DNA of 52,041 nucleotides, from the NCBI GenBank assembly GCA_017537925.1, contig JAFYJW010000075.1:1-52041 (forward strand), in the 5' to 3' direction. The notes beneath the pieces were generated by a model. That model searched no databases. It was not told the origin of the DNA and saw only the letters and a program-made list of their open reading frames with translations. Positions within the stretch are counted from its first letter, which is position 1. Each line of letters opens with the position of its first letter. The DNA is from Synergistes sp. (GTDB taxonomy: Bacteria; Synergistota; Synergistia; Synergistales; Synergistaceae). This document shows positions 1 through 52,041 of this stretch, one piece after another. Both the position numbers and the translations under genes were made by a program.

Positions 1-40
1 CCAGCGTTCGTCCTGAGCCAGGATCAAACTCTCCGTTTGA
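1..40 (-). rRNA. rrs: 16S ribosomal RNA, 5' end only
   Basis: The first 40 bases are the reverse complement of the conserved 5' end of bacterial 16S rRNA: the universal AGAGTTTGATCC block followed by TGGCTCAG and GACGAACGCTGG. The gene is read leftward and leaves the window after about 40 nt. By analogy with E. coli, the mature 5' end should lie about 7 nt before AGAGTTTG, near position 39-40. The rest of the rRNA operon lies outside the window. Confidence 0.97.
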
Positions 41-541
41 TTCTGTCACTCTTCCTTACTCGCCGGCTCCGAAACTCAGCTTCCGCTGCGCCCCGGATCT
101 TTTCTTCTTTTCTTCTTAAGGGCCCGGGCGCCTCTTCAGGCTCGGCTCTCGCCTATGCCCTCCGATACGCCTTTTCCTCTTCTTTCCCTTTTCCCTTTTT
201 GTCATGGTTCCGCGCCCGGGGCGGGGATACCCTGCCGGAGGCGCAACAGGTGGAAGTATATTACTCTCTTTTCTCCCCGTCAAGTACTTTTTTTAAGGAC
301 ACACGGCTTAGTGGATTATTACCTTAACTGACTTTCAGCGGTATATCTGTGTTTTTTATATTAAAAATACTTAAAAATACAAATTAAAAAGATACGGCCG
401 CCGTGAATCAGCTGCCGTTTACTGTGTATGATATGCGAAATGAAGGTATCGAAGCGGATCGGAAATCTATGAGTCCTGTCTCTCCGGCATGGCGTCTCCT
501 GATAAGACGGCCGCCGTGCCGACCGTGATTCATCAATGCTT
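41..541. other. 16S leader and non-coding upstream region
   Basis: This is a 500-bp stretch without a credible gene. Positions 41-247 are the GC-rich, pyrimidine-rich transcribed leader of the rRNA operon, and 255-283 hold its promoter. The AT-rich bases 340-395 lie between the promoter and the 3' end of the GGDEF gene. Short open frames here (37-327 plus, 361-672 minus) lack ribosome binding sites and protein-like composition and are not called. Confidence 0.6.
255..283 (-). promoter_or_regulatory. rRNA operon promoter (TTGACG - 17 bp - TATACT)
   Basis: On the minus strand a near-consensus sigma-70 promoter reads TTGACG (283-278), a 17-bp spacer, then TATACT (260-255). Transcription would start near 247, leaving a leader of about 205 nt before the 16S rRNA. 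Position, orientation and strength fit a ribosomal RNA promoter. Seen in sequence; start site inferred. Confidence 0.75.
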
Positions 542-1624
542 TCAGGATGGCTGATGTCTTCTGTTTTTGCCGCTTTCCCGGTAATGCATGGCTTTAGCCT
601 GAAACATTTTTTTGTCGGCGATCTTTGCAAGTTCATATATGCCGACGCCCGGATGGTCAGCAGAAGAGGCATAGCCGTATGAAGTGCTGAGCTCCAGATG
701 ATTCTCCCTGCTCCAGGACTGTATGCTCGTATTATAGGCAGAAAGCAGCTCTTCCAGTTTATCTTCTGTCGTCAATACAACGAATTCATCTCCGCCTACT
801 CTGAAAACTCTTCCTTTATCTCCGAAGCACTTTTCTATACATTTTGCCGTGCCGATAATCAGTTTATCCCCGGCGTCATGCCCGCATGTATCATTGATTT
901 CTTTCAGGCCGTTTATATCGATTGCAAGAAATGACATATGCCGATCTTCCGCTTCGCCTGCGATGCGTTCCATTTCCTTTGCGTAGGCGCGTCTGTTTCC
1001 GCAGCCTGTCATAGCGTCAACCCTTGCGTTTTTTTGTTCGTGTACGATGCGTTCTGCAAGCTGAGTTTTCAGCAGCATAAAACTGACTCCCAGCACGAGC
1101 TGGAAGATAATAAAGATGCCTGTGTTTATCACAAGCCCCACACTGCCGGAGGCAAGAAAAAGCATGTATATAATGGCAAGATCCGTAATACCGGCGATGA
1201 TCACATAAACCCAGGGCAGTAAATAAAACCCCAGAGGAACTATCAGGGAAAACGTCATAAAGACCAGCGGATCGAGGGTCCCCGTTAATCTGAAATCCTG
1301 ATAAGTAACAGCACATGCCCATGCAAAAAAGAACGCGGCAAAGAGCGGATTTGCAACAGTAAACAATTTATGCTGATTTTCCATATCTTTTTTTACGTAA
1401 ACACATAATGCAAAGTACAACAGCGCAACTGTAAGAAGTGAAATGTAAAACGAACGGTATATCCATATATTCTCTCCGAAATACGGAGCGTTCATAAATG
1501 TGTATGTCAGCATACAGATCTCAAGGGATGCAATGACCCCTATCGCGATCGCGGAATACACGAACGATGAATTGTATATGCTTATGAGGACATCATTTCT
1601 GTTTCCTCCGCTGCTGTCTGTCAT
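542..1624 (-). CDS. Membrane-bound GGDEF protein (putative diguanylate cyclase)
   Basis: This 360-aa protein probably makes cyclic di-GMP from two GTP at the inner membrane. About six hydrophobic segments (residues ~20-42, 57-77, 92-106, 118-138, 140-160, 165-185) form an integral membrane sensor. A GGDEF domain follows from about residue 200, with the active-site signature VGGDEF (277-281) and the metal-binding IDIN motif around 236. The residues five positions before GGDEF are not RxxD, so the usual product-inhibition site seems absent. The ATG at 1624 follows AAGGAGAGG by five bases. It lies downstream of a second GGDEF gene in the same orientation, with a 172-bp gap. What the membrane domain senses cannot be told. 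Confidence 0.9.
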   Translation of the reverse strand: MTDSSGGNRNDVLISIYNSSFVYSAIAIGVIASLEICMLTYTFMNAPYFGENIWIYRSFYISLLTVALLYFALCVYVKKDMENQHKLFTVANPLFAAFFFAWACAVTYQDFRLTGTLDPLVFMTFSLIVPLGFYLLPWVYVIIAGITDLAIIYMLFLASGSVGLVINTGIFIIFQLVLGVSFMLLKTQLAERIVHEQKNARVDAMTGCGNRRAYAKEMERIAGEAEDRHMSFLAIDINGLKEINDTCGHDAGDKLIIGTAKCIEKCFGDKGRVFRVGGDEFVVLTTEDKLEELLSAYNTSIQSWSRENHLELSTSYGYASSADHPGVGIYELAKIADKKMFQAKAMHYRESGKNRRHQPS

Positions 1625-1796
1625 CTTTTCCTCTCCTTATTATAAAAGCGTCGTTTCTGCCGCCGGCGGCATCTGTCTGTGCCGTCAGCCGGGAAGTCTG
1701 TCTGAGAATTCTGTCCTGATGATCTTCTCTGCCGGTAAGCAGGCCCTTCTGCGGGCCGACAGGCTTTAACGACGCGGCCCGGGCAGTCCGCGCGCA

Positions 1797-3188
1797 TCAG
1801 TTGCCGCTGTCGGCGGTATCCGCTGTATGAGCAAGCTCATGAGCGCGTTTTTTCTGTGCATACATCCGTGTGTCAGCTATTTTCATCAATTCTTCAAAAC
1901 TGTTTTCATCCGTCTTTTCCGCATAGGCATAACCGACGGAAACACTGATGTTCTCTCTTTCTGTCGCCAACAGGAACCGTTCTATCCTGCTTTTGACTTC
2001 TTCTTCACTGCATTTCAGAAGCACAGCGGCGAATTCGTCTCCGCCGATGCGGTAACAGCGTCCGTTATCCTCCATCCAGAAACACTCGCGGATACAGGCG
2101 GCCGCCGTGCTGAGAAGTCTGTCGCCCGCCAGATGCCCTTTTGTGTCGTTCATACGCTTCAGGTAATTCACATCGAACACCAGCACCGCCATTGAGCCGG
2201 CATCATCGCCGGCCCCCAGCATATCGTGCTGCAGACAGTAGCGGTTCGGCAATTCTGTAAGCGCATCCGTCTCGGCGGCGGAGCGAAGAATCGCGTCCAG
2301 GTTATCGCGGCGGCTCAGCAGCGCGTTATAGGCATTGACCAGCAGCCGCATTTCCCGGAATCCGCTGCTCTGCTTCATTCTTTGGTCGGAGGCGATCTGA
2401 GCCGCAGAGACCTTCAATGGCGTTATCAGCCAACGGTAAAACAGAACAAAAGATAAGGTCATTATAATTACAATAGCGATCATTACCACCCATAACCAAA
2501 TCCGCAAATTTCTGATATGTTTTTCACATTCCGATAAAGCGAGGTCGCTTTCCTGCTGGAGAATTCTGTGACAGTTATCGACGCTTGCCGCGACAGACGC
2601 CCTGAGCAAAGAATAATCCTTGCCCGTAATCAGTCCCCGCGCATAAGCCTCGCGATCTTTTTCTGTCATGGCAAGTTCTTCTTCCGTCAGCGGAACAGCA
2701 GGGATAACGGAAAGCGCAGGAATCGGAGGCCGGCGGTAGATCGAACACATCAGCGCGATCACATGAAGCTGGGTCTCGTACATCTTTTCCGACGCCGCTG
2801 CGGCTGTGTCAATATAGGATTGTATCTCCGCACCGGCATTATGAGTTTTGAACCACTCTGCAATTTTCCGGACGCTGCGATCCATTCCAAGCTCCCTCGC
2901 ATACATAAGAAGCGGTCCTGCATTAAACTCGCCGTCTCTTCCGGTGGGCATCTTGACAAAAGCGGCGGCTGTCTCTGAGAGCGTGCTGTTGTTTGCCTGA
3001 AGTTGTGTAACATTTTGCTGGCATTCGCTGGTCTTCTGCATTATTACAGAGAATTCTCTATTGGCACGGTTAGACTCGTAAACAAGAAATATTGCAATTA
3101 TATGCAGAAGCGCAATTACCGCTGCCAGCGGCATTATAATTGAATTTGCGGAAATTCCGTCGGTTTTTATTGATTTTTTATCGTTCAC
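1797..3188 (-). CDS. Sensor GGDEF protein with periplasmic domain (putative diguanylate cyclase)
   Basis: This 463-aa protein starts at GTG 3188, preceded by AAGGAAA. It has a membrane helix at residues ~16-37, a mostly helical periplasmic domain (~40-228), a second helix at 229-251, a HAMP-like linker, and a GGDEF domain from about 295 with IGGDEF at 382-386. The catalytic motif is complete, so it should synthesise c-di-GMP in response to an extracytoplasmic signal. No RxxD inhibition site is visible before GGDEF. It stands upstream of another GGDEF protein in the same direction and diverges from the DUF554 gene. The two proteins differ entirely in sensor architecture, so they are not a recent duplication. 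Confidence 0.9.
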   Translation of the reverse strand: MNDKKSIKTDGISANSIIMPLAAVIALLHIIAIFLVYESNRANREFSVIMQKTSECQQNVTQLQANNSTLSETAAAFVKMPTGRDGEFNAGPLLMYARELGMDRSVRKIAEWFKTHNAGAEIQSYIDTAAAASEKMYETQLHVIALMCSIYRRPPIPALSVIPAVPLTEEELAMTEKDREAYARGLITGKDYSLLRASVAASVDNCHRILQQESDLALSECEKHIRNLRIWLWVVMIAIVIIMTLSFVLFYRWLITPLKVSAAQIASDQRMKQSSGFREMRLLVNAYNALLSRRDNLDAILRSAAETDALTELPNRYCLQHDMLGAGDDAGSMAVLVFDVNYLKRMNDTKGHLAGDRLLSTAAACIRECFWMEDNGRCYRIGGDEFAAVLLKCSEEEVKSRIERFLLATERENISVSVGYAYAEKTDENSFEELMKIADTRMYAQKKRAHELAHTADTADSGN

Positions 3189-3460
3189 AACCGTATTTTC
3201 CTTTTCATTGATCCTTTAACCTGTTATTTCAGACAGCCAAGTAAATCACTCAAGTGTACATTATACACTAAAATGTATATATTACAGTCTTTTCTGTCCA
3301 CCCGAATTGGCGAAGAATTGGTGAATCGGCGGAAATGGCATTACGCGATATATCCTTATACAATGCTGCATTATATTGATCTGCGGTATGAAAACAGATT
3401 CTCAGAGAAGAAAAAGTTCACGGTGTATAATATGCACGGCAGTCCAAGGAGGGGGTTTTA

Positions 3461-4162
3461 TTGGAATTTTTAAGCTCTGTACCGCTTTTCGGCAGCATGG
3501 CCAACGCTGTTCTGATAGCTGCCGGCTCAGCCGCAGGCATCCTGCTACGCAAAAGGCTCTCTCCAAAAGCAATGGAACTGCCGATGCAGGGTATGTCCCT
3601 GTTCGTTGCGGCACTCGGCCTCGGCATGGCCATAAAATCCACTCGCCCGCTGATAGTCGTAGGGAGCATTGCCGGAGGCTCGCTTATAGGCGAACTGCTT
3701 GGGATAGAGGCGGCTTTTGAAACAATGAGCAAAAGACTGGGGAAGATCTCCGGTTCTGACGGCTCAGGCTTTTCGGCGGGATTTATTACGGCAAGCCTCG
3801 TCTACTGCACCGGTTCGATGGCCGTACTCGGCTCCTTCGAGGAGGGATTGGGCGGCTATCCTTCGCTGCTGCTCACCAAGGGGCTCATAGACGGCATGAT
3901 GTCTGTTGCCATGGCGGCTTCGCTCGGCTTCGGCGTGATGTTGTCTGCCATTCCGGTATTTATTTATCAGGGCACGCTGACTTTAGCCGCGGCAAAGCTC
4001 CAGCCTTTTATGTCAGAAGCGGCGGTGACCGAGATGAGTGCGGCGGGAGGAATCATGCTGACGGCTATCGGTCTCAATCTTCTCGGGCTCACAAAGATAC
4101 GCGTCATGAATATGCTGCCCGCCTTCGTGCTTGCAATATTTCTCTTAGAATTCCTACATTAA
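3461..4162 (+). CDS. DUF554 family membrane protein
   Basis: This 233-aa integral membrane protein belongs to the DUF554 family (YdfK/YqgA type), whose function is unknown. The start is TTG at 3461, fixed by a strong AGGAGGGGG ribosome binding site eight bases upstream. Several glycine-rich hydrophobic segments run the length of the protein, including the family-typical GGSLIGELLGIE region near residues 70-80 and a later YCTGSMAVLGS stretch. Length is normal for the family. It is transcribed divergently from the GGDEF gene and appears monocistronic. A small-molecule or ion transport role is often suspected for this family but is not established. Confidence 0.88.
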   Translation: MEFLSSVPLFGSMANAVLIAAGSAAGILLRKRLSPKAMELPMQGMSLFVAALGLGMAIKSTRPLIVVGSIAGGSLIGELLGIEAAFETMSKRLGKISGSDGSGFSAGFITASLVYCTGSMAVLGSFEEGLGGYPSLLLTKGLIDGMMSVAMAASLGFGVMLSAIPVFIYQGTLTLAAAKLQPFMSEAAVTEMSAAGGIMLTAIGLNLLGLTKIRVMNMLPAFVLAIFLLEFLH

Positions 4163-4346
4163 TATATACTGCTTCACATAAAATCAACCGGCTCTGCACG
4201 GCGGAACAGGCAGTCACGCGGCAGAGGCTGAAAAAACGCGCCCGGCTCTCTTCCGCTGTGTTACAATATCTGCGTTTATAAACACTTTTTGCCGGGACAG
4301 CGAACACATATCCGTGCTTATCAGATGATTCGAGGGAGGCACACAA

Positions 4347-6386
4347 ATGAAGATATCTACGAGCGGTGCATTGAAGAGGTCGGTATTGTTTGCTGCACTG
4401 TTTTTCTGCTTTGCGGCCTGCGGTTTTGCCGAAGCTTCATGGGTTAATTCAGATATAACGGCCCCGGGCGATGTTTCCGGAAAACCGTCGCCGCGCGACG
4501 ATTTCCACTTCGCCGAGAATTACGAATGGCTGCAGGCGGCAAAGATCAAAATCGGAGAATCGTACGTCAGCTCTTTTTCAGAAAGAAACGACGAGGTGGA
4601 GGAGGAAATAAGGGGACTTCTCGCTGACGATTCAATAAAGGGGCACGAGGCCGAGCTGACGCGGAGATTCTATCGCATGCTGCTGGAGTGGGACGAGAGG
4701 GATCGCATGGGCACAGAGCCGGTGATGCCGTATATTGCCCGCATTGAGAAGATCAAAACGATGGATGATCTGACCGCTTACCTGACAGACGCGGAAGATC
4801 CTCATTTCGGTTCGCTTCTTATGCGCGCCGGCGTAACGCCTGACGGACGGGACGCAACGAATGAAACTGTCACTATCTGGCCTTCCAGCCTGCTGCTTTC
4901 AAACGCCAACGATTACAGAGTCGCAAAACTCGGCGGGCCGGCAAAGCGCTGCAAGGATGCAAACGACGTATTTATAGTAAAACTGCTGAAAAAAGCCGGA
5001 TATGAGGCGGAACGCGCTAAAGCCATGAACGATGCGGTATTCCGCATAGAAAAAAAGCTCTCGGCAAAGTCCATGGGGACAGAGGAGCTGCGTATGCCGG
5101 AGGCGCGCAGGGCATGTTACAACGTGCGCACAAGGAAAGAGCTTGCCGCTGCCTCCGCTAATTTCCCGCTTGTCGCGATCCTTGACTCGCTCGGCTACGG
5201 CGAAAGCCGCGAATTCGTGCTGAGAGAGCCGGAATGGCTTAAAAACATCAACGAAGTCTACGTTCAGGAGAACCTCGAAGACATCAAATGCCTGCTCATC
5301 GCAAGGACGCTCTTCTCAAATGCGAATATGCTCGACCGCGAGGCGCGCGGCTGGGCCGCGGAACGCACGAATTCGATCATGGGCAGCAGCGGCAGCATCC
5401 CCGATGAAACGTATGCCTATGAAATGCTAAAGACTCTTCTCGACGAGCCGCTTGGCAGAGTCTACGCCGAAAAATACGCGGATCCCGCCGTCAAGGAGCG
5501 GATAGAAGCGCTCATACATAAAGTGGTTGATTATTACAGGGAAATGCTCCGGAAAGAGGAGTGGCTGTCGAAAAAAACCCGGGAAAAAGCAATCGCAAAG
5601 CTTGACGCGCTGACCGTGCGCGCTGCATACCCGGAAAAATGGGAAGATTTTTCAGAGCTTGATTTCAAAGATCACAAATCAGGCGGCAGCCTCACAGAGG
5701 CAGCGGCGGCAATTCTCAGATTTGAAAGAAAGCGCGACGCAAAGCTCGTCAACACAAAGGTCGACAAAAGCAAATGGATAACCTCCCCGCAGACGGTGAA
5801 TGCGTATTACTTGCCTTCCGACAACTCTATCAATATTCCGGCAGGCATTTTGGGCGGCGTCTTCTATCCGAAAGACGGAAAAACAGAGGGGCTGCTCGGC
5901 GGCATAGGCATGGTGATAGGACATGAGATAACTCACGCTTTCGATACGAACGGCTCGCAGTACGACGAAAACGGCAACATGCTGAACTGGTGGACGGAAG
6001 AAGATAAAAAGAAATTCGACGCGCGCGCAAAAGCTATAAGCGACTACTTCAGCACGCTTGACGCTATGCCCGGCATCAAAGTAAACGGTAAGATGGTCTT
6101 AAGCGAAGCGATAGCGGATCTCGGCGGTCTTTCCTGCATGACTGTGATAGCGCGCGGCATCGAGGACTTCGATTTTCCGAAATTTTTCGGGGCCTACGCC
6201 AAAGTATGGCGCAGCCGTGCAACAAAAGAATTCGAAGAGTACATAACAAAGGAAGACGTCCACCCGCGATCCTTCCTGCGCACCAACGTAAACGTACAGC
6301 AGCTTCAGGAGTTTTACGACGCTTTTGGCGTAAGGCCGGGAGACGGAATGTACCTTGCGCCCGAAAAAAGGCTCGCGCTCTGGTGA
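4347..6386 (+). CDS. M13 family zinc metallopeptidase (PepO/neprilysin-like), exported
   Basis: This 679-aa endopeptidase should cleave small peptides outside the cytoplasm. An N-terminal signal peptide (residues ~10-30) ends near FAACG; the cysteine could make it a lipoprotein, though a plain signal peptidase site is also possible. The zinc site HEITH lies at 526-530 and the third ligand with its helper aspartate is in EAIAD (587-591), both family hallmarks. The upstream substrate-binding motif NAYYLP and the C-terminal region ending in a tryptophan also match M13. Length is standard. The ATG at 4347 follows GAGGGAGG. A terminator follows at 6485, so the gene is probably a single transcription unit. 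Confidence 0.93.
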   Translation: MKISTSGALKRSVLFAALFFCFAACGFAEASWVNSDITAPGDVSGKPSPRDDFHFAENYEWLQAAKIKIGESYVSSFSERNDEVEEEIRGLLADDSIKGHEAELTRRFYRMLLEWDERDRMGTEPVMPYIARIEKIKTMDDLTAYLTDAEDPHFGSLLMRAGVTPDGRDATNETVTIWPSSLLLSNANDYRVAKLGGPAKRCKDANDVFIVKLLKKAGYEAERAKAMNDAVFRIEKKLSAKSMGTEELRMPEARRACYNVRTRKELAAASANFPLVAILDSLGYGESREFVLREPEWLKNINEVYVQENLEDIKCLLIARTLFSNANMLDREARGWAAERTNSIMGSSGSIPDETYAYEMLKTLLDEPLGRVYAEKYADPAVKERIEALIHKVVDYYREMLRKEEWLSKKTREKAIAKLDALTVRAAYPEKWEDFSELDFKDHKSGGSLTEAAAAILRFERKRDAKLVNTKVDKSKWITSPQTVNAYYLPSDNSINIPAGILGGVFYPKDGKTEGLLGGIGMVIGHEITHAFDTNGSQYDENGNMLNWWTEEDKKKFDARAKAISDYFSTLDAMPGIKVNGKMVLSEAIADLGGLSCMTVIARGIEDFDFPKFFGAYAKVWRSRATKEFEEYITKEDVHPRSFLRTNVNVQQLQEFYDAFGVRPGDGMYLAPEKRLALW

Positions 6387-6484
6387 CGTCTGCATCCATC
6401 ACGTTAAATACGGCATGCTTTGCTTTGGCCGGTATTTGAATCCGTCAGGCAGACGCCGCGTACTTTCCCGCATGAGTCAGAATC

Positions 6485-6520
6485 AAAAAAGAGAGGAACA
6501 GGCCGGTCCCTCTCTTTTTT
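6485..6520. terminator. Terminator after the M13 peptidase gene
   Basis: A stem built from AAAAAAGAGAGG and CCTCTCTTTTTT with a GC-rich loop is followed by a T-run on the plus strand. The A-run on the other side makes it potentially bidirectional. Confidence 0.8.
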
Positions 6521-6951
6521 CGTGTGCTCCGAATCAGAAATCTACAGCGGCGCCGAAGCGGGCGGCATGGTCTTTTCCGACCTCGCCGCATCTCTGCCGG
6601 CAGCAGGCGCCGTTAAGCCACGATGCGGGAAACTGCGGCCCATCTACGCAGCATACGCCTGAACGGAAAGTCCCGCAGGCTCATATGCCGATGTGAACTG
6701 CAGCAACATTTTTTATAAGGTTTTTTGGAGAAAAAATCGCTTTCGCTTATTTATATTTAAGTTTTGATTGTAAATATTACGATTTCTATTTTATTTTCTG
6801 AAATACGCAAATATGCTTTTTTCCTCCCCTTTACGAAAGAAATGATAGGGAATAAAATAACAAAGTAAGATGTCCGTGCTGGGTGCGGCACGGCTCTGAA
6901 CAGCGCCAAAAGAAGCCAAATACCGATAGTGAGAAAAAGGAGAGAATATTC
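6521..6951. other. Intergenic region before gdhA, possible coding scar plus promoter
   Basis: No intact gene is present. From about 6523 to 6662 one plus frame, ending in TGA at 6660-6662, has a protein-like codon pattern. It could be a decayed C-terminus, but I cannot name a family. From 6700 the sequence becomes strongly AT-rich and holds a candidate gdhA promoter, TTGATT (6764-6769), 17 bp, TATTTT (6787-6792). The ribosome binding site AAAAAGGAGAG precedes ATG 6952. Confidence 0.4.
6764..6792 (+). promoter_or_regulatory. Candidate gdhA promoter
   Basis: TTGATT and TATTTT are separated by exactly 17 bp in the AT-rich region upstream of glutamate dehydrogenase. It matches the consensus only partly. 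It would give a long leader of about 150 nt. Confidence 0.35.
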
Positions 6952-8319
6952 ATGGCCACTTATGTGGAAAGAGTTATCGAGCAGTGCAAGAAGAACAACC
7001 CCGGAGAAGCCGAATTCCACCAGACAGTAGAAGAAGTTCTCCTCTCGCTCGCGCCTGTGATGGACGCGCATCCAGAGTACGAAAAAGCGGGACTGCTTGA
7101 GCGTTTGGTCGAGCCTGAAAGAGGAGTAACTTTCAGAGTAGTATGGGTTGACGACAACGGCAAAGTTCAGGTCAACAAGGGCTACAGATATCAGTTCAAC
7201 AGCGCGATCGGACCTTACAAGGGCGGTCTGAGATTCGCTCCAAACGTATATCCCGGAATCATCAAGTTCCTCGGATTCGAGCAGATCTTCAAGAACTCCC
7301 TGACAGGACTTCCTATCGGCGGCGGCAAGGGCGGTTCGGACTTCGATCCTAACGGCAAGAGCGATGCAGAAATTATGAGATTCTGCCAGGCATTCATGAC
7401 AGAGCTCTACAGACATATCGGCCCTAACACAGACGTTCCTGCCGGCGACCTCGGCGTAGGCGGCAGAGAAATCGGATATCTCTTCGGACAGTACAAGAGA
7501 ATCGTTGACAGATATGAAGGCGTTCTCACAGGTAAGGGCATCCCTTACGGCGGACTTCTCGGAAGAGCAGAGGCTACAGGCTTCGGTATCGTATGGTACG
7601 CTGAGGAAATGCTCAAAGCCAACGGCGAAGATTTCAAGGGTAAGAACGTAGCTATCTCCGGCTTCGGCAACGTAGCATGGGGCACGGCATGGAAGCTCTG
7701 GGAGCTCGGTGCTAAGTGCGTAACAATCTCAGGTCCGGACGGATACGTATACGATCCCGATGGTATCACAACTCAGGAAAAGGTTGACTTCCTCCTTGAG
7801 CTGAGAGCCAGCGGCAAGAACATCTGCAAACCTTATGCAGAGAAATTCCCCAACGCTAAGTTCTTCGCAGGCAAGAAGCCTTGGGGCGTCTTCCAGGATA
7901 CAGGCTGCAAGATTGATATGTTCATTCCTTGCGCTATGCAGAACGATGTTCACATGGAGCATGCCAAGCAGATCGTTGAGGGCGGCTGCAAGTTCTACTG
8001 CGAAGGCGCTAACATGCCTACAACCAACGACGCTCTTAAGTATCTCATAGACAACATGACAGCTGTAGGTCCTGCTAAGGCAGCTAACGCCGGCGGCGTT
8101 GCCTGCTCCTGCATCGAGATGGGTCAGAACGCAGGTCACACTGCATTCCAGCACCAGGCTGTTTATGATCAGCTCCACCAGATCATGGTCAACATCTACA
8201 ACGCATGCGCCAACGCAGGCACCAAGTACTACGGCAACAAGAACGCTCTCGTTGCAGGCGCCAACATCGCCGGCTTCGTAAGGGTTGCCGACTCCATGAT
8301 GGCTCAGGGTCTGGTATAA
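6952..8319 (+). CDS. gdhA: Glutamate dehydrogenase, hexameric, probably NADP-dependent
   Basis: This 455-aa enzyme interconverts 2-oxoglutarate plus ammonia and glutamate. The start is ATG 6952, after AAAAAGGAGAG; an upstream in-frame ATG at 6883 has no ribosome binding site. The substrate-binding GPYKGGLRF (Lys90) and catalytic PIGGGKGGSDFDP (Lys126) correspond to the E. coli GdhA lysines. A Rossmann motif GFGNVAWG follows in the second domain. Length and motifs match the short hexameric GdhA class, usually NADP-linked and biosynthetic; the coenzyme is an inference. Codon usage is strongly biased (AAC, GGC, AAG, CTC), as in highly expressed genes. It ends with its own terminator. Confidence 0.95.
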   Translation: MATYVERVIEQCKKNNPGEAEFHQTVEEVLLSLAPVMDAHPEYEKAGLLERLVEPERGVTFRVVWVDDNGKVQVNKGYRYQFNSAIGPYKGGLRFAPNVYPGIIKFLGFEQIFKNSLTGLPIGGGKGGSDFDPNGKSDAEIMRFCQAFMTELYRHIGPNTDVPAGDLGVGGREIGYLFGQYKRIVDRYEGVLTGKGIPYGGLLGRAEATGFGIVWYAEEMLKANGEDFKGKNVAISGFGNVAWGTAWKLWELGAKCVTISGPDGYVYDPDGITTQEKVDFLLELRASGKNICKPYAEKFPNAKFFAGKKPWGVFQDTGCKIDMFIPCAMQNDVHMEHAKQIVEGGCKFYCEGANMPTTNDALKYLIDNMTAVGPAKAANAGGVACSCIEMGQNAGHTAFQHQAVYDQLHQIMVNIYNACANAGTKYYGNKNALVAGANIAGFVRVADSMMAQGLV

Positions 8320-8367
8320 GCCGACCGTAAATCTGAGAAATCGGCCTGTAATATAACACGACACAAT

Positions 8368-8397
8368 AGCCCGCTCCTGATGGAGCGGGCTTTTTTT
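8368..8397 (+). terminator. gdhA terminator
   Basis: A perfect 10-bp stem (AGCCCGCTCC / GGAGCGGGCT) with a TGAT loop is followed by seven T residues. Confidence 0.93.
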
Positions 8398-8401
8398 ATA
8401 A

Positions 8402-8530
8402 TTTGAGGAAGAGTACAACAACCGTCTCGTACCGATCATGAAGGACAACTTCAAGATGCGCCGCGCAGCCTTCCTGGTTGCCATCAAGCGCGTTGCCGAC
8501 GGACTCAAGACAAAGGGCTTCTTCCTGTAA
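8402..8530 (+). pseudogene. C-terminal remnant of a Glu/Leu/Phe/Val dehydrogenase
   Basis: Between two terminators an open stretch of 42 codons ends in TAA at 8528-8530 and has no start codon or ribosome binding site; a TAA stop immediately precedes it. The translation contains MRRAAFLVAIKRVADGLKT and ends KGFFL. It resembles the conserved last helix of the other glutamate/leucine dehydrogenase subfamily (R-A-A-Y/F ... A-x-x-R-V-A ... R/K-G). It is not a copy of the C-terminus of the upstream GdhA. Codons are as strongly biased as in gdhA. Most likely a second dehydrogenase gene stood here and all but its tail and terminator were deleted. Confidence 0.65.
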
Positions 8531-8565
8531 GAGAGAAGAAAAGCCTCAGCAATAATGCAGCGATA

Positions 8566-8597
8566 AGAGGGAAGGCTTCGGTCTTCCCTCTTTTTTT
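8566..8597 (+). terminator. Terminator behind the dehydrogenase remnant
   Basis: AGAGGGAAG pairs with CTTCCCTCT and is followed by seven T residues. It directly follows the dehydrogenase tail, so it was probably that lost gene's terminator. Confidence 0.88.
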
Positions 8598-8708
8598 GCG
8601 GCGCTCCCCTCCGCTTTGCTTCCGGATTTATTTTCTGCAGACACGCTCCAATGTGATGGCGGCCCGCATTTTCTCCGCGCCCGACATAGCCCCGGCATAG
8701 TCCGCGCG

Positions 8709-8737
8709 TTGACAGCGCAAATTCGTTACAATAATAT
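8709..8737 (+). promoter_or_regulatory. Promoter of the chromate transporter pair (TTGACA - 17 bp - TAATAT)
   Basis: TTGACA (8709-8714) and TAATAT (8732-8737) are separated by 17 bp. The first gene starts at 8879, giving a leader of about 135 nt that holds no clear element. The rest of 8598-8708 shows nothing recognisable. Confidence 0.68.
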
Positions 8738-8878
8738 AATGCGGAAAAATTTCGCTTATGGGCAGAGGACGGAGAGGCCGGAAATGACAAACGCTGGAAA
8801 CGATTCAGAAGGATATGCAGCCTGCGCTGATCCCGGCGGACGGCGCTGACGTTTTTAGGGCCTCACGGGTTATTTTTC

Positions 8879-9436
8879 GTGAAAAACCTTCTCCGCCTTT
8901 ATCTGATATTCCTGAAGATCGGCGCCGTCACCTTCGGCGGCGGGCTTGCGATGTATCCCATACTGCACCGCGAATTTATCGAGGAGCGCGGCTGGATCAC
9001 GGAGGACGAGCTGACCGATTATTACGCTGTCGGACAGTGTACGCCGGGGGTCGTCGCGATAAACGTTTCGACCTTCATAGGAAATAAGAGGGGCGGCGTG
9101 CCGGGCGGATTCGTTTCGACTTTCGGCTTTGCGACGGCGCCGTTTATTGTAATAGCGCTTCTTGCCGCTTCGCTGCGCGCCTTTTCCGAATACCCGGTCG
9201 TCAGAAACGCTTTTGCCGGCGTGCGCGTCTGTGTGTGCGTGCTCGTCGTGAACGCGGTATCGCGGCTCTGGAAGAACTCCGTCAAAGACCGCGTTACCTT
9301 TTTTATCTTTGCGTTCGTTTTCGCTCTCTGCGCCTCGGCAGCACTCCTTCCCTTCTCCGTGAGCCCGGCCGCGGTGGTAGCGGCGTCTGCCCTCTTTGGA
9401 ATAGCCTGGCAGCGCTGCAGGAGGAGAGCGAAATGA
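8879..9436 (+). CDS. Chromate transporter family protein, first half-size subunit
   Basis: This 185-aa membrane protein is one of a pair of single-domain CHR proteins that together resemble one full-length ChrA. The family signature appears near the N-terminus: FLKIGAVTFGGGLAMYPIL, then a GQCTPGVVAINVSTFIGN motif around residues 52-70. About five hydrophobic segments follow. The start is GTG 8879 with only a weak upstream purine stretch; no better in-frame start exists. Its stop overlaps the next gene's start by four bases (ATGA), so the two are translationally coupled. Split CHR pairs are common in anaerobes, and their true substrate (chromate, sulfate or another anion) is often untested. 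Confidence 0.88.
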   Translation: MKNLLRLYLIFLKIGAVTFGGGLAMYPILHREFIEERGWITEDELTDYYAVGQCTPGVVAINVSTFIGNKRGGVPGGFVSTFGFATAPFIVIALLAASLRAFSEYPVVRNAFAGVRVCVCVLVVNAVSRLWKNSVKDRVTFFIFAFVFALCASAALLPFSVSPAAVVAASALFGIAWQRCRRRAK

Positions 9437-10014
9437 TCTTTCTGCTGAAACTCTTCTGCGAGTTTTTCAAGGTCGGTCTCTTCGCGATAGGCGGAGGAAT
9501 GGCAACGCTGCCCTTTCTTTACGCGCTGTCGGCGCATAGCGGCTGGTTCACGGCGACCGACGTGGCAAACATGATAGCGGTCGCGGAATCCACTCCGGGC
9601 GCTATCGGCGTCAACATGGCGACCTTCGCCGGTTTTATAACAGCAGGCATTCCGGGAGCAGCCGCGTCGACGCTGGGGCTTATCCTGCCATCGATCATCG
9701 TAGTGCTGATAGTCGCCAACCTCTTAGAGAACTTTCATGAAAATACTCTCGTAAAAGACGCTTTCTACGCCCTGCGCCCTGCGGCTATCGCTCTGCTCTG
9801 CGCTTCGGGGATGAGCGTCTTTTCCGTTACGATGCTCTCATCGGAAAAGATAGCTTCCGCGACCGGTTTTTCAGCGTTTACGTCAGCCCTCAACTGGAAA
9901 GCGATGATCTTCGGCGTCATCCTTTACGCGATGCAGAAAAGGTTTAAGTGGAGCTTCGTATCCTTCGTGGCGCTCTCGGCAGCTGCCGGAATCATCTTCA
10001 GATTTTCCTGCTGA
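9433..10014 (+). CDS. Chromate transporter family protein, second half-size subunit
   Basis: This is the 193-aa partner of the preceding gene. ATG 9433 overlaps the upstream TGA in ATGA and is preceded by GGAGGAGAG; a longer frame upstream lies inside the previous gene and is rejected. It repeats the CHR motifs: FFKVGLFAIGGGMATLPFL at the N-terminus and AVAESTPGAIGVNMATF around residues 52-68. About five membrane segments follow. The two halves probably form a heterodimer of opposite topology, equivalent to the two halves of long ChrA proteins. No terminator is obvious between this gene and the feo promoter. Confidence 0.88.
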   Translation: MIFLLKLFCEFFKVGLFAIGGGMATLPFLYALSAHSGWFTATDVANMIAVAESTPGAIGVNMATFAGFITAGIPGAAASTLGLILPSIIVVLIVANLLENFHENTLVKDAFYALRPAAIALLCASGMSVFSVTMLSSEKIASATGFSAFTSALNWKAMIFGVILYAMQKRFKWSFVSFVALSAAAGIIFRFSC

Positions 10015-10046
10015 ATTTTTAATTTTATTTTTCTCCCCAAAAGCTG

Positions 10047-10103
10047 TTGACAAAACTGTTAGCCGATGCTAATCTGTCTGTGCGCTGGGTTAGCTTAAGC
10101 TAA
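10047..10103 (+). promoter_or_regulatory. feo promoter with twin TTAGC-N4-GCTAA operators (left copy)
   Basis: The promoter reads TTGACA (10047-10052), 17 bp, TAATCT (10070-10075). Two dyads of the form TTAGC-N4-GCTAA occupy 10059-10072, overlapping the -10 box, and 10090-10103, where the fully palindromic TTAGCTTAAGCTAA is seen. Their centres are 31 bp apart, about three helical turns. The layout fits repression by a metal-sensing regulator; the shape recalls DtxR/MntR-type boxes, but the regulator is not in this window. Confidence 0.72.
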
Positions 10104-10127
10104 TCAACGCAGAACGGAGGGGTAATT

Positions 10128-10340
10128 ATGATGCCTTTGGTCATGGCGGCCGCAGGGGAAATATACACGATAAAGGCTGTCGGAGGGGAAGGTAAAAAGC
10201 GCCGGTTCCTCGAGGGACTCGGCTTTGTCCCCGGTGCAGAGGTCGTAGTGCTTTCTAAAAGCTCCGGCAGCCTTATCGTTGGCATCAAGGGCTCGCGCAT
10301 AGCGCTGGACCGCCAGGCGGCACTGAAAATTCTTATCTGA
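10128..10340 (+). CDS. feoA: FeoA-domain protein (left copy)
   Basis: This 70-aa protein has the SH3-like FeoA fold, thought to bind and modulate FeoB. It starts at ATG 10128 (a second ATG follows at once) behind GGAGGGG. The FeoA pattern is visible in RRFLEGLGFVPGAEVVVLSK in the middle and GSRIALDRQAA near the end. It is almost identical to the FeoA at 16200, lacking one Ser-Gly pair. Its promoter and operators are intact, so it could still be expressed and iron-regulated. However, the downstream partner genes of this copy are destroyed, so any FeoA made here would have to act on the FeoB from the right copy. Confidence 0.9.
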   Translation: MMPLVMAAAGEIYTIKAVGGEGKKRRFLEGLGFVPGAEVVVLSKSSGSLIVGIKGSRIALDRQAALKILI

Positions 10341-10357
10341 CAACAGGGGGGTTCGTC

Positions 10358-10465
10358 ATGAAGACAATGAGAGACACAGATCCGGGGGAAACGGCCCGTG
10401 TCGTAAAGGCACACGGAGTAGATGGCAACATCCGTGTTTTGAATCAGACGATCCTTGTATTATGA
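10358..10465 (+). pseudogene. Truncated second feoA (left copy)
   Basis: The first 20 codons match the intact second feoA at 16436 (MKTMRDTDPGETARVVK...), with one Val-to-Ala change. After 10418 the sequence becomes unrelated, and the frame ends at TGA 10463-10465, giving a 35-residue hybrid product. The ribosome binding site (ACAGGGGGG) is kept. The break point marks the left edge of the inserted 5.6-kb segment. Confidence 0.85.
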
Positions 10466-10547
10466 CTGAATCAACGTTTCCTTAATGACGTTGTCTGAAA
10501 AACAGACGCTTTTCAGGGGGACGGTCAGTTTCGCCGCCGGTGTCCCG

Positions 10548-12920
10548 TCAGCCCTGTTTCCGTGGCGTTTTCCAGCTTCGGAAGAAAAACAGCAGCACCG
10601 CTGCGGCAGCGTAAACCGCCGCGCCGGCCATCATCGGCGTGAAAAGCCCATTAACGGGGAGCAAAAGCAACTCCGCGACCATGGGGGCAAAGGCCAACAG
10701 CACATAGCTCAGCACCACGAAAAAGACTAAGGCCGTGGACTCGTCCACCGTCTGTCGGACAACGCGGAGCGACATAAAGCGGTCAGTGGCCAGAGGGGTG
10801 GCAAATCCATCCAGGAAGCCCAGAACCATACTGGTGATGACAATCATCACCGCCGCCGGCGGGACATGGAGGATGAAAATGCCGAATGCGGTGAGGGCAA
10901 AGGCAAAGGCAATACAGGGTTGGAGCCCAAAACGCCGCTTCGCCGAAGACACTAAGGCCGGGCCGATATAGATGCCGGCAAGGCCGTTGGCAATGTAGCA
11001 ATAGCTGAGCATAACGGAGGATATCCCGCGGGCCTGGCAAATGGCGGGGATCAGCGTGACACAGAGCATGACGCCTATGTTAAGGGGAACGCCGATAAAC
11101 AGGATGAAGAACAGTATCTCCCGGGAGAAGACCATGCGAAGAAACCGTCCGGACTGAAAAGCACTCTTTCGGGCTGCGGGAGCCGTCTCCGTTTCCTTGG
11201 CGTGTCGGGTCAGGGCACTCCAAGGCAGGAGCAGCAGTGTTCCCGCCAGATAGGCCACGGAGACCGCGGCGGAAATAAGAAAGGTGGCGGAGTAACCCAG
11301 GTTGGCGGAGAGAATGGCCCCCAGACCAGCGCCGCAGGTGGCGCCGGCCAGCAGACCCGCGTTGTCCTGAGAGATATTTTCATCCCGACCAGCCTCCGTC
11401 GTATAGCCGCGGGTGATCAGGTAGTTGGACACCTGCTTGAAGCCGGCGTAGGCGATACCTGCCAGCGCTCGGCATAGTACAACGACCAGCGCACCGCCCA
11501 AGGCAAAGACGGTCAGGTTACAGGCGGCCATGAGGAGTGTGGAGAGTATTAGCACCGCCCTGACGTTGAATTTTTTCACAAAGCGGGGCAGCAACAGCAT
11601 CCCAACCATCTGAGTCAGGCCCTCCATGGTCAAAGGCAGGGCGGCGGTGACGCCCAGGGACAGGCCGAACAGAGCCTCTCCGCTGTCCCGGATCAGCATG
11701 GCGGCGTAGGGCACACACATGTACTCCGCTGCGGAGCAGAGAAAACCCGTGAAGCGCAGGGAGAGGCTGACCTGCTTTTCGGACAGGCTGTCCTCCGGCC
11801 GCGTCTGCCGGAGAAGGTACAGCTCCACCAGATTATTCAGTTCCAAAACAAAGACCATCAGGATAACCATTGTGGACAGCAGCACCAGAATGATGCGCCG
11901 CATCTCCGCGTCAATGGCCGCGCCGGAAATTTCCGCCTGAAGATAGAGAATTATGCCGCCCTCGCCGGAGGAACTGAACTCGTAGGTTATCAGGTCGGAT
12001 TCTTCCGGTAGGAGCTGTATCTTGGAAATCCGCTCCGCAACGGTCACAGAGCGCAGGATTGCGATGGAGGACAGACGGTCGTAGAGGTAATCTGAAATCC
12101 CGTCCACCTCCCGAAGATCCACGCCCTGACTCTGGACACGGTCCATCTTCTCCTCCAGCTGGAGGAGCGTGACGCTGATGGAATCCTTGATTCGCGTTCG
12201 GTAATCCGCCTGATAGGAGTAGAGGGAGAAAACAGACAAAAACAGGATGCCTGCCGACATGATCACCACGGTGAGAAACTTTTCTTTGGCCCGGCTCCCG
12301 CCGTTTTTCTCCCGCCACTTTTCGCCCCGCATCACCGCAGCGAGGATGGCCAGCGCAATGCACTCCGCCACGATGATAAAGACTGTCTGAAAGAAGATCT
12401 GCCGCTGCAAGGAGACAAAGCTCGCGTCATAGACGGATTCCGGATAGAGGCAGCCGAACCAGCCGATGATTGCGCCATCCTCATGAATGGGGGTGAAGAC
12501 CCCGTGGAGGGAGCCGCGGGCGATACCGCCGCCCTCCTCGGACAGTCCCGCAAAATCCCGAATCACGTTTTTCGACTGGAGGAACCGGAGCAGGCGCGCG
12601 AGGTCAGTGTCCTCGGCCCAGTAGAGCAGTCTGCCCTCCCGGTCCAGCACAAATGGGTCAGTCCCATCACAATACAGGGAAAAACCGGCGAAGACCTCGT
12701 CCATACCGTAATAGTTTTCAAAACTCTTGCCAAAGTTGAGGGCAGTCTCCATCACGGAAACGGTCTCCCGCTCCACCCGTGCAATGGCCTGCTCCCCCAG
12801 CTCCAGCGCCGAGGTGCGGTAGTTCAAATAACCCATGGCGCTGACAAAACAGACGGCGAATACAGCCACCAGGATCAGTACCGGCAGATATAGCCGTTGT
12901 ACCTTATTTTTGTCCTTCAC
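10548..12920 (-). CDS. MFS transporter with two N-terminal extracytoplasmic sensor-like domains
   Basis: This 790-aa protein begins at GTG 12920, overlapping the end of the solute-binding protein gene by 17 bp, with GAGAGG upstream. A membrane helix (~9-30) leads to an extracytoplasmic domain of about 145 residues containing a PAS/Cache-like stretch (DPFVLDREGRLLYWAED). Then come a helix (~177-200), another helix (~220-238), a second extracytoplasmic domain (~240-345) and a helix (~348-370). The last 400 residues are a 12-helix major facilitator domain. The layout suggests a transporter gated or tuned by an external ligand, perhaps one delivered by the coupled binding protein. Substrate unknown. 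No signalling output domain is present. Confidence 0.75.
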   Translation of the reverse strand: MKDKNKVQRLYLPVLILVAVFAVCFVSAMGYLNYRTSALELGEQAIARVERETVSVMETALNFGKSFENYYGMDEVFAGFSLYCDGTDPFVLDREGRLLYWAEDTDLARLLRFLQSKNVIRDFAGLSEEGGGIARGSLHGVFTPIHEDGAIIGWFGCLYPESVYDASFVSLQRQIFFQTVFIIVAECIALAILAAVMRGEKWREKNGGSRAKEKFLTVVIMSAGILFLSVFSLYSYQADYRTRIKDSISVTLLQLEEKMDRVQSQGVDLREVDGISDYLYDRLSSIAILRSVTVAERISKIQLLPEESDLITYEFSSSGEGGIILYLQAEISGAAIDAEMRRIILVLLSTMVILMVFVLELNNLVELYLLRQTRPEDSLSEKQVSLSLRFTGFLCSAAEYMCVPYAAMLIRDSGEALFGLSLGVTAALPLTMEGLTQMVGMLLLPRFVKKFNVRAVLILSTLLMAACNLTVFALGGALVVVLCRALAGIAYAGFKQVSNYLITRGYTTEAGRDENISQDNAGLLAGATCGAGLGAILSANLGYSATFLISAAVSVAYLAGTLLLLPWSALTRHAKETETAPAARKSAFQSGRFLRMVFSREILFFILFIGVPLNIGVMLCVTLIPAICQARGISSVMLSYCYIANGLAGIYIGPALVSSAKRRFGLQPCIAFAFALTAFGIFILHVPPAAVMIVITSMVLGFLDGFATPLATDRFMSLRVVRQTVDESTALVFFVVLSYVLLAFAPMVAELLLLPVNGLFTPMMAGAAVYAAAAVLLFFFRSWKTPRKQG

Positions 12921-14109
12921 GGTAGCCTCTCTCCGTATATATCTCGTCGCACGCCGTCAGAAACTCAAAATCCAAGGTGTAGCCGATGCGCTTTGCCACA
13001 TCGAAGTTGACATAGATACCGGGCGCGCTGGTGTAGACACAGGGCAAGCTGCCCGCCTCAGCGCCGTTCAGAATCTGCACGATGGCATTCGCCACGAAGC
13101 GGCCCACGTTGACCAGGTCGTAGGCGTTGATCAGCATCAGCGCCCCGTGGCGCAGGGCTTCCACGTCGTCCATCAGATACACAGGGACGCGTTTGTCGTA
13201 GAGCGGTTTTAACAGGTCCTGCATGCGGCTCAGGTCGTTGATAAGATCCACCGTCAGGAAGAAGGCATCGATGTTCTCCCGCGCCATGCTCTGAAGCTGC
13301 CGCCTCACCAGCTCATAGTAGCTGTCCAGCTCCTCCGCGGTTTCCCTGGGCTGCTCGGCGATGTTGTACTTGACCAGCTCAAAGCCGATCTCCCTGGCGG
13401 AGGCCTCAATATCCGGCACGCCGGAGATGATCTCGTCTCCGTAGACAATCAAGCCCAGCTTTGTAAAGGGGCGAATCGAGTGGTAGTATTTGAGCTGCCG
13501 CAGGGGCAGGGACGGCTCCACATGGGCCCAGACGTTGGGGTTCCCGCTGCCCGTCGTGGCGGAATCAATGATGCCGGAGGCCACCGGATCCGTGGCGGAG
13601 AAGTCCGTCATGGGGATGGGTAGACCAAGGTTCTTGACAAACACGCCAGCGTTGGTGCCGAAGGTGATGACCAGGTCGATGTCCTTACCGGCCCGGCTTT
13701 TCAAGTCAGAGGCGATGTCCGTTTTATCCTCATTACACACGTCGTAGAAGGCCCCCTCCGCGAAAGCGATATAGGGTCCCAGGTCAGCCTGTTCCAAAGC
13801 ATCATACATCTGCGCTGTGGAGAGCTGCCGCGCTTCGATCTCCGCAATGGTGAAGGGCAGACTGCCCGCCGCGATCCAGCCGGATTTTTCCAGTCCCGTA
13901 AGAATGTAGTAGAACTGGCGGCTGGCGGGCATATACTTGTCATAGTCCACAAAGGAGAAGCGGTATTTGTCCCCGTTTTCCTTCGCGTGCGGCGCGCCGC
14001 TCCCCTTCGTCTCCGGCTCCGCCGCGGCGAAAAGCATTGGGACGGTCCACAGGTTCAGAAACAGCGCCGCGACCAAAATCAACGCGCCAAGGTTTCTTTT
14101 CTTCTTCAT
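12904..14109 (-). CDS. ABC-type solute-binding protein (TrpX/ABC_sub_bind-like)
   Basis: This 401-aa exported protein has a clean signal peptide (MKKKRN, then a hydrophobic stretch ending AAAEPE). A two-lobed periplasmic binding fold follows, with features of the ABC_sub_bind/TrpX family: the GTNAGVF motif in lobe one, PIPMTDFSATDPVASGI, then the GLIVYGDE hinge region. Start ATG 14109 overlaps the stop of the preceding frame as ATGA. No ABC permease or ATPase gene is near. Instead the gene overlaps an MFS transporter with external sensor-like domains, an unusual pairing. Relatives bind small amino-acid-like ligands; the ligand here is unknown. Confidence 0.78.
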   Translation of the reverse strand: MKKKRNLGALILVAALFLNLWTVPMLFAAAEPETKGSGAPHAKENGDKYRFSFVDYDKYMPASRQFYYILTGLEKSGWIAAGSLPFTIAEIEARQLSTAQMYDALEQADLGPYIAFAEGAFYDVCNEDKTDIASDLKSRAGKDIDLVITFGTNAGVFVKNLGLPIPMTDFSATDPVASGIIDSATTGSGNPNVWAHVEPSLPLRQLKYYHSIRPFTKLGLIVYGDEIISGVPDIEASAREIGFELVKYNIAEQPRETAEELDSYYELVRRQLQSMARENIDAFFLTVDLINDLSRMQDLLKPLYDKRVPVYLMDDVEALRHGALMLINAYDLVNVGRFVANAIVQILNGAEAGSLPCVYTSAPGIYVNFDVAKRIGYTLDFEFLTACDEIYTERGYREGQK

Positions 14110-14306
14110 AGATACACCTTATCCAATCTTTCGGTCATCATGCACAGCCGCTCGCTGTGGACATATCCAATGCCGTTGCGTGCGTTAATCTCCTGCACGC
14201 TGACGCCCGGTTCCCCAGGAGCACCGCCGTATCCCCTACGGCCGCCTCGCTGCGAACCACGGAAGCCAGCCAGCGGCTGGCAGCACAGCGGAACGGAGGC
14301 GTTGAC
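14106..14306 (-). pseudogene. Remnant resembling the C-terminus of an alanine racemase
   Basis: Directly before the solute-binding protein, two minus frames together give a protein-like tail: VRSEAAVGDTAVLLG in one frame, then, after a one-base shift near 14236, GVSVQEINARNGIGYVHSER and TERLDKVYL up to the stop. The order (VGDxxVLLG, SV-x-E-I, a GIxY block, R-L/V-x-K/R-V-Y) follows the C-terminal beta-domain of PLP-dependent alanine racemases. Only about 55 codons survive, with no start. The stop overlaps the next gene as ATGA, so the ancestral gene was translationally coupled to it. Family assignment is inferred by eye. Confidence 0.45.
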
Positions 14307-14309
14307 CGT

Positions 14310-15862
14310 CTACACGGCAAATACCTTCGCGCAGAACCGCAGGACGCTCTTCACCCGACCTTCGCCGCCGTACCAGATCCATTCGTACCTCTGCCCAGGC
14401 CGATTTATGTATTCCCATCCGCGATTCCATTCCTCGGATACCTCCAGTACAACTCCTCCGCAATGCGGGGATACCAGTCTTTCTCCCGCTCGTCCGGAGA
14501 TACCAAGTCGAAATACATTTCCGACAGGCCGATGATGTGGGCGTCCCAAAGCTTTGTCCCGGCAATCAGTTTCCCGATACGGCTGTAAGACGGTTTCTCC
14601 ATCCAGAATTCCACCGGCCCCGCCGATGTGGCGAAGCCTTCGCCCCGGTACAGGGAAAACATTGGGCCGCTGATGTAACCTGTACAATCGTACGCTAAGA
14701 CGGTCTCCGCTTCGGTTTCCAATCCAGCGCCGCGCAACGTCTCCGCCAGCGCCCTCTGCCACTGGGGCAGATAGCCGGCCTGGAACATCCCGCCGAGCCA
14801 GGTCACGCCCCGCTCAAAAAACAGCAAGATCACCATGGACAGCACGCCGGGCAGAAGTTTTCGTTCCTCCAAAAGCCCTCTCAGCGCCTCCACAGGGTAC
14901 CGGACAGGCTGCTTTCTCCAATCCTCGCCTATTAGGCTGCCGTCTTCCTGCAGCCGCAGGGAGAGCTTTCGCCCCTTCTCATCCACGCCCAGGATTAGTT
15001 TCTCCGACAACCTGCTTCCGTCCGGCAGTTCCGCCGTGCCGATGGCTTTCCTCAGCTCTGGCTCCAGGAGCAACCTGGCAAGCAGACTGCGCCCTTCCGC
15101 AAGCTCCCGCAGCAGTAGGGGACGCAGCAACTCCTCCGCCTCCATATAGACCAGAACGGGAGCGCTGTCTCGAAACAGTCCCCGGGACAGCGTCGCCCCC
15201 GCCATGGTGACCTGGTCGGAAAAACGGGCGGCGAGTCCGGCTTTTTCCGTCTCATAGAGGGCGCGTAGGATTTCATCCAAGGCCTTTTCCAGCTTGGGGG
15301 AGCCTGCCGCTCCGAAATAGTGCTTGCGGAAGCGGTCCAGCAGCTCCCGGTCCACCGGTGCGGCGCAGGAGGCGAGCTGACCGCTGTGTTTGTCGGGGAA
15401 CAGTGGCAGCAACTGTTTTTTATCCCGGATGGTGTATGCGCTTATACCTCTGGCATAGGATGAGCTTCCCAGCTCCACCTGACCGGCGCAGAGTATCGGC
15501 ACATAGCCTGAGCCGTCCCCCATCTCCCGCAGCAGCGCTGCGTAGAGCAGGTCGCTCTGAAATGACTGGGAGTTGAACAGGGAACCCAGGTGATCCGCCG
15601 TGCAGGTTACGCCCAGGCTCAGTGCGGCAACCGTGCCGCTCCCTGCAGCCTCGCCCAGCCGCTCTGCTACGTAATCCGCCGCGATGCTCAGAAAATCCCC
15701 CGGATCACTCGGGGCTTTGACGCGGCGGTTGGTCCGAACCTTTTCCGCCTGCGCCCGGAGAAATGCGTCCAGAGTCAGATTCCCCCGGCTCCGGCAGGCG
15801 CGTACCGTTTCATTGCGCCGGCAGCACTCCTCCAGCAGGGGGTCTATATTGCGATGATCCAT
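14310..15862 (-). CDS. Unrecognised 485-aa protein with probable C-terminal frameshift
   Basis: I do not recognise this family. The open frame 15862-14405 encodes 485 residues. It is soluble and Leu/Arg/Glu-rich, with a conserved-looking core: TVAALSLGVTCTADHLGSL, then YVPILCAGQVELGSSSYARG near residues 85-145, and a C-terminal TKLWDAHIIGLSEMY. No signal peptide is seen. Near 14450 the reading appears to slip. The adjacent frame continues to TAG at 14310-14312 with strongly coding, aromatic-rich sequence (EEWNRGWEYINRPGQRYEW...), whereas the called frame ends in a short weak tail. Hence the extent given here. The start ATG is five bases from the stop of a small upstream ORF, suggesting coupling; a good AGGAGG lies 17 nt upstream. 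Confidence 0.6.
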
Positions 15863-15864
15863 TG

Positions 15865-16002
15865 CTATAGTTTGCCGCTCCTCCTAACCTGCATAAAGCG
15901 GAAAAATATCGTGCTGTATCCTCTTCCGAGAGGGGCGGCCACAAGAGCAAAGATAACGAACATTGCTGCGAACCGTTTTGCAAGAATCTTTCTTAATAGC
16001 AT
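15865..16002 (-). CDS. Small membrane ORF at the edge of the inserted segment, probably truncated
   Basis: A 45-codon frame contains a hydrophobic stretch (AAMFVIFALVAAPLG) flanked by basic residues (LLRKILAKR before, FRFMQVRRSGKL after). Its stop lies two bases before the start of the 485-aa gene, consistent with an operon. The frame stays open upstream of its ATG to the right edge of the segment at about 16016. It may therefore be the C-terminal tail of a membrane protein cut off by the rearrangement. No family recognised. Confidence 0.4.
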   Translation of the reverse strand: MLLRKILAKRFAAMFVIFALVAAPLGRGYSTIFFRFMQVRRSGKL

Positions 16003-16016
16003 GCCCCCGTTTCCCG

Positions 16017-16071
16017 GAATGGTGGGTTGCCTGCCCCCTCAGCCTACTTTGTCGGTATTGCCTCCATCTGA
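16017..16071 (+). pseudogene. feoB fragment (scar of the left feo copy)
   Basis: About 50 bp match the middle of the intact feoB at 18079-18140. The match includes 30-odd consecutive identical bases around CAGCCTACTTTGTCGG, with a 4-bp TGCC duplication and a 13-bp deletion relative to the intact gene. It proves that a feoB once followed the left feoA pair. No translation is possible. Confidence 0.8.
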
Positions 16072-16118
16072 TTTTTTCTTTAATTACTAATTATTATAAT
16101 TATACTCCCCAAAAGCTG

Positions 16119-16175
16119 TTGACAAAACTGTTAGCCGATGCTAATCTGTCTGTGCGCTGGGTTAGCTTAAGCTAA
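16119..16175 (+). promoter_or_regulatory. feo promoter with twin TTAGC-N4-GCTAA operators (right copy)
   Basis: This is identical to the left copy: TTGACA 16119-16124, TAATCT 16142-16147, dyads at 16131-16144 and 16162-16175. It drives the intact feoA-feoA-feoB operon. Complete conservation of both dyads while the coding DNA has drifted suggests they are functional operators. Confidence 0.75.
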
Positions 16176-16199
16176 TCAACGCAGAACGGAGGGGTAATC

Positions 16200-16418
16200 A
16201 TGATGCCTTTGGTCATGGCGGCCGCAGGGGAGATACACACTATAAAAACTGTCGGAGGGGAAGGTAAAAAGCGCCGGTTCCTCGAAGGACTCGGTTTCGT
16301 CCCCGGCGCAGAGGTCGTAGTGCTTTCTAAAAGCTCCGGCTCCGGCAGCCTTATCGTTGGCATCAAGGGCTCGCGCATTGCTCTGGACCGCCAGGCGGCA
16401 CTGAAAATTCTTATCTGA
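16200..16418 (+). CDS. feoA: FeoA-domain protein (intact operon, first)
   Basis: This 72-aa FeoA-fold protein is the first gene of the intact ferrous iron uptake operon. It starts at ATG 16200 behind GGAGGGG. It carries the FeoA core FLEGLGFVPGAEVVVLSK and the C-terminal RIALDRQAALKI. It is nearly identical to the left-copy protein, with one extra Ser-Gly in the loop after VVLSK. The next gene starts 17 bases after its stop. FeoA proteins interact with FeoB and are needed for efficient Fe(II) transport in several bacteria. Confidence 0.92.
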   Translation: MMPLVMAAAGEIHTIKTVGGEGKKRRFLEGLGFVPGAEVVVLSKSSGSGSLIVGIKGSRIALDRQAALKILI

Positions 16419-16435
16419 CAACAGGGGGGTTCGTC

Positions 16436-16657
16436 ATGAAGACAATGAGAGACACAGATCCGGGGGAAACGGCCCGTGTCGTAAAGGTGCACGGAGAGGG
16501 GGCGCTTCGCCGCCGTCTGCTGGATATGGGGATCACAAAGGGCACACAGATCAACGTTTTGAAAACGGCGCCGCTCGGCGACCCGATAGAGGTAACGGTG
16601 CGCGGCTACGAACTTTCGCTGCGCAAAGCCGAAGGCGAGATCATAGAGGTCGAATAG
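16436..16657 (+). CDS. feoA: FeoA-domain protein (intact operon, second)
   Basis: This 73-aa protein is a second, more typical FeoA: LRRRLLDMGITKGTQINVLK, then GDPIEVTVRGYELSLRKAE, which is the canonical family core. ATG 16436 follows ACAGGGGGG. It differs clearly from the first FeoA, so the operon encodes two distinct FeoA proteins, an arrangement seen in many anaerobes. The gap to feoB is 67 bp and holds no terminator. Confidence 0.94.
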   Translation: MKTMRDTDPGETARVVKVHGEGALRRRLLDMGITKGTQINVLKTAPLGDPIEVTVRGYELSLRKAEGEIIEVE

Positions 16658-16724
16658 CGCCCCGGCCTGCGGAATCTGTTTTTTATTCTTTAATTCATGT
16701 ACTTTTAATTGAGGGGGAAAGATC

Positions 16725-18872
16725 ATGGTTATGAAGATAGCGCTTGCGGGAAATCCCAACAGCGGAAAGACGACTTTATTCAATGCGCTGACCGGAGCAA
16801 ATCAGTCGGTCGGCAACTGGCCGGGAGTGACTGTAGAGAAAAAAGAAGGGATACTTCGCGGTCATAAGGATGTGATTTTAGCTGACCTCCCCGGCATATA
16901 TTCGCTTGCGCCCTACAGCCCGGAGGAACGCATCGCAAGGAATTATCTGCTTGAAGAAAGGCCGGACGCGGTCATAAACATAATCGACGGCAGCAATTTA
17001 GAGCGCAACCTTTATCTTTCGACTCAGCTGGCGGAACTGGGTATCCCGGTCATAGCCGCGGTCAATATGATAGACGTCGTAAAAAAACGCGGAGAATCGA
17101 TAGACTGCTCCGCCCTTTCAGAGAAGATGGGCATAAAGGCGGTCGAGATATCCGCCCTTAAAAACAGCGGGCTGGACAAACTTGCCGATATCGCCGTGAC
17201 CGCGGCGAAAAACAAGGCCGCAGGCGATCCGGTAAAGATCTTCAGTCCCTCGGTCGAACGCGCGGTCACAGAGATCGAAGCCGCTTTTGCCGGGGAAGTA
17301 CCCTCTGAGAAGAAGCGTTGGTATGCGATAAAGCTTTTTGAAGGAGATACGCCGGCAGCTGAAATGTTCCGCAATAATAAAAACGCGCTGCTTGCCGCAG
17401 AAAAAGAACGCAAACGCTGCGAAGAGGAATTCGACGACGATGCTGAGAGCATCATAACCGGAGAAAGATACGCCTATATATCTTCGGTCATAGAGAAAGT
17501 TCATAAGAAAAAGGGAGAAGAGTTGGTCACTCTTACTGATAAGATCGACTCGGTAGTGACCAACCGTGTGCTTGCCCTGCCTATATTTGCCGTTGTTATT
17601 TTCGCCGTATACTACATATCGGTAACTACCGTCGGCGCTTTTGTAACGGACTGGACCAACGACGTGCTGTTCGGTGAGATCATCCCGCCTGCTGTCGAAA
17701 GCTTCCTGGCTTCTCTTAATGTTGCCGACTGGCTGCAGAGCCTGATACTTGACGGCATAGTCGCAGGCGTCGGAGCAGTGCTCGGCTTCGTGCCGCAGAT
17801 GTTCGTGCTCTTCGCACTCCTTGCGGTCCTTGAATATTCAGGTTACATGGCGCGCGTAGCTTTCATCCTTGACAGGATATTCCGCCGCTTCGGTCTCTCA
17901 GGCAAATCTTTCATACCGATGATAGTGGCCACCGGCTGCGGAGTCCCCGGCGTCATGGCGTCGCGCACGATAGAGAATGAACATGACCGCCGTATGACTA
18001 TAATGACCGCCACCTTCATGCCCTGCGGCGCAAAGCTCCCGATCATCGCTCTTATCGCAGGCGCGCTCTTCGGCGGAACATGGTGGGTTGCCCCCTCAGC
18101 CTACTTTGTCGGTATTGCCTCCATAATAATCTCCGGTCTGATTCTGAAAAAGAACTCTCTTTTCGCCGGAGAGAGCGCGCCTTTTGTCATGGAACTCCCC
18201 GATTACCATATGCCCTCACCTGCAAATATCGCATCGAGCACATGGGAGCGCGGTTGGAGCTTTATTAAGAAAGCCGGGACCATCATCCTTCTGTCAACGA
18301 TCTTCGTCTGGTTCACATCAAGCTTCGGCTACGTGGACGGACATATAGAAATGGTAGAAGATCTCTCCGACGGCTTCCTTGCAAAGATAGGACAGTCCAT
18401 TGCCTGGATATTCGCGCCACTGGGCTGGGGTTCCTGGCAGTCGGCGGTCGCGGCTTTCACGGGGCTTGTCGCGAAAGAGAACGTTGTCGGCACATTCGGC
18501 ATACTTTTCGGCTTCGCGGAAGTGTCGGAAGACGGCGCGGAGATCTGGAAAACCCTCCAGGCACACTATACGCCGCTTGCGGCCTACTCTTTCATGCTCT
18601 TTAACCTGCTCTGCGCCCCCTGCTTCGCAGCTATCGGCGCTATAAAGAGAGAAATGAACAGCGCAAAATGGACCACGATCGCGATAGCCTACCAGACTTG
18701 CTATGCCTACGCGGCATCGTTCGTGCTCTACCAGCTGGGACTTGCGGCGCAGGGAAAAGGCTTCGGCATTGCAGCTGTGCTCGCCGCCTTGATACTCGCG
18801 GGAGCGATATATATGATTTTCCGTCCGGCAAAGAAAAATACACTCCCTGACGCAAGCGCGGTCCGGGCATGA
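16725..18872 (+). CDS. feoB: Ferrous iron transporter FeoB
   Basis: This 715-aa inner-membrane Fe(II) transporter has an N-terminal G domain. The GTPase motifs are G1 GNPNSGKT (9-16), G3 DLPG (54-57) and G4 NMID (114-117), followed by the helical GDI-like domain (~165-270). Two Gate domains follow, marked by VATGCGVPGVMASRTI and later the second gate near KENVVGTFG, with about nine membrane helices. Length is standard. The start is ATG 16725 with AGGGGGAAAG upstream. It is the third gene of the operon and is followed after 35 bp by a small cysteine-rich membrane protein. A 50-bp fragment of a second feoB lies at 16017. Confidence 0.97.
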   Translation: MVMKIALAGNPNSGKTTLFNALTGANQSVGNWPGVTVEKKEGILRGHKDVILADLPGIYSLAPYSPEERIARNYLLEERPDAVINIIDGSNLERNLYLSTQLAELGIPVIAAVNMIDVVKKRGESIDCSALSEKMGIKAVEISALKNSGLDKLADIAVTAAKNKAAGDPVKIFSPSVERAVTEIEAAFAGEVPSEKKRWYAIKLFEGDTPAAEMFRNNKNALLAAEKERKRCEEEFDDDAESIITGERYAYISSVIEKVHKKKGEELVTLTDKIDSVVTNRVLALPIFAVVIFAVYYISVTTVGAFVTDWTNDVLFGEIIPPAVESFLASLNVADWLQSLILDGIVAGVGAVLGFVPQMFVLFALLAVLEYSGYMARVAFILDRIFRRFGLSGKSFIPMIVATGCGVPGVMASRTIENEHDRRMTIMTATFMPCGAKLPIIALIAGALFGGTWWVAPSAYFVGIASIIISGLILKKNSLFAGESAPFVMELPDYHMPSPANIASSTWERGWSFIKKAGTIILLSTIFVWFTSSFGYVDGHIEMVEDLSDGFLAKIGQSIAWIFAPLGWGSWQSAVAAFTGLVAKENVVGTFGILFGFAEVSEDGAEIWKTLQAHYTPLAAYSFMLFNLLCAPCFAAIGAIKREMNSAKWTTIAIAYQTCYAYAASFVLYQLGLAAQGKGFGIAAVLAALILAGAIYMIFRPAKKNTLPDASAVRA

Positions 18873-18907
18873 TATCGAAAAAACATACAGGGAAGTGACG
18901 ATCAATC

Positions 18908-19063
18908 ATGGCAACGTTCGTTATAAGCGCACTGATATTTGCGGCAGCCGCTGCGATCATAGTAAAACTTGTCAGAGACAGGCGCGCCGGTAAATGCGGC
19001 TGCTCCTGCGGATGCAGCGGAGGCTGCTGCGCATCACAGCAGCGCGGCGCAAAAGAAAAGTAA
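18908..19063 (+). CDS. FeoB-associated Cys-rich membrane protein
   Basis: A 51-aa protein starts at ATG 18908, behind GGGAAGTGACG. One membrane helix (residues 4-22) is followed by a basic stretch and a cysteine cluster (CGCSCGCSGGCC, residues 30-41). Size, architecture and position just after feoB match the small FeoB-associated Cys-rich family (FeoC-position proteins of anaerobes). The cysteines probably bind iron or an Fe-S cluster on the cytoplasmic side. It is the last gene of the feo operon; a strong terminator follows. Confidence 0.88.
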   Translation: MATFVISALIFAAAAAIIVKLVRDRRAGKCGCSCGCSGGCCASQQRGAKEK

Positions 19064-19118
19064 ATAAACAGTCTGCATAAAGAATCTTACGAAGATACCT
19101 TCCTTAAACCTCCCTCTC

Positions 19119-19163
19119 ACACAAACGGAACGATGGCGCAGGGCGCCATCGTTCCGTTTTGTG
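19119..19163. terminator. feo operon terminator
   Basis: A long near-perfect hairpin pairs CAAACGGAACGATGGCGC with its complement around a two-base loop. It is symmetric enough to work in both directions and separates feo from the convergent PepSY gene. Confidence 0.75.
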
Positions 19164-19230
19164 ACTGCTGTTATTATATATCAGAGCTTTTTGCCGCGTT
19201 TTTTCACCGGCGGATTAAAAGGGCAGAGAA

Positions 19231-19746
19231 TCAGTCGTCCATCTCCCATTTTGTTATATCGCCCGTCACGGCGTCTACCTCGACTTCATATTTCCTGCCG
19301 CCGCAGACGATGTCGCATTCATAGACCTTTCTGCCGTATTCATAGTCGGTATTGAACTTTGTGATATCCCTTTCTGTCGCGCCGGAGACCGTTGAGAGCG
19401 CTGTTCTTTTTGCCTCCGCATCGCTTATCTCACTTCCCGAAGCTGTACCGGCCTGTGACGAGCCGCCTCTTCTTTTGGCTGAGTATTTGTATATCAGGCC
19501 CGTCACTGCGTCGATCTCGTAGTCGTATTCTACTTTGTCGGCAAAGAATTCAATTTCATACTCAGGCCTGCCATGCTCCCGTTCAAACTCGATCTTTGTA
19601 AAACCGGCAGCCTGAGGCAGGACGCCGGCATGTGTCAGCGCTATTTCCTTAGCCTTTGCCTCGCCGATATACTGCTCCGCAATGCAGGCCGAAAGCGCCG
19701 AAAAGAGTATAACTGCCGCAGCAGCTATAACTGCCGTCTTTTTCAT
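19231..19746 (-). CDS. Exported protein with two PepSY domains
   Basis: This 171-aa protein starts at ATG 19746, nine bases after AGGAGG; the ATG at 19752 is too close to that site. A signal peptide (MKKTAVIAAAAVILF...) is followed by two PepSY repeats. Each shows the pattern 'AKxxALxxAG ... Y.IEF ... YDYEIDAVTG' and 'AKRTALSTVSG ... YECDIV ... YEVEVDAVTGDI'. PepSY domains are found in peptidase propeptides and in small periplasmic proteins, where they may inhibit peptidases or help assemble envelope proteins. A cysteine at the signal end (SALSAC) allows lipoprotein processing. Monocistronic; no partner evident. Confidence 0.88.
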   Translation of the reverse strand: MKKTAVIAAAAVILFSALSACIAEQYIGEAKAKEIALTHAGVLPQAAGFTKIEFEREHGRPEYEIEFFADKVEYDYEIDAVTGLIYKYSAKRRGGSSQAGTASGSEISDAEAKRTALSTVSGATERDITKFNTDYEYGRKVYECDIVCGGRKYEVEVDAVTGDITKWEMDD

Positions 19747-19854
19747 GCACATATTCCTCCTGATATTTTTTTAAGCTCCTGATATAAACGGAACAGAAAA
19801 TATTTTATTAGTATTTCCGAAGTCTGACAAGCGCAAAAGTGCTGTGAGCGTATT

Positions 19855-19889
19855 ATAAAACAGGGCCCCGGAAATTGCCCGGAGCCCTG
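19855..19889 (-). terminator. Terminator of the symporter gene
   Basis: On the minus strand CAGGGCTCCGGGC and the complementary GGGGCCCTG form a GC-rich stem followed by TTTTATAATA. It lies about 40 bp past the stop codon. Confidence 0.8.
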
Positions 19890-19925
19890 CCACCGCTTTA
19901 CTGCTTACTTTGCGCAAACGCGCTG

Positions 19926-21182
19926 TTACGCTGCTTCCTCCGTTTTTCCGGACATAGCCTTCACGAACCAGTCTTTTCCTTCGACGAGGCGCGAGATCAT
20001 AAGAGCCGAGCAGGTATCTCCGGTCGCGTTGACCATCGTCGCCGCCGGGTCGACAAGGAAGCCGATCGTAGCGATGATCGGGAAAGCTTCCGGCGGGAAG
20101 CCGTAGAGGCTGACTATCAGCATTTCACCGACAAGACCGCCGCCGGGGATACCGGAGAGAACAACGCCGGAAAGCACCGCTACCGCGACCGCGGTCGCCA
20201 TCGTGCCGATACCGGTGAAGGGGATGCCGAAGATTCCGAAGAGGAAGGATATCTTAAGGATTCCGGAGAGGCAGGAACCTTCCATATGGGCGGTAGCGCC
20301 TATAGGAAGAACTATCTCGCTGATGTCATGCGGGATGCCCATGCTGTTTGCCGCTTCAAGGTTGATAGGCAGCGTAGCCGCACTGCTGCCGGAGCCGAGC
20401 GCCATTATTGCCGGCGGGATTATGCGGCTCCAGAATGTGCGGACTCCGTGCCCGTTCGTGCCCCACCATGAATAGATAGTGAAAGCTATGAAGAAATAAG
20501 CGAAAGTCACGACATGGTATACGACCATCGAGCGGAAGTATGCGCCAAGAAGCTGCGGGCCGTAGTCGCCGACGAGCGTCGCAAAGTACGCGGCAAGGCC
20601 TATCGGCGCGTAGTACATAAGATATCTTACCATCTGCAGCAGCGCGTCGGCTGCGACAGCGATGCTGCGTCCGAACTCACGTCCGCGTTCGCCGAGCGAC
20701 TGCAGGCAGAAACCGAAGAATATCGTGAAGATTATCAGCGGCAGCATTGCGCGGCGCGAAAGCAGACCGACGAAGTCATCCGTCGTAAATGCTTTTACAA
20801 CCTGGTCGGCAGTGCTGAAAGCCTTAAGCTCTTCCGGAGCCTGGAGCTGCAGGACCGTACCCTGTGCCGGCGGGAATATGGTAACCGCTATGAGCATAAG
20901 GACAGCCGCTATCGCGCCTGTAACGGCAAAGACCAGAACCAAGTTCTTCATGACTTTGCCAAGGCGCTCCATTGAGGACATCGAAGCCACAGCGCTGCAT
21001 ATCGTCGTGAAAACGAGCGGAACGACGACCATGAACATCGCGTTCACGAAGAGGTCGCCGAGCGGCTTGAGAACCAGGGCTTTCTCCCCCATGACCGAGC
21101 CGATGATGCAGCCGATAACTATCGCTATGATCAGTATGATCGGGAAACGATAAGACTTCCATACGCTGTTTTTTTCCGACAT
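19926..21182 (-). CDS. Dicarboxylate/amino acid:cation symporter (DAACS family)
   Basis: This 418-aa sodium- or proton-coupled inner-membrane carrier transports substrates such as glutamate, aspartate, serine or C4-dicarboxylates; the exact one cannot be told. The start is ATG 21182, after GGAAGGAGAG; an in-frame ATG at 21245 lacks a binding site. The family motif in the first re-entrant loop is present as GSGSSAATLP, and the later NATGDTCSAL motif contributes to substrate and ion binding. About eight membrane helices are visible. It is monocistronic with its own terminator. The context (GdhA upstream in the window) fits an amino-acid-fermenting organism, but no direct link is seen. Confidence 0.93.
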   Translation of the reverse strand: MSEKNSVWKSYRFPIILIIAIVIGCIIGSVMGEKALVLKPLGDLFVNAMFMVVVPLVFTTICSAVASMSSMERLGKVMKNLVLVFAVTGAIAAVLMLIAVTIFPPAQGTVLQLQAPEELKAFSTADQVVKAFTTDDFVGLLSRRAMLPLIIFTIFFGFCLQSLGERGREFGRSIAVAADALLQMVRYLMYYAPIGLAAYFATLVGDYGPQLLGAYFRSMVVYHVVTFAYFFIAFTIYSWWGTNGHGVRTFWSRIIPPAIMALGSGSSAATLPINLEAANSMGIPHDISEIVLPIGATAHMEGSCLSGILKISFLFGIFGIPFTGIGTMATAVAVAVLSGVVLSGIPGGGLVGEMLIVSLYGFPPEAFPIIATIGFLVDPAATMVNATGDTCSALMISRLVEGKDWFVKAMSGKTEEAA

Positions 21183-21702
21183 TAAAAACTCTCCTTCCGT
21201 AATACGGGTAAAAGTTTTTATATGTATAGCCGGGTATCCTGACATACGCGGCTTAGTCGCAGCTCAAATACGCTACTCTGTCGGATTATATCATAACTTA
21301 ACGCTTAAATGTCAGCTAAAACAGAAAATTTCGAACAAAAATTAATAAAACAGGCAAATTTTGACATAATTCGGGCAAGTTTTCTCCGTCTCCCGGCTTT
21401 TGGGCAGAAAATCTGCCGGATTTTTTGACGGTCATATTATTTATTCGCTGATTTGAGAAAATAAACAGCAATTTATATGCGACTCTGCTGCGGGAATCAC
21501 AGCCGCTGCGGCAGCATATACGGCACCGGTGAAAAATAGTGCCGGCAGAAGACGGGCACATATATAATAAGATAGTAAATGAAATCGAATTCGGCAAAAC
21601 AAAACCCGCTGCGGACGTAACGGCAGCAGCTCCGCAGGCATACTGACGGCATTCGGTCTTACAGGCTTTATACATGGAATGATTCAGGAAGGGGAAACAG
21701 TC
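21183..21702. other. Divergent intergenic region, no gene seen
   Basis: This 520-bp AT-rich stretch lies between the divergent symporter and CotH genes. It has imperfect inverted repeats around 21395-21425 (CCGGC...GCCGG) but no clear promoter pair. A minus-strand open frame (21316-21675) lacks a ribosome binding site and is not called. Confidence 0.5.
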
Positions 21703-23136
21703 ATGAAAGTGATACGCGCATCCTTATTGCTTACAGCGGCCCTTTTGATCCTCTTCGCCGCCGGCTGCGCCTGCGCAGGCGCTCAGGCTGCATCAGACGG
21801 AAGCGAAACAACAGAAACGTATCGGCTGGGATATGAGAGCAGGCTCTTCGACGACAGTTACGTCCATACCGTGGATATTGCGATATCAGGCAAAGACTGG
21901 GCAAAACTGCTGAACGACCCGCTTGCGAAGAAAAAATTCCGCGTAAGCGTCACGATAGACGGGGAACGCTTTAATGACGTCTCTTTCTCGGCCAAGGGGC
22001 GCTACAGCCTCCGCTCCGTCGCAGACGCCCCGGACAGTACCCGCTACAGCTTCAGGGTCAATTTCGGCAAATATATAAAAGAGCAAAGCTATCACGGCCT
22101 TCGCAGTCTGCTTCTGAACAATAACACGGCAGACGCCACCTGCATGAAGGACTATCTCAGCTATAAAATATTCCGGCAGACACAAGTGCCTGCCCCGCTC
22201 TGCAGCTATGTATGGCTTACGGTCAACGGGAAGGCCCACGGGCTGTATCTTGCCGTTGAGGGGGTCGGTAGCTCCTTCTTGCAGCGGACAAAAGAGGGGC
22301 GCGGCATGCTGTACAAACCCGAAGCGGAGGACCTGCCGGCCCGCAATGAGACGCAGACAGAAAACAGAGGCTTAAATTCTGCCCACAGAGGCGCCGATCT
22401 CGTATACACGGACGACGATACAGACAGCTACCCGGAGATCTTTGAAAATGCCGAAACAAAAGCGGATAAAGAGGATATGCGGCGGGTCGTTGCCGCGCTG
22501 AAGCTCCTGCAGGAGGGCAAAAGGCCTGAGCTCTGCGTCGATACGGATGAGGTCATACGCTACTTCGCGGCACATGACTTTGTGCTGAATTATGACAGCT
22601 ACACCGGCATCATGCTGCACAACTACTATCTGTATGAAAACGAAGGCATACTCTCCATGCTTCCGTGGGACTACAACCAGGCTTTCGGAGGCGGCGCAGA
22701 AAGAGGTACCGTTCCTTCCGACGCAACGGAACTGCTCAATACAGGCATCGATACCCCGCTCTCCGATACGACGGAAGATGACCGCCCGATGTGGAAGTGG
22801 ATCGTCTCCGACAAAAAGTATCTGAAAGCATACCATGATGTTTTCGACACGCTTATCGGCAGTTATTTCGAGTCGGGGAAATTCGGCAGGGAGATCGACG
22901 CTCTTTATGAAATGCTGCTGCCGTATATTGAAAAAGATCCCACCGCGTTCTACACCGCGGAAGAATTCAAAAAGGCATACCGTACGATAAGAGAGTTCTG
23001 CCTGCTGCGCGCAAAGAGCATCCGGTTCCAGCTTGACGGAAAGCTTTCATCATCAAGCGGCAGGCAGAAAGCAGCTGAGCGCGTGGACGGCTCGGCTCTC
23101 TGCATCCGGGATATGGGTACGATAGAAAAACAGTGA
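21703..23136 (+). CDS. CotH-family protein kinase-like lipoprotein
   Basis: This 477-aa exported protein belongs to the CotH family. The start is ATG 21703 (after GGAAGGGG), with an alternative 24 bases earlier. The signal peptide ends in ILFAAGC, a lipobox, so it is probably anchored in the envelope. Core features are the N-terminal VTIDGERFNDVSFSAKGRYS, HGLYLAVEGV, then YDSYTGIMLHNYYLYE and LPWDYNQAFGG, which hold the conserved asparagine/aspartate active-site residues of the atypical kinase fold. In spore formers CotH phosphorylates coat proteins. In Gram-negative relatives the substrate is unknown. It stands alone, followed by a terminator. Confidence 0.88.
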   Translation: MKVIRASLLLTAALLILFAAGCACAGAQAASDGSETTETYRLGYESRLFDDSYVHTVDIAISGKDWAKLLNDPLAKKKFRVSVTIDGERFNDVSFSAKGRYSLRSVADAPDSTRYSFRVNFGKYIKEQSYHGLRSLLLNNNTADATCMKDYLSYKIFRQTQVPAPLCSYVWLTVNGKAHGLYLAVEGVGSSFLQRTKEGRGMLYKPEAEDLPARNETQTENRGLNSAHRGADLVYTDDDTDSYPEIFENAETKADKEDMRRVVAALKLLQEGKRPELCVDTDEVIRYFAAHDFVLNYDSYTGIMLHNYYLYENEGILSMLPWDYNQAFGGGAERGTVPSDATELLNTGIDTPLSDTTEDDRPMWKWIVSDKKYLKAYHDVFDTLIGSYFESGKFGREIDALYEMLLPYIEKDPTAFYTAEEFKKAYRTIREFCLLRAKSIRFQLDGKLSSSSGRQKAAERVDGSALCIRDMGTIEKQ

Positions 23137-23154
23137 GCTGCCGAAGCATAGCAG

Positions 23155-23184
23155 AAAAAAGCGCCCGCAGGGGCGCTTTTTATT
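23155..23184 (+). terminator. Terminator after the CotH gene
   Basis: An AAAAGCGCCC / GGGCGCTTTT stem with a GCAG loop and a T-rich tail. Confidence 0.88.
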
Positions 23185-23228
23185 ATGCGATGGCTCCGGA
23201 CTGCCTGCGTTCGATACGCCGGTTTCCG

Positions 23229-23648
23229 TCAGTCGTACTTTTTATATATTCCCGCAGCGCGCTTTTTTTCGGAGTTCGCGCTGAGATATGTGCCGTCCGT
23301 GACGTTAACGTAGCCTTTTTTGGCGACGATGTTTTTTATATGCTCGATATTCGGGCAGCGGTCATGATGATAGTTGTCAGTGACCATGCAGGAAGAAAGG
23401 TGAACGGCGACCTCGTCCTTTTTTATCCCGGTCTTCTTCAGCAGTTTATTCGAAAAATGCTCCAGCTTCATCGCAAGTCCGGTGCCGCAGCAGCCTCCGC
23501 AGGTGAGCGCAAGATAGCGCACTCCGTGCTCATAGCCGCGGTCCTTAAAAAATCCTTCGCGGTTATAGAAGCTGTCCGTGCAGGCAAAACCGCTGCATCT
23601 TTCGCGCGCTTTGTCGCACTGGATGATCAGAACATATTTTACCGGCAT
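23229..23648 (-). CDS. CGGC domain protein
   Basis: This 139-aa soluble protein shows the hallmark of the CGGC family: CGGCCGTGLAMKLEHF in the middle, plus conserved cysteines at IIQCD, RCSGFAC, HLSSCM and HDRCPN. These suggest metal or Fe-S binding; the family's function is not established. It starts one base after the stop of pbpC (ATG 23648, GAGGGG upstream), so it is the last gene of the alpha-2-macroglobulin - PBP1C operon. Why a putative redox/metal protein is tied to a peptidoglycan synthase is unclear. Confidence 0.85.
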   Translation of the reverse strand: MPVKYVLIIQCDKARERCSGFACTDSFYNREGFFKDRGYEHGVRYLALTCGGCCGTGLAMKLEHFSNKLLKKTGIKKDEVAVHLSSCMVTDNYHHDRCPNIEHIKNIVAKKGYVNVTDGTYLSANSEKKRAAGIYKKYD

Positions 23649-23649
23649 C

Positions 23650-25995
23650 TCAGTCCCCTCCTGTTTTTTGTTTGTTTTTCAGATTATAGCCTCCGGCGGG
23701 CTCCTCTTCAAGGAGCGGGAGTGCGTCTGCGGCGGACTCCGCGGGACTCCTTACCGTTATCACCGCTTCCGCCGAATTTCCAAAGGCGTCCGCCGCGGCT
23801 ATCACATGCCTGCCTGTACGCATCTCCCACGACAGCGGCTCCGCGCCGTTCTTTTCTATAAGCACTCCGTCGGCAAACCAGTATATTTCGTCTTTTCCCC
23901 CGGAGGATGCGAGAGGAAGATACTCCTCTCCGTTCCGCATCACATATGAAGCTCCGTTTTTAGGCGAAGTGATCTCGATCTTCGCATATTCCTTTCCGCC
24001 GCGCTGCGCCCGCCAGCGTTCAAGCTTTTCCGGCCACACCGTCACTGCCCCGCCGTCAGAATATTTATGGAGCGCGCATGGCGTGTTGTCTGTAACGCCC
24101 TCTATCACATAATCCCGGCGCACACCGCCGCAGTAGCGGTTTCGCGGAGAACCCGACAGCGAACAGAGCTCTTTTTTCACAACATTGGCCGGTGCCTCGA
24201 ACCATGGGGCATCTTTTTCGGTTATTCTGAGCATTACAGCCGCTGCCGCGGGCGCTGCCGTTCTGAGCCCCACGAGGCCCCTGTGCCGGACGCCGCCCGG
24301 ATCGCCGAACCATATGACAAGAGTGTGCTTTTTGGTGACCGCGGCGCACCATGCGTCGCGCAGACCGTAGGAAGTGCCTGTTTTCAGCGCGATTTTTTTC
24401 CCGTCAGCCTCAGCGTCTGCAAAAGCACGGAGATTGTTCCGCACGTCCTTAAGTATGTCAAGCGTGAGGAAAGCAGCAGCCGGGGTCATGCATTGAGTCC
24501 CTCCCTCCGGCCTGCTCTCCTCGGCCCATTTCAGGCGCGGCAGGTTTCCGCCTCTTGCAAGCGCGGAATAGGCACGCGCGGTCTCAAGAGGCGTGACGCC
24601 GCAGCCGCCGAGCGCAAGGCTCTCACCGTAGTAGGACGCGCTTCGCGTCAGACGTGAAAAACCGACGGCGCGCAGAAAGGCCAGCACATTTTCCGGGCCG
24701 GCAAGACGAAAGACCTCTACCGCCGGGGCATTCAGCGAATCTGTGAGCGCAAGGCGCGCGGAGACAGGGCCGCGATAAAGGCGGTCGAAGTTCCTTACCC
24801 CCGCCCCGCCGTCGTCCGGCGCGTCGCTAAGCATGGAGGCAGGAGAGAGTCTGCCCCTTTCGAAAGCAAGAGCGTATATAAAAGGCTTCAGCACAGAGCC
24901 GGGAGAACGCGCCGACTGCGCGCAGTCGACCCAGGCCGCGGCGCTTCCGGTGCCTTCGCGCGCGTTTCCGATATAAACGCGGACAGCGCCGCTTTCATTT
25001 TCTATCAGGACCGCGCAGGCCGTTATCTCCGGCTCCATAGAGGAAAGACGCCGGTTCAGCTCTGACGCGACCATGTTTTGAAGTCCGGCATCAAGCGTGG
25101 AACGGAAGCGCCCGTAGCGGTCGGCAGCGCCCCGGCCCTCCCCGAGACGCACAGCGGCAGACGCGGCCTGTATATACCGGCCTCCGACAGCAAAACGTCC
25201 GAGCGGGAGCGGCTCTTTTTTCGCGCGTACGGCGTCTTCCCCATCGGCAAGTCCGCGCTCGCAGAGCGTATCGATTATCCTGTCGCGCACTTCTTTTGCG
25301 CGTTCCGGATGGCGGTCGGGGCGGTAGTACGCCGGCCCCCGCAGCAGACCGGCAAGAAGCGCGGCCTCCGCAAGCGACAGCTCCTTCGCCGGTTTGCCGA
25401 ACCATGAACGAGCAGCGGCCTCTACCCCCCGGATATTGCCGCCGAACGGGACGTTATTCAGATATATTTCAAGTATCTCTTTTTTATCGAAATAAAACTC
25501 CAGCGCCGACGCCTGGGCAAACTCTATCAGCTTGGTCCGGAGGGTTCTTGGGCGTTCGGCAAGAAGACGCACCGTCTGGCTCGTTATAGTGGAAGCTCCG
25601 GATACTACCCTGCCGTGCGCCGCATTCTGATATGCCGCGCGCAGCAGCGCAAAAAGGTCTGTGCCTCCGTGCAGCCGGAAGCGTCTGTCCTCAAGCAAAA
25701 CCACTGCCCTCGGCATGATCTCCCCCATCTCCGAGAGAGGTATCGGCAGACGCCATTCTCCGTCGGAGGAAAGAAATCCACGCAGGAACTTTCCGTTTCG
25801 ATCAGTAACGACCAGCGACGAGGGACGCTCCGTGACCGCTTCCAGCGGGAACGTAAGAAGCAGCGCTGCCCGCGCGGCAAAGAAAAGGGCGGCAAGCGCA
25901 AGGAACAGGCGCTGCAAAAACGGCCGCTGTCTGACTTTTTTACAGGCAGCAGCCGCTTTCTCATACAGCAGGGATATTTTTTTATTTGCCGTCAT
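23650..25995 (-). CDS. pbpC: Penicillin-binding protein 1C
   Basis: This 781-aa bifunctional peptidoglycan synthase is anchored by one N-terminal helix (~28-48). The glycosyltransferase domain has the catalytic glutamate motif LEDRRFRLHGG and the downstream GASTITSQTVRL. The transpeptidase domain has SVLK (the SxxK serine, in RSPGSVLKPFIY), SLN and KTG (ALKTGTSYG). A C-terminal PBP1C-specific beta domain follows (~690-770). All catalytic residues are present. The start overlaps the stop of the alpha-2-macroglobulin gene by 14 bp. This pairing is known from E. coli (yfhM-pbpC) and is thought to couple cell-wall repair with protease trapping at breaches. Confidence 0.95.
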   Translation of the reverse strand: MTANKKISLLYEKAAAACKKVRQRPFLQRLFLALAALFFAARAALLLTFPLEAVTERPSSLVVTDRNGKFLRGFLSSDGEWRLPIPLSEMGEIMPRAVVLLEDRRFRLHGGTDLFALLRAAYQNAAHGRVVSGASTITSQTVRLLAERPRTLRTKLIEFAQASALEFYFDKKEILEIYLNNVPFGGNIRGVEAAARSWFGKPAKELSLAEAALLAGLLRGPAYYRPDRHPERAKEVRDRIIDTLCERGLADGEDAVRAKKEPLPLGRFAVGGRYIQAASAAVRLGEGRGAADRYGRFRSTLDAGLQNMVASELNRRLSSMEPEITACAVLIENESGAVRVYIGNAREGTGSAAAWVDCAQSARSPGSVLKPFIYALAFERGRLSPASMLSDAPDDGGAGVRNFDRLYRGPVSARLALTDSLNAPAVEVFRLAGPENVLAFLRAVGFSRLTRSASYYGESLALGGCGVTPLETARAYSALARGGNLPRLKWAEESRPEGGTQCMTPAAAFLTLDILKDVRNNLRAFADAEADGKKIALKTGTSYGLRDAWCAAVTKKHTLVIWFGDPGGVRHRGLVGLRTAAPAAAAVMLRITEKDAPWFEAPANVVKKELCSLSGSPRNRYCGGVRRDYVIEGVTDNTPCALHKYSDGGAVTVWPEKLERWRAQRGGKEYAKIEITSPKNGASYVMRNGEEYLPLASSGGKDEIYWFADGVLIEKNGAEPLSWEMRTGRHVIAAADAFGNSAEAVITVRSPAESAADALPLLEEEPAGGYNLKNKQKTGGD

Positions 25996-28900
25996 TCACT
26001 GTGATACGGCCGCCGCCGTTCACGCTTGAGATTCCGCCGTCGTACATGCATTCGGCATATATCTGCGGGAGAGTGAAGGTGCCGGGCGTGACCGCGCGGA
26101 GAGAATAACGCCACGTAAGCGGCTTTTCCAGCTCTTCGATAAAGAGTATCAGCCTGTCGTCGCGCGCTTCGCAGCGCACGCCTGCGGGAGCCGTTTCGGC
26201 GTCTGCGAGCCGCTGGTTCTCTATCTCAAATCCGGCCGGCAGCGGCAGCACCGCCGCTACCGAACGCAGTTTGCCCGCCTTGGGAGCGACGGTCACTTCC
26301 GCGGTAAGAGCCTCTCCCTGTTCAACGCTGTCGGTTATTTCCCTGCCGCTTCTGGTCGTTATCTTCTGACGTATCGAGATTCCGTCATCCTTTGCGGGGA
26401 CGCTGCCTTCAGGTATGTAAGAAAGGCTCCATGACGCATAGAGACGGGCCTGACCTTTGTTTTCGACAGTATAGCTGCCGGTGCCGGAAAGAGTGGCGCT
26501 GCGATGTTTTTCATCGACAGAAAGCTGTTTTCCGCCTCCGGCAAGCAGGCCGGAAGGCGATCCTTCGCGCGGACGTCCTTCTATCCAGCGTCCGAGCGCA
26601 GCAAAGGCAAAGCCTCCCTCCTGGGTGCTGCAGCTTCCGCGCTCCGCAAGAAGCTTAAGAAGCGCGTCCGCGCGGGATGCGGCGTCGGGCGAAGCAGGAT
26701 CGATGTACACCGAGGCAAGCAGGCCGAGGGCTTCATCACGCAGCGCTGAGCCGCAGTTTTCGTCGCGTCCCGGCATCTCTTTTATCGGGACGCCCTTTTC
26801 CCCTATTATCTTTTTAGCTTCACCCTTCTCCCCCGCGGCGGCATAAGCACAGGCAAGCAGCAGTCTGCCTGCCGGTTCCGCATCTCCCAGACGGTTTCTT
26901 ATGCTCTCCATCCAGCCCAGCGGCGGTTCTCCGGCAAGAGTAAGGACAAACGCAGCATAAGCCCGCCGCGTCAGCACCGCGCGCCATGCTTCGTCGCTGT
27001 CATCCTCCGGCAGTCCCGCAAGCAGCAGCCGCACGTAGTCGGCAGCAGACGAGAGCGTTTCTTTTGCAACGTTTACTCCCATACGGCGGGCCTCAAAGAG
27101 GAAATGCGCGGCATATAGGCTTTCCCACGGATATGAGCGCCCCTCCCCGCTCCAGCGCGGGAAGCCTCCGTCGTAATTCTGAGCTCTGACTATCTTGTCG
27201 ACGCGCCTGAGCAAAGCGGCCTTATCCGCAAGAGCGGGGTCGATATCCTTCACCAATTCCGGCTGAATCAGCAGCGGCCATGCGGATGAGACTGTCTGTT
27301 CGATGCAGCCGTAAGGATAAGAGATAAGGAATTCGGCAAGCGCGGAAAGAGATACCGACGGCGCCGCGGAGAGCATCACCCGTGCCGAAGCAAATCCTGC
27401 TTTATGGGAATCGTCCGGCACATCGAATGAGAGAGTTTTTCCCGGCGCCACCACTGCCGAATGATTTTCCGTCACGCGCGGAGCCGCGGGGCGGATCGGA
27501 AGTTCGGTGACCTGACGCGTCTTCTCTCCGGAGCCGTCAGCCTCGGTCTCGCATATGACGTTGACCGTGCCTGTCCCCTTGGCTGTAAAAGTGAAAGGAA
27601 GCACAGCCGATTCACCCTTTTTGATATCCAGCGAAGCCGTGAGCTTGTCATCCGTCAGCAGTTCAGCCTGCGAGTTTTCGCACTTCAGCGAAAATCTGAC
27701 GGAAACATCGCGGTCTGCGTTGTTGAATATGCGCGCCGACGAAGTAAAGCGGTCGCCGTCGGCCGCAAAGCGCGGCAGAGAAAGTTCGGTCACGATATCC
27801 CCGCCTGCCTGGAGCATGCGCTCTCCGCTGCCTTCGGCTTCGGCAGTAGCCGCCACAGCCATCAGACGCACCGCGCCGGAAAATTCCGGTATCTCAAGCT
27901 CAGCTTCGCAGCGGCCGTCGCTGCCGCTGCGCGCCTTGACGGCCAGCGACAGCAGCCTGAATCGTCTGGCCTGCACGGGGCTTAAGTTCGACTTCATCAT
28001 CGAATCTTCGCCCGCTCCGCCTCCTGCGGTCTGCAGCGCCTCCGACACGCGGTCCGGGGTGATCAGACAGCCGTATAAGTCATATGTTTCCGCGGCAAGC
28101 GCACGCCGCGAAGTAAAGTATTTCCACGGCGCCGGGGTAGTATACCCGGTAAGCCCCAGAATCGTTTCGTCGACAGCCATCACCGTCACGTCGGCCGCGC
28201 GTCCGCGCCCTTCGGCGTCCTTCACATAAAGCGTTACGCTGTTTTTCCCGCGCCTGAGCTTCTCCCTTTCGGCTATCTCGACGTCAAGGCGGCTCGGCGA
28301 ATTATCCACCATAAGAGGCGCAGCCCCGGCCGCACGGACGGACGCGCCGTCCGCCTGAGAGGCGCGCACTACCTGGGCCGTGATCCATGCGTTGGGCTTC
28401 ATATTTTCTGTTACCGGCACGGAAAACTCCGTTTCACGGCTGTTCATCTCTCTTACCGAGCTCCAGACGATGCCCGTGGTCTCCGCGCTTATCATAACGC
28501 TGCCGGCAAACGGGGATTTTATCTTGACCTTTGCCGTATCGCCGACTTTATATATCTTTTTGTCCGTAGTTATAAGGGCAACGTCGGGCAGCTGCGCTTC
28601 CGCGCCGCCGCTCCCGTATGCATACAGCACAGCGGACGCCCTGGATTTTCCGTCCGGCGTTTCGACGCGGAGCAGATACTCTCCGGCTTCTTTTATGTCG
28701 GCAGAAGCGCTGCCCGTGCCTCCGGAAAGCCTGACCGTGCCGCTTCCGCGCGGGATGAGCTCTTTTACCGTGTCTCTTGCGCCGCGTCCGCCGCTCTCAA
28801 AAGTAACACCCCGGCTGACGCGCCGGAAAAGCTCATAATGCAGTTCCCTGGCGTCTGACGCGCTCCCGTCGGTCTTCACGGCGGCGGCACGGAACGAAAG

Positions 28901-31285
28901 CTCCTGCCGCGGAGAGACTTCTCTGCGGACTTCGATTCCGGCGATGGTCTCCGAAGGATACCAGGGAATCGTAACGGTTTTATATGTCCACCGGCCGGCG
29001 TCGTCCATAACGCCGCAGCGCAGCGCCATGTCGAGCGGGGTGTGCGACACGCGCTCCGAACCGTTTATTTTGAAGCGGGCGTGTCCCTCTGCGTCAAGCA
29101 CGCCGGAAGAGATGAAATCGCTTTCGGAAACGAAGTCAGCCTCTTCGTCCCGGAAGGAAAAACCCTTCCACTCTTTTTGCCCGAAGACGTGTTCCCCTGT
29201 GACGAGCTCCGCTTCGTAGTGCATCGCAGCAGCCGGCGTACCGAAGGTATAGCGTCCGGAAAGATCTATGCTGCAGGCCTCATCCGCCGTTATGCTTTTT
29301 TTATCGCTTTCTGCCTCGACAAACATACGAGGCGCCGAAAAATCCTCAACATACAGATCCCTGAAGCCTATCGGCATTTTTCTGCCCGGAGCAACTACCG
29401 CTGCATACCAGCTTCCGGTGGGCGCTTCCGCAGTAAGCTCAAAGGAGGCGAAAGCCGTTCCTTCCTTAGTAAGCATTACGCTCTGAGAGCCCCACTCCCT
29501 GGCTCCGGGACCGTACAGCTTCACCGTTACGGGAAAAGGAGCGGGAGCCTTACCGTCGGTGCCGCGCAGCACGGCCATGACCGGCACGGTATCCCCGGGG
29601 CGGAAGATATCCCTCGGCGTATAGCAGTATGCCGAATAACCGCTTTTCAGCCATTCTGCGCCGTCTGTGTCAAAATCGTCGCTGCCTCTGTATATCCCGT
29701 TGTCAAAGCGCAGATATGCGCAGTCCCCTCCGCTGCTTGCTACGGCAATAGCAGGCAGGCTGCTTTCCTCGGGACGGGTAATGGCGATTTTTGCGACACC
29801 GTCGGCATTGCTCCTGCCGCGCCCCATGATCTGGTTCTCCCATGACAGCAGAGAGACTTCCACGCCGGGAAGCGGCCTGCCGCCGGAGACCGAGAGCACT
29901 CTGACCAGAGCCTCTTTTTCCGACAGAGTGACGGAAAGCCCCAGGTCGCTTACGTTGACGACGCAGTTTTCCGCAAGGAAATTCCCGCCTCCTCTGCCGC
30001 AGGCGGTGATCAGAAAGACGCCTCTCTTTCCGCCGATCAGCGGCGCAAGATCCAGAGCGCGGCGTGCCGGGACATTCGGGCGTCCGCGCACCGCATATTC
30101 TTTCTCGGCGACCGTATGCGCAAGGCCGTACGGGGCGGCGTCGTCATAGGCGCGCATCGCGTAGGCGATGTTATTGGGGTAAAGTTCCCGCACTGTGATG
30201 CTGATCTTATCGATGTTCACGCTCTCGACGGGAATTCGCAGAGAGCCGGATGGCGAGATCAGGCGCCCGTCGCCGGCAAAACGCATCTGCGCTTCCATAT
30301 CCGGGAAAATGAACGCGCGGCTCCAGTCTTTTTCAAGAACTGTTTCGGAACGTCCGGCGCACGGCAGCCCCTTCTTCACCTCGACAGTCACTCTGTCCTG
30401 CGGGGCAAAAGCTCCGGAAAGGGCAAAACCGCCCGGAGCCGGCTCAACTGTAAAATCCTTCTTCGGAGAGATCCCGATAAAAGCTGACGCCTTTGCGAGA
30501 TCGACAGGAGCTGTGGTCTCTATCATGATCCTGCCGCCGTCCATATCGGAAAAAGCGTAGGAGTCGCGAATCTCAACGACGGGAGCGCATTTCAGCTTAA
30601 CGCTGCATGCCTTTGCAAGCCCAAGCGGCCCCGCTTCCGAAGTGAACCCCTCCGCTATGTTCAAAGTCACCTCTTCTTCGGAAACGCCGTAAAGCCTCAG
30701 TATAAGCTTTTTGGCGTCATTGCCCGCGCTCTCTGCATTGAAGTCGACAAGACGCCCTTTTTCACCGTTTATCCTGGCATAGCCGGCAAAACGCGCGGCG
30801 TCGACAGGAAGAGAAAAAACCGCTTCAAAGGTCACGTTTCTTCCGCCCGCGCTGAAATCAACCTGTTTTGCGCCCAAAAACTCAAGCGGCGGAGTATTGA
30901 AAGAGAATTCCCTGACCCCGGTAAGCGCGGCTCCCTTAAGGTCTTTCAGCCCCTCCGCGGCGGAGGCTGAAAAACGTGAAGCTGCGGCAAGCCCGCCCGA
31001 CGGGGTAAGCACGAATGTATCCGGAGCCGTCCATCTGCCGAAGCCGGTTATCTCAGGCGAAAAGACAAGCGGATAATCGCCCGGCGCAAGCGGCGTTCCG
31101 ATAATGTCGTCCGATACCGCATTCCGGCTGAATACACACCGAATCTCCGCGCTGCGCGCGGCCTCGTTCTGCGGCGAAAATTCGCGTATTTTAAAACCTC
31201 CGCCTCCGGAGCGCATCCCGGCGAAGATCACGGCGAGCAGCACGGCAGCCGCCGCGGCATATCCAACGTAAGCTTTTTTATTCAT
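25982..31285 (-). CDS. Bacterial alpha-2-macroglobulin, thioester-containing
   Basis: This 1767-aa periplasmic protein entraps proteases. The true start is ATG 31285, eight bases after GGAGG; the open frame extends 56 codons further without a binding site. It is anchored by one N-terminal helix (MNKKAYVGYAAAAAVLLAVIFA), not a lipobox. A series of macroglobulin (MG) beta domains is followed by the thioester motif CIEQ at about residues 1327-1330, with Cys and Gln intact, so it should form the covalent trap. It then has an alpha-helical toroid (TED) and a C-terminal MG domain. It is the first gene of an operon with pbpC and a CGGC gene, transcribed leftward. Confidence 0.95.
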   Translation of the reverse strand: MNKKAYVGYAAAAAVLLAVIFAGMRSGGGGFKIREFSPQNEAARSAEIRCVFSRNAVSDDIIGTPLAPGDYPLVFSPEITGFGRWTAPDTFVLTPSGGLAAASRFSASAAEGLKDLKGAALTGVREFSFNTPPLEFLGAKQVDFSAGGRNVTFEAVFSLPVDAARFAGYARINGEKGRLVDFNAESAGNDAKKLILRLYGVSEEEVTLNIAEGFTSEAGPLGLAKACSVKLKCAPVVEIRDSYAFSDMDGGRIMIETTAPVDLAKASAFIGISPKKDFTVEPAPGGFALSGAFAPQDRVTVEVKKGLPCAGRSETVLEKDWSRAFIFPDMEAQMRFAGDGRLISPSGSLRIPVESVNIDKISITVRELYPNNIAYAMRAYDDAAPYGLAHTVAEKEYAVRGRPNVPARRALDLAPLIGGKRGVFLITACGRGGGNFLAENCVVNVSDLGLSVTLSEKEALVRVLSVSGGRPLPGVEVSLLSWENQIMGRGRSNADGVAKIAITRPEESSLPAIAVASSGGDCAYLRFDNGIYRGSDDFDTDGAEWLKSGYSAYCYTPRDIFRPGDTVPVMAVLRGTDGKAPAPFPVTVKLYGPGAREWGSQSVMLTKEGTAFASFELTAEAPTGSWYAAVVAPGRKMPIGFRDLYVEDFSAPRMFVEAESDKKSITADEACSIDLSGRYTFGTPAAAMHYEAELVTGEHVFGQKEWKGFSFRDEEADFVSESDFISSGVLDAEGHARFKINGSERVSHTPLDMALRCGVMDDAGRWTYKTVTIPWYPSETIAGIEVRREVSPRQELSFRAAAVKTDGSASDARELHYELFRRVSRGVTFESGGRGARDTVKELIPRGSGTVRLSGGTGSASADIKEAGEYLLRVETPDGKSRASAVLYAYGSGGAEAQLPDVALITTDKKIYKVGDTAKVKIKSPFAGSVMISAETTGIVWSSVREMNSRETEFSVPVTENMKPNAWITAQVVRASQADGASVRAAGAAPLMVDNSPSRLDVEIAEREKLRRGKNSVTLYVKDAEGRGRAADVTVMAVDETILGLTGYTTPAPWKYFTSRRALAAETYDLYGCLITPDRVSEALQTAGGGAGEDSMMKSNLSPVQARRFRLLSLAVKARSGSDGRCEAELEIPEFSGAVRLMAVAATAEAEGSGERMLQAGGDIVTELSLPRFAADGDRFTSSARIFNNADRDVSVRFSLKCENSQAELLTDDKLTASLDIKKGESAVLPFTFTAKGTGTVNVICETEADGSGEKTRQVTELPIRPAAPRVTENHSAVVAPGKTLSFDVPDDSHKAGFASARVMLSAAPSVSLSALAEFLISYPYGCIEQTVSSAWPLLIQPELVKDIDPALADKAALLRRVDKIVRAQNYDGGFPRWSGEGRSYPWESLYAAHFLFEARRMGVNVAKETLSSAADYVRLLLAGLPEDDSDEAWRAVLTRRAYAAFVLTLAGEPPLGWMESIRNRLGDAEPAGRLLLACAYAAAGEKGEAKKIIGEKGVPIKEMPGRDENCGSALRDEALGLLASVYIDPASPDAASRADALLKLLAERGSCSTQEGGFAFAALGRWIEGRPREGSPSGLLAGGGKQLSVDEKHRSATLSGTGSYTVENKGQARLYASWSLSYIPEGSVPAKDDGISIRQKITTRSGREITDSVEQGEALTAEVTVAPKAGKLRSVAAVLPLPAGFEIENQRLADAETAPAGVRCEARDDRLILFIEELEKPLTWRYSLRAVTPGTFTLPQIYAECMYDGGISSVNGGGRITVNDGK

Positions 31286-31648
31286 AGGAAAGACCTCCGC
31301 ATATATTTTTCCATCCATTGCCTGTGCAGCATAATTATTCAGCAGAGCGCCTAATAATGCAAGCGGCGGCAAAGCCGCGGGCGGCGTATATGCCGGGCAC
31401 CTTTTCCCGGCGGCAGTATGATATAATGCTTTTGTATCTGTATCCATTATCATTCACTGCCAACGGCTGTCATGCGTTTTATGTAAATGTGTTTTCTGTA
31501 AGGGGATATACAGCCGTTATCTGAAGGGGGGCTGCAGGAACAGAACAGAATTGATTCCATTTCAAAAGAATATGGGAACACAAACGACGGAGAGAGGATT
31601 TCAGCCTGTTTTGCCACGTCACGGGAAATAGGGGGAGGGATCGCGCGG
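31286..31648. other. Divergent intergenic region, no gene seen
   Basis: This 363-bp stretch lies between the divergent alpha-2-macroglobulin and secreted-protein genes. It must hold both promoters, but no convincing -35/-10 pair at proper spacing was found. Binding sites GGAGG (for 31285) and GGGGGAGGG (for 31649) mark the two starts. Confidence 0.5.
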
Positions 31649-32695
31649 ATGAAAAGATACATTATTATGACGGCCTTTGCGGCGCTGATATGCGCGCTTC
31701 TGCTGTCAAACGCAGCGGCGCTCTTCGCTGCCGATAATGTGCAGGTAAAGGAGAAAAAGGTCGTCGACCTGCCTAAGAAATACACTGAACAGATAGTGAA
31801 GGAGCACGAAAAATTCATAAAGGCCTTCGCCAATTCGGAGATGGCCCACAGGTACTACTTCAAACAGATATATGACGCGGTGAACAGGGGCAAAAAGGAA
31901 CCGACAAAAGAATCACTCAGGGCAATGGAATTCGAGCTCAAGCTGCTGGACAAGGAACTGTGCGCCTGCGCGAAAAGATACTCACAAAACATACGCGTGG
32001 TAAGGGCGGCGATGGAGGAAATGAACTACGAAGAAAGGACTCGCTTTGTCAAAGCGCTGAGCCTTATATTCGCTGCCCCCGCCTATGCCTTTGACTCATC
32101 TTCTCTTAACAGCATTGAAGCCGGCCTCAACAACATAGCCGCAGGAACCGCGAACATCGGCTACAACAACCTTGAAGATCACTACAGAGGCGTAGCGGCC
32201 AACGCAAAGATCGGGGAGATAGTGACTTCGGGCGTATGCGTCATTACGACCGCCGGGCTTACGGTAGGAGGGCTCGCGCTGGCAACGGTGGCAGCGCCTG
32301 CCGTGACCACTGTCGGCGCAAGCGCAGCGCTCTTCGTCGGCGTTACCGCCGGGCTCACAGGCGGAATGCTGGCAACAGCAGACGCGGCAATAGGCTTCAT
32401 TGATGCGGTAACCGATCAGGAGACCGATACAAAAAACCTTAAAAAGATGGCTCTGGGCTTCAGCCTGCTCAGCGTCGGATCCGGCGCGGCGGGCGTGACT
32501 TCGGCAGTTGAAACGGTAAAGCTCGCAGTCGACGTCGCAGACAGCACCAAAGACGTATGGATACCGCTTTTGAATGAAGCCGAGAATCCCAAAATGCCGG
32601 GACGCGAAGGCGTGACAGCAGTCAAAAACGCTAACGACTCCGCAAGCGCAAACAGTTCAAGCGACGGCGGCAGCGGTGGCGGCCACGGCCACTAA
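31649..32695 (+). CDS. Secreted hypothetical protein with glycine-rich hydrophobic core and Gly/His tail
   Basis: I do not recognise a family. This 348-aa protein has a signal peptide (cleavage near ALFAAD), a charged helical region (~30-125, rich in Lys/Glu with two cysteines in CACAK), and then a second hydrophobic region. Residues ~190-265 form two long Ala/Gly/Val-rich apolar stretches separated by short polar turns, suggesting a membrane-inserting hairpin. The C-terminus is low-complexity: many Ser/Asn, then GGSGGGHGH. ATG 31649 follows GGGGGAGGG. It is monocistronic with a strong terminator. Possibilities include an envelope channel, a pore-forming or colicin-like domain, or a metal-binding surface protein; none can be shown. 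Confidence 0.8.
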   Translation: MKRYIIMTAFAALICALLLSNAAALFAADNVQVKEKKVVDLPKKYTEQIVKEHEKFIKAFANSEMAHRYYFKQIYDAVNRGKKEPTKESLRAMEFELKLLDKELCACAKRYSQNIRVVRAAMEEMNYEERTRFVKALSLIFAAPAYAFDSSSLNSIEAGLNNIAAGTANIGYNNLEDHYRGVAANAKIGEIVTSGVCVITTAGLTVGGLALATVAAPAVTTVGASAALFVGVTAGLTGGMLATADAAIGFIDAVTDQETDTKNLKKMALGFSLLSVGSGAAGVTSAVETVKLAVDVADSTKDVWIPLLNEAENPKMPGREGVTAVKNANDSASANSSSDGGSGGGHGH

Positions 32696-32735
32696 TAAAC
32701 GTTAAGGGATACCGCTTCTGAGACATATGCCTGTG

Positions 32736-32773
32736 AACAGGCCGGGAAAGTCCGCTTTCCCGGCCTGTTTTTC
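32736..32773 (+). terminator. Terminator after the secreted hypothetical gene
   Basis: A perfect 15-bp stem (AACAGGCCGGGAAAG / CTTTCCCGGCCTGTT) with a four-base loop and T-run. Confidence 0.93.
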
Positions 32774-32898
32774 ATCATAAACATTCAGGCGGGGTTTTCG
32801 GTTTTTTAGTTTGCGCTGCCGCCCGTACTGTGATATGCTTGAAAAAGCGAAATGAAAACCCGAATCATAATAAAAATACGAAAAAAGGAGAAGAAAAA

Positions 32899-33159
32899 AT
32901 GAACTGCTATCAGATAATGGCCGTAAGAATAACAGACCGCGGCAAAAGCGCGGTAGACGTTCAGAAGGTGCTGACAGAGTACGGATGCTACGTCCTGACT
33001 AGGCTCGGCCTGCATGATCAGTCCGTCCCCGGCACCTGCTCCCCGGCAGGGCTTCTCGTCCTTCAGCTCTGCAGCGACAGCGAAGCCTCACAGCAGCTGG
33101 AAAAGAAACTGAATATGCTCGACGGCGTGAAGGCAAAGCTCGTAGACCTCTCCGACTGA
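32899..33159 (+). CDS. TM1266-like iron-only hydrogenase system regulator
   Basis: This 86-aa protein has an ACT/ferredoxin-like fold. It matches the small TM1266 family annotated as the putative regulator of [FeFe]-hydrogenase maturation systems: MAVRITDRGKSAVDVQKVLT, GCYVLTRLGLHD and a conserved SPAGLLVLQLC strand. ATG 32899 follows AAAAAAGGAG; the in-frame extension to 32830 has no binding site. Its usual partners (hydG/hydE/hydF or hydrogenase genes) are not in this window, so the gene is isolated. The ligand and regulated genes are unknown. Confidence 0.82.
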   Translation: MNCYQIMAVRITDRGKSAVDVQKVLTEYGCYVLTRLGLHDQSVPGTCSPAGLLVLQLCSDSEASQQLEKKLNMLDGVKAKLVDLSD

Positions 33160-33192
33160 CAGGAAAAGGCCGGAAAAATAAGCTGAAAGAAG

Positions 33193-33231
33193 GAGGCCGG
33201 ACGGGAGCGTTTTGCTTTTGTCCGGCCTCTT
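33193..33231 (+). terminator. Weak terminator after the TM1266-like gene
   Basis: GAGGCCGGAC pairs with GTCCGGCCTC around a large T-rich loop. The following T-run is short (TTATC). Confidence 0.55.
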
Positions 33232-33456
33232 ATCGTCACAGTTGAAAATTATAATGTTTAAGGATTTAATATAATCAAAGAAATATTTTTTTTATCAGTA
33301 AAACAAAAATCGCTGCATATAACGGCGGAGCGCCTGAAACAACTGCGGGGATAAATTTCAGCAGTCAGGATATTTTTCAGCGCATGCAAGCCACAGAGAG
33401 AACCCGGCAGTGTCCGCGGCCGTGCACATAGTGACAGCGATGAAAGGATAAAACAT

Positions 33457-35184
33457 TTGTCTCTTTACTTACACGTTATAGGATTAATATGCATTTTTGT
33501 ACTGTCTCAGCTGACAAGAAAAAAGCAGACAGCAGAAAAGCCAATTCGTCCGGCATATCAAAAGGCTTCTTATACCGCGCCGGCAGCGGAACCGGGCCTG
33601 ATATTGGACAGCAGCCAGAGATATGCGTTAGATCTGGCAAAAAGCGGCGCAAGGCGCATCCTGATATTAGGTGCCGCGGGAACGGGAAAATCCACAGTTA
33701 TAAAAGCAATAAAAGAAACGCTGGAGGCAGCCGGGAAAACGGTCCTTCTGACGGCCCCGACCGGAATCGCGGCAATAAATATCGGCGGAGCCACCATCCA
33801 CTCACAGTTTGAGATTCCCGCTGCGATAGCGTCCGCCAGAAGCCTCAGAGACAGCCGTGTTCTCAGTATGCTTTTGAAAAACACTGACACGATAATTATC
33901 GACGAGATATCCATGGTGCGCTCCGACCTGATGGAAGCGGTGCTCAAAAGAATCGGGCAATACAACCCAAATATACAGCTTATTCTCGTGGGGGACCTGA
34001 TGCAGCTGCCGCCCGTACTTACCGAGGGTGAGACGTCTGCGTTCAAACAGGCGGGATATGACCCATCCTTCCCGTACTTCACAGACGGCGCGCGCGGCGT
34101 CACTTTCGATACGGCGATACTTACGACATGCCACCGCCAGGGAAACGGTCTTTTCCTCGACAGCCTCAACAAAATACGAACAGGGACAGATATACAGACC
34201 GCAGTAAACGCTTTCAACGCGAACTGCCGCAGGCCCGGCACAGAGCCGGAACCGCTGCTGTACCTGACCACCACGAACGAAAGCGCTTCCCGGATAAACG
34301 AAAGACGCCTTGCGGCGCTTGACGCCGAACCGCGCACATTTACCGCGGGCATAAGATACTATACGCCTTCTCACAAAACAAACGCCGAGAAAGAGTTCCC
34401 GGCGCCTGAGACCCTCACGGTAAAACCGGGGGCAAACGTTATGATAACAAAGAACATCTATCCCGCCGGCAGCAGGGGAAACATGATTCCCAACGGCGCG
34501 ATAGGGAGGATAACCGGCATATCGAACACGGCGATAGAGGTAACGCTTTTTACGGCGCGTCCCGGATACAGGATAAAAGTCACCCCCGAAACTTGGGCAA
34601 AAATACATTACATATATGACACGGAAACAAAAACGATAATGCCGCAGAAGGAGATAGAATTCTCGCAATTCCCGTTAAAACTCGCATGGGCCGTCACGAT
34701 ACACAAAAGCCAGGGGCTGACGCTGGATAATTACGCGATAGATATGGGCAAAATGCAGTTCACCGACAACCTCGCCTACGTCGCGCTGAGCCGCGGCCGG
34801 AACTTCAGCGACATTACCCTGCTTTCCCCGCTGCAGTTAAAAGACGTCAGGACGAACAGCCGGATGCTCAAATTCATTGCGGCCGTAAAAGGCAGGCAAA
34901 GAATCACGCTGGGACAGATACAGCAAATCCTTTCTCCGCCGTCTGCTGACAGCGAGAGCGTCAAACAGACCAGAGAGATCATAGAGCGTGCCATAAGCGC
35001 GGGAAAAGACATAGAATTCGATTATATAAACAACGATGGAGAAATGAGCCGCCGGCGAGTGACGCCGAATACATGCATACTGTCCGCGTCCGGCAATGAC
35101 ATACTGAAAGCCTTCTGCCATCTGCGGCACGAAGAAAGAGCTTTTATCATAAGCAAGATCATGAACATAAAACTGATTCCATAA
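33457..35184 (+). CDS. Pif1-like helicase with N-terminal membrane segment and C-terminal WYL domain
   Basis: This 575-aa protein starts at TTG 33457, eight bases after AAAGGA. Residues 4-19 form a hydrophobic helix followed by TRKKQ, suggesting a membrane anchor. A complete SF1B Pif1/RecD-type helicase follows: Walker A GAAGTGKST (72-80), motif Ia TAPTGIAAINIGGATIH, Walker B IIIDEIS (DE at 149-150), GDLMQLPPV (GD at 179-180), TIHKSQGLTLD and YVALSRGR. The last ~75 residues are WYL-like: AISAGKDIEFDYIN, a central RRRVTP strand, then FCHLRHEERAFIISKI. WYL domains sense nucleotides or ssDNA and are common in phage-defence regulators. It is monocistronic, at one end of a defence-like block. Confidence 0.85.
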   Translation: MSLYLHVIGLICIFVLSQLTRKKQTAEKPIRPAYQKASYTAPAAEPGLILDSSQRYALDLAKSGARRILILGAAGTGKSTVIKAIKETLEAAGKTVLLTAPTGIAAINIGGATIHSQFEIPAAIASARSLRDSRVLSMLLKNTDTIIIDEISMVRSDLMEAVLKRIGQYNPNIQLILVGDLMQLPPVLTEGETSAFKQAGYDPSFPYFTDGARGVTFDTAILTTCHRQGNGLFLDSLNKIRTGTDIQTAVNAFNANCRRPGTEPEPLLYLTTTNESASRINERRLAALDAEPRTFTAGIRYYTPSHKTNAEKEFPAPETLTVKPGANVMITKNIYPAGSRGNMIPNGAIGRITGISNTAIEVTLFTARPGYRIKVTPETWAKIHYIYDTETKTIMPQKEIEFSQFPLKLAWAVTIHKSQGLTLDNYAIDMGKMQFTDNLAYVALSRGRNFSDITLLSPLQLKDVRTNSRMLKFIAAVKGRQRITLGQIQQILSPPSADSESVKQTREIIERAISAGKDIEFDYINNDGEMSRRRVTPNTCILSASGNDILKAFCHLRHEERAFIISKIMNIKLIP

Positions 35185-35365
35185 ATCTGTCTGCAGCCGC
35201 GCGCTTATCTCAGAAATGTGCAGCATCAAAAAAGAGAGCAGGAAGCACCGCCTGTAATCTGAATAAGATGATGCTTAAAATCCAATAAGCCTTTGCTATA
35301 GCGGCATTTTTTCGCTATCTTACGGTTATCCGAACGTTCCGGTATTGCTGCGCACGCTGTATCCG

Positions 35366-36355
35366 CTACTTCCTGATATACCTCTGGTTCCGGCTGGTCG
35401 GCTTGTCCGGCACGGTCATTTCTGCCATGCCAAGGGCGATGGCGGGACCCATATAGTGTTTGCGGAAGGTCTCTTTTGATTTGAGGTCCAGCTTCTTCAT
35501 TATCGCAGAGGCGGTATAGGGCACGCCGTATTCCATGACGGAGAGGAGCTTCTTCACATATTCGGAGACGGCGCGCTCTTCATCCGCGTTTACAGAGATC
35601 TCGCCGAGCAGGCGATCCGTCTGTTCCAACATAAATTCGATGAATAGGTCGGAATTCCCTGCTTTGTGACATTCGGCAATAACGCGGTAGTAGTCCTCCC
35701 GGAATTTCTCTATCTGATTCTCCAGCGGGATGTACGCAAAGACCGGCTTCCATTGAGCAAGGAGCGCCGTATGCCACAGCCGCGCCATTCTGCCGTTGCC
35801 GTCGGAGAACGGATGTATGAATACGAATTCGTAATGGAAAACGGAGGACAAAATCAAAGGATGGACGGTTTCGCGCGCTTCGCCCATCCATGCAAACAGG
35901 CTTTCCATAAGCTGCGGGACGAGCCGCGCAGGCGGAGCCATGAAGATGCAGCGCTCTCCGCTGAACACGCCTTCCTCGCCTTTACGGAAAGTCCCCGCCT
36001 CGTCTACTGTGTACCGGGTCATCACCCCGTGCAGCGTCAGCAGGTCGGTTATGCTGTACGGATTTATCCCGTTCAGCATCTCATAGGCGGCATAGGCGTT
36101 CTTCACTTCCTGAATCTCTTTCCTGTCTCCGATTACGGCGCGCCCGGCAATAACATCCCGCACCTGTCCCAGGGAGAGCGAGTTCTCTTCGATTTTCAAA
36201 GATGAGTGGATAGAGCGGATTCTGTTATTCCTCCTGAGATGCGGTTTTGATTCCAGGCTGTGCAGCGCGCCTATGCGTCCGAGTTTCTCGGAGACAGATG
36301 CGACGCGGGCGAGCATCGCGTCCGTTATGCTGTATGGCGGTATATACCTTTCCAT
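35366..36355 (-). CDS. Fic family protein (putative AMPylator)
   Basis: This 329-aa Fic-domain protein transfers, by family analogy, AMP or another phosphate-containing group to a target hydroxyl. The catalytic motif is perfect: HPFSDGNGRMAR around residues 180-191. Near the N-terminus SSLKIEENSLSL resembles the autoinhibitory helix of class II Fic proteins, (S/T)xxxE(G/N), with Glu in place of Gly/Asn at the last position. The C-terminal ~70 residues look like a winged-helix domain ending RNQRYIRK, typical of Fic proteins that act on DNA-linked targets or autoregulate. The start ATG 36355 is behind GGGGG. A tandem 12-bp repeat lies just upstream. It is in the same direction as the KAP gene. 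Confidence 0.9.
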   Translation of the reverse strand: MERYIPPYSITDAMLARVASVSEKLGRIGALHSLESKPHLRRNNRIRSIHSSLKIEENSLSLGQVRDVIAGRAVIGDRKEIQEVKNAYAAYEMLNGINPYSITDLLTLHGVMTRYTVDEAGTFRKGEEGVFSGERCIFMAPPARLVPQLMESLFAWMGEARETVHPLILSSVFHYEFVFIHPFSDGNGRMARLWHTALLAQWKPVFAYIPLENQIEKFREDYYRVIAECHKAGNSDLFIEFMLEQTDRLLGEISVNADEERAVSEYVKKLLSVMEYGVPYTASAIMKKLDLKSKETFRKHYMGPAIALGMAEMTVPDKPTSRNQRYIRK

Positions 36356-36374
36356 GACGGAGCCCCCGTTTCGA

Positions 36375-36398
36375 CTTGCGTATTATCTTGCGTATTAT
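36375..36398 (-). repeat. Tandem 12-bp repeat upstream of fic, possible operator
   Basis: Two perfect copies of CTTGCGTATTAT lie head to tail (minus-strand reading: ATAATACGCAAG twice), with a partial third start (CTTA). It is 20-43 bp before the Fic start codon, where promoter elements are expected. This is a plausible binding site for the Fic protein's own C-terminal winged-helix domain. Confidence 0.5.
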
Positions 36399-36490
36399 CT
36401 TAACACATTACCCGGGGCAGAAGGCATTTTCCCGGACTGCGCGCAGCGTCCGGCCTATAAATACCATCCGCGGCGCAGGAAGAGGCGGGG

Positions 36491-39145
36491 CTACAGGTCG
36501 AAGTGGAATATTTCAGGACGTATTACGGCGCCGCGTCCGTCGCTTTCCCTGTTCAACTTCTCCCTGCCTTTGTAGATTTCCAGCACCAGCTTTTCAGATT
36601 CGGTTTCAGCCGGACGTTTACCTAATAACTCGTCCAGCTTGGACGTCAGATCTATGCCTTTACTATTGTTCAGCAGCAGGTTATAAATATCGGACGGAAT
36701 AGAGTAACTAAAACCTCCGCCTATTTCGTAAGATACGAAATCGCCAAGTATCCTGTATATACTATCCTCGGCAGCAATATCTAATATATATCCGCGCAAT
36801 GTGTCCGGGACATCTTTACAAAACAATCTCAGCCCATGGATATTATGGAAATGATAATGTTCGTCTGCATATAAATTAATTTTTTCTTTCGGGTTTTCGC
36901 CAACGACAGATTTACACATATTTTCATAGCAGAGAGAAATACGCTCAGATACAGTTCCTTTGCCGTCCGTTTGTTTCAGATAATCCACTAATCGCGATAC
37001 TACCTCCAGCTTTGAATACGACCGCACCGCAAGCTCCGCAAATTCATCGAGCGACTTTTCATCTACTTTCAATAAAAGTTCTGATAGATACAAGACTGCT
37101 TTGCGGCGCGGCGAAGAAAAGCATCCGTCTGGATCGTCGCTTAGCTGATACACTGAGACAAACAGCATTTTAGCGATGAACGAAGCTTTATCTTTTGATA
37201 TATCTTCGGTAAAGAGACGAAAAAGGCGGATCCAGATATCTTGCAAATAGGAGTTCAGCGGTCTGATACTATCCTCAAAAAGGCCGGATGCTGTATCTAT
37301 ATCAATATCCTCGCTGATTTTACTTACAAAGTCTAACACATTGTTTTTTATCGTTATATATTCGTTACTGTCATACGAAAAATAGAGTTCAAAGAACCTG
37401 GCGCTGCAAATACGCGCGTTTTTCGCAACCTCACTGTCGTTATTCTTATGTCCGAAAACCTTTGCTGAATCGTCATTCTTTTGTAAAGTATCAGGGAACA
37501 GCCATCTTAGAATCCCCATGTAACGAGCATTTTTTGTGTCCTGCTCTATCTCTGCGACGAATTCATTGTGACACTTGATGAAGCTTGCTTCATTGATCTT
37601 AGCGGCATAAACGCTTATATCGCAATCTATATCATGCGAGACTAGGAACTGTTTGTTGTTATGCAGTTTCTGATACAACTCATTGTTCGAATACTTGATA
37701 TATTCTATAGCCAGCAGGTCCGGCTTGTACAAATGCTCTCCCTGGGATATCGCCGTATATAGCGAGGAATTGACGAACCGCTTGAACTCTCTTACGTTGG
37801 CGATAGACGAGCAGATATGCGATATCAACGTCCTGTAGTCCTTGTTATCGCAGGATTCACCGTAAGCGGAAAGGATGTTGTATAAACAGGTCTGGTAGAC
37901 ATATTTCATAGAGGAAGAAGGCACGTCTGCCTTTATCTTCATTTGGACGATTTTCTCTATAAATTTAGGATCGACATTCAGCCCGTCGGACAGGATTTTG
38001 GATAGCTGGACAGGGTCGTAAGACAACACATAAATCGTCTTCTTCAAGTCCAGAACAACGCTTAAAATCCTGAATAGGAAAATGACGTTTTCGGGCAGCG
38101 CCCTGTCAACGTCGTCGATGAAGAATACTATGACCTTGTCGCTGCATTCCAGGTATCTGTTTATATCGTCCTTTATATCCTGCACTGCACCGCTCAACTT
38201 ACGAGGCATATCCAGCAACGCGCCAACGCAGCTCGTAACGTCGTTTTTCGACAGCAGCTCGCTGATCGCCGCGATCGTCCTTCTGCTGTGCGAAACGCTG
38301 TAATGTATTCCGGAATTTTTCAGTATGGCGTCGAACATCCCAAGCAGGAACGTTTCATTATCGCTGTAAAGCCATGGGTTGAAGCTGTCGATTATAACGT
38401 AGTCCTGCCCTGCTGTAACGTTTCCCAGTTCTTTAAGCATGCTTTTTACTATGTTGATTATCGTGCTCTTGCCGCTGCCCCATTCGCCTTCCAGCCCGAT
38501 GACGAAAGACGACTGCGGCCTGTAGTGCGTAATGGCTCCGAACAAACTGGCTATGATATGCTTCCTATTTAATAAATCATAGTCCGCAGCTTTGTCCGAC
38601 AATAATATTGGATGGGCTGTTTTCGGCTTCGGGTCCGTTTTTTGCTTGTTTATTACGTTTTCATATATATCTTTCAGGTCATAGAAGTTCGCATTATACC
38701 GTGTCGTCCGTTCCAATGCGTCATGGTAATACGCTATCCTGTGCAATGCGACGATAAAGACCACGCCGCCTGCTGTTATCAAACTCAGCAGCCACCATGG
38801 ACAATCTGATCGCAGCAGCGACACGGTTACGCAGGCCGACAGAGAAACGCAAACGATGTAAAAATACTGGTCTTTCGCATAGTCCAACGACACTGAAAGT
38901 CTTTTCCAAAGGTACTTGCTGGGCAATGCGATGACATACAATATACATAAAGCGCACGCTACGTAAAACAGCGGCTGCGGACCAGAAATATCAATTTGCC
39001 GGGCGTGTATAAATCTTGAAAATACGCCTGAAAAATCAAGAAAGCTAAAAAACGCAAGACATACCAATATTAGAGGATACGTATATCTGCGTACCCTGAA
39101 TACTTCACTAAAATATTCCTTGGCATGCTGCAAATATTCCGACAC
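36491..39145 (-). CDS. KAP family P-loop NTPase, membrane-anchored
   Basis: This 884-aa KAP-type STAND-like NTPase starts at GTG 39145, with AAGGA ten bases upstream. Four membrane helices occupy residues ~23-41, 58-75, 96-112 and 117-135. The KAP ATPase follows: Walker A GEWGSGKST (220-228), the family-typical DSFNPWLY soon after, and Walker B IVFFIDDVDRA (Asp 344, 345, 347). The C-terminal ~450 residues are helical and unrecognised. KAP NTPases include the F-plasmid PifA phage-exclusion protein and several defence-island genes. The stop of the type ISP enzyme lies 34 bp upstream, so both are probably one transcript. The gene is visibly more AT-rich than its surroundings, a sign of transfer. 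Confidence 0.88.
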   Translation of the reverse strand: MSEYLQHAKEYFSEVFRVRRYTYPLILVCLAFFSFLDFSGVFSRFIHARQIDISGPQPLFYVACALCILYVIALPSKYLWKRLSVSLDYAKDQYFYIVCVSLSACVTVSLLRSDCPWWLLSLITAGGVVFIVALHRIAYYHDALERTTRYNANFYDLKDIYENVINKQKTDPKPKTAHPILLSDKAADYDLLNRKHIIASLFGAITHYRPQSSFVIGLEGEWGSGKSTIINIVKSMLKELGNVTAGQDYVIIDSFNPWLYSDNETFLLGMFDAILKNSGIHYSVSHSRRTIAAISELLSKNDVTSCVGALLDMPRKLSGAVQDIKDDINRYLECSDKVIVFFIDDVDRALPENVIFLFRILSVVLDLKKTIYVLSYDPVQLSKILSDGLNVDPKFIEKIVQMKIKADVPSSSMKYVYQTCLYNILSAYGESCDNKDYRTLISHICSSIANVREFKRFVNSSLYTAISQGEHLYKPDLLAIEYIKYSNNELYQKLHNNKQFLVSHDIDCDISVYAAKINEASFIKCHNEFVAEIEQDTKNARYMGILRWLFPDTLQKNDDSAKVFGHKNNDSEVAKNARICSARFFELYFSYDSNEYITIKNNVLDFVSKISEDIDIDTASGLFEDSIRPLNSYLQDIWIRLFRLFTEDISKDKASFIAKMLFVSVYQLSDDPDGCFSSPRRKAVLYLSELLLKVDEKSLDEFAELAVRSYSKLEVVSRLVDYLKQTDGKGTVSERISLCYENMCKSVVGENPKEKINLYADEHYHFHNIHGLRLFCKDVPDTLRGYILDIAAEDSIYRILGDFVSYEIGGGFSYSIPSDIYNLLLNNSKGIDLTSKLDELLGKRPAETESEKLVLEIYKGREKLNRESDGRGAVIRPEIFHFDL

Positions 39146-39179
39146 GGCGCCGCGTCCTTCTTTCGTCCCGCTTTGTGGC

Positions 39180-42100
39180 TCAGTCTGCGTCCAGCGGATG
39201 GATCTCGAGCGGCGGGAGGGATCTCACTATCTTCATCGTCTCAAGGCTGACTGTGATGACTTTCAGCACGAGGTCGAGCGGGTAGTGCGGGCTGCCGTGC
39301 TCTGTTCCCCATTGGTTGAAATCGTTCACTATCCCCGTCTCTTTGTCCGTCTTGACGCAGGCGCGCTCCACGACCCAGTCGAGCGCGGATTTTTTGTTGA
39401 CTACGTATTCCTGCGCTTCGAGCGGGATTTCCGTTATCGTTATGTTTTCGTTGTAAATCAGCGTCGTCTTGTCCTTCGCCGCGTTGCCGGTCTTTCCTGG
39501 GATCTTGCCGTATTTCATCTGGGTCACGCGGAAGTTGCCGCTCTCTTCGCCCGTTATCTTCACGCCCGCGTAGGCCGGCGCGCTTTCGTAGTTTACGTGA
39601 AGCTCGCCGAGCCTGCGCCCCGCGTCGCGGAAAGCGGCAAACTGTCCGTATGTAGCTGCGCGCGGGATGCGCGGCAGCTCTTTCATAAGGTTGTTCGCGT
39701 AGCGTTCCCGGTAGTCCACGGAATGGAGGATGCCGTAGATATAGTAGAAAAGGTCGTCCGCCGTTATCTTTTCGCCGTACGCTTCAGAGAAATGGCGGAG
39801 CGCGGCGTCTGAGATTGCGTCTATTCTCTGCGTTCCGAACATCGCGTCCTGTGTGTAGATGTAGCGCGGGAAACACTGCGCATCACCGTTGAAGTGCAAG
39901 TCTGCAATGACGTTAGTCATAAGGCAGATATTTCCTACATCATTGCAGTTTTGGTTTATCGTAATAATCAAATTCCGACTATCATTATTTGGGAAAAGTT
40001 GCGGCATCTGGTAAACACAGTTATTCCAAAATTTTTGAATCCTATCGTAGTATAAACATTGCTTGAAAAACGGCCTGTAACATGACTCTACAATTAGCAT
40101 CTGATTAAACGGCGCCGCCATCCTGCCGCTAGCCACACCTTTTTTTTGCGGTCTGTCCCATTTCATTTTTTGGGGATCTAAATCATACTTGTAATCTTCC
40201 CTTGTCGCTGCGAGCTTTACTTGCTCATTATAGAAATTTATGGAACTGTTCATATTCTTTTTAACGGAAGAACGACTTGCATTATATGCCCAAACATCTC
40301 TACTTGTATAAATTCCAAGGGAATAATTATAGAATATACCATTAGCATTACCGGATTTACCATTTACAGAAATAAGATTATCAAAAGAATCATCTCTAAG
40401 ATTAAACCAGTCGCCGTGCGTGTCGGGCGTTATTTCCTGCCATTCCATTTCGGCTATCGAACGGCTGCGCTTGACTTCCGCCAGTTTTTCTTCGCGCGTC
40501 AGGTAGTCGTCTACGGCGTGGAAGTATACTTTGCCCTTTTCGGCGGAATTGCTGTTTTTTATGAGGATCGTTATCGCTATCGGCGCGCGGCTTCCGGCTC
40601 CAAAGACGTTGCCCTTTTCTCTTTGACGGCGTTCTCCTGAAGTATTTGCATTCCCTTTCAGATGATAAATATATATCGAGCTGAATTCTTCCGCCATGCA
40701 TTTCCTCATGCCGTCGGCGCTGTTGGATTCCAGCCAGCCCGCGTTCGTCACGAAGCCTATTATTCCGCCGCCCGCAGCCTCTATGCGGTCGGCGGCCCAG
40801 CGGTAGGCTTTTATGTAAGAATCATGTATTGACTTTTGCTGTTGAGCGTCACCTTTTTCACCATAAGTAGATTTAATTCTATCTCGTAATTCAGGGTAAA
40901 GTTCATTGGCGTTGTCGTCGTTCTGCGAATCCTGGCCGACGGAATATGGCGGGTTGCCTATTATTACTTTTATGTCCAGACCGTCCTCTTTTACGCGGCG
41001 CGCCTCGTTGTCTTTCAGCTCGGTTTTGAATACGTCTTCCTGCCGCCCGCGCGATTTGAAGGTGTCCGTCCATATCATTACGTTGTTCGGCTCGTATTCG
41101 CTTTCCGGCATGAGGTCGCGGTAGACGGATTCGACGTTGACTGAGGCGATGTAGTAGGCAAGCGGAACTATTTCGTTCGCGTGGAGGTCGTTTTTATATT
41201 TGTAGGGCAGGCTATCTTTTTCTATAAGGCCGCTCTGCATCATGCGCGTTATGAACGTCCCCGTGCCTGTGAAGGGGTCTAATATATGCACGCCTTTGTC
41301 GCTTACCGATGCGCCGAATTCTTTTTTCAGCACTTCCGCGACGGAGCTGTTTATGAAGTCCACTATTTCGACGGGGGTGTAGACTATGCCGAGCTTGTCC
41401 TGCATTTTGGGGAATGCTTTTTTGAAGAATTTGTCGAAGAGCTCGACTATGAGCACCTGGCGGGCCGCGGCGCTGCGTATGCCGCGGACTCGGGCGCGCA
41501 CTTCACCGTAGAAGGCGGAGAGCAGGGTCTCAGTCTTGCGCGTCACGCCTTTGTCCAGGGTTTCCATCATCGCGGTCATGGCTTTCGCTATGGGGTTGCG
41601 TTCGGAGAAGCGGTATTCCTGCGTGTCGAAGAGCGCGTCGAGCACGGGCTTTATTACGACGTGCTGCGCAAGCATTTCTATGACTTCGTCGCGGCTTATC
41701 CCGTCGTTGAGTGTGGCGCGCAGCTCTTTTTCGTAGCGCTCAAGGGCGTTCTGCGCCTCTCCGCCGGCATCTTTCGCTATCGCGTCGTTGATGTGCCCGA
41801 CCTGTTCGCTGCATATATCGGCGACGTCTTCCGCCCAGTCGCCCCATTCGCGGCGGTTGCCGACTTTCTTCACCATGCGGGCTTTTATTTCTTCTTCGAG
41901 CACGGCGTTCTGCCCGAATTCGAACTCAAGGCGGCCCTGTCCTTCGTGTTCCCGATAGCCGCCCTTCTTCGGGAGTCTCCCGCCGCTTCCGGCGCCTTCG
42001 CGTCCGGACCGGCGTTTGATCTCTACGTTCGACAGGCAGACGACGTCGACTTTTTCCGGGTTCACCCTGCCGAGCTGCCCGTCTACCGCGTCCGCGCCGA

Positions 42101-44123
42101 AGCGGGAATCTATGGATTTGAGCGCCCGGAGTATCTGCCACACTACTTCGAAGTCTTTGTTGTTGTCCAATGTGAGCGCCGGGTCTACGCCGGAGGGCGT
42201 GAGGACCGGGATTATTACGTAGCCTTTCTTCTTTCCCGGGGCGGTGCGCATTACGCGCCCCACCGTCTGGACTACGTCTACCTGCGATCTGCGCGGCGTG
42301 AGGAAGACGACCGCGTCGAGCGCGGGTACGTCCACGCCTTCCGAGAGGCAGCGGACGTTGAAGAGTATTTTGCATACGTTGTCTTCCGGTTCTTCTTTGA
42401 GCCAGGCGAGCAGCGCCTTTTTCTCGACGGCGTCCATCGTGCCGTCTATGTGCCGCACGTCGCAGGAGAGCGAGTCCGCGCGGCCAAGCGCTTCGTCAGG
42501 CGCAGCTTTGCCGCGGAGGACTTTTTGCCTGAAGCGCGAGATCACCTCGTTGAAATTGTCGCGGTAGGCTTTCGACGATACTTTGTCTTCTTTGGGTTCT
42601 ATTATCTGCGCGAAGGCTACGGCGCGCTTCATCGCGGAGGCGTCCGCTTCTTCGTATTTTTTCCCGACCGCGTCTTTCAGCCCGTATTTCGCAAGCGCGC
42701 GCCATGTGCCGACTATTTTCGCCGCGTCGCTTAAGTTTATGCCTCCGGCCGGCGTGTCGAATATGTTGAATGCGTCGCCCGCGAGTTTTTCGTCTACCGT
42801 AAGCACTACGACTTTGTAGTCCACCAGGCATCCGTAGCCTACGGCCTGCGCGAAGCTGAGTTCGTAGAATGACGGGCCGTAGATCTCTTCGTCGTCCATG
42901 CAGTAGAGGACTATTTCGCCGCGTTCGCGCTGCCCCTTCGGGGCCGTCCCGTATATTTTTGGCGTGGCGGTCATGTAGAGGCGTTTGTCCGCCCGTATGA
43001 ATTCCTGGCTGTGTACGCGGGTGAATGCGTTTTCTTCTTCGTTCACGTAGAAGCCGCCCGCCGTCCGGTGCGCTTCGTCGCAGATTATCAGAGAGAAATC
43101 CGGCATGGAGTATCGCTTCTGGGCGTCGCTTATCACCTGTATGGACTGGTATGTGCTGAAGATGACCGTCATTTCGCCCGGCCTGCCGTGCGTCTCTTTT
43201 ATCTTTCCGGCAAGCGATGCCGCGTCCGTCGTCGCCGGATATGAAAGTTCGTCTATCGCAGTTATTTCGTCTATGTCTTCGCCGTCGGCTTTTCCTATTT
43301 TCGAGTCGGAGCATACGGCAAAGGCGTTGATGCGGAAAGCGCTCTGCTGTTTCCAGTCGGTCAATGTCTGCGAGAGCAGATAGAGCGACGGCACGAGGAA
43401 GAGCACGAGCGAACCGGGGCCGGCCGCAGACGGGTCTTCCGCAATTTTGAGCGCTGTGAAGGTCTTGCCGGATCCGCAGGCCATTACCAGCTTGCCGCGC
43501 CTGTGCGTCTTGAAGCCCTCCAGCACCGCGTCTATCGCCTCCTGCTGATAGGGGCGCGGCCTGCGTTTCGGTATGTCCGCCGAGTTGCATTTCATGTATT
43601 CGCGCCAGTCTATGCGCGAGGCCGCCATGTCTTCGCGCGTTATGAGCATAACGGGAGGAGTGAAGTTTTGCAGCTCCGCGCGGACGTTGTCCGTCCATGC
43701 GTCGTTCGTCGCGACAATGAGGCGCGCCGTGAAATCGGGGGTGTTTGAGGCCGCTACGAAGGAATCTATGCCGCTCTTGCCTACGGTCGCACCGGGCGCG
43801 TAGAATTTGCACTGTATCGCGGTGAAGCCGTTTCCGTCCGCATTCTCCGCCACCAGGTCTATGCCGATGTCCCTTTTGCCGGACAACATGCTGCGCTCCG
43901 CCGCCCATTCTTTATATGTCTGGACTTTTGAATAGAGGTCTTTGTATGACGGCTCCCGCGTAAGGTATTCTTTGACGAGCGTCTCAAAGCGCGTCCCCTT
44001 GTCGCGCTCTGTCATCGTCGCGCTGCTGATTATCTTAAGCAAGTCATAGAACGCCTGCGCGTTCTGCGCTTCGACCTCCATTTCCTGTGCGTATGCTGCC
44101 TGCGGCTCTTTCAGGTTTTCCAT
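39180..44123 (-). CDS. Single-chain type ISP restriction-modification enzyme
   Basis: This 1647-aa protein combines nuclease, translocase, methyltransferase and target recognition, as in LlaGI/LlaBIII. The N-terminal Mrr-like nuclease shows Glu47, Asp89 and Q104-x-K106 (GIDLV ... AIQCK). The SF2 helicase has GSGKT (~218) and DEAH (~349). The adenine methyltransferase has motif I DPFTGTGTF (~951) and motif IV NPPYSV (~1054). The C-terminal target-recognition part spans about 1230-1640. All catalytic motifs are intact and the frame is unbroken. The start ATG 44123 follows GGGGGAG. The stretch 39880-40420 is markedly AT-richer than the rest. It probably cleaves unmethylated phage DNA at a short asymmetric site. 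It lies just downstream of tRNA-Thr's flank. Confidence 0.93.
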   Translation of the reverse strand: MENLKEPQAAYAQEMEVEAQNAQAFYDLLKIISSATMTERDKGTRFETLVKEYLTREPSYKDLYSKVQTYKEWAAERSMLSGKRDIGIDLVAENADGNGFTAIQCKFYAPGATVGKSGIDSFVAASNTPDFTARLIVATNDAWTDNVRAELQNFTPPVMLITREDMAASRIDWREYMKCNSADIPKRRPRPYQQEAIDAVLEGFKTHRRGKLVMACGSGKTFTALKIAEDPSAAGPGSLVLFLVPSLYLLSQTLTDWKQQSAFRINAFAVCSDSKIGKADGEDIDEITAIDELSYPATTDAASLAGKIKETHGRPGEMTVIFSTYQSIQVISDAQKRYSMPDFSLIICDEAHRTAGGFYVNEEENAFTRVHSQEFIRADKRLYMTATPKIYGTAPKGQRERGEIVLYCMDDEEIYGPSFYELSFAQAVGYGCLVDYKVVVLTVDEKLAGDAFNIFDTPAGGINLSDAAKIVGTWRALAKYGLKDAVGKKYEEADASAMKRAVAFAQIIEPKEDKVSSKAYRDNFNEVISRFRQKVLRGKAAPDEALGRADSLSCDVRHIDGTMDAVEKKALLAWLKEEPEDNVCKILFNVRCLSEGVDVPALDAVVFLTPRRSQVDVVQTVGRVMRTAPGKKKGYVIIPVLTPSGVDPALTLDNNKDFEVVWQILRALKSIDSRFGADAVDGQLGRVNPEKVDVVCLSNVEIKRRSGREGAGSGGRLPKKGGYREHEGQGRLEFEFGQNAVLEEEIKARMVKKVGNRREWGDWAEDVADICSEQVGHINDAIAKDAGGEAQNALERYEKELRATLNDGISRDEVIEMLAQHVVIKPVLDALFDTQEYRFSERNPIAKAMTAMMETLDKGVTRKTETLLSAFYGEVRARVRGIRSAAARQVLIVELFDKFFKKAFPKMQDKLGIVYTPVEIVDFINSSVAEVLKKEFGASVSDKGVHILDPFTGTGTFITRMMQSGLIEKDSLPYKYKNDLHANEIVPLAYYIASVNVESVYRDLMPESEYEPNNVMIWTDTFKSRGRQEDVFKTELKDNEARRVKEDGLDIKVIIGNPPYSVGQDSQNDDNANELYPELRDRIKSTYGEKGDAQQQKSIHDSYIKAYRWAADRIEAAGGGIIGFVTNAGWLESNSADGMRKCMAEEFSSIYIYHLKGNANTSGERRQREKGNVFGAGSRAPIAITILIKNSNSAEKGKVYFHAVDDYLTREEKLAEVKRSRSIAEMEWQEITPDTHGDWFNLRDDSFDNLISVNGKSGNANGIFYNYSLGIYTSRDVWAYNASRSSVKKNMNSSINFYNEQVKLAATREDYKYDLDPQKMKWDRPQKKGVASGRMAAPFNQMLIVESCYRPFFKQCLYYDRIQKFWNNCVYQMPQLFPNNDSRNLIITINQNCNDVGNICLMTNVIADLHFNGDAQCFPRYIYTQDAMFGTQRIDAISDAALRHFSEAYGEKITADDLFYYIYGILHSVDYRERYANNLMKELPRIPRAATYGQFAAFRDAGRRLGELHVNYESAPAYAGVKITGEESGNFRVTQMKYGKIPGKTGNAAKDKTTLIYNENITITEIPLEAQEYVVNKKSALDWVVERACVKTDKETGIVNDFNQWGTEHGSPHYPLDLVLKVITVSLETMKIVRSLPPLEIHPLDAD

Positions 44124-44225
44124 CGCGTCTCCCCCAAACGTATGCGTGCGGCTCTTTTCTCATTATAAAAGCCGGGCCGGTAAAATGGAACAATTACAAG
44201 GATGTTCGGGGGCAGAAAAGATCAC

Positions 44226-44264
44226 AAAATAAAAAGGGCTTTCGGGAACATCCCGAAAACCCTT
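44226..44264 (-). terminator. tRNA-Thr terminator
   Basis: On the minus strand AGGGTTTTCGGGA pairs with TCCCGAAAGCCCT around a three-base loop and runs into TTTTTATTTT. It separates the tRNA from the type ISP gene. Confidence 0.85.
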
Positions 44265-44272
44265 GGATTTTC

Positions 44273-44348
44273 TGGAGCCGGCGAGGGGATTCGAACCTCC
44301 GACCTGCTGATTACAAGTCAGCTGCTCTACCAGCTGAGCTACACCGGC
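44273..44348 (-). tRNA. tRNA-Thr (anticodon TGT)
   Basis: A 76-nt cloverleaf with encoded CCA. The acceptor stem GCCGGTG pairs with CGCCGGC, the D arm reads GTAGCTCAGCTGGTAGAGC, the anticodon loop CTTGTAA gives TGT, and the T arm has GGTTCGAATCC. Confidence 0.97.
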
Positions 44349-44373
44349 TTACATCCATATTCGAAACGAAAGT

Positions 44374-44401
44374 ATTATACATTATATTCTTGGCTTGTCA
44401 A
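44374..44401 (-). promoter_or_regulatory. tRNA-Thr promoter (TTGACA - 16 bp - TATAAT)
   Basis: Both hexamers are perfect on the minus strand (TTGACA 44401-44396, TATAAT 44379-44374), about 25 bp before the tRNA 5' end. Confidence 0.85.
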
Positions 44402-44428
44402 ACTCCCGACGAGACGGAGGCCCAGTTC

Positions 44429-45004
44429 TCAGAGTATCTCCATATGGCACATCTTCATCGTCTGAAGCGCGGCTTCGTGGCTTTCGCGCGTCACGCCGGC
44501 GCAGCAGTCCGAAAAGACATTGATGCGGCTCTCCGGGAAATTTGCTTTAAGGATCATCGCGTTGGATACGACGCATATGTCCGTGCAGAGCCCCATAATA
44601 TGAAAGACCAGGTCTTTTTCCGCAAAGGGCCGGCCCGCCGCTACGCACTGCTTTTCCGCAATCTCCCGGACTGCCTGCGGCAGCGACGTCGAGCCGAATG
44701 TCCTTTTTTCTATTACCGCAGCCCCCGCGGCATACTCTTTAAGCTCATCGATTATATCCGCGCCCCATGTACCGCGTATGCAGTGCGGCACCGGAAGATG
44801 CCTGCCTTCGTTGGTGTCGGCGTAATCCTCGCCGTGCGTGTCTTTTGTGAATATCAGCCGTTCTTTTCCCTGTTCACGGATAAATGAGGCTATCTTTTCC
44901 GCGACGTTCGGGACGACGGCGCGCGCCATATCGCTGCCGAGAGCCCCGCTTACAAAGTCGTTCTGCATATCTATAACTACCATAAACTCAATGCCGTTTT
45001 CCAT
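44429..45004 (-). CDS. Isochorismatase-like cysteine hydrolase
   Basis: This 191-aa cytoplasmic hydrolase is of the isochorismatase/nicotinamidase fold. The triad is visible: Asp in VVIDMQNDF (residue ~12), a lysine in VIEKRTFGST, and the nucleophile Cys in MGLCTDICV (~139). HLPVPHCIRGTWGADI matches the subgroup of plain 'cysteine hydrolases' close to nicotinamidases. Start ATG 45004 with GGGGAG upstream. It follows the FAD oxidoreductase gene by 85 bp in the same direction. Nicotinamide deamidation for NAD salvage is the most likely role but not proven. Confidence 0.88.
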   Translation of the reverse strand: MENGIEFMVVIDMQNDFVSGALGSDMARAVVPNVAEKIASFIREQGKERLIFTKDTHGEDYADTNEGRHLPVPHCIRGTWGADIIDELKEYAAGAAVIEKRTFGSTSLPQAVREIAEKQCVAAGRPFAEKDLVFHIMGLCTDICVVSNAMILKANFPESRINVFSDCCAGVTRESHEAALQTMKMCHMEIL

Positions 45005-45089
45005 GCCGGCTCCCCGCCTTTCAACAGAGCTGTTATATCCGGGATATCTGATGCACGGTGCCTGCCGCGCCGCTGTGCACGAATCTCAG

Positions 45090-47084
45090 TTACTTCTTTA
45101 TCTTATGTGTTTCGTATATATACTTTATCTCGGCAAGCGCCGCGGCAAGGTGTCCTTTTTTCATTATCTCGCCGCCCTTAAACTGTCTGATGACGGCGTC
45201 GTATTTTTCGGCCTTCTCCCCGAAGACCTCTCTCAGCCACTCGCCGAATTCTCCCCTCGTCACGGAGGCTTCATATTCACGCTGCGGGAGCTCGACTTTG
45301 CCGAATATGCGGCGGAATGCGTCTCTTACTTCCAGCCAGTGCATATCGTGCTCCACTCCGAAGATAGTCTCCCCCGGGTTGTCCATATAGCCGTAAAGCA
45401 TCGCAAGTTCGACGCCGCGCCACCACAGGGAATCTACGGGCACGTCGCCGAAGCTGTAATATGAGAGCTTGTCCTTTGAACCAAGCAGCTCCCACTGTAC
45501 CTCTATCGGAAATACCTCGCGCGGCGCGACTTTTTTTCTGACAGATACGGCAGCAAGCGCGCCCACAGCCTGCCCCGTCAGCATCGTGACCGGCTGAAGG
45601 CGGGTCGAGCCGTTTACGACTCGTGAAACGGAGATGTTTTTCTCGGCGGCGAGCAGCCCGTCGACTTTCTCCGGTATGAAGACCCCCATCGGTATCTGGA
45701 AGAGGCCGCCCTTCCATTCCTTGTCGTTCGGTATGTCTTCCGGCTTCTCGCCAAGGTCGCTGTCAAGATATTTCGTATCGCGCAGGCCGTGGATATCGGT
45801 CGGATATTCGCCGAGCGCAACGGATTCCGGGACCATGTTGAGTATGCGCCTTAAGTTGACGTCGCGGATAACGTCTTTTACTGTCATCGTGGTGACGCCC
45901 ACGATGCGGCGGCTCTCGCGTATATAGGGGAAGGGCGGGAAATTCATCAGAATCGGAGCGAACTCTTTCGGCATCTCCGCCCAGTTCTGCCAATCGTTCG
46001 TGAAGCTGCTGCCGTAGCCCTGGCGGTCGTCCACAGACCAGTCTTTCATGCCGAGCTCCGTCTGCATATAGTACAGAAAAGCCAGCGTCTCCTCCATCGC
46101 CCTGCGCTCTGCTTCCATGCGGAACTTCCTGTCTTCAAGAAACTTTACCGGCATGCCTGCCGCGCCGAACTTGCGCCCCGGATAGTCGTTGGCCCAGTTG
46201 ATCGCCGTGCGCGTTATCAGCGGCCAGGTGGCAGCCACTCCCCCGTCGATCTTCGAACGGTCGGGGTTCGTCACGTCGGGCAGCCCGCGGTATGCGTTGT
46301 GCGACGGTACGTTGAACGGGTACTCTCCCGGCCACCAGCTGCCGTTTTTGGTCGTGATCGTGCGGAAATGCGGGACATATTCATTGTAATGCGGCGGCGG
46401 AGTCGTGATGCGCAACTCCTCCGGAACTCCGTCCGGATATTTTTTGACCACGGCCACATATGTTATGTCCTGGATAACGCCGTTTTTGTCTATATTTGGG
46501 GAGATGCTTCTTCCGGCGCGGTAGCGGGCGCCCGTGAGCGGTATGAAATCACCCGCTTCCGTTGCGTCGATGAAGACCTTCGCACGTATCGTCCTTTCCC
46601 CGCTTTCATCTTTAATTACCGCAGAGACGACTTTGCCGTTTTCGGTATTCGCTTTTATAACTTTGGTATTGAGCAGAAGAGTTATCCAGGAGCTCTCCTT
46701 TATCATGTCAGAGAGGACCTTTTGGCCGACCCACGGTTCGAGGGCTATCGTGTCAGAGCCCCAGTAGCAGGTATTGACCGCGGTTTCACGCTTATCGTAA
46801 TGTTCGCGCACGCGCGTTATGAACTCATTGTAAATGCCGGTCCTCGTGCTGCGCACGTCGTCCATCGTGGATACCGCAGCTCCCGTCATCTGACCTCCGA
46901 CCCAGTCGGTCTCTTCTATAAGCACGACATTCATGCCCATGCGCGCGGCCTGAATCGCCGCCGCCGTGCCGCCGGTGCCCGCACCTATCACGGCCACGTC
47001 ATATATCATGATGTCCGATGCATAAGCGCCGCTCTGTGACAGCAAAGTGAAAAGGAACAAAAGGGCGGTGATCACAAAATGCAT
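45090..47084 (-). CDS. Exported FAD-dependent oxidoreductase (FAD_oxidored family)
   Basis: This 664-aa protein has a signal peptide (MHFVITALLFLFTLLSQSGAYA), so it is exported. The Rossmann motif GAGTGGTAAAIQAARMG follows at ~34-50 and binds FAD; EETDWVGGQMTG and later FIDATEAGDFIP are typical of the FAD_oxidored (xanthan-lyase-associated) family. The C-terminal ~120 residues form a helical region with an S-layer-homology-like flavour (RDAFRRIFGK, TRGEFGEWLREVFG). The start ATG 47084 follows GGAGGAG. The substrate is unknown. Synergistota encode many exported flavoproteins of respiratory or reductase type, so a reductase role is possible. Confidence 0.85.
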   Translation of the reverse strand: MHFVITALLFLFTLLSQSGAYASDIMIYDVAVIGAGTGGTAAAIQAARMGMNVVLIEETDWVGGQMTGAAVSTMDDVRSTRTGIYNEFITRVREHYDKRETAVNTCYWGSDTIALEPWVGQKVLSDMIKESSWITLLLNTKVIKANTENGKVVSAVIKDESGERTIRAKVFIDATEAGDFIPLTGARYRAGRSISPNIDKNGVIQDITYVAVVKKYPDGVPEELRITTPPPHYNEYVPHFRTITTKNGSWWPGEYPFNVPSHNAYRGLPDVTNPDRSKIDGGVAATWPLITRTAINWANDYPGRKFGAAGMPVKFLEDRKFRMEAERRAMEETLAFLYYMQTELGMKDWSVDDRQGYGSSFTNDWQNWAEMPKEFAPILMNFPPFPYIRESRRIVGVTTMTVKDVIRDVNLRRILNMVPESVALGEYPTDIHGLRDTKYLDSDLGEKPEDIPNDKEWKGGLFQIPMGVFIPEKVDGLLAAEKNISVSRVVNGSTRLQPVTMLTGQAVGALAAVSVRKKVAPREVFPIEVQWELLGSKDKLSYYSFGDVPVDSLWWRGVELAMLYGYMDNPGETIFGVEHDMHWLEVRDAFRRIFGKVELPQREYEASVTRGEFGEWLREVFGEKAEKYDAVIRQFKGGEIMKKGHLAAALAEIKYIYETHKIKK

Positions 47085-47292
47085 AGAAACTCCTCCAGCT
47101 TCCGGCAGAACTTTTTTGACACAACTTTTTAATTATACTATTACAGCCTTATATTCAGCATAGTGTATCTTAAAATCACAGCGGATTTTCTGCATGAGAC
47201 AGTTTTTACGGACAAAACGCAAAGCGCGCCGCTTGAAAAAGAACAGTGGGCAGGTTAATATCTATTATGTCATTAAACAGGAGGTGTCCGTA

Positions 47293-47733
47293 ATGAAACG
47301 CGCAGGAAAAGCCCTTAAAAAGAGGAAAGGCTTTACATTGATAGAGATCATGGTCGTAGTGGTGATAATCGGTCTGCTTTCAGCGCTTGTCGGGCCGAAG
47401 CTCATGGGTCAGAGCGACGATGCGAAGCGCAAGACGACGCAGACCCAGATATCGCAGTTAGAGCAGGTGCTCGGACTTTACTACCTTGACAACGGCCTGT
47501 ACCCCACCACCTCCCAGGGTCTTGAAGCGCTTGTAAGGAAACCGACGGACCGCCCCGAGCCTCTTAACTACAAAAGCGGCGGCTACATGAAAAAGCTACC
47601 CAAAGACGCATGGGGGCGTGATTTCGGCTATACATGCCCCGGCGAACACGGAGAATTTGACATCATATCCTACGGAGCGGACGGTGAGGAAGGCGGCAGC
47701 GGCGCAAACGCCGACATAACGAACTGGGAATAG
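47293..47733 (+). CDS. gspG: Type II secretion major pseudopilin GspG
   Basis: This 146-aa prepilin starts at ATG 47293, after AGGAGG; an extended upstream frame is rejected. A basic leader ending KKRKG is followed by FTLIEIMVVVVIIGLLSALV, the class III signal cleaved between Gly and Phe, with Glu at +5. The body has GspG-specific features: YYLDNGLYPTTSQGLEALV, KLPKDAWGRDFGY and the calcium-site region near GEHGEFDIISYGADG. All suggest a working major pseudopilin. No other gsp gene is adjacent; the nearest gene downstream is a deaminase. Confidence 0.93.
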   Translation: MKRAGKALKKRKGFTLIEIMVVVVIIGLLSALVGPKLMGQSDDAKRKTTQTQISQLEQVLGLYYLDNGLYPTTSQGLEALVRKPTDRPEPLNYKSGGYMKKLPKDAWGRDFGYTCPGEHGEFDIISYGADGEEGGSGANADITNWE

Positions 47734-47779
47734 CTGAAGATGCGCCGCCTGTGCGGCCACGGGAAAAGGGGGATGCGCC

Positions 47780-48328
47780 ATCAGCAAGATCAGAGTGATA
47801 CTTGACGCGATAAGAGACGATCTGCTTCCGCTTACCGAAAAAATGGTGGCGCGCGGCAACCACGTCTTTGGAGGGCTGGTGCTCGATAAGAAGAGCCTGC
47901 GCGTGATAACCGCCGGCAGCAACGACCGTGTCGAGAACCCGATATACCACGGCGAGATCGATACGATAAGGCGCTTTTTCGCGGAGGCGAACCATCCGGC
48001 GCCGTCCGAGTGCATATTCGTGGCAAGCCACGACCCGTGCCCAATGTGCATATCGGCTATCTCATGGGCAGGTTTTCGTGAGATATGGGTCCTATTCGGC
48101 TATAAGGAAGTCAAAGACAAATACGATATGCCCGTCGATCTGACGATGTACAAAGAGGTCTTCCGGGCGCCGGGCGCAACAGACGAAAATCTTTTCTATC
48201 GCAAATATTATCTGAAGGAAGAGGCCGAAAAGCAGGAAGACGCGCGTGAACTGCTGAAAGAGATAGAAGAGCTGGAAGCGCTGTATGACGCGCTGCCGGT
48301 ACAGCCTTTCAGCTACCCCGGCATGTGA
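47780..48328 (+). CDS. Cytidine/deoxycytidylate deaminase-like protein with probable ATC start
   Basis: This is a zinc-dependent deaminase-fold protein, about 182 aa. Zinc ligands and catalytic residues are HGEID (His and Glu, with Gly replacing the usual Ala) and PCPMC (the two cysteines). The C-terminal third is charged and helical (KEEAEKQEDARELLKEIEELE). The start is unusual. The first standard codon is GTG 47795, 22 nt from the AAAAGGGGGA site. An in-frame ATC at 47780 sits six bases after it and gives the natural-looking N-terminus (M)SKIRVILDAIRDD. The gene follows gspG by 46 bp. Substrate is uncertain: it may act on a free base, a nucleoside or another amino-purine/pyrimidine. Confidence 0.82.
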   Translation: MSKIRVILDAIRDDLLPLTEKMVARGNHVFGGLVLDKKSLRVITAGSNDRVENPIYHGEIDTIRRFFAEANHPAPSECIFVASHDPCPMCISAISWAGFREIWVLFGYKEVKDKYDMPVDLTMYKEVFRAPGATDENLFYRKYYLKEEAEKQEDARELLKEIEELEALYDALPVQPFSYPGM

Positions 48329-48366
48329 CGCCTGCCCGCGTAAAAAGCCGGTTCGCAAAAATATCG

Positions 48367-48397
48367 GCGGCGCCCCGGAAGGAGCGCCGCTTTTTTT
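48367..48397. terminator. Terminator between deaminase and argH
   Basis: GCGGCGCCCC pairs with GGAGCGCCGC around GGAA and is followed by seven T residues on the plus strand. The two genes converge here. Confidence 0.85.
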
Positions 48398-48426
48398 ATT
48401 CTGTTCCGTATCTCCCGCCGGGCTGT

Positions 48427-49842
48427 TTAAAGCATATCCGGCAGTTTTTCCAGATACTCCGCCCTTTCTTTTTCGAAGAAGGCAAGCTTATCCTTCGCGC
48501 GTTCTATCTGGGCGCGCACCTGACGCGGCGAGGTGCCTCCGGCGGTGTCGCGGCGCTCCATGGATCTGCGCGGCGTAAGCAGCGGCAGCAGGCTTTCCTC
48601 GACTTCCGGTATCAGCGCCTGCCATTCAGTCAGAGTAAGTTTGTCGAGCGGACGGCCGTTCTCGAGGCACCAGCGCACGGCGTGCCCCACCTTTTCATGC
48701 GCGCGGCGGAAAGGCACTCCGCGCAGCACAAGGTATTCAGCGACGTCGGTCGCAAGTATGAGTCCGTCCGAAAAGCCGCGCGCGGCTTTTTCCTCGTCTA
48801 TACCGACCTGCGAAAGAAGCGCGGGCAGGACTGTAAAGATTCCCTTAAGGCAGTCGAGCGCGCTGAAGAGGCTGCGCTTGTCCTCCTGAAGGTCGCGGTT
48901 GTAGGTAAGGGGAACGCCCTTCGTCATAATAAGCAGGTCGACAAGGGCTCCCGTGAGCTGCCCCGCCCTGCCGCGCAGAAGCTCCAGCACGTCCGGGTTC
49001 TTTTTCTGCGGCATGATGCTTGAACCGGTGCAGAATGAATCCGGGAGCTTCAGCCAGCCGAACTCCGAGCTGAAATAGATTATCAGATCTTCGGAAAGCC
49101 TGCTGACATGCCCTCCGAATACCGCGGCGAAGTAGAGTATATCCATAAAATGGTCGCGGTGGGCGACCGTATCCATGCTGTTTTCTGTAAGACGGGAGAA
49201 GCCCATGTCCTCGCGCGTGAACTCGCGGTCAAGAGGCAGCGTCGAGCCCGCAAGCGCGCCGCAGCCGAGCGGAGACTCGTCTACCGCATCGTAAGCCGCA
49301 GCAAGACGCTTCGCGTCGCGCAGGAAGGCCTGCGCGTGAGCCATCCAGAAATGCCCCATCGATACCGGCTGCGCCTGCTGCAGATGCGTATAGCCGGGAA
49401 CTACCGTATCGGCATGTTCTTCGGCTTTTTTCAGCAGCACGGATATCAGCGTCTCAAGTCCCTGCCAGATTCCCAGCAGCTCGCGGCGAAGATAGAGGCG
49501 CACCGTAGTGTTCACCTGATCGTTGCGGCTGCGGCCCATATGCAGCCTTGCGCCGGTCTCGCCGCATTTTTCCGTAAGCCGCGCTTCGATGTTCATATGC
49601 ACGTCTTCAAGGGAGACTTTCGGCGTGAATTCTCCGTTCTTTATCTCTTCGGCTATCTCCCTGAGTCCCTTTTCTATCTGCTCGGCTTCATCTTTTTTGA
49701 GGAGCCCCGTATGAGCAAGCATCCTGACATGCGCGATGCTCCCGCGTATGTCGGCCCCGGCCATGCGCCAGTCCAGATCGAGCGACTGGGTAAAATTGAC
49801 TACGGCCTCGTCTGTATCCTGCGCAAAACGTCCTTTCCACAT
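48427..49842 (-). CDS. argH: Argininosuccinate lyase
   Basis: This 471-aa cytosolic enzyme splits argininosuccinate into arginine and fumarate, the last step of arginine synthesis. The fumarase/aspartase superfamily signature GSSIMPQKKNPD is present, with the catalytic serine loop. Earlier motifs are HMNIEARL, MGRSRNDQV and the catalytic histidine region GYTHLQQAQP. ATG 49842 is chosen because GGGA lies nine bases before it; GTG 49851 is too close to that site. No other arg gene is near. Length is standard. Confidence 0.96.
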   Translation of the reverse strand: MWKGRFAQDTDEAVVNFTQSLDLDWRMAGADIRGSIAHVRMLAHTGLLKKDEAEQIEKGLREIAEEIKNGEFTPKVSLEDVHMNIEARLTEKCGETGARLHMGRSRNDQVNTTVRLYLRRELLGIWQGLETLISVLLKKAEEHADTVVPGYTHLQQAQPVSMGHFWMAHAQAFLRDAKRLAAAYDAVDESPLGCGALAGSTLPLDREFTREDMGFSRLTENSMDTVAHRDHFMDILYFAAVFGGHVSRLSEDLIIYFSSEFGWLKLPDSFCTGSSIMPQKKNPDVLELLRGRAGQLTGALVDLLIMTKGVPLTYNRDLQEDKRSLFSALDCLKGIFTVLPALLSQVGIDEEKAARGFSDGLILATDVAEYLVLRGVPFRRAHEKVGHAVRWCLENGRPLDKLTLTEWQALIPEVEESLLPLLTPRRSMERRDTAGGTSPRQVRAQIERAKDKLAFFEKERAEYLEKLPDML

Positions 49843-49979
49843 CAATGCCACTTCCCTTTTAAGCGTTTCGGTCTTTAAGGCTTTCGGAAATTATACATCA
49901 TCGGCGCATATAAAATTAAAGGCAGCAAAACGGCATGCAGCGTGTCTATGTCGGACAGTACGCTGTTTTTTAAAAAGAC

Positions 49980-50008
49980 TTGACTAAAAAAAGATTTTTC
50001 TATATACT
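49980..50008 (+). promoter_or_regulatory. tRNA-Leu promoter (TTGACT - 17 bp - TATACT)
   Basis: TTGACT (49980-49985) and TATACT (50003-50008) are separated by 17 bp, 14 bp before the tRNA. Confidence 0.82.
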
Positions 50009-50021
50009 TTCCCGTGTTGAC

Positions 50022-50106
50022 GCCGGGGTGGTGGAAATGGTAGACACGCACGTTTGAGGGGCGTGTGGGGCAACCCGTACGAGTTCAATTCTCGTCTCCG
50101 GCACCA
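50022..50106 (+). tRNA. tRNA-Leu (anticodon GAG)
   Basis: An 85-nt class II tRNA with encoded CCA. The acceptor stem GCCGGGG pairs with CTCCGGC. The anticodon loop TTTGAGG gives GAG. A long variable arm follows, and the T loop contains GTTCAATTC. Confidence 0.96.
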
Positions 50107-50119
50107 TTTTTAAAGACGC

Positions 50120-50148
50120 AGAGACCGCATTCGGCGGTCTCTTTTTTT
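50120..50148 (+). terminator. tRNA-Leu terminator
   Basis: An AGAGACCGC / GCGGTCTCT stem with a five-base loop, followed by seven T residues. Confidence 0.9.
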
Positions 50149-50312
50149 GTGACCGTGAACCCGGGCGATGTTGACCTTGAGCCGATTTAATGATATTTTA
50201 CCGGTGTATGGAACGTTTCAGGCAAAGCTTCAGGAAGGAGCGCTGCCGCACGAAGCGGCGGCCGGAAAACGCCTCATACTGCGCAATATCATATTTCGGC
50301 ACTTTAAATCTC

Positions 50313-50361
50313 AGCCACGAAGGCTTTTTCTTTTTCGAAAAAAAGCTTTCGTGGCTTTTTT
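50313..50361 (+). terminator. Intrinsic terminator in the cbiM leader (putative attenuator)
   Basis: A long hairpin pairs AGCCACGAA with TTCGTGGCT and extends through A/T-rich inner pairs to a short loop. TTTTTT follows immediately, and the cbiM ribosome binding site (GGAGGG) begins only a few bases later. No gene precedes it on this transcript after the tRNA terminator, so it looks like a leader attenuator rather than a gene-end terminator. The upstream 150 nt contain a small GC-rich hairpin (CCGC-ACGAA-GCGG, near 50250) but no riboswitch class that I can recognise with confidence. Confidence 0.55.
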
Positions 50362-50375
50362 ATGGAGGGATAACT

Positions 50376-51368
50376 ATGCATATGTCGGACGCTTTGCTTT
50401 CGCCTGCCGTCGCATTTACGATGTGCGCGGTCTCCGGCGCCGCTGCGGCGTATTCCGCTGCCGCGATGAAAAAGGATGATCTTTCGGAAAACAAACTGCC
50501 TCTTACAGCCATAGCCGGGGCTTTTGTCTTCGCTGCCCAGATGATCAATTTCACGATACCCGGCACAGGCTCGAGCGGGCATATTGTGGGGGGCATTCTT
50601 CTTGCCGCCCTTGCCGGCGGGCATGCGGCGCTGCTTGCCGTCGTAGCCGTGCTTCTGATACAGGCGTTTCTGTTCGCGGACGGGGGGCTGCTCGCGCTCG
50701 GCTGCAACATATTCAATATGGGAGTGATCCCCTGTCTAATCGTTTATCCTCTTATCTTCAGGCCGATGCTGAGAAAAGGCATAACGCCGCAGAAACTTAC
50801 CGCGGCTTCTGTGATATCCTCGGTGCTCGCGCTGCAGGCCGGGGCGTTTTCCGTCGTGATCGAAACGACTCTTTCGGGTATAGCGGAGCTGCCCTTCTCC
50901 GCATTTATCACGCTTATGCTTCCGATACATCTTGCGATAGGCATAGTGGAAGGGCTTATTACCGGCGCGGTGCTCACGTTCGTATGGAAGGCCCGCCCCG
51001 AAGCGCTCGACTGCGCTGCGGCGCGTCCTGAGCGCGGCTCTATGAAGACCGTTATCATAGTGCTTGCAGCGCTTGCGTTTTTCTGCGGCGCGATACTCTC
51101 ATCATTTGCTTCAGAATATCCCGACGGGCTGGAATGGTCCATACTGAAGGTCACCGGAAGCGAAGAGCTCAGCGCCTCCGGAGCCATTCACGACAAGTCG
51201 GCTGAGCTGCAGGAGCGCAGCGCGCTGATGCCGGATTACAGCATCGGCGGCGGCGGTACCGCGGCGGCTGGAGTGATCGGCACCGCAGTGACATTCGCGG
51301 TCACCGCGGCCATTTGCGCTTTGATCTGCGGACGCAAAAAGAAAACAGATCTGACTGGAAAGGCATAA
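50376..51368 (+). CDS. cbiM: Cobalt/nickel ECF transporter S component, CbiM-CbiN fusion
   Basis: This 330-aa membrane protein starts at ATG 50376, after GGAGGG; the frame extends upstream to 50190 but without a binding site. The N-terminus MHMSDALLSP carries the His2 metal-binding element of CbiM. GSSGHIVGGILLAALAGG, FNMGVIPC and the C-terminal helix follow. After a linker (~225-235) a CbiN-like part begins, with a helix, the PDGLEWS motif (~265) and a final helix near 300-320. It captures Co2+ or Ni2+ for an energy-coupling-factor transporter. The next gene starts at the base after its stop. Preceded by a putative leader attenuator. Confidence 0.93.
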   Translation: MHMSDALLSPAVAFTMCAVSGAAAAYSAAAMKKDDLSENKLPLTAIAGAFVFAAQMINFTIPGTGSSGHIVGGILLAALAGGHAALLAVVAVLLIQAFLFADGGLLALGCNIFNMGVIPCLIVYPLIFRPMLRKGITPQKLTAASVISSVLALQAGAFSVVIETTLSGIAELPFSAFITLMLPIHLAIGIVEGLITGAVLTFVWKARPEALDCAAARPERGSMKTVIIVLAALAFFCGAILSSFASEYPDGLEWSILKVTGSEELSASGAIHDKSAELQERSALMPDYSIGGGGTAAAGVIGTAVTFAVTAAICALICGRKKKTDLTGKA

Positions 51369-52041
51369 ATGCCCGGGCTTCGCGCCGCGCTTTCCGATAT
51401 CTGTTCGCTGGAAGAGCTGTCAGAGGGGCATTCAGCGCTTCATGCGGTCGATGCGCGCGCGAAGATTGCCGGCACGGTATTCTATATCGCGGTGCTGATG
51501 TCTTTAGGGCGTTATGAGCTTTCCGCGGCCGTGCCGTTTGCCCTCTATCCGGCAGCGGCTTTCGCTGCGGCAGGCATTCCCGCCGGAATGATATTAAAGA
51601 GGAGCGCCGCCGCTTTGCCTTTCTGCCTCTTTGCGGCAGCTTCCTCCGTTTTCTTCGACAGAACGCCGCTTTTTTCACTGATGGGAATGACGGTAACATC
51701 CGGCTGGATCATATTTTTCTCGATAATGCTGCGTTCTTTTCTGTGCGTTTCGTCCGTGCTTATACTTGTTGCTGCGACGCCGATGTACGGCATAACGCGC
51801 GCGATGCGCTCCATGCACATCCCGGACAGCCTTGTTTTTCTTTTCGAAATGACACTGCGCTATGCCGGAACGCTCGTTGAAGAAGCTCTTTCGATGCGCA
51901 CCGCATACGCTCTGCGCGGAGGCAGCATAAAGATGAAGGATATGGGGACCTTCGCCGGGCAGCTGCTGCTTAAGTCGCTCGACAGGGCGGAGCGCGTAGG
52001 CGCCGCGGCGAAGTGCCGCGGCGGCATATGCAGCGCCGGCC
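51369..52041 (+). CDS. cbiQ: Cobalt/nickel ECF transporter T component CbiQ (3' end outside window)
   Basis: The open frame begins with ATG 51369, immediately after the cbiM stop, and continues for 224 codons to the window end without a stop, so it is partial. It is a membrane protein with several helices. The N-terminal LHAVDARAKI is the family's entry motif. The coupling helices show LLLKSLDRAERVGAAAKCRGG, the A-x-x-x-R-G type motif that contacts the ATPase. It should be followed by a CbiO ATPase gene beyond the window. Confidence 0.92.
   Translation, partial: MPGLRAALSDICSLEELSEGHSALHAVDARAKIAGTVFYIAVLMSLGRYELSAAVPFALYPAAAFAAAGIPAGMILKRSAAALPFCLFAAASSVFFDRTPLFSLMGMTVTSGWIIFFSIMLRSFLCVSSVLILVAATPMYGITRAMRSMHIPDSLVFLFEMTLRYAGTLVEEALSMRTAYALRGGSIKMKDMGTFAGQLLLKSLDRAERVGAAAKCRGGICSAG

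Follow-up and report, generated by a model that had tools for sequence, protein, structure and literature searches.

Several described systems bear on the locus reported here. Type ISP restriction–modification (R–M) enzymes, exemplified by LlaBIII and LlaGI (PDB 4xqk and 5ffj), are five-domain, single-chain proteins that restrict DNA by translocation and head-on collision (PMC4666363). KAP P-loop NTPases linked to phage exclusion include PifA of the F plasmid and Tmn, a membrane KAP protein that blocks phages (PMC11846954). PMC10286901 reports that phage T7 escapes PifA through mutations in its genes 1.2 and 10, and a title listed there (Schmitt 1991) attributes the membrane permeability lesions of pifA cells to these two genes. 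PrrC, an anticodon nuclease, is silenced by the linked type I R–M enzyme EcoprrI and is released when this enzyme is inhibited by phage T4 (PMC2610378). Among the Pif1 helicases, the Pif1–WYL group (TePif1/DdPif1) represents an established arrangement whose WYL domain binds single-stranded DNA (PMC9964779). Here we compare these systems with a run of four genes in a Synergistes sp. genome, which we regard, with a probability of about 0.8, as a species-specific accessory block at a variable chromosomal spot, composed of independent genes that probably arrived separately.

The window, by which we mean the whole stretch of 52,041 nucleotides analysed, is contig C16 of a 1.98-Mb genome in 77 contigs. 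Only four protein genes lie between a CPF_0552 family gene (left anchor; 32830–33159, + strand; NCBIfam) and a tRNA-Thr(TGT) gene (44273–44348, − strand; ARAGORN), which has consensus −35/−10 elements upstream at 44401–44374 and adjoins a gene for an isochorismatase-family protein (right anchor; 44429–45004, − strand; Pfam). All four open reading frames are intact, and they encode a Pif1-family SF1B helicase with a C-terminal WYL domain (575 residues; 33457–35184, + strand), a Fic protein (329 residues; 35366–36355, − strand), a PifA-like KAP P-loop NTPase (884 residues; 36491–39145, − strand) and a single-chain type ISP R–M enzyme (1,647 residues; 39180–44123, − strand). The ISP, KAP and Fic genes thus run leftward, and the Pif1–WYL gene runs rightward and converges on Fic. 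The preliminary description of this DNA had named these four genes and their domains, seen no housekeeping gene among them and placed a tRNA gene beside them, all of which is borne out by the open reading frame coordinates, Pfam and ARAGORN. The left neighbours at 31649–32695 and 32830–33159 had no match in the defence library. Near the contig start, two adjacent GGDEF (diguanylate cyclase) genes occupy 542–3188.

Comparison within the genus drew on two other genomes, one of which (G048, a sister species) is contiguous at the site, and the other of which (G049) has a contig that ends at the left anchor. In G048, the left anchor, the tRNA-Thr gene and the genes beyond, including the right anchor, occur in the same relative order and in the opposite orientation, and ~55 kb of unrelated genes stand in place of the interval 33160–44266. 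Reading of the translations by eye indicated that this 55 kb holds mostly metabolic genes, together with a type I R–M operon and transposase fragments. On the left, blastn homology to G048 extends as far as the left anchor's stop codon (33160); on the right, it breaks off at 44266, 7 bases beyond the 3′ end of the tRNA. Because G048, as the one informative relative, has the same conserved flanks around different contents, the block represents accessory DNA inserted at a variable site. The four genes are also not core genes scattered through all relatives, as the KAP and Pif1–WYL genes are rare and the ISP gene is patchily distributed.

The ISP protein carries the Pfam domains Mrr_cat_2, ResIII, ISP_coupler and Type_ISP_C (7.2e-95) in this order over its 1,647 residues, and matches LlaBIII (PDB 4xqk) over its full length with 1,049 bits and the PADLOC type IIG family with 1,852 bits. 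Its single chain combines an Mrr nuclease, an SF2 helicase, a coupler, an adenine methyltransferase and a C-terminal recognition domain, and its catalytic motifs (nuclease QxK, ACGSGKT, DEAH, DPFTGTG and NPPY, read in translation) are intact. It thereby resembles LlaBIII and LlaGI in its five-domain, full-length organization and in its nuclease, helicase and methyltransferase motifs, but differs from them in its recognition region, which is divergent and low in GC. The GC content falls to 0.40 over residues 1201–1400 (39924–40523), as compared with 0.55–0.61 in most of the protein, which suggests an exchanged recognition domain, as expected for swapped target domains. By analogy with its homologues, the protein would be a complete one-protein R–M system that methylates a short asymmetric target on one of its strands, and pairs of enzymes loaded on unmodified, facing targets of incoming DNA would translocate, collide and cut, as in the LlaGI/LlaBIII mechanism. 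Such ISP genes occur as stand-alone genes on plasmids as small as 9.5 kb. In G049, a contig end (C103:1-4321, L085) that looks like part of a mobile island carries the first part of an ISP gene (46% identical over 127 residues), together with ORFs resembling an integrase and a helix-turn-helix protein; as this N-terminal piece lies near the integrase-like ORF, at a locus other than the present one, ISP genes probably travel on islands in the genus. In gut Burkholderiales (Aphodousia, Sutterella, Parasutterella and an uncultured relative; L096:1-7273, L097:3-6386, L098:7345-14995 and L099:7328-13066), an ISP gene 53–57% identical to that of the window is preceded by a serine-recombinase-like gene and by a second, divergent and inverted version of the C-terminal portion of ISP (residue ~1010 onward), and the long inverted repeats in these loci are 77–92% identical; this looks like an invertible type ISP enzyme that switches DNA specificity.

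The KAP protein matches the Pfam KAP_NTPase family (1.1e-40) and the PADLOC PifA model (9.3e-46), with no PADLOC model matching beyond PifA, PDC-S20 and QatA. Its Walker A (GEWGSGKS) and Walker B (VIVFFIDDVD) motifs are intact, giving it the KAP domain and both motifs of a PifA-type protein, and they are conserved in a 43% identical relative in the genome G015. We rejected Qat or another multi-gene KAP system, as the QatA match is weak and covers only part of the model or protein (48 bits, where the cut-off is 600) and the neighbours are ISP and Fic. Hydropathy analysis predicts four N-terminal membrane helices, which are shared with the G015 relative. The window protein is thus similar to PifA in its KAP NTPase core and to Tmn in being a KAP protein with membrane segments (PMC11846954), but differs from PifA and Tmn in having four membrane helices ahead of the P-loop domain. 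Most likely, it is an exclusion protein of the PifA type, anchored in the membrane, that would sense a phage product and then damage the membrane or halt growth; by analogy, our best guess is a membrane-acting abortive response. The gene starts with GTG preceded by AAGGA and is separated by 34 bp from the ISP gene on the same strand, with which it is probably co-transcribed. At 0.436, its GC content is lower than that of any other protein gene measured in the window. The two ends of the gene show a near-perfect direct repeat of 17 bp, identical at 16 of 17 positions (36525–36541 and 39144–39160); a repeat as good was found in 6 of 2,898 random stretch pairs, and it was picked afterwards among several genes, so that with such weak statistics it is possibly a trace of separate insertion. 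Elsewhere, too, KAP genes adjoin tRNA clusters, an arrangement like that of the window: the KAP gene of G015 (L081:10364-13176) lies ~140 bp from tRNA-Pro, and that of G063 (L190:9373-12352) lies between tRNA-Pro and tRNA-Gly. A search of viral contigs for KAP and Pif1 relatives, and of phage records for KAP, returned one distant KAP on a viral contig and nothing else. Plasmids yielded no closer members of the KAP subfamily beyond the two already known, and peptide patterns, which were too weak for the purpose, found no KAP in wider genome contigs.

Class II Fic AMP-transferases have an HxFx(D/E)GNGRxxR active site and an N-terminal inhibitory (S/T)xxxE(G/N) motif. The Fic protein of the window has the Pfam domains Fic and Fic-like_C and matches PDB 4rgl over its full length. 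Its active-site motif HPFSDGNGR is intact and fits this class, but its inhibitory motif, SLKIEE as against SLAIEN in 4rgl, differs in the last residue, which is E rather than G or N. Fic relatives are common in the family, and the own genome contains a 42% identical paralogue. By its sequence, the protein would be an AMP-transferase that stands alone and belongs to the widespread SoFic/4rgl type, which is not known to act in defence. The paralogue belongs to a second island-like stretch of the same genome (C30:45000-60000, L091; read by eye), which also contains a DNA cytosine methylase, a Vsr-like nuclease and an integrase-like ORF.

The Pif1–WYL protein combines an SF1B Pif1 core (Pfam PIF1) with a WYL domain at the C terminus (2.9e-5, which exceeds the gathering score), and its best PDB matches, 8bns and 8bnv, align over both the helicase and the WYL domain. 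Like TePif1, DdPif1 and SsPif1, it retains the WYL stretch C-x-x-R-x-x-x-R-x-F; it differs from them in an extra predicted N-terminal membrane segment at residues 2–16 (33457–33510; hydropathy), SLYLHVIGLICIFVLSQL, followed by TRKKQ. The gene has a TTG start with AAAGGA upstream, a good ribosome site, and the N-terminal hydrophobic segment was absent from the Pif1–WYL relatives compared; attachment of a Pif1 to the membrane would be out of the ordinary. In the phylum, one other genus has Pif1–WYL in six of its genomes, which favours a role in DNA maintenance over one in defence, and the protein is most likely a DNA-maintenance enzyme that would act as a 5′–3′ single-stranded DNA helicase of the TePif1/DdPif1 architecture. 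The suggestion that each of the four families has defence links is upheld by PADLOC for ISP and KAP, and not for Pif1–WYL and Fic, which received no specific defence assignment.

Whether the four genes belong together can be judged from their distribution. Among 188 genomes of the phylum, ISP occurs in 26 and Pif1–WYL in 11, and strong KAP matches occur in 5, the KAP subfamily of the window being present in 2. Within the 53 genomes of the family, Fic relatives are found in 35 and the KAP of the window in 2; ISP is found in the own genome (G000), in G031 (split over contigs) and in G049 (a piece), and Pif1 matches outside the own genome are partial, lying in longer, RecD2-sized proteins or covering the WYL part only. 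We searched 23 other ISP neighbourhoods with all four proteins (16 loci of the phylum, 4 of gut Burkholderiales and 3 contigs of G031 and G049), with flanks of up to ~10 kb, many of them ended by contig ends, and found no KAP, Fic or Pif1 relative in them at E ≤ 1e-5. No other locus with even two of the four genes side by side was found in the 188 phylum genomes or in the Burkholderiales and plasmid records; linkage outside the phylum was searched with weak peptide patterns only. In G063, which has both Pif1–WYL and a distant KAP, the two lie ~58 kb apart. The lack of co-occurrence and the differing base composition of the four genes point to a local assembly rather than a system.

These data bear on the ways in which the block might be more than a local assembly. 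That the four genes form one multi-gene antiphage system, working only as a set, is suggested by their contiguity, with no housekeeping genes between them, and by the fact that ISP and KAP, at least, are linked to defence. The absence of recurrent co-localisation in the other genomes examined largely refutes this, and the Pif1 gene lies on the opposite strand and every one of the proteins has a stand-alone relative; we therefore give such a system almost no credence. In line with the preliminary description, we found no described system of this composition. The idea of a functional set, for which that description had proposed looking for co-occurrence, finds no counterpart among the loci examined. 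A classical genomic island, inserted at the 3′ end of tRNA-Thr by a tyrosine integrase since lost, would account for the position of the block next to the tRNA, and it gains from the ISP fragment a few genes from an integrase-like ORF in the same-genus G049 and from the location of ISP or KAP just downstream of tRNA clusters in G031 and G015. Against this, the window contains no integrase gene, a 13-mer search found no second copy of the tRNA 3′ half in it, and the two ends of the block have no clear repeat in common, their best match being 11 of 14 bases, in agreement with the earlier statement that neither an integrase nor an att repeat is visible. Moreover, the terminator of tRNA-Thr (44234–44264, − strand; terminator scan) directly follows the tRNA, as related terminators do in other genera, and integration at the 3′ end would have displaced it; since it is still attached, the block lies beyond the tRNA unit and not within it. 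Entry through the tRNA is thus quite improbable, and of the proposed old island in a tRNA integration spot, what stands is an accessory block in a variable location, as seen against G048.

The ISP and KAP genes at least may work together, as they are 34 bp apart on one strand and a KAP relative in Lactobacillus intestinalis lies behind an R–M operon. The pair could constitute a two-gene unit, with the membrane KAP as guard of the restriction enzyme; freed or activated when a phage disables restriction, KAP would kill the cell or arrest its growth, in the manner of PrrC with EcoprrI. The short gap, the common direction and the AAGGA ribosome site would fit such a unit, as would the L. intestinalis gene, an independent relative with 26% overall identity in the alignment and N-terminal membrane helices, which sits 6 bp behind hsdR-hsdM-hsdS-hsdS, a complete type I operon, and thus in the same position next to another R–M type; the guard principle itself is established for PrrC (PMC2610378, PMC10286901). 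However, the nearest relative, the G015 protein with 43% identity, lacks a neighbouring R–M gene, as does that of Acetoanaerobium, so that an R–M neighbour is present in only two of the four members of the KAP subfamily seen. None of the 23 other ISP loci contains KAP, defence genes cluster anyway, and the base composition of KAP is unlike that of ISP. Among five more distant plasmid KAP relatives, a restriction endonuclease adjoins one (Trichormus), and those of Salimicrobium, Cetobacterium, Hymenobacter and Rahnella have no R–M gene within ~6 kb. The likeness to PrrC–EcoprrI is that of an NTPase gene attached to an R–M gene, an analogy only, as the window KAP is not an anticodon nuclease and its dependence on the R–M enzyme is conjecture. 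We consider the two-gene unit unlikely. Its wider form, in which four-helix membrane KAP proteins would guard R–M operons, being kept silent by intact R–M enzymes (of type ISP in the window and of type I in L. intestinalis) and let loose on the membrane once a phage blocks restriction, is by analogy a long shot, and the two occurrences of KAP behind R–M genes among four are suggestive at most. If true, it would represent a PrrC-like principle with a membrane-acting effector and a variable R–M partner, and would extend the known R–M backup mechanisms to a membrane-acting NTPase.

Collectively, the original observation of four genes in a row is confirmed; as an island it is a variable accessory block, and neither a four-gene system nor integration into the tRNA is supported. 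The finding carries little weight beyond annotation, in that it marks a plasticity spot with defence genes in a poorly studied lineage, and it serves as a caution that a row of four families with a defence flavour is not necessarily a system.
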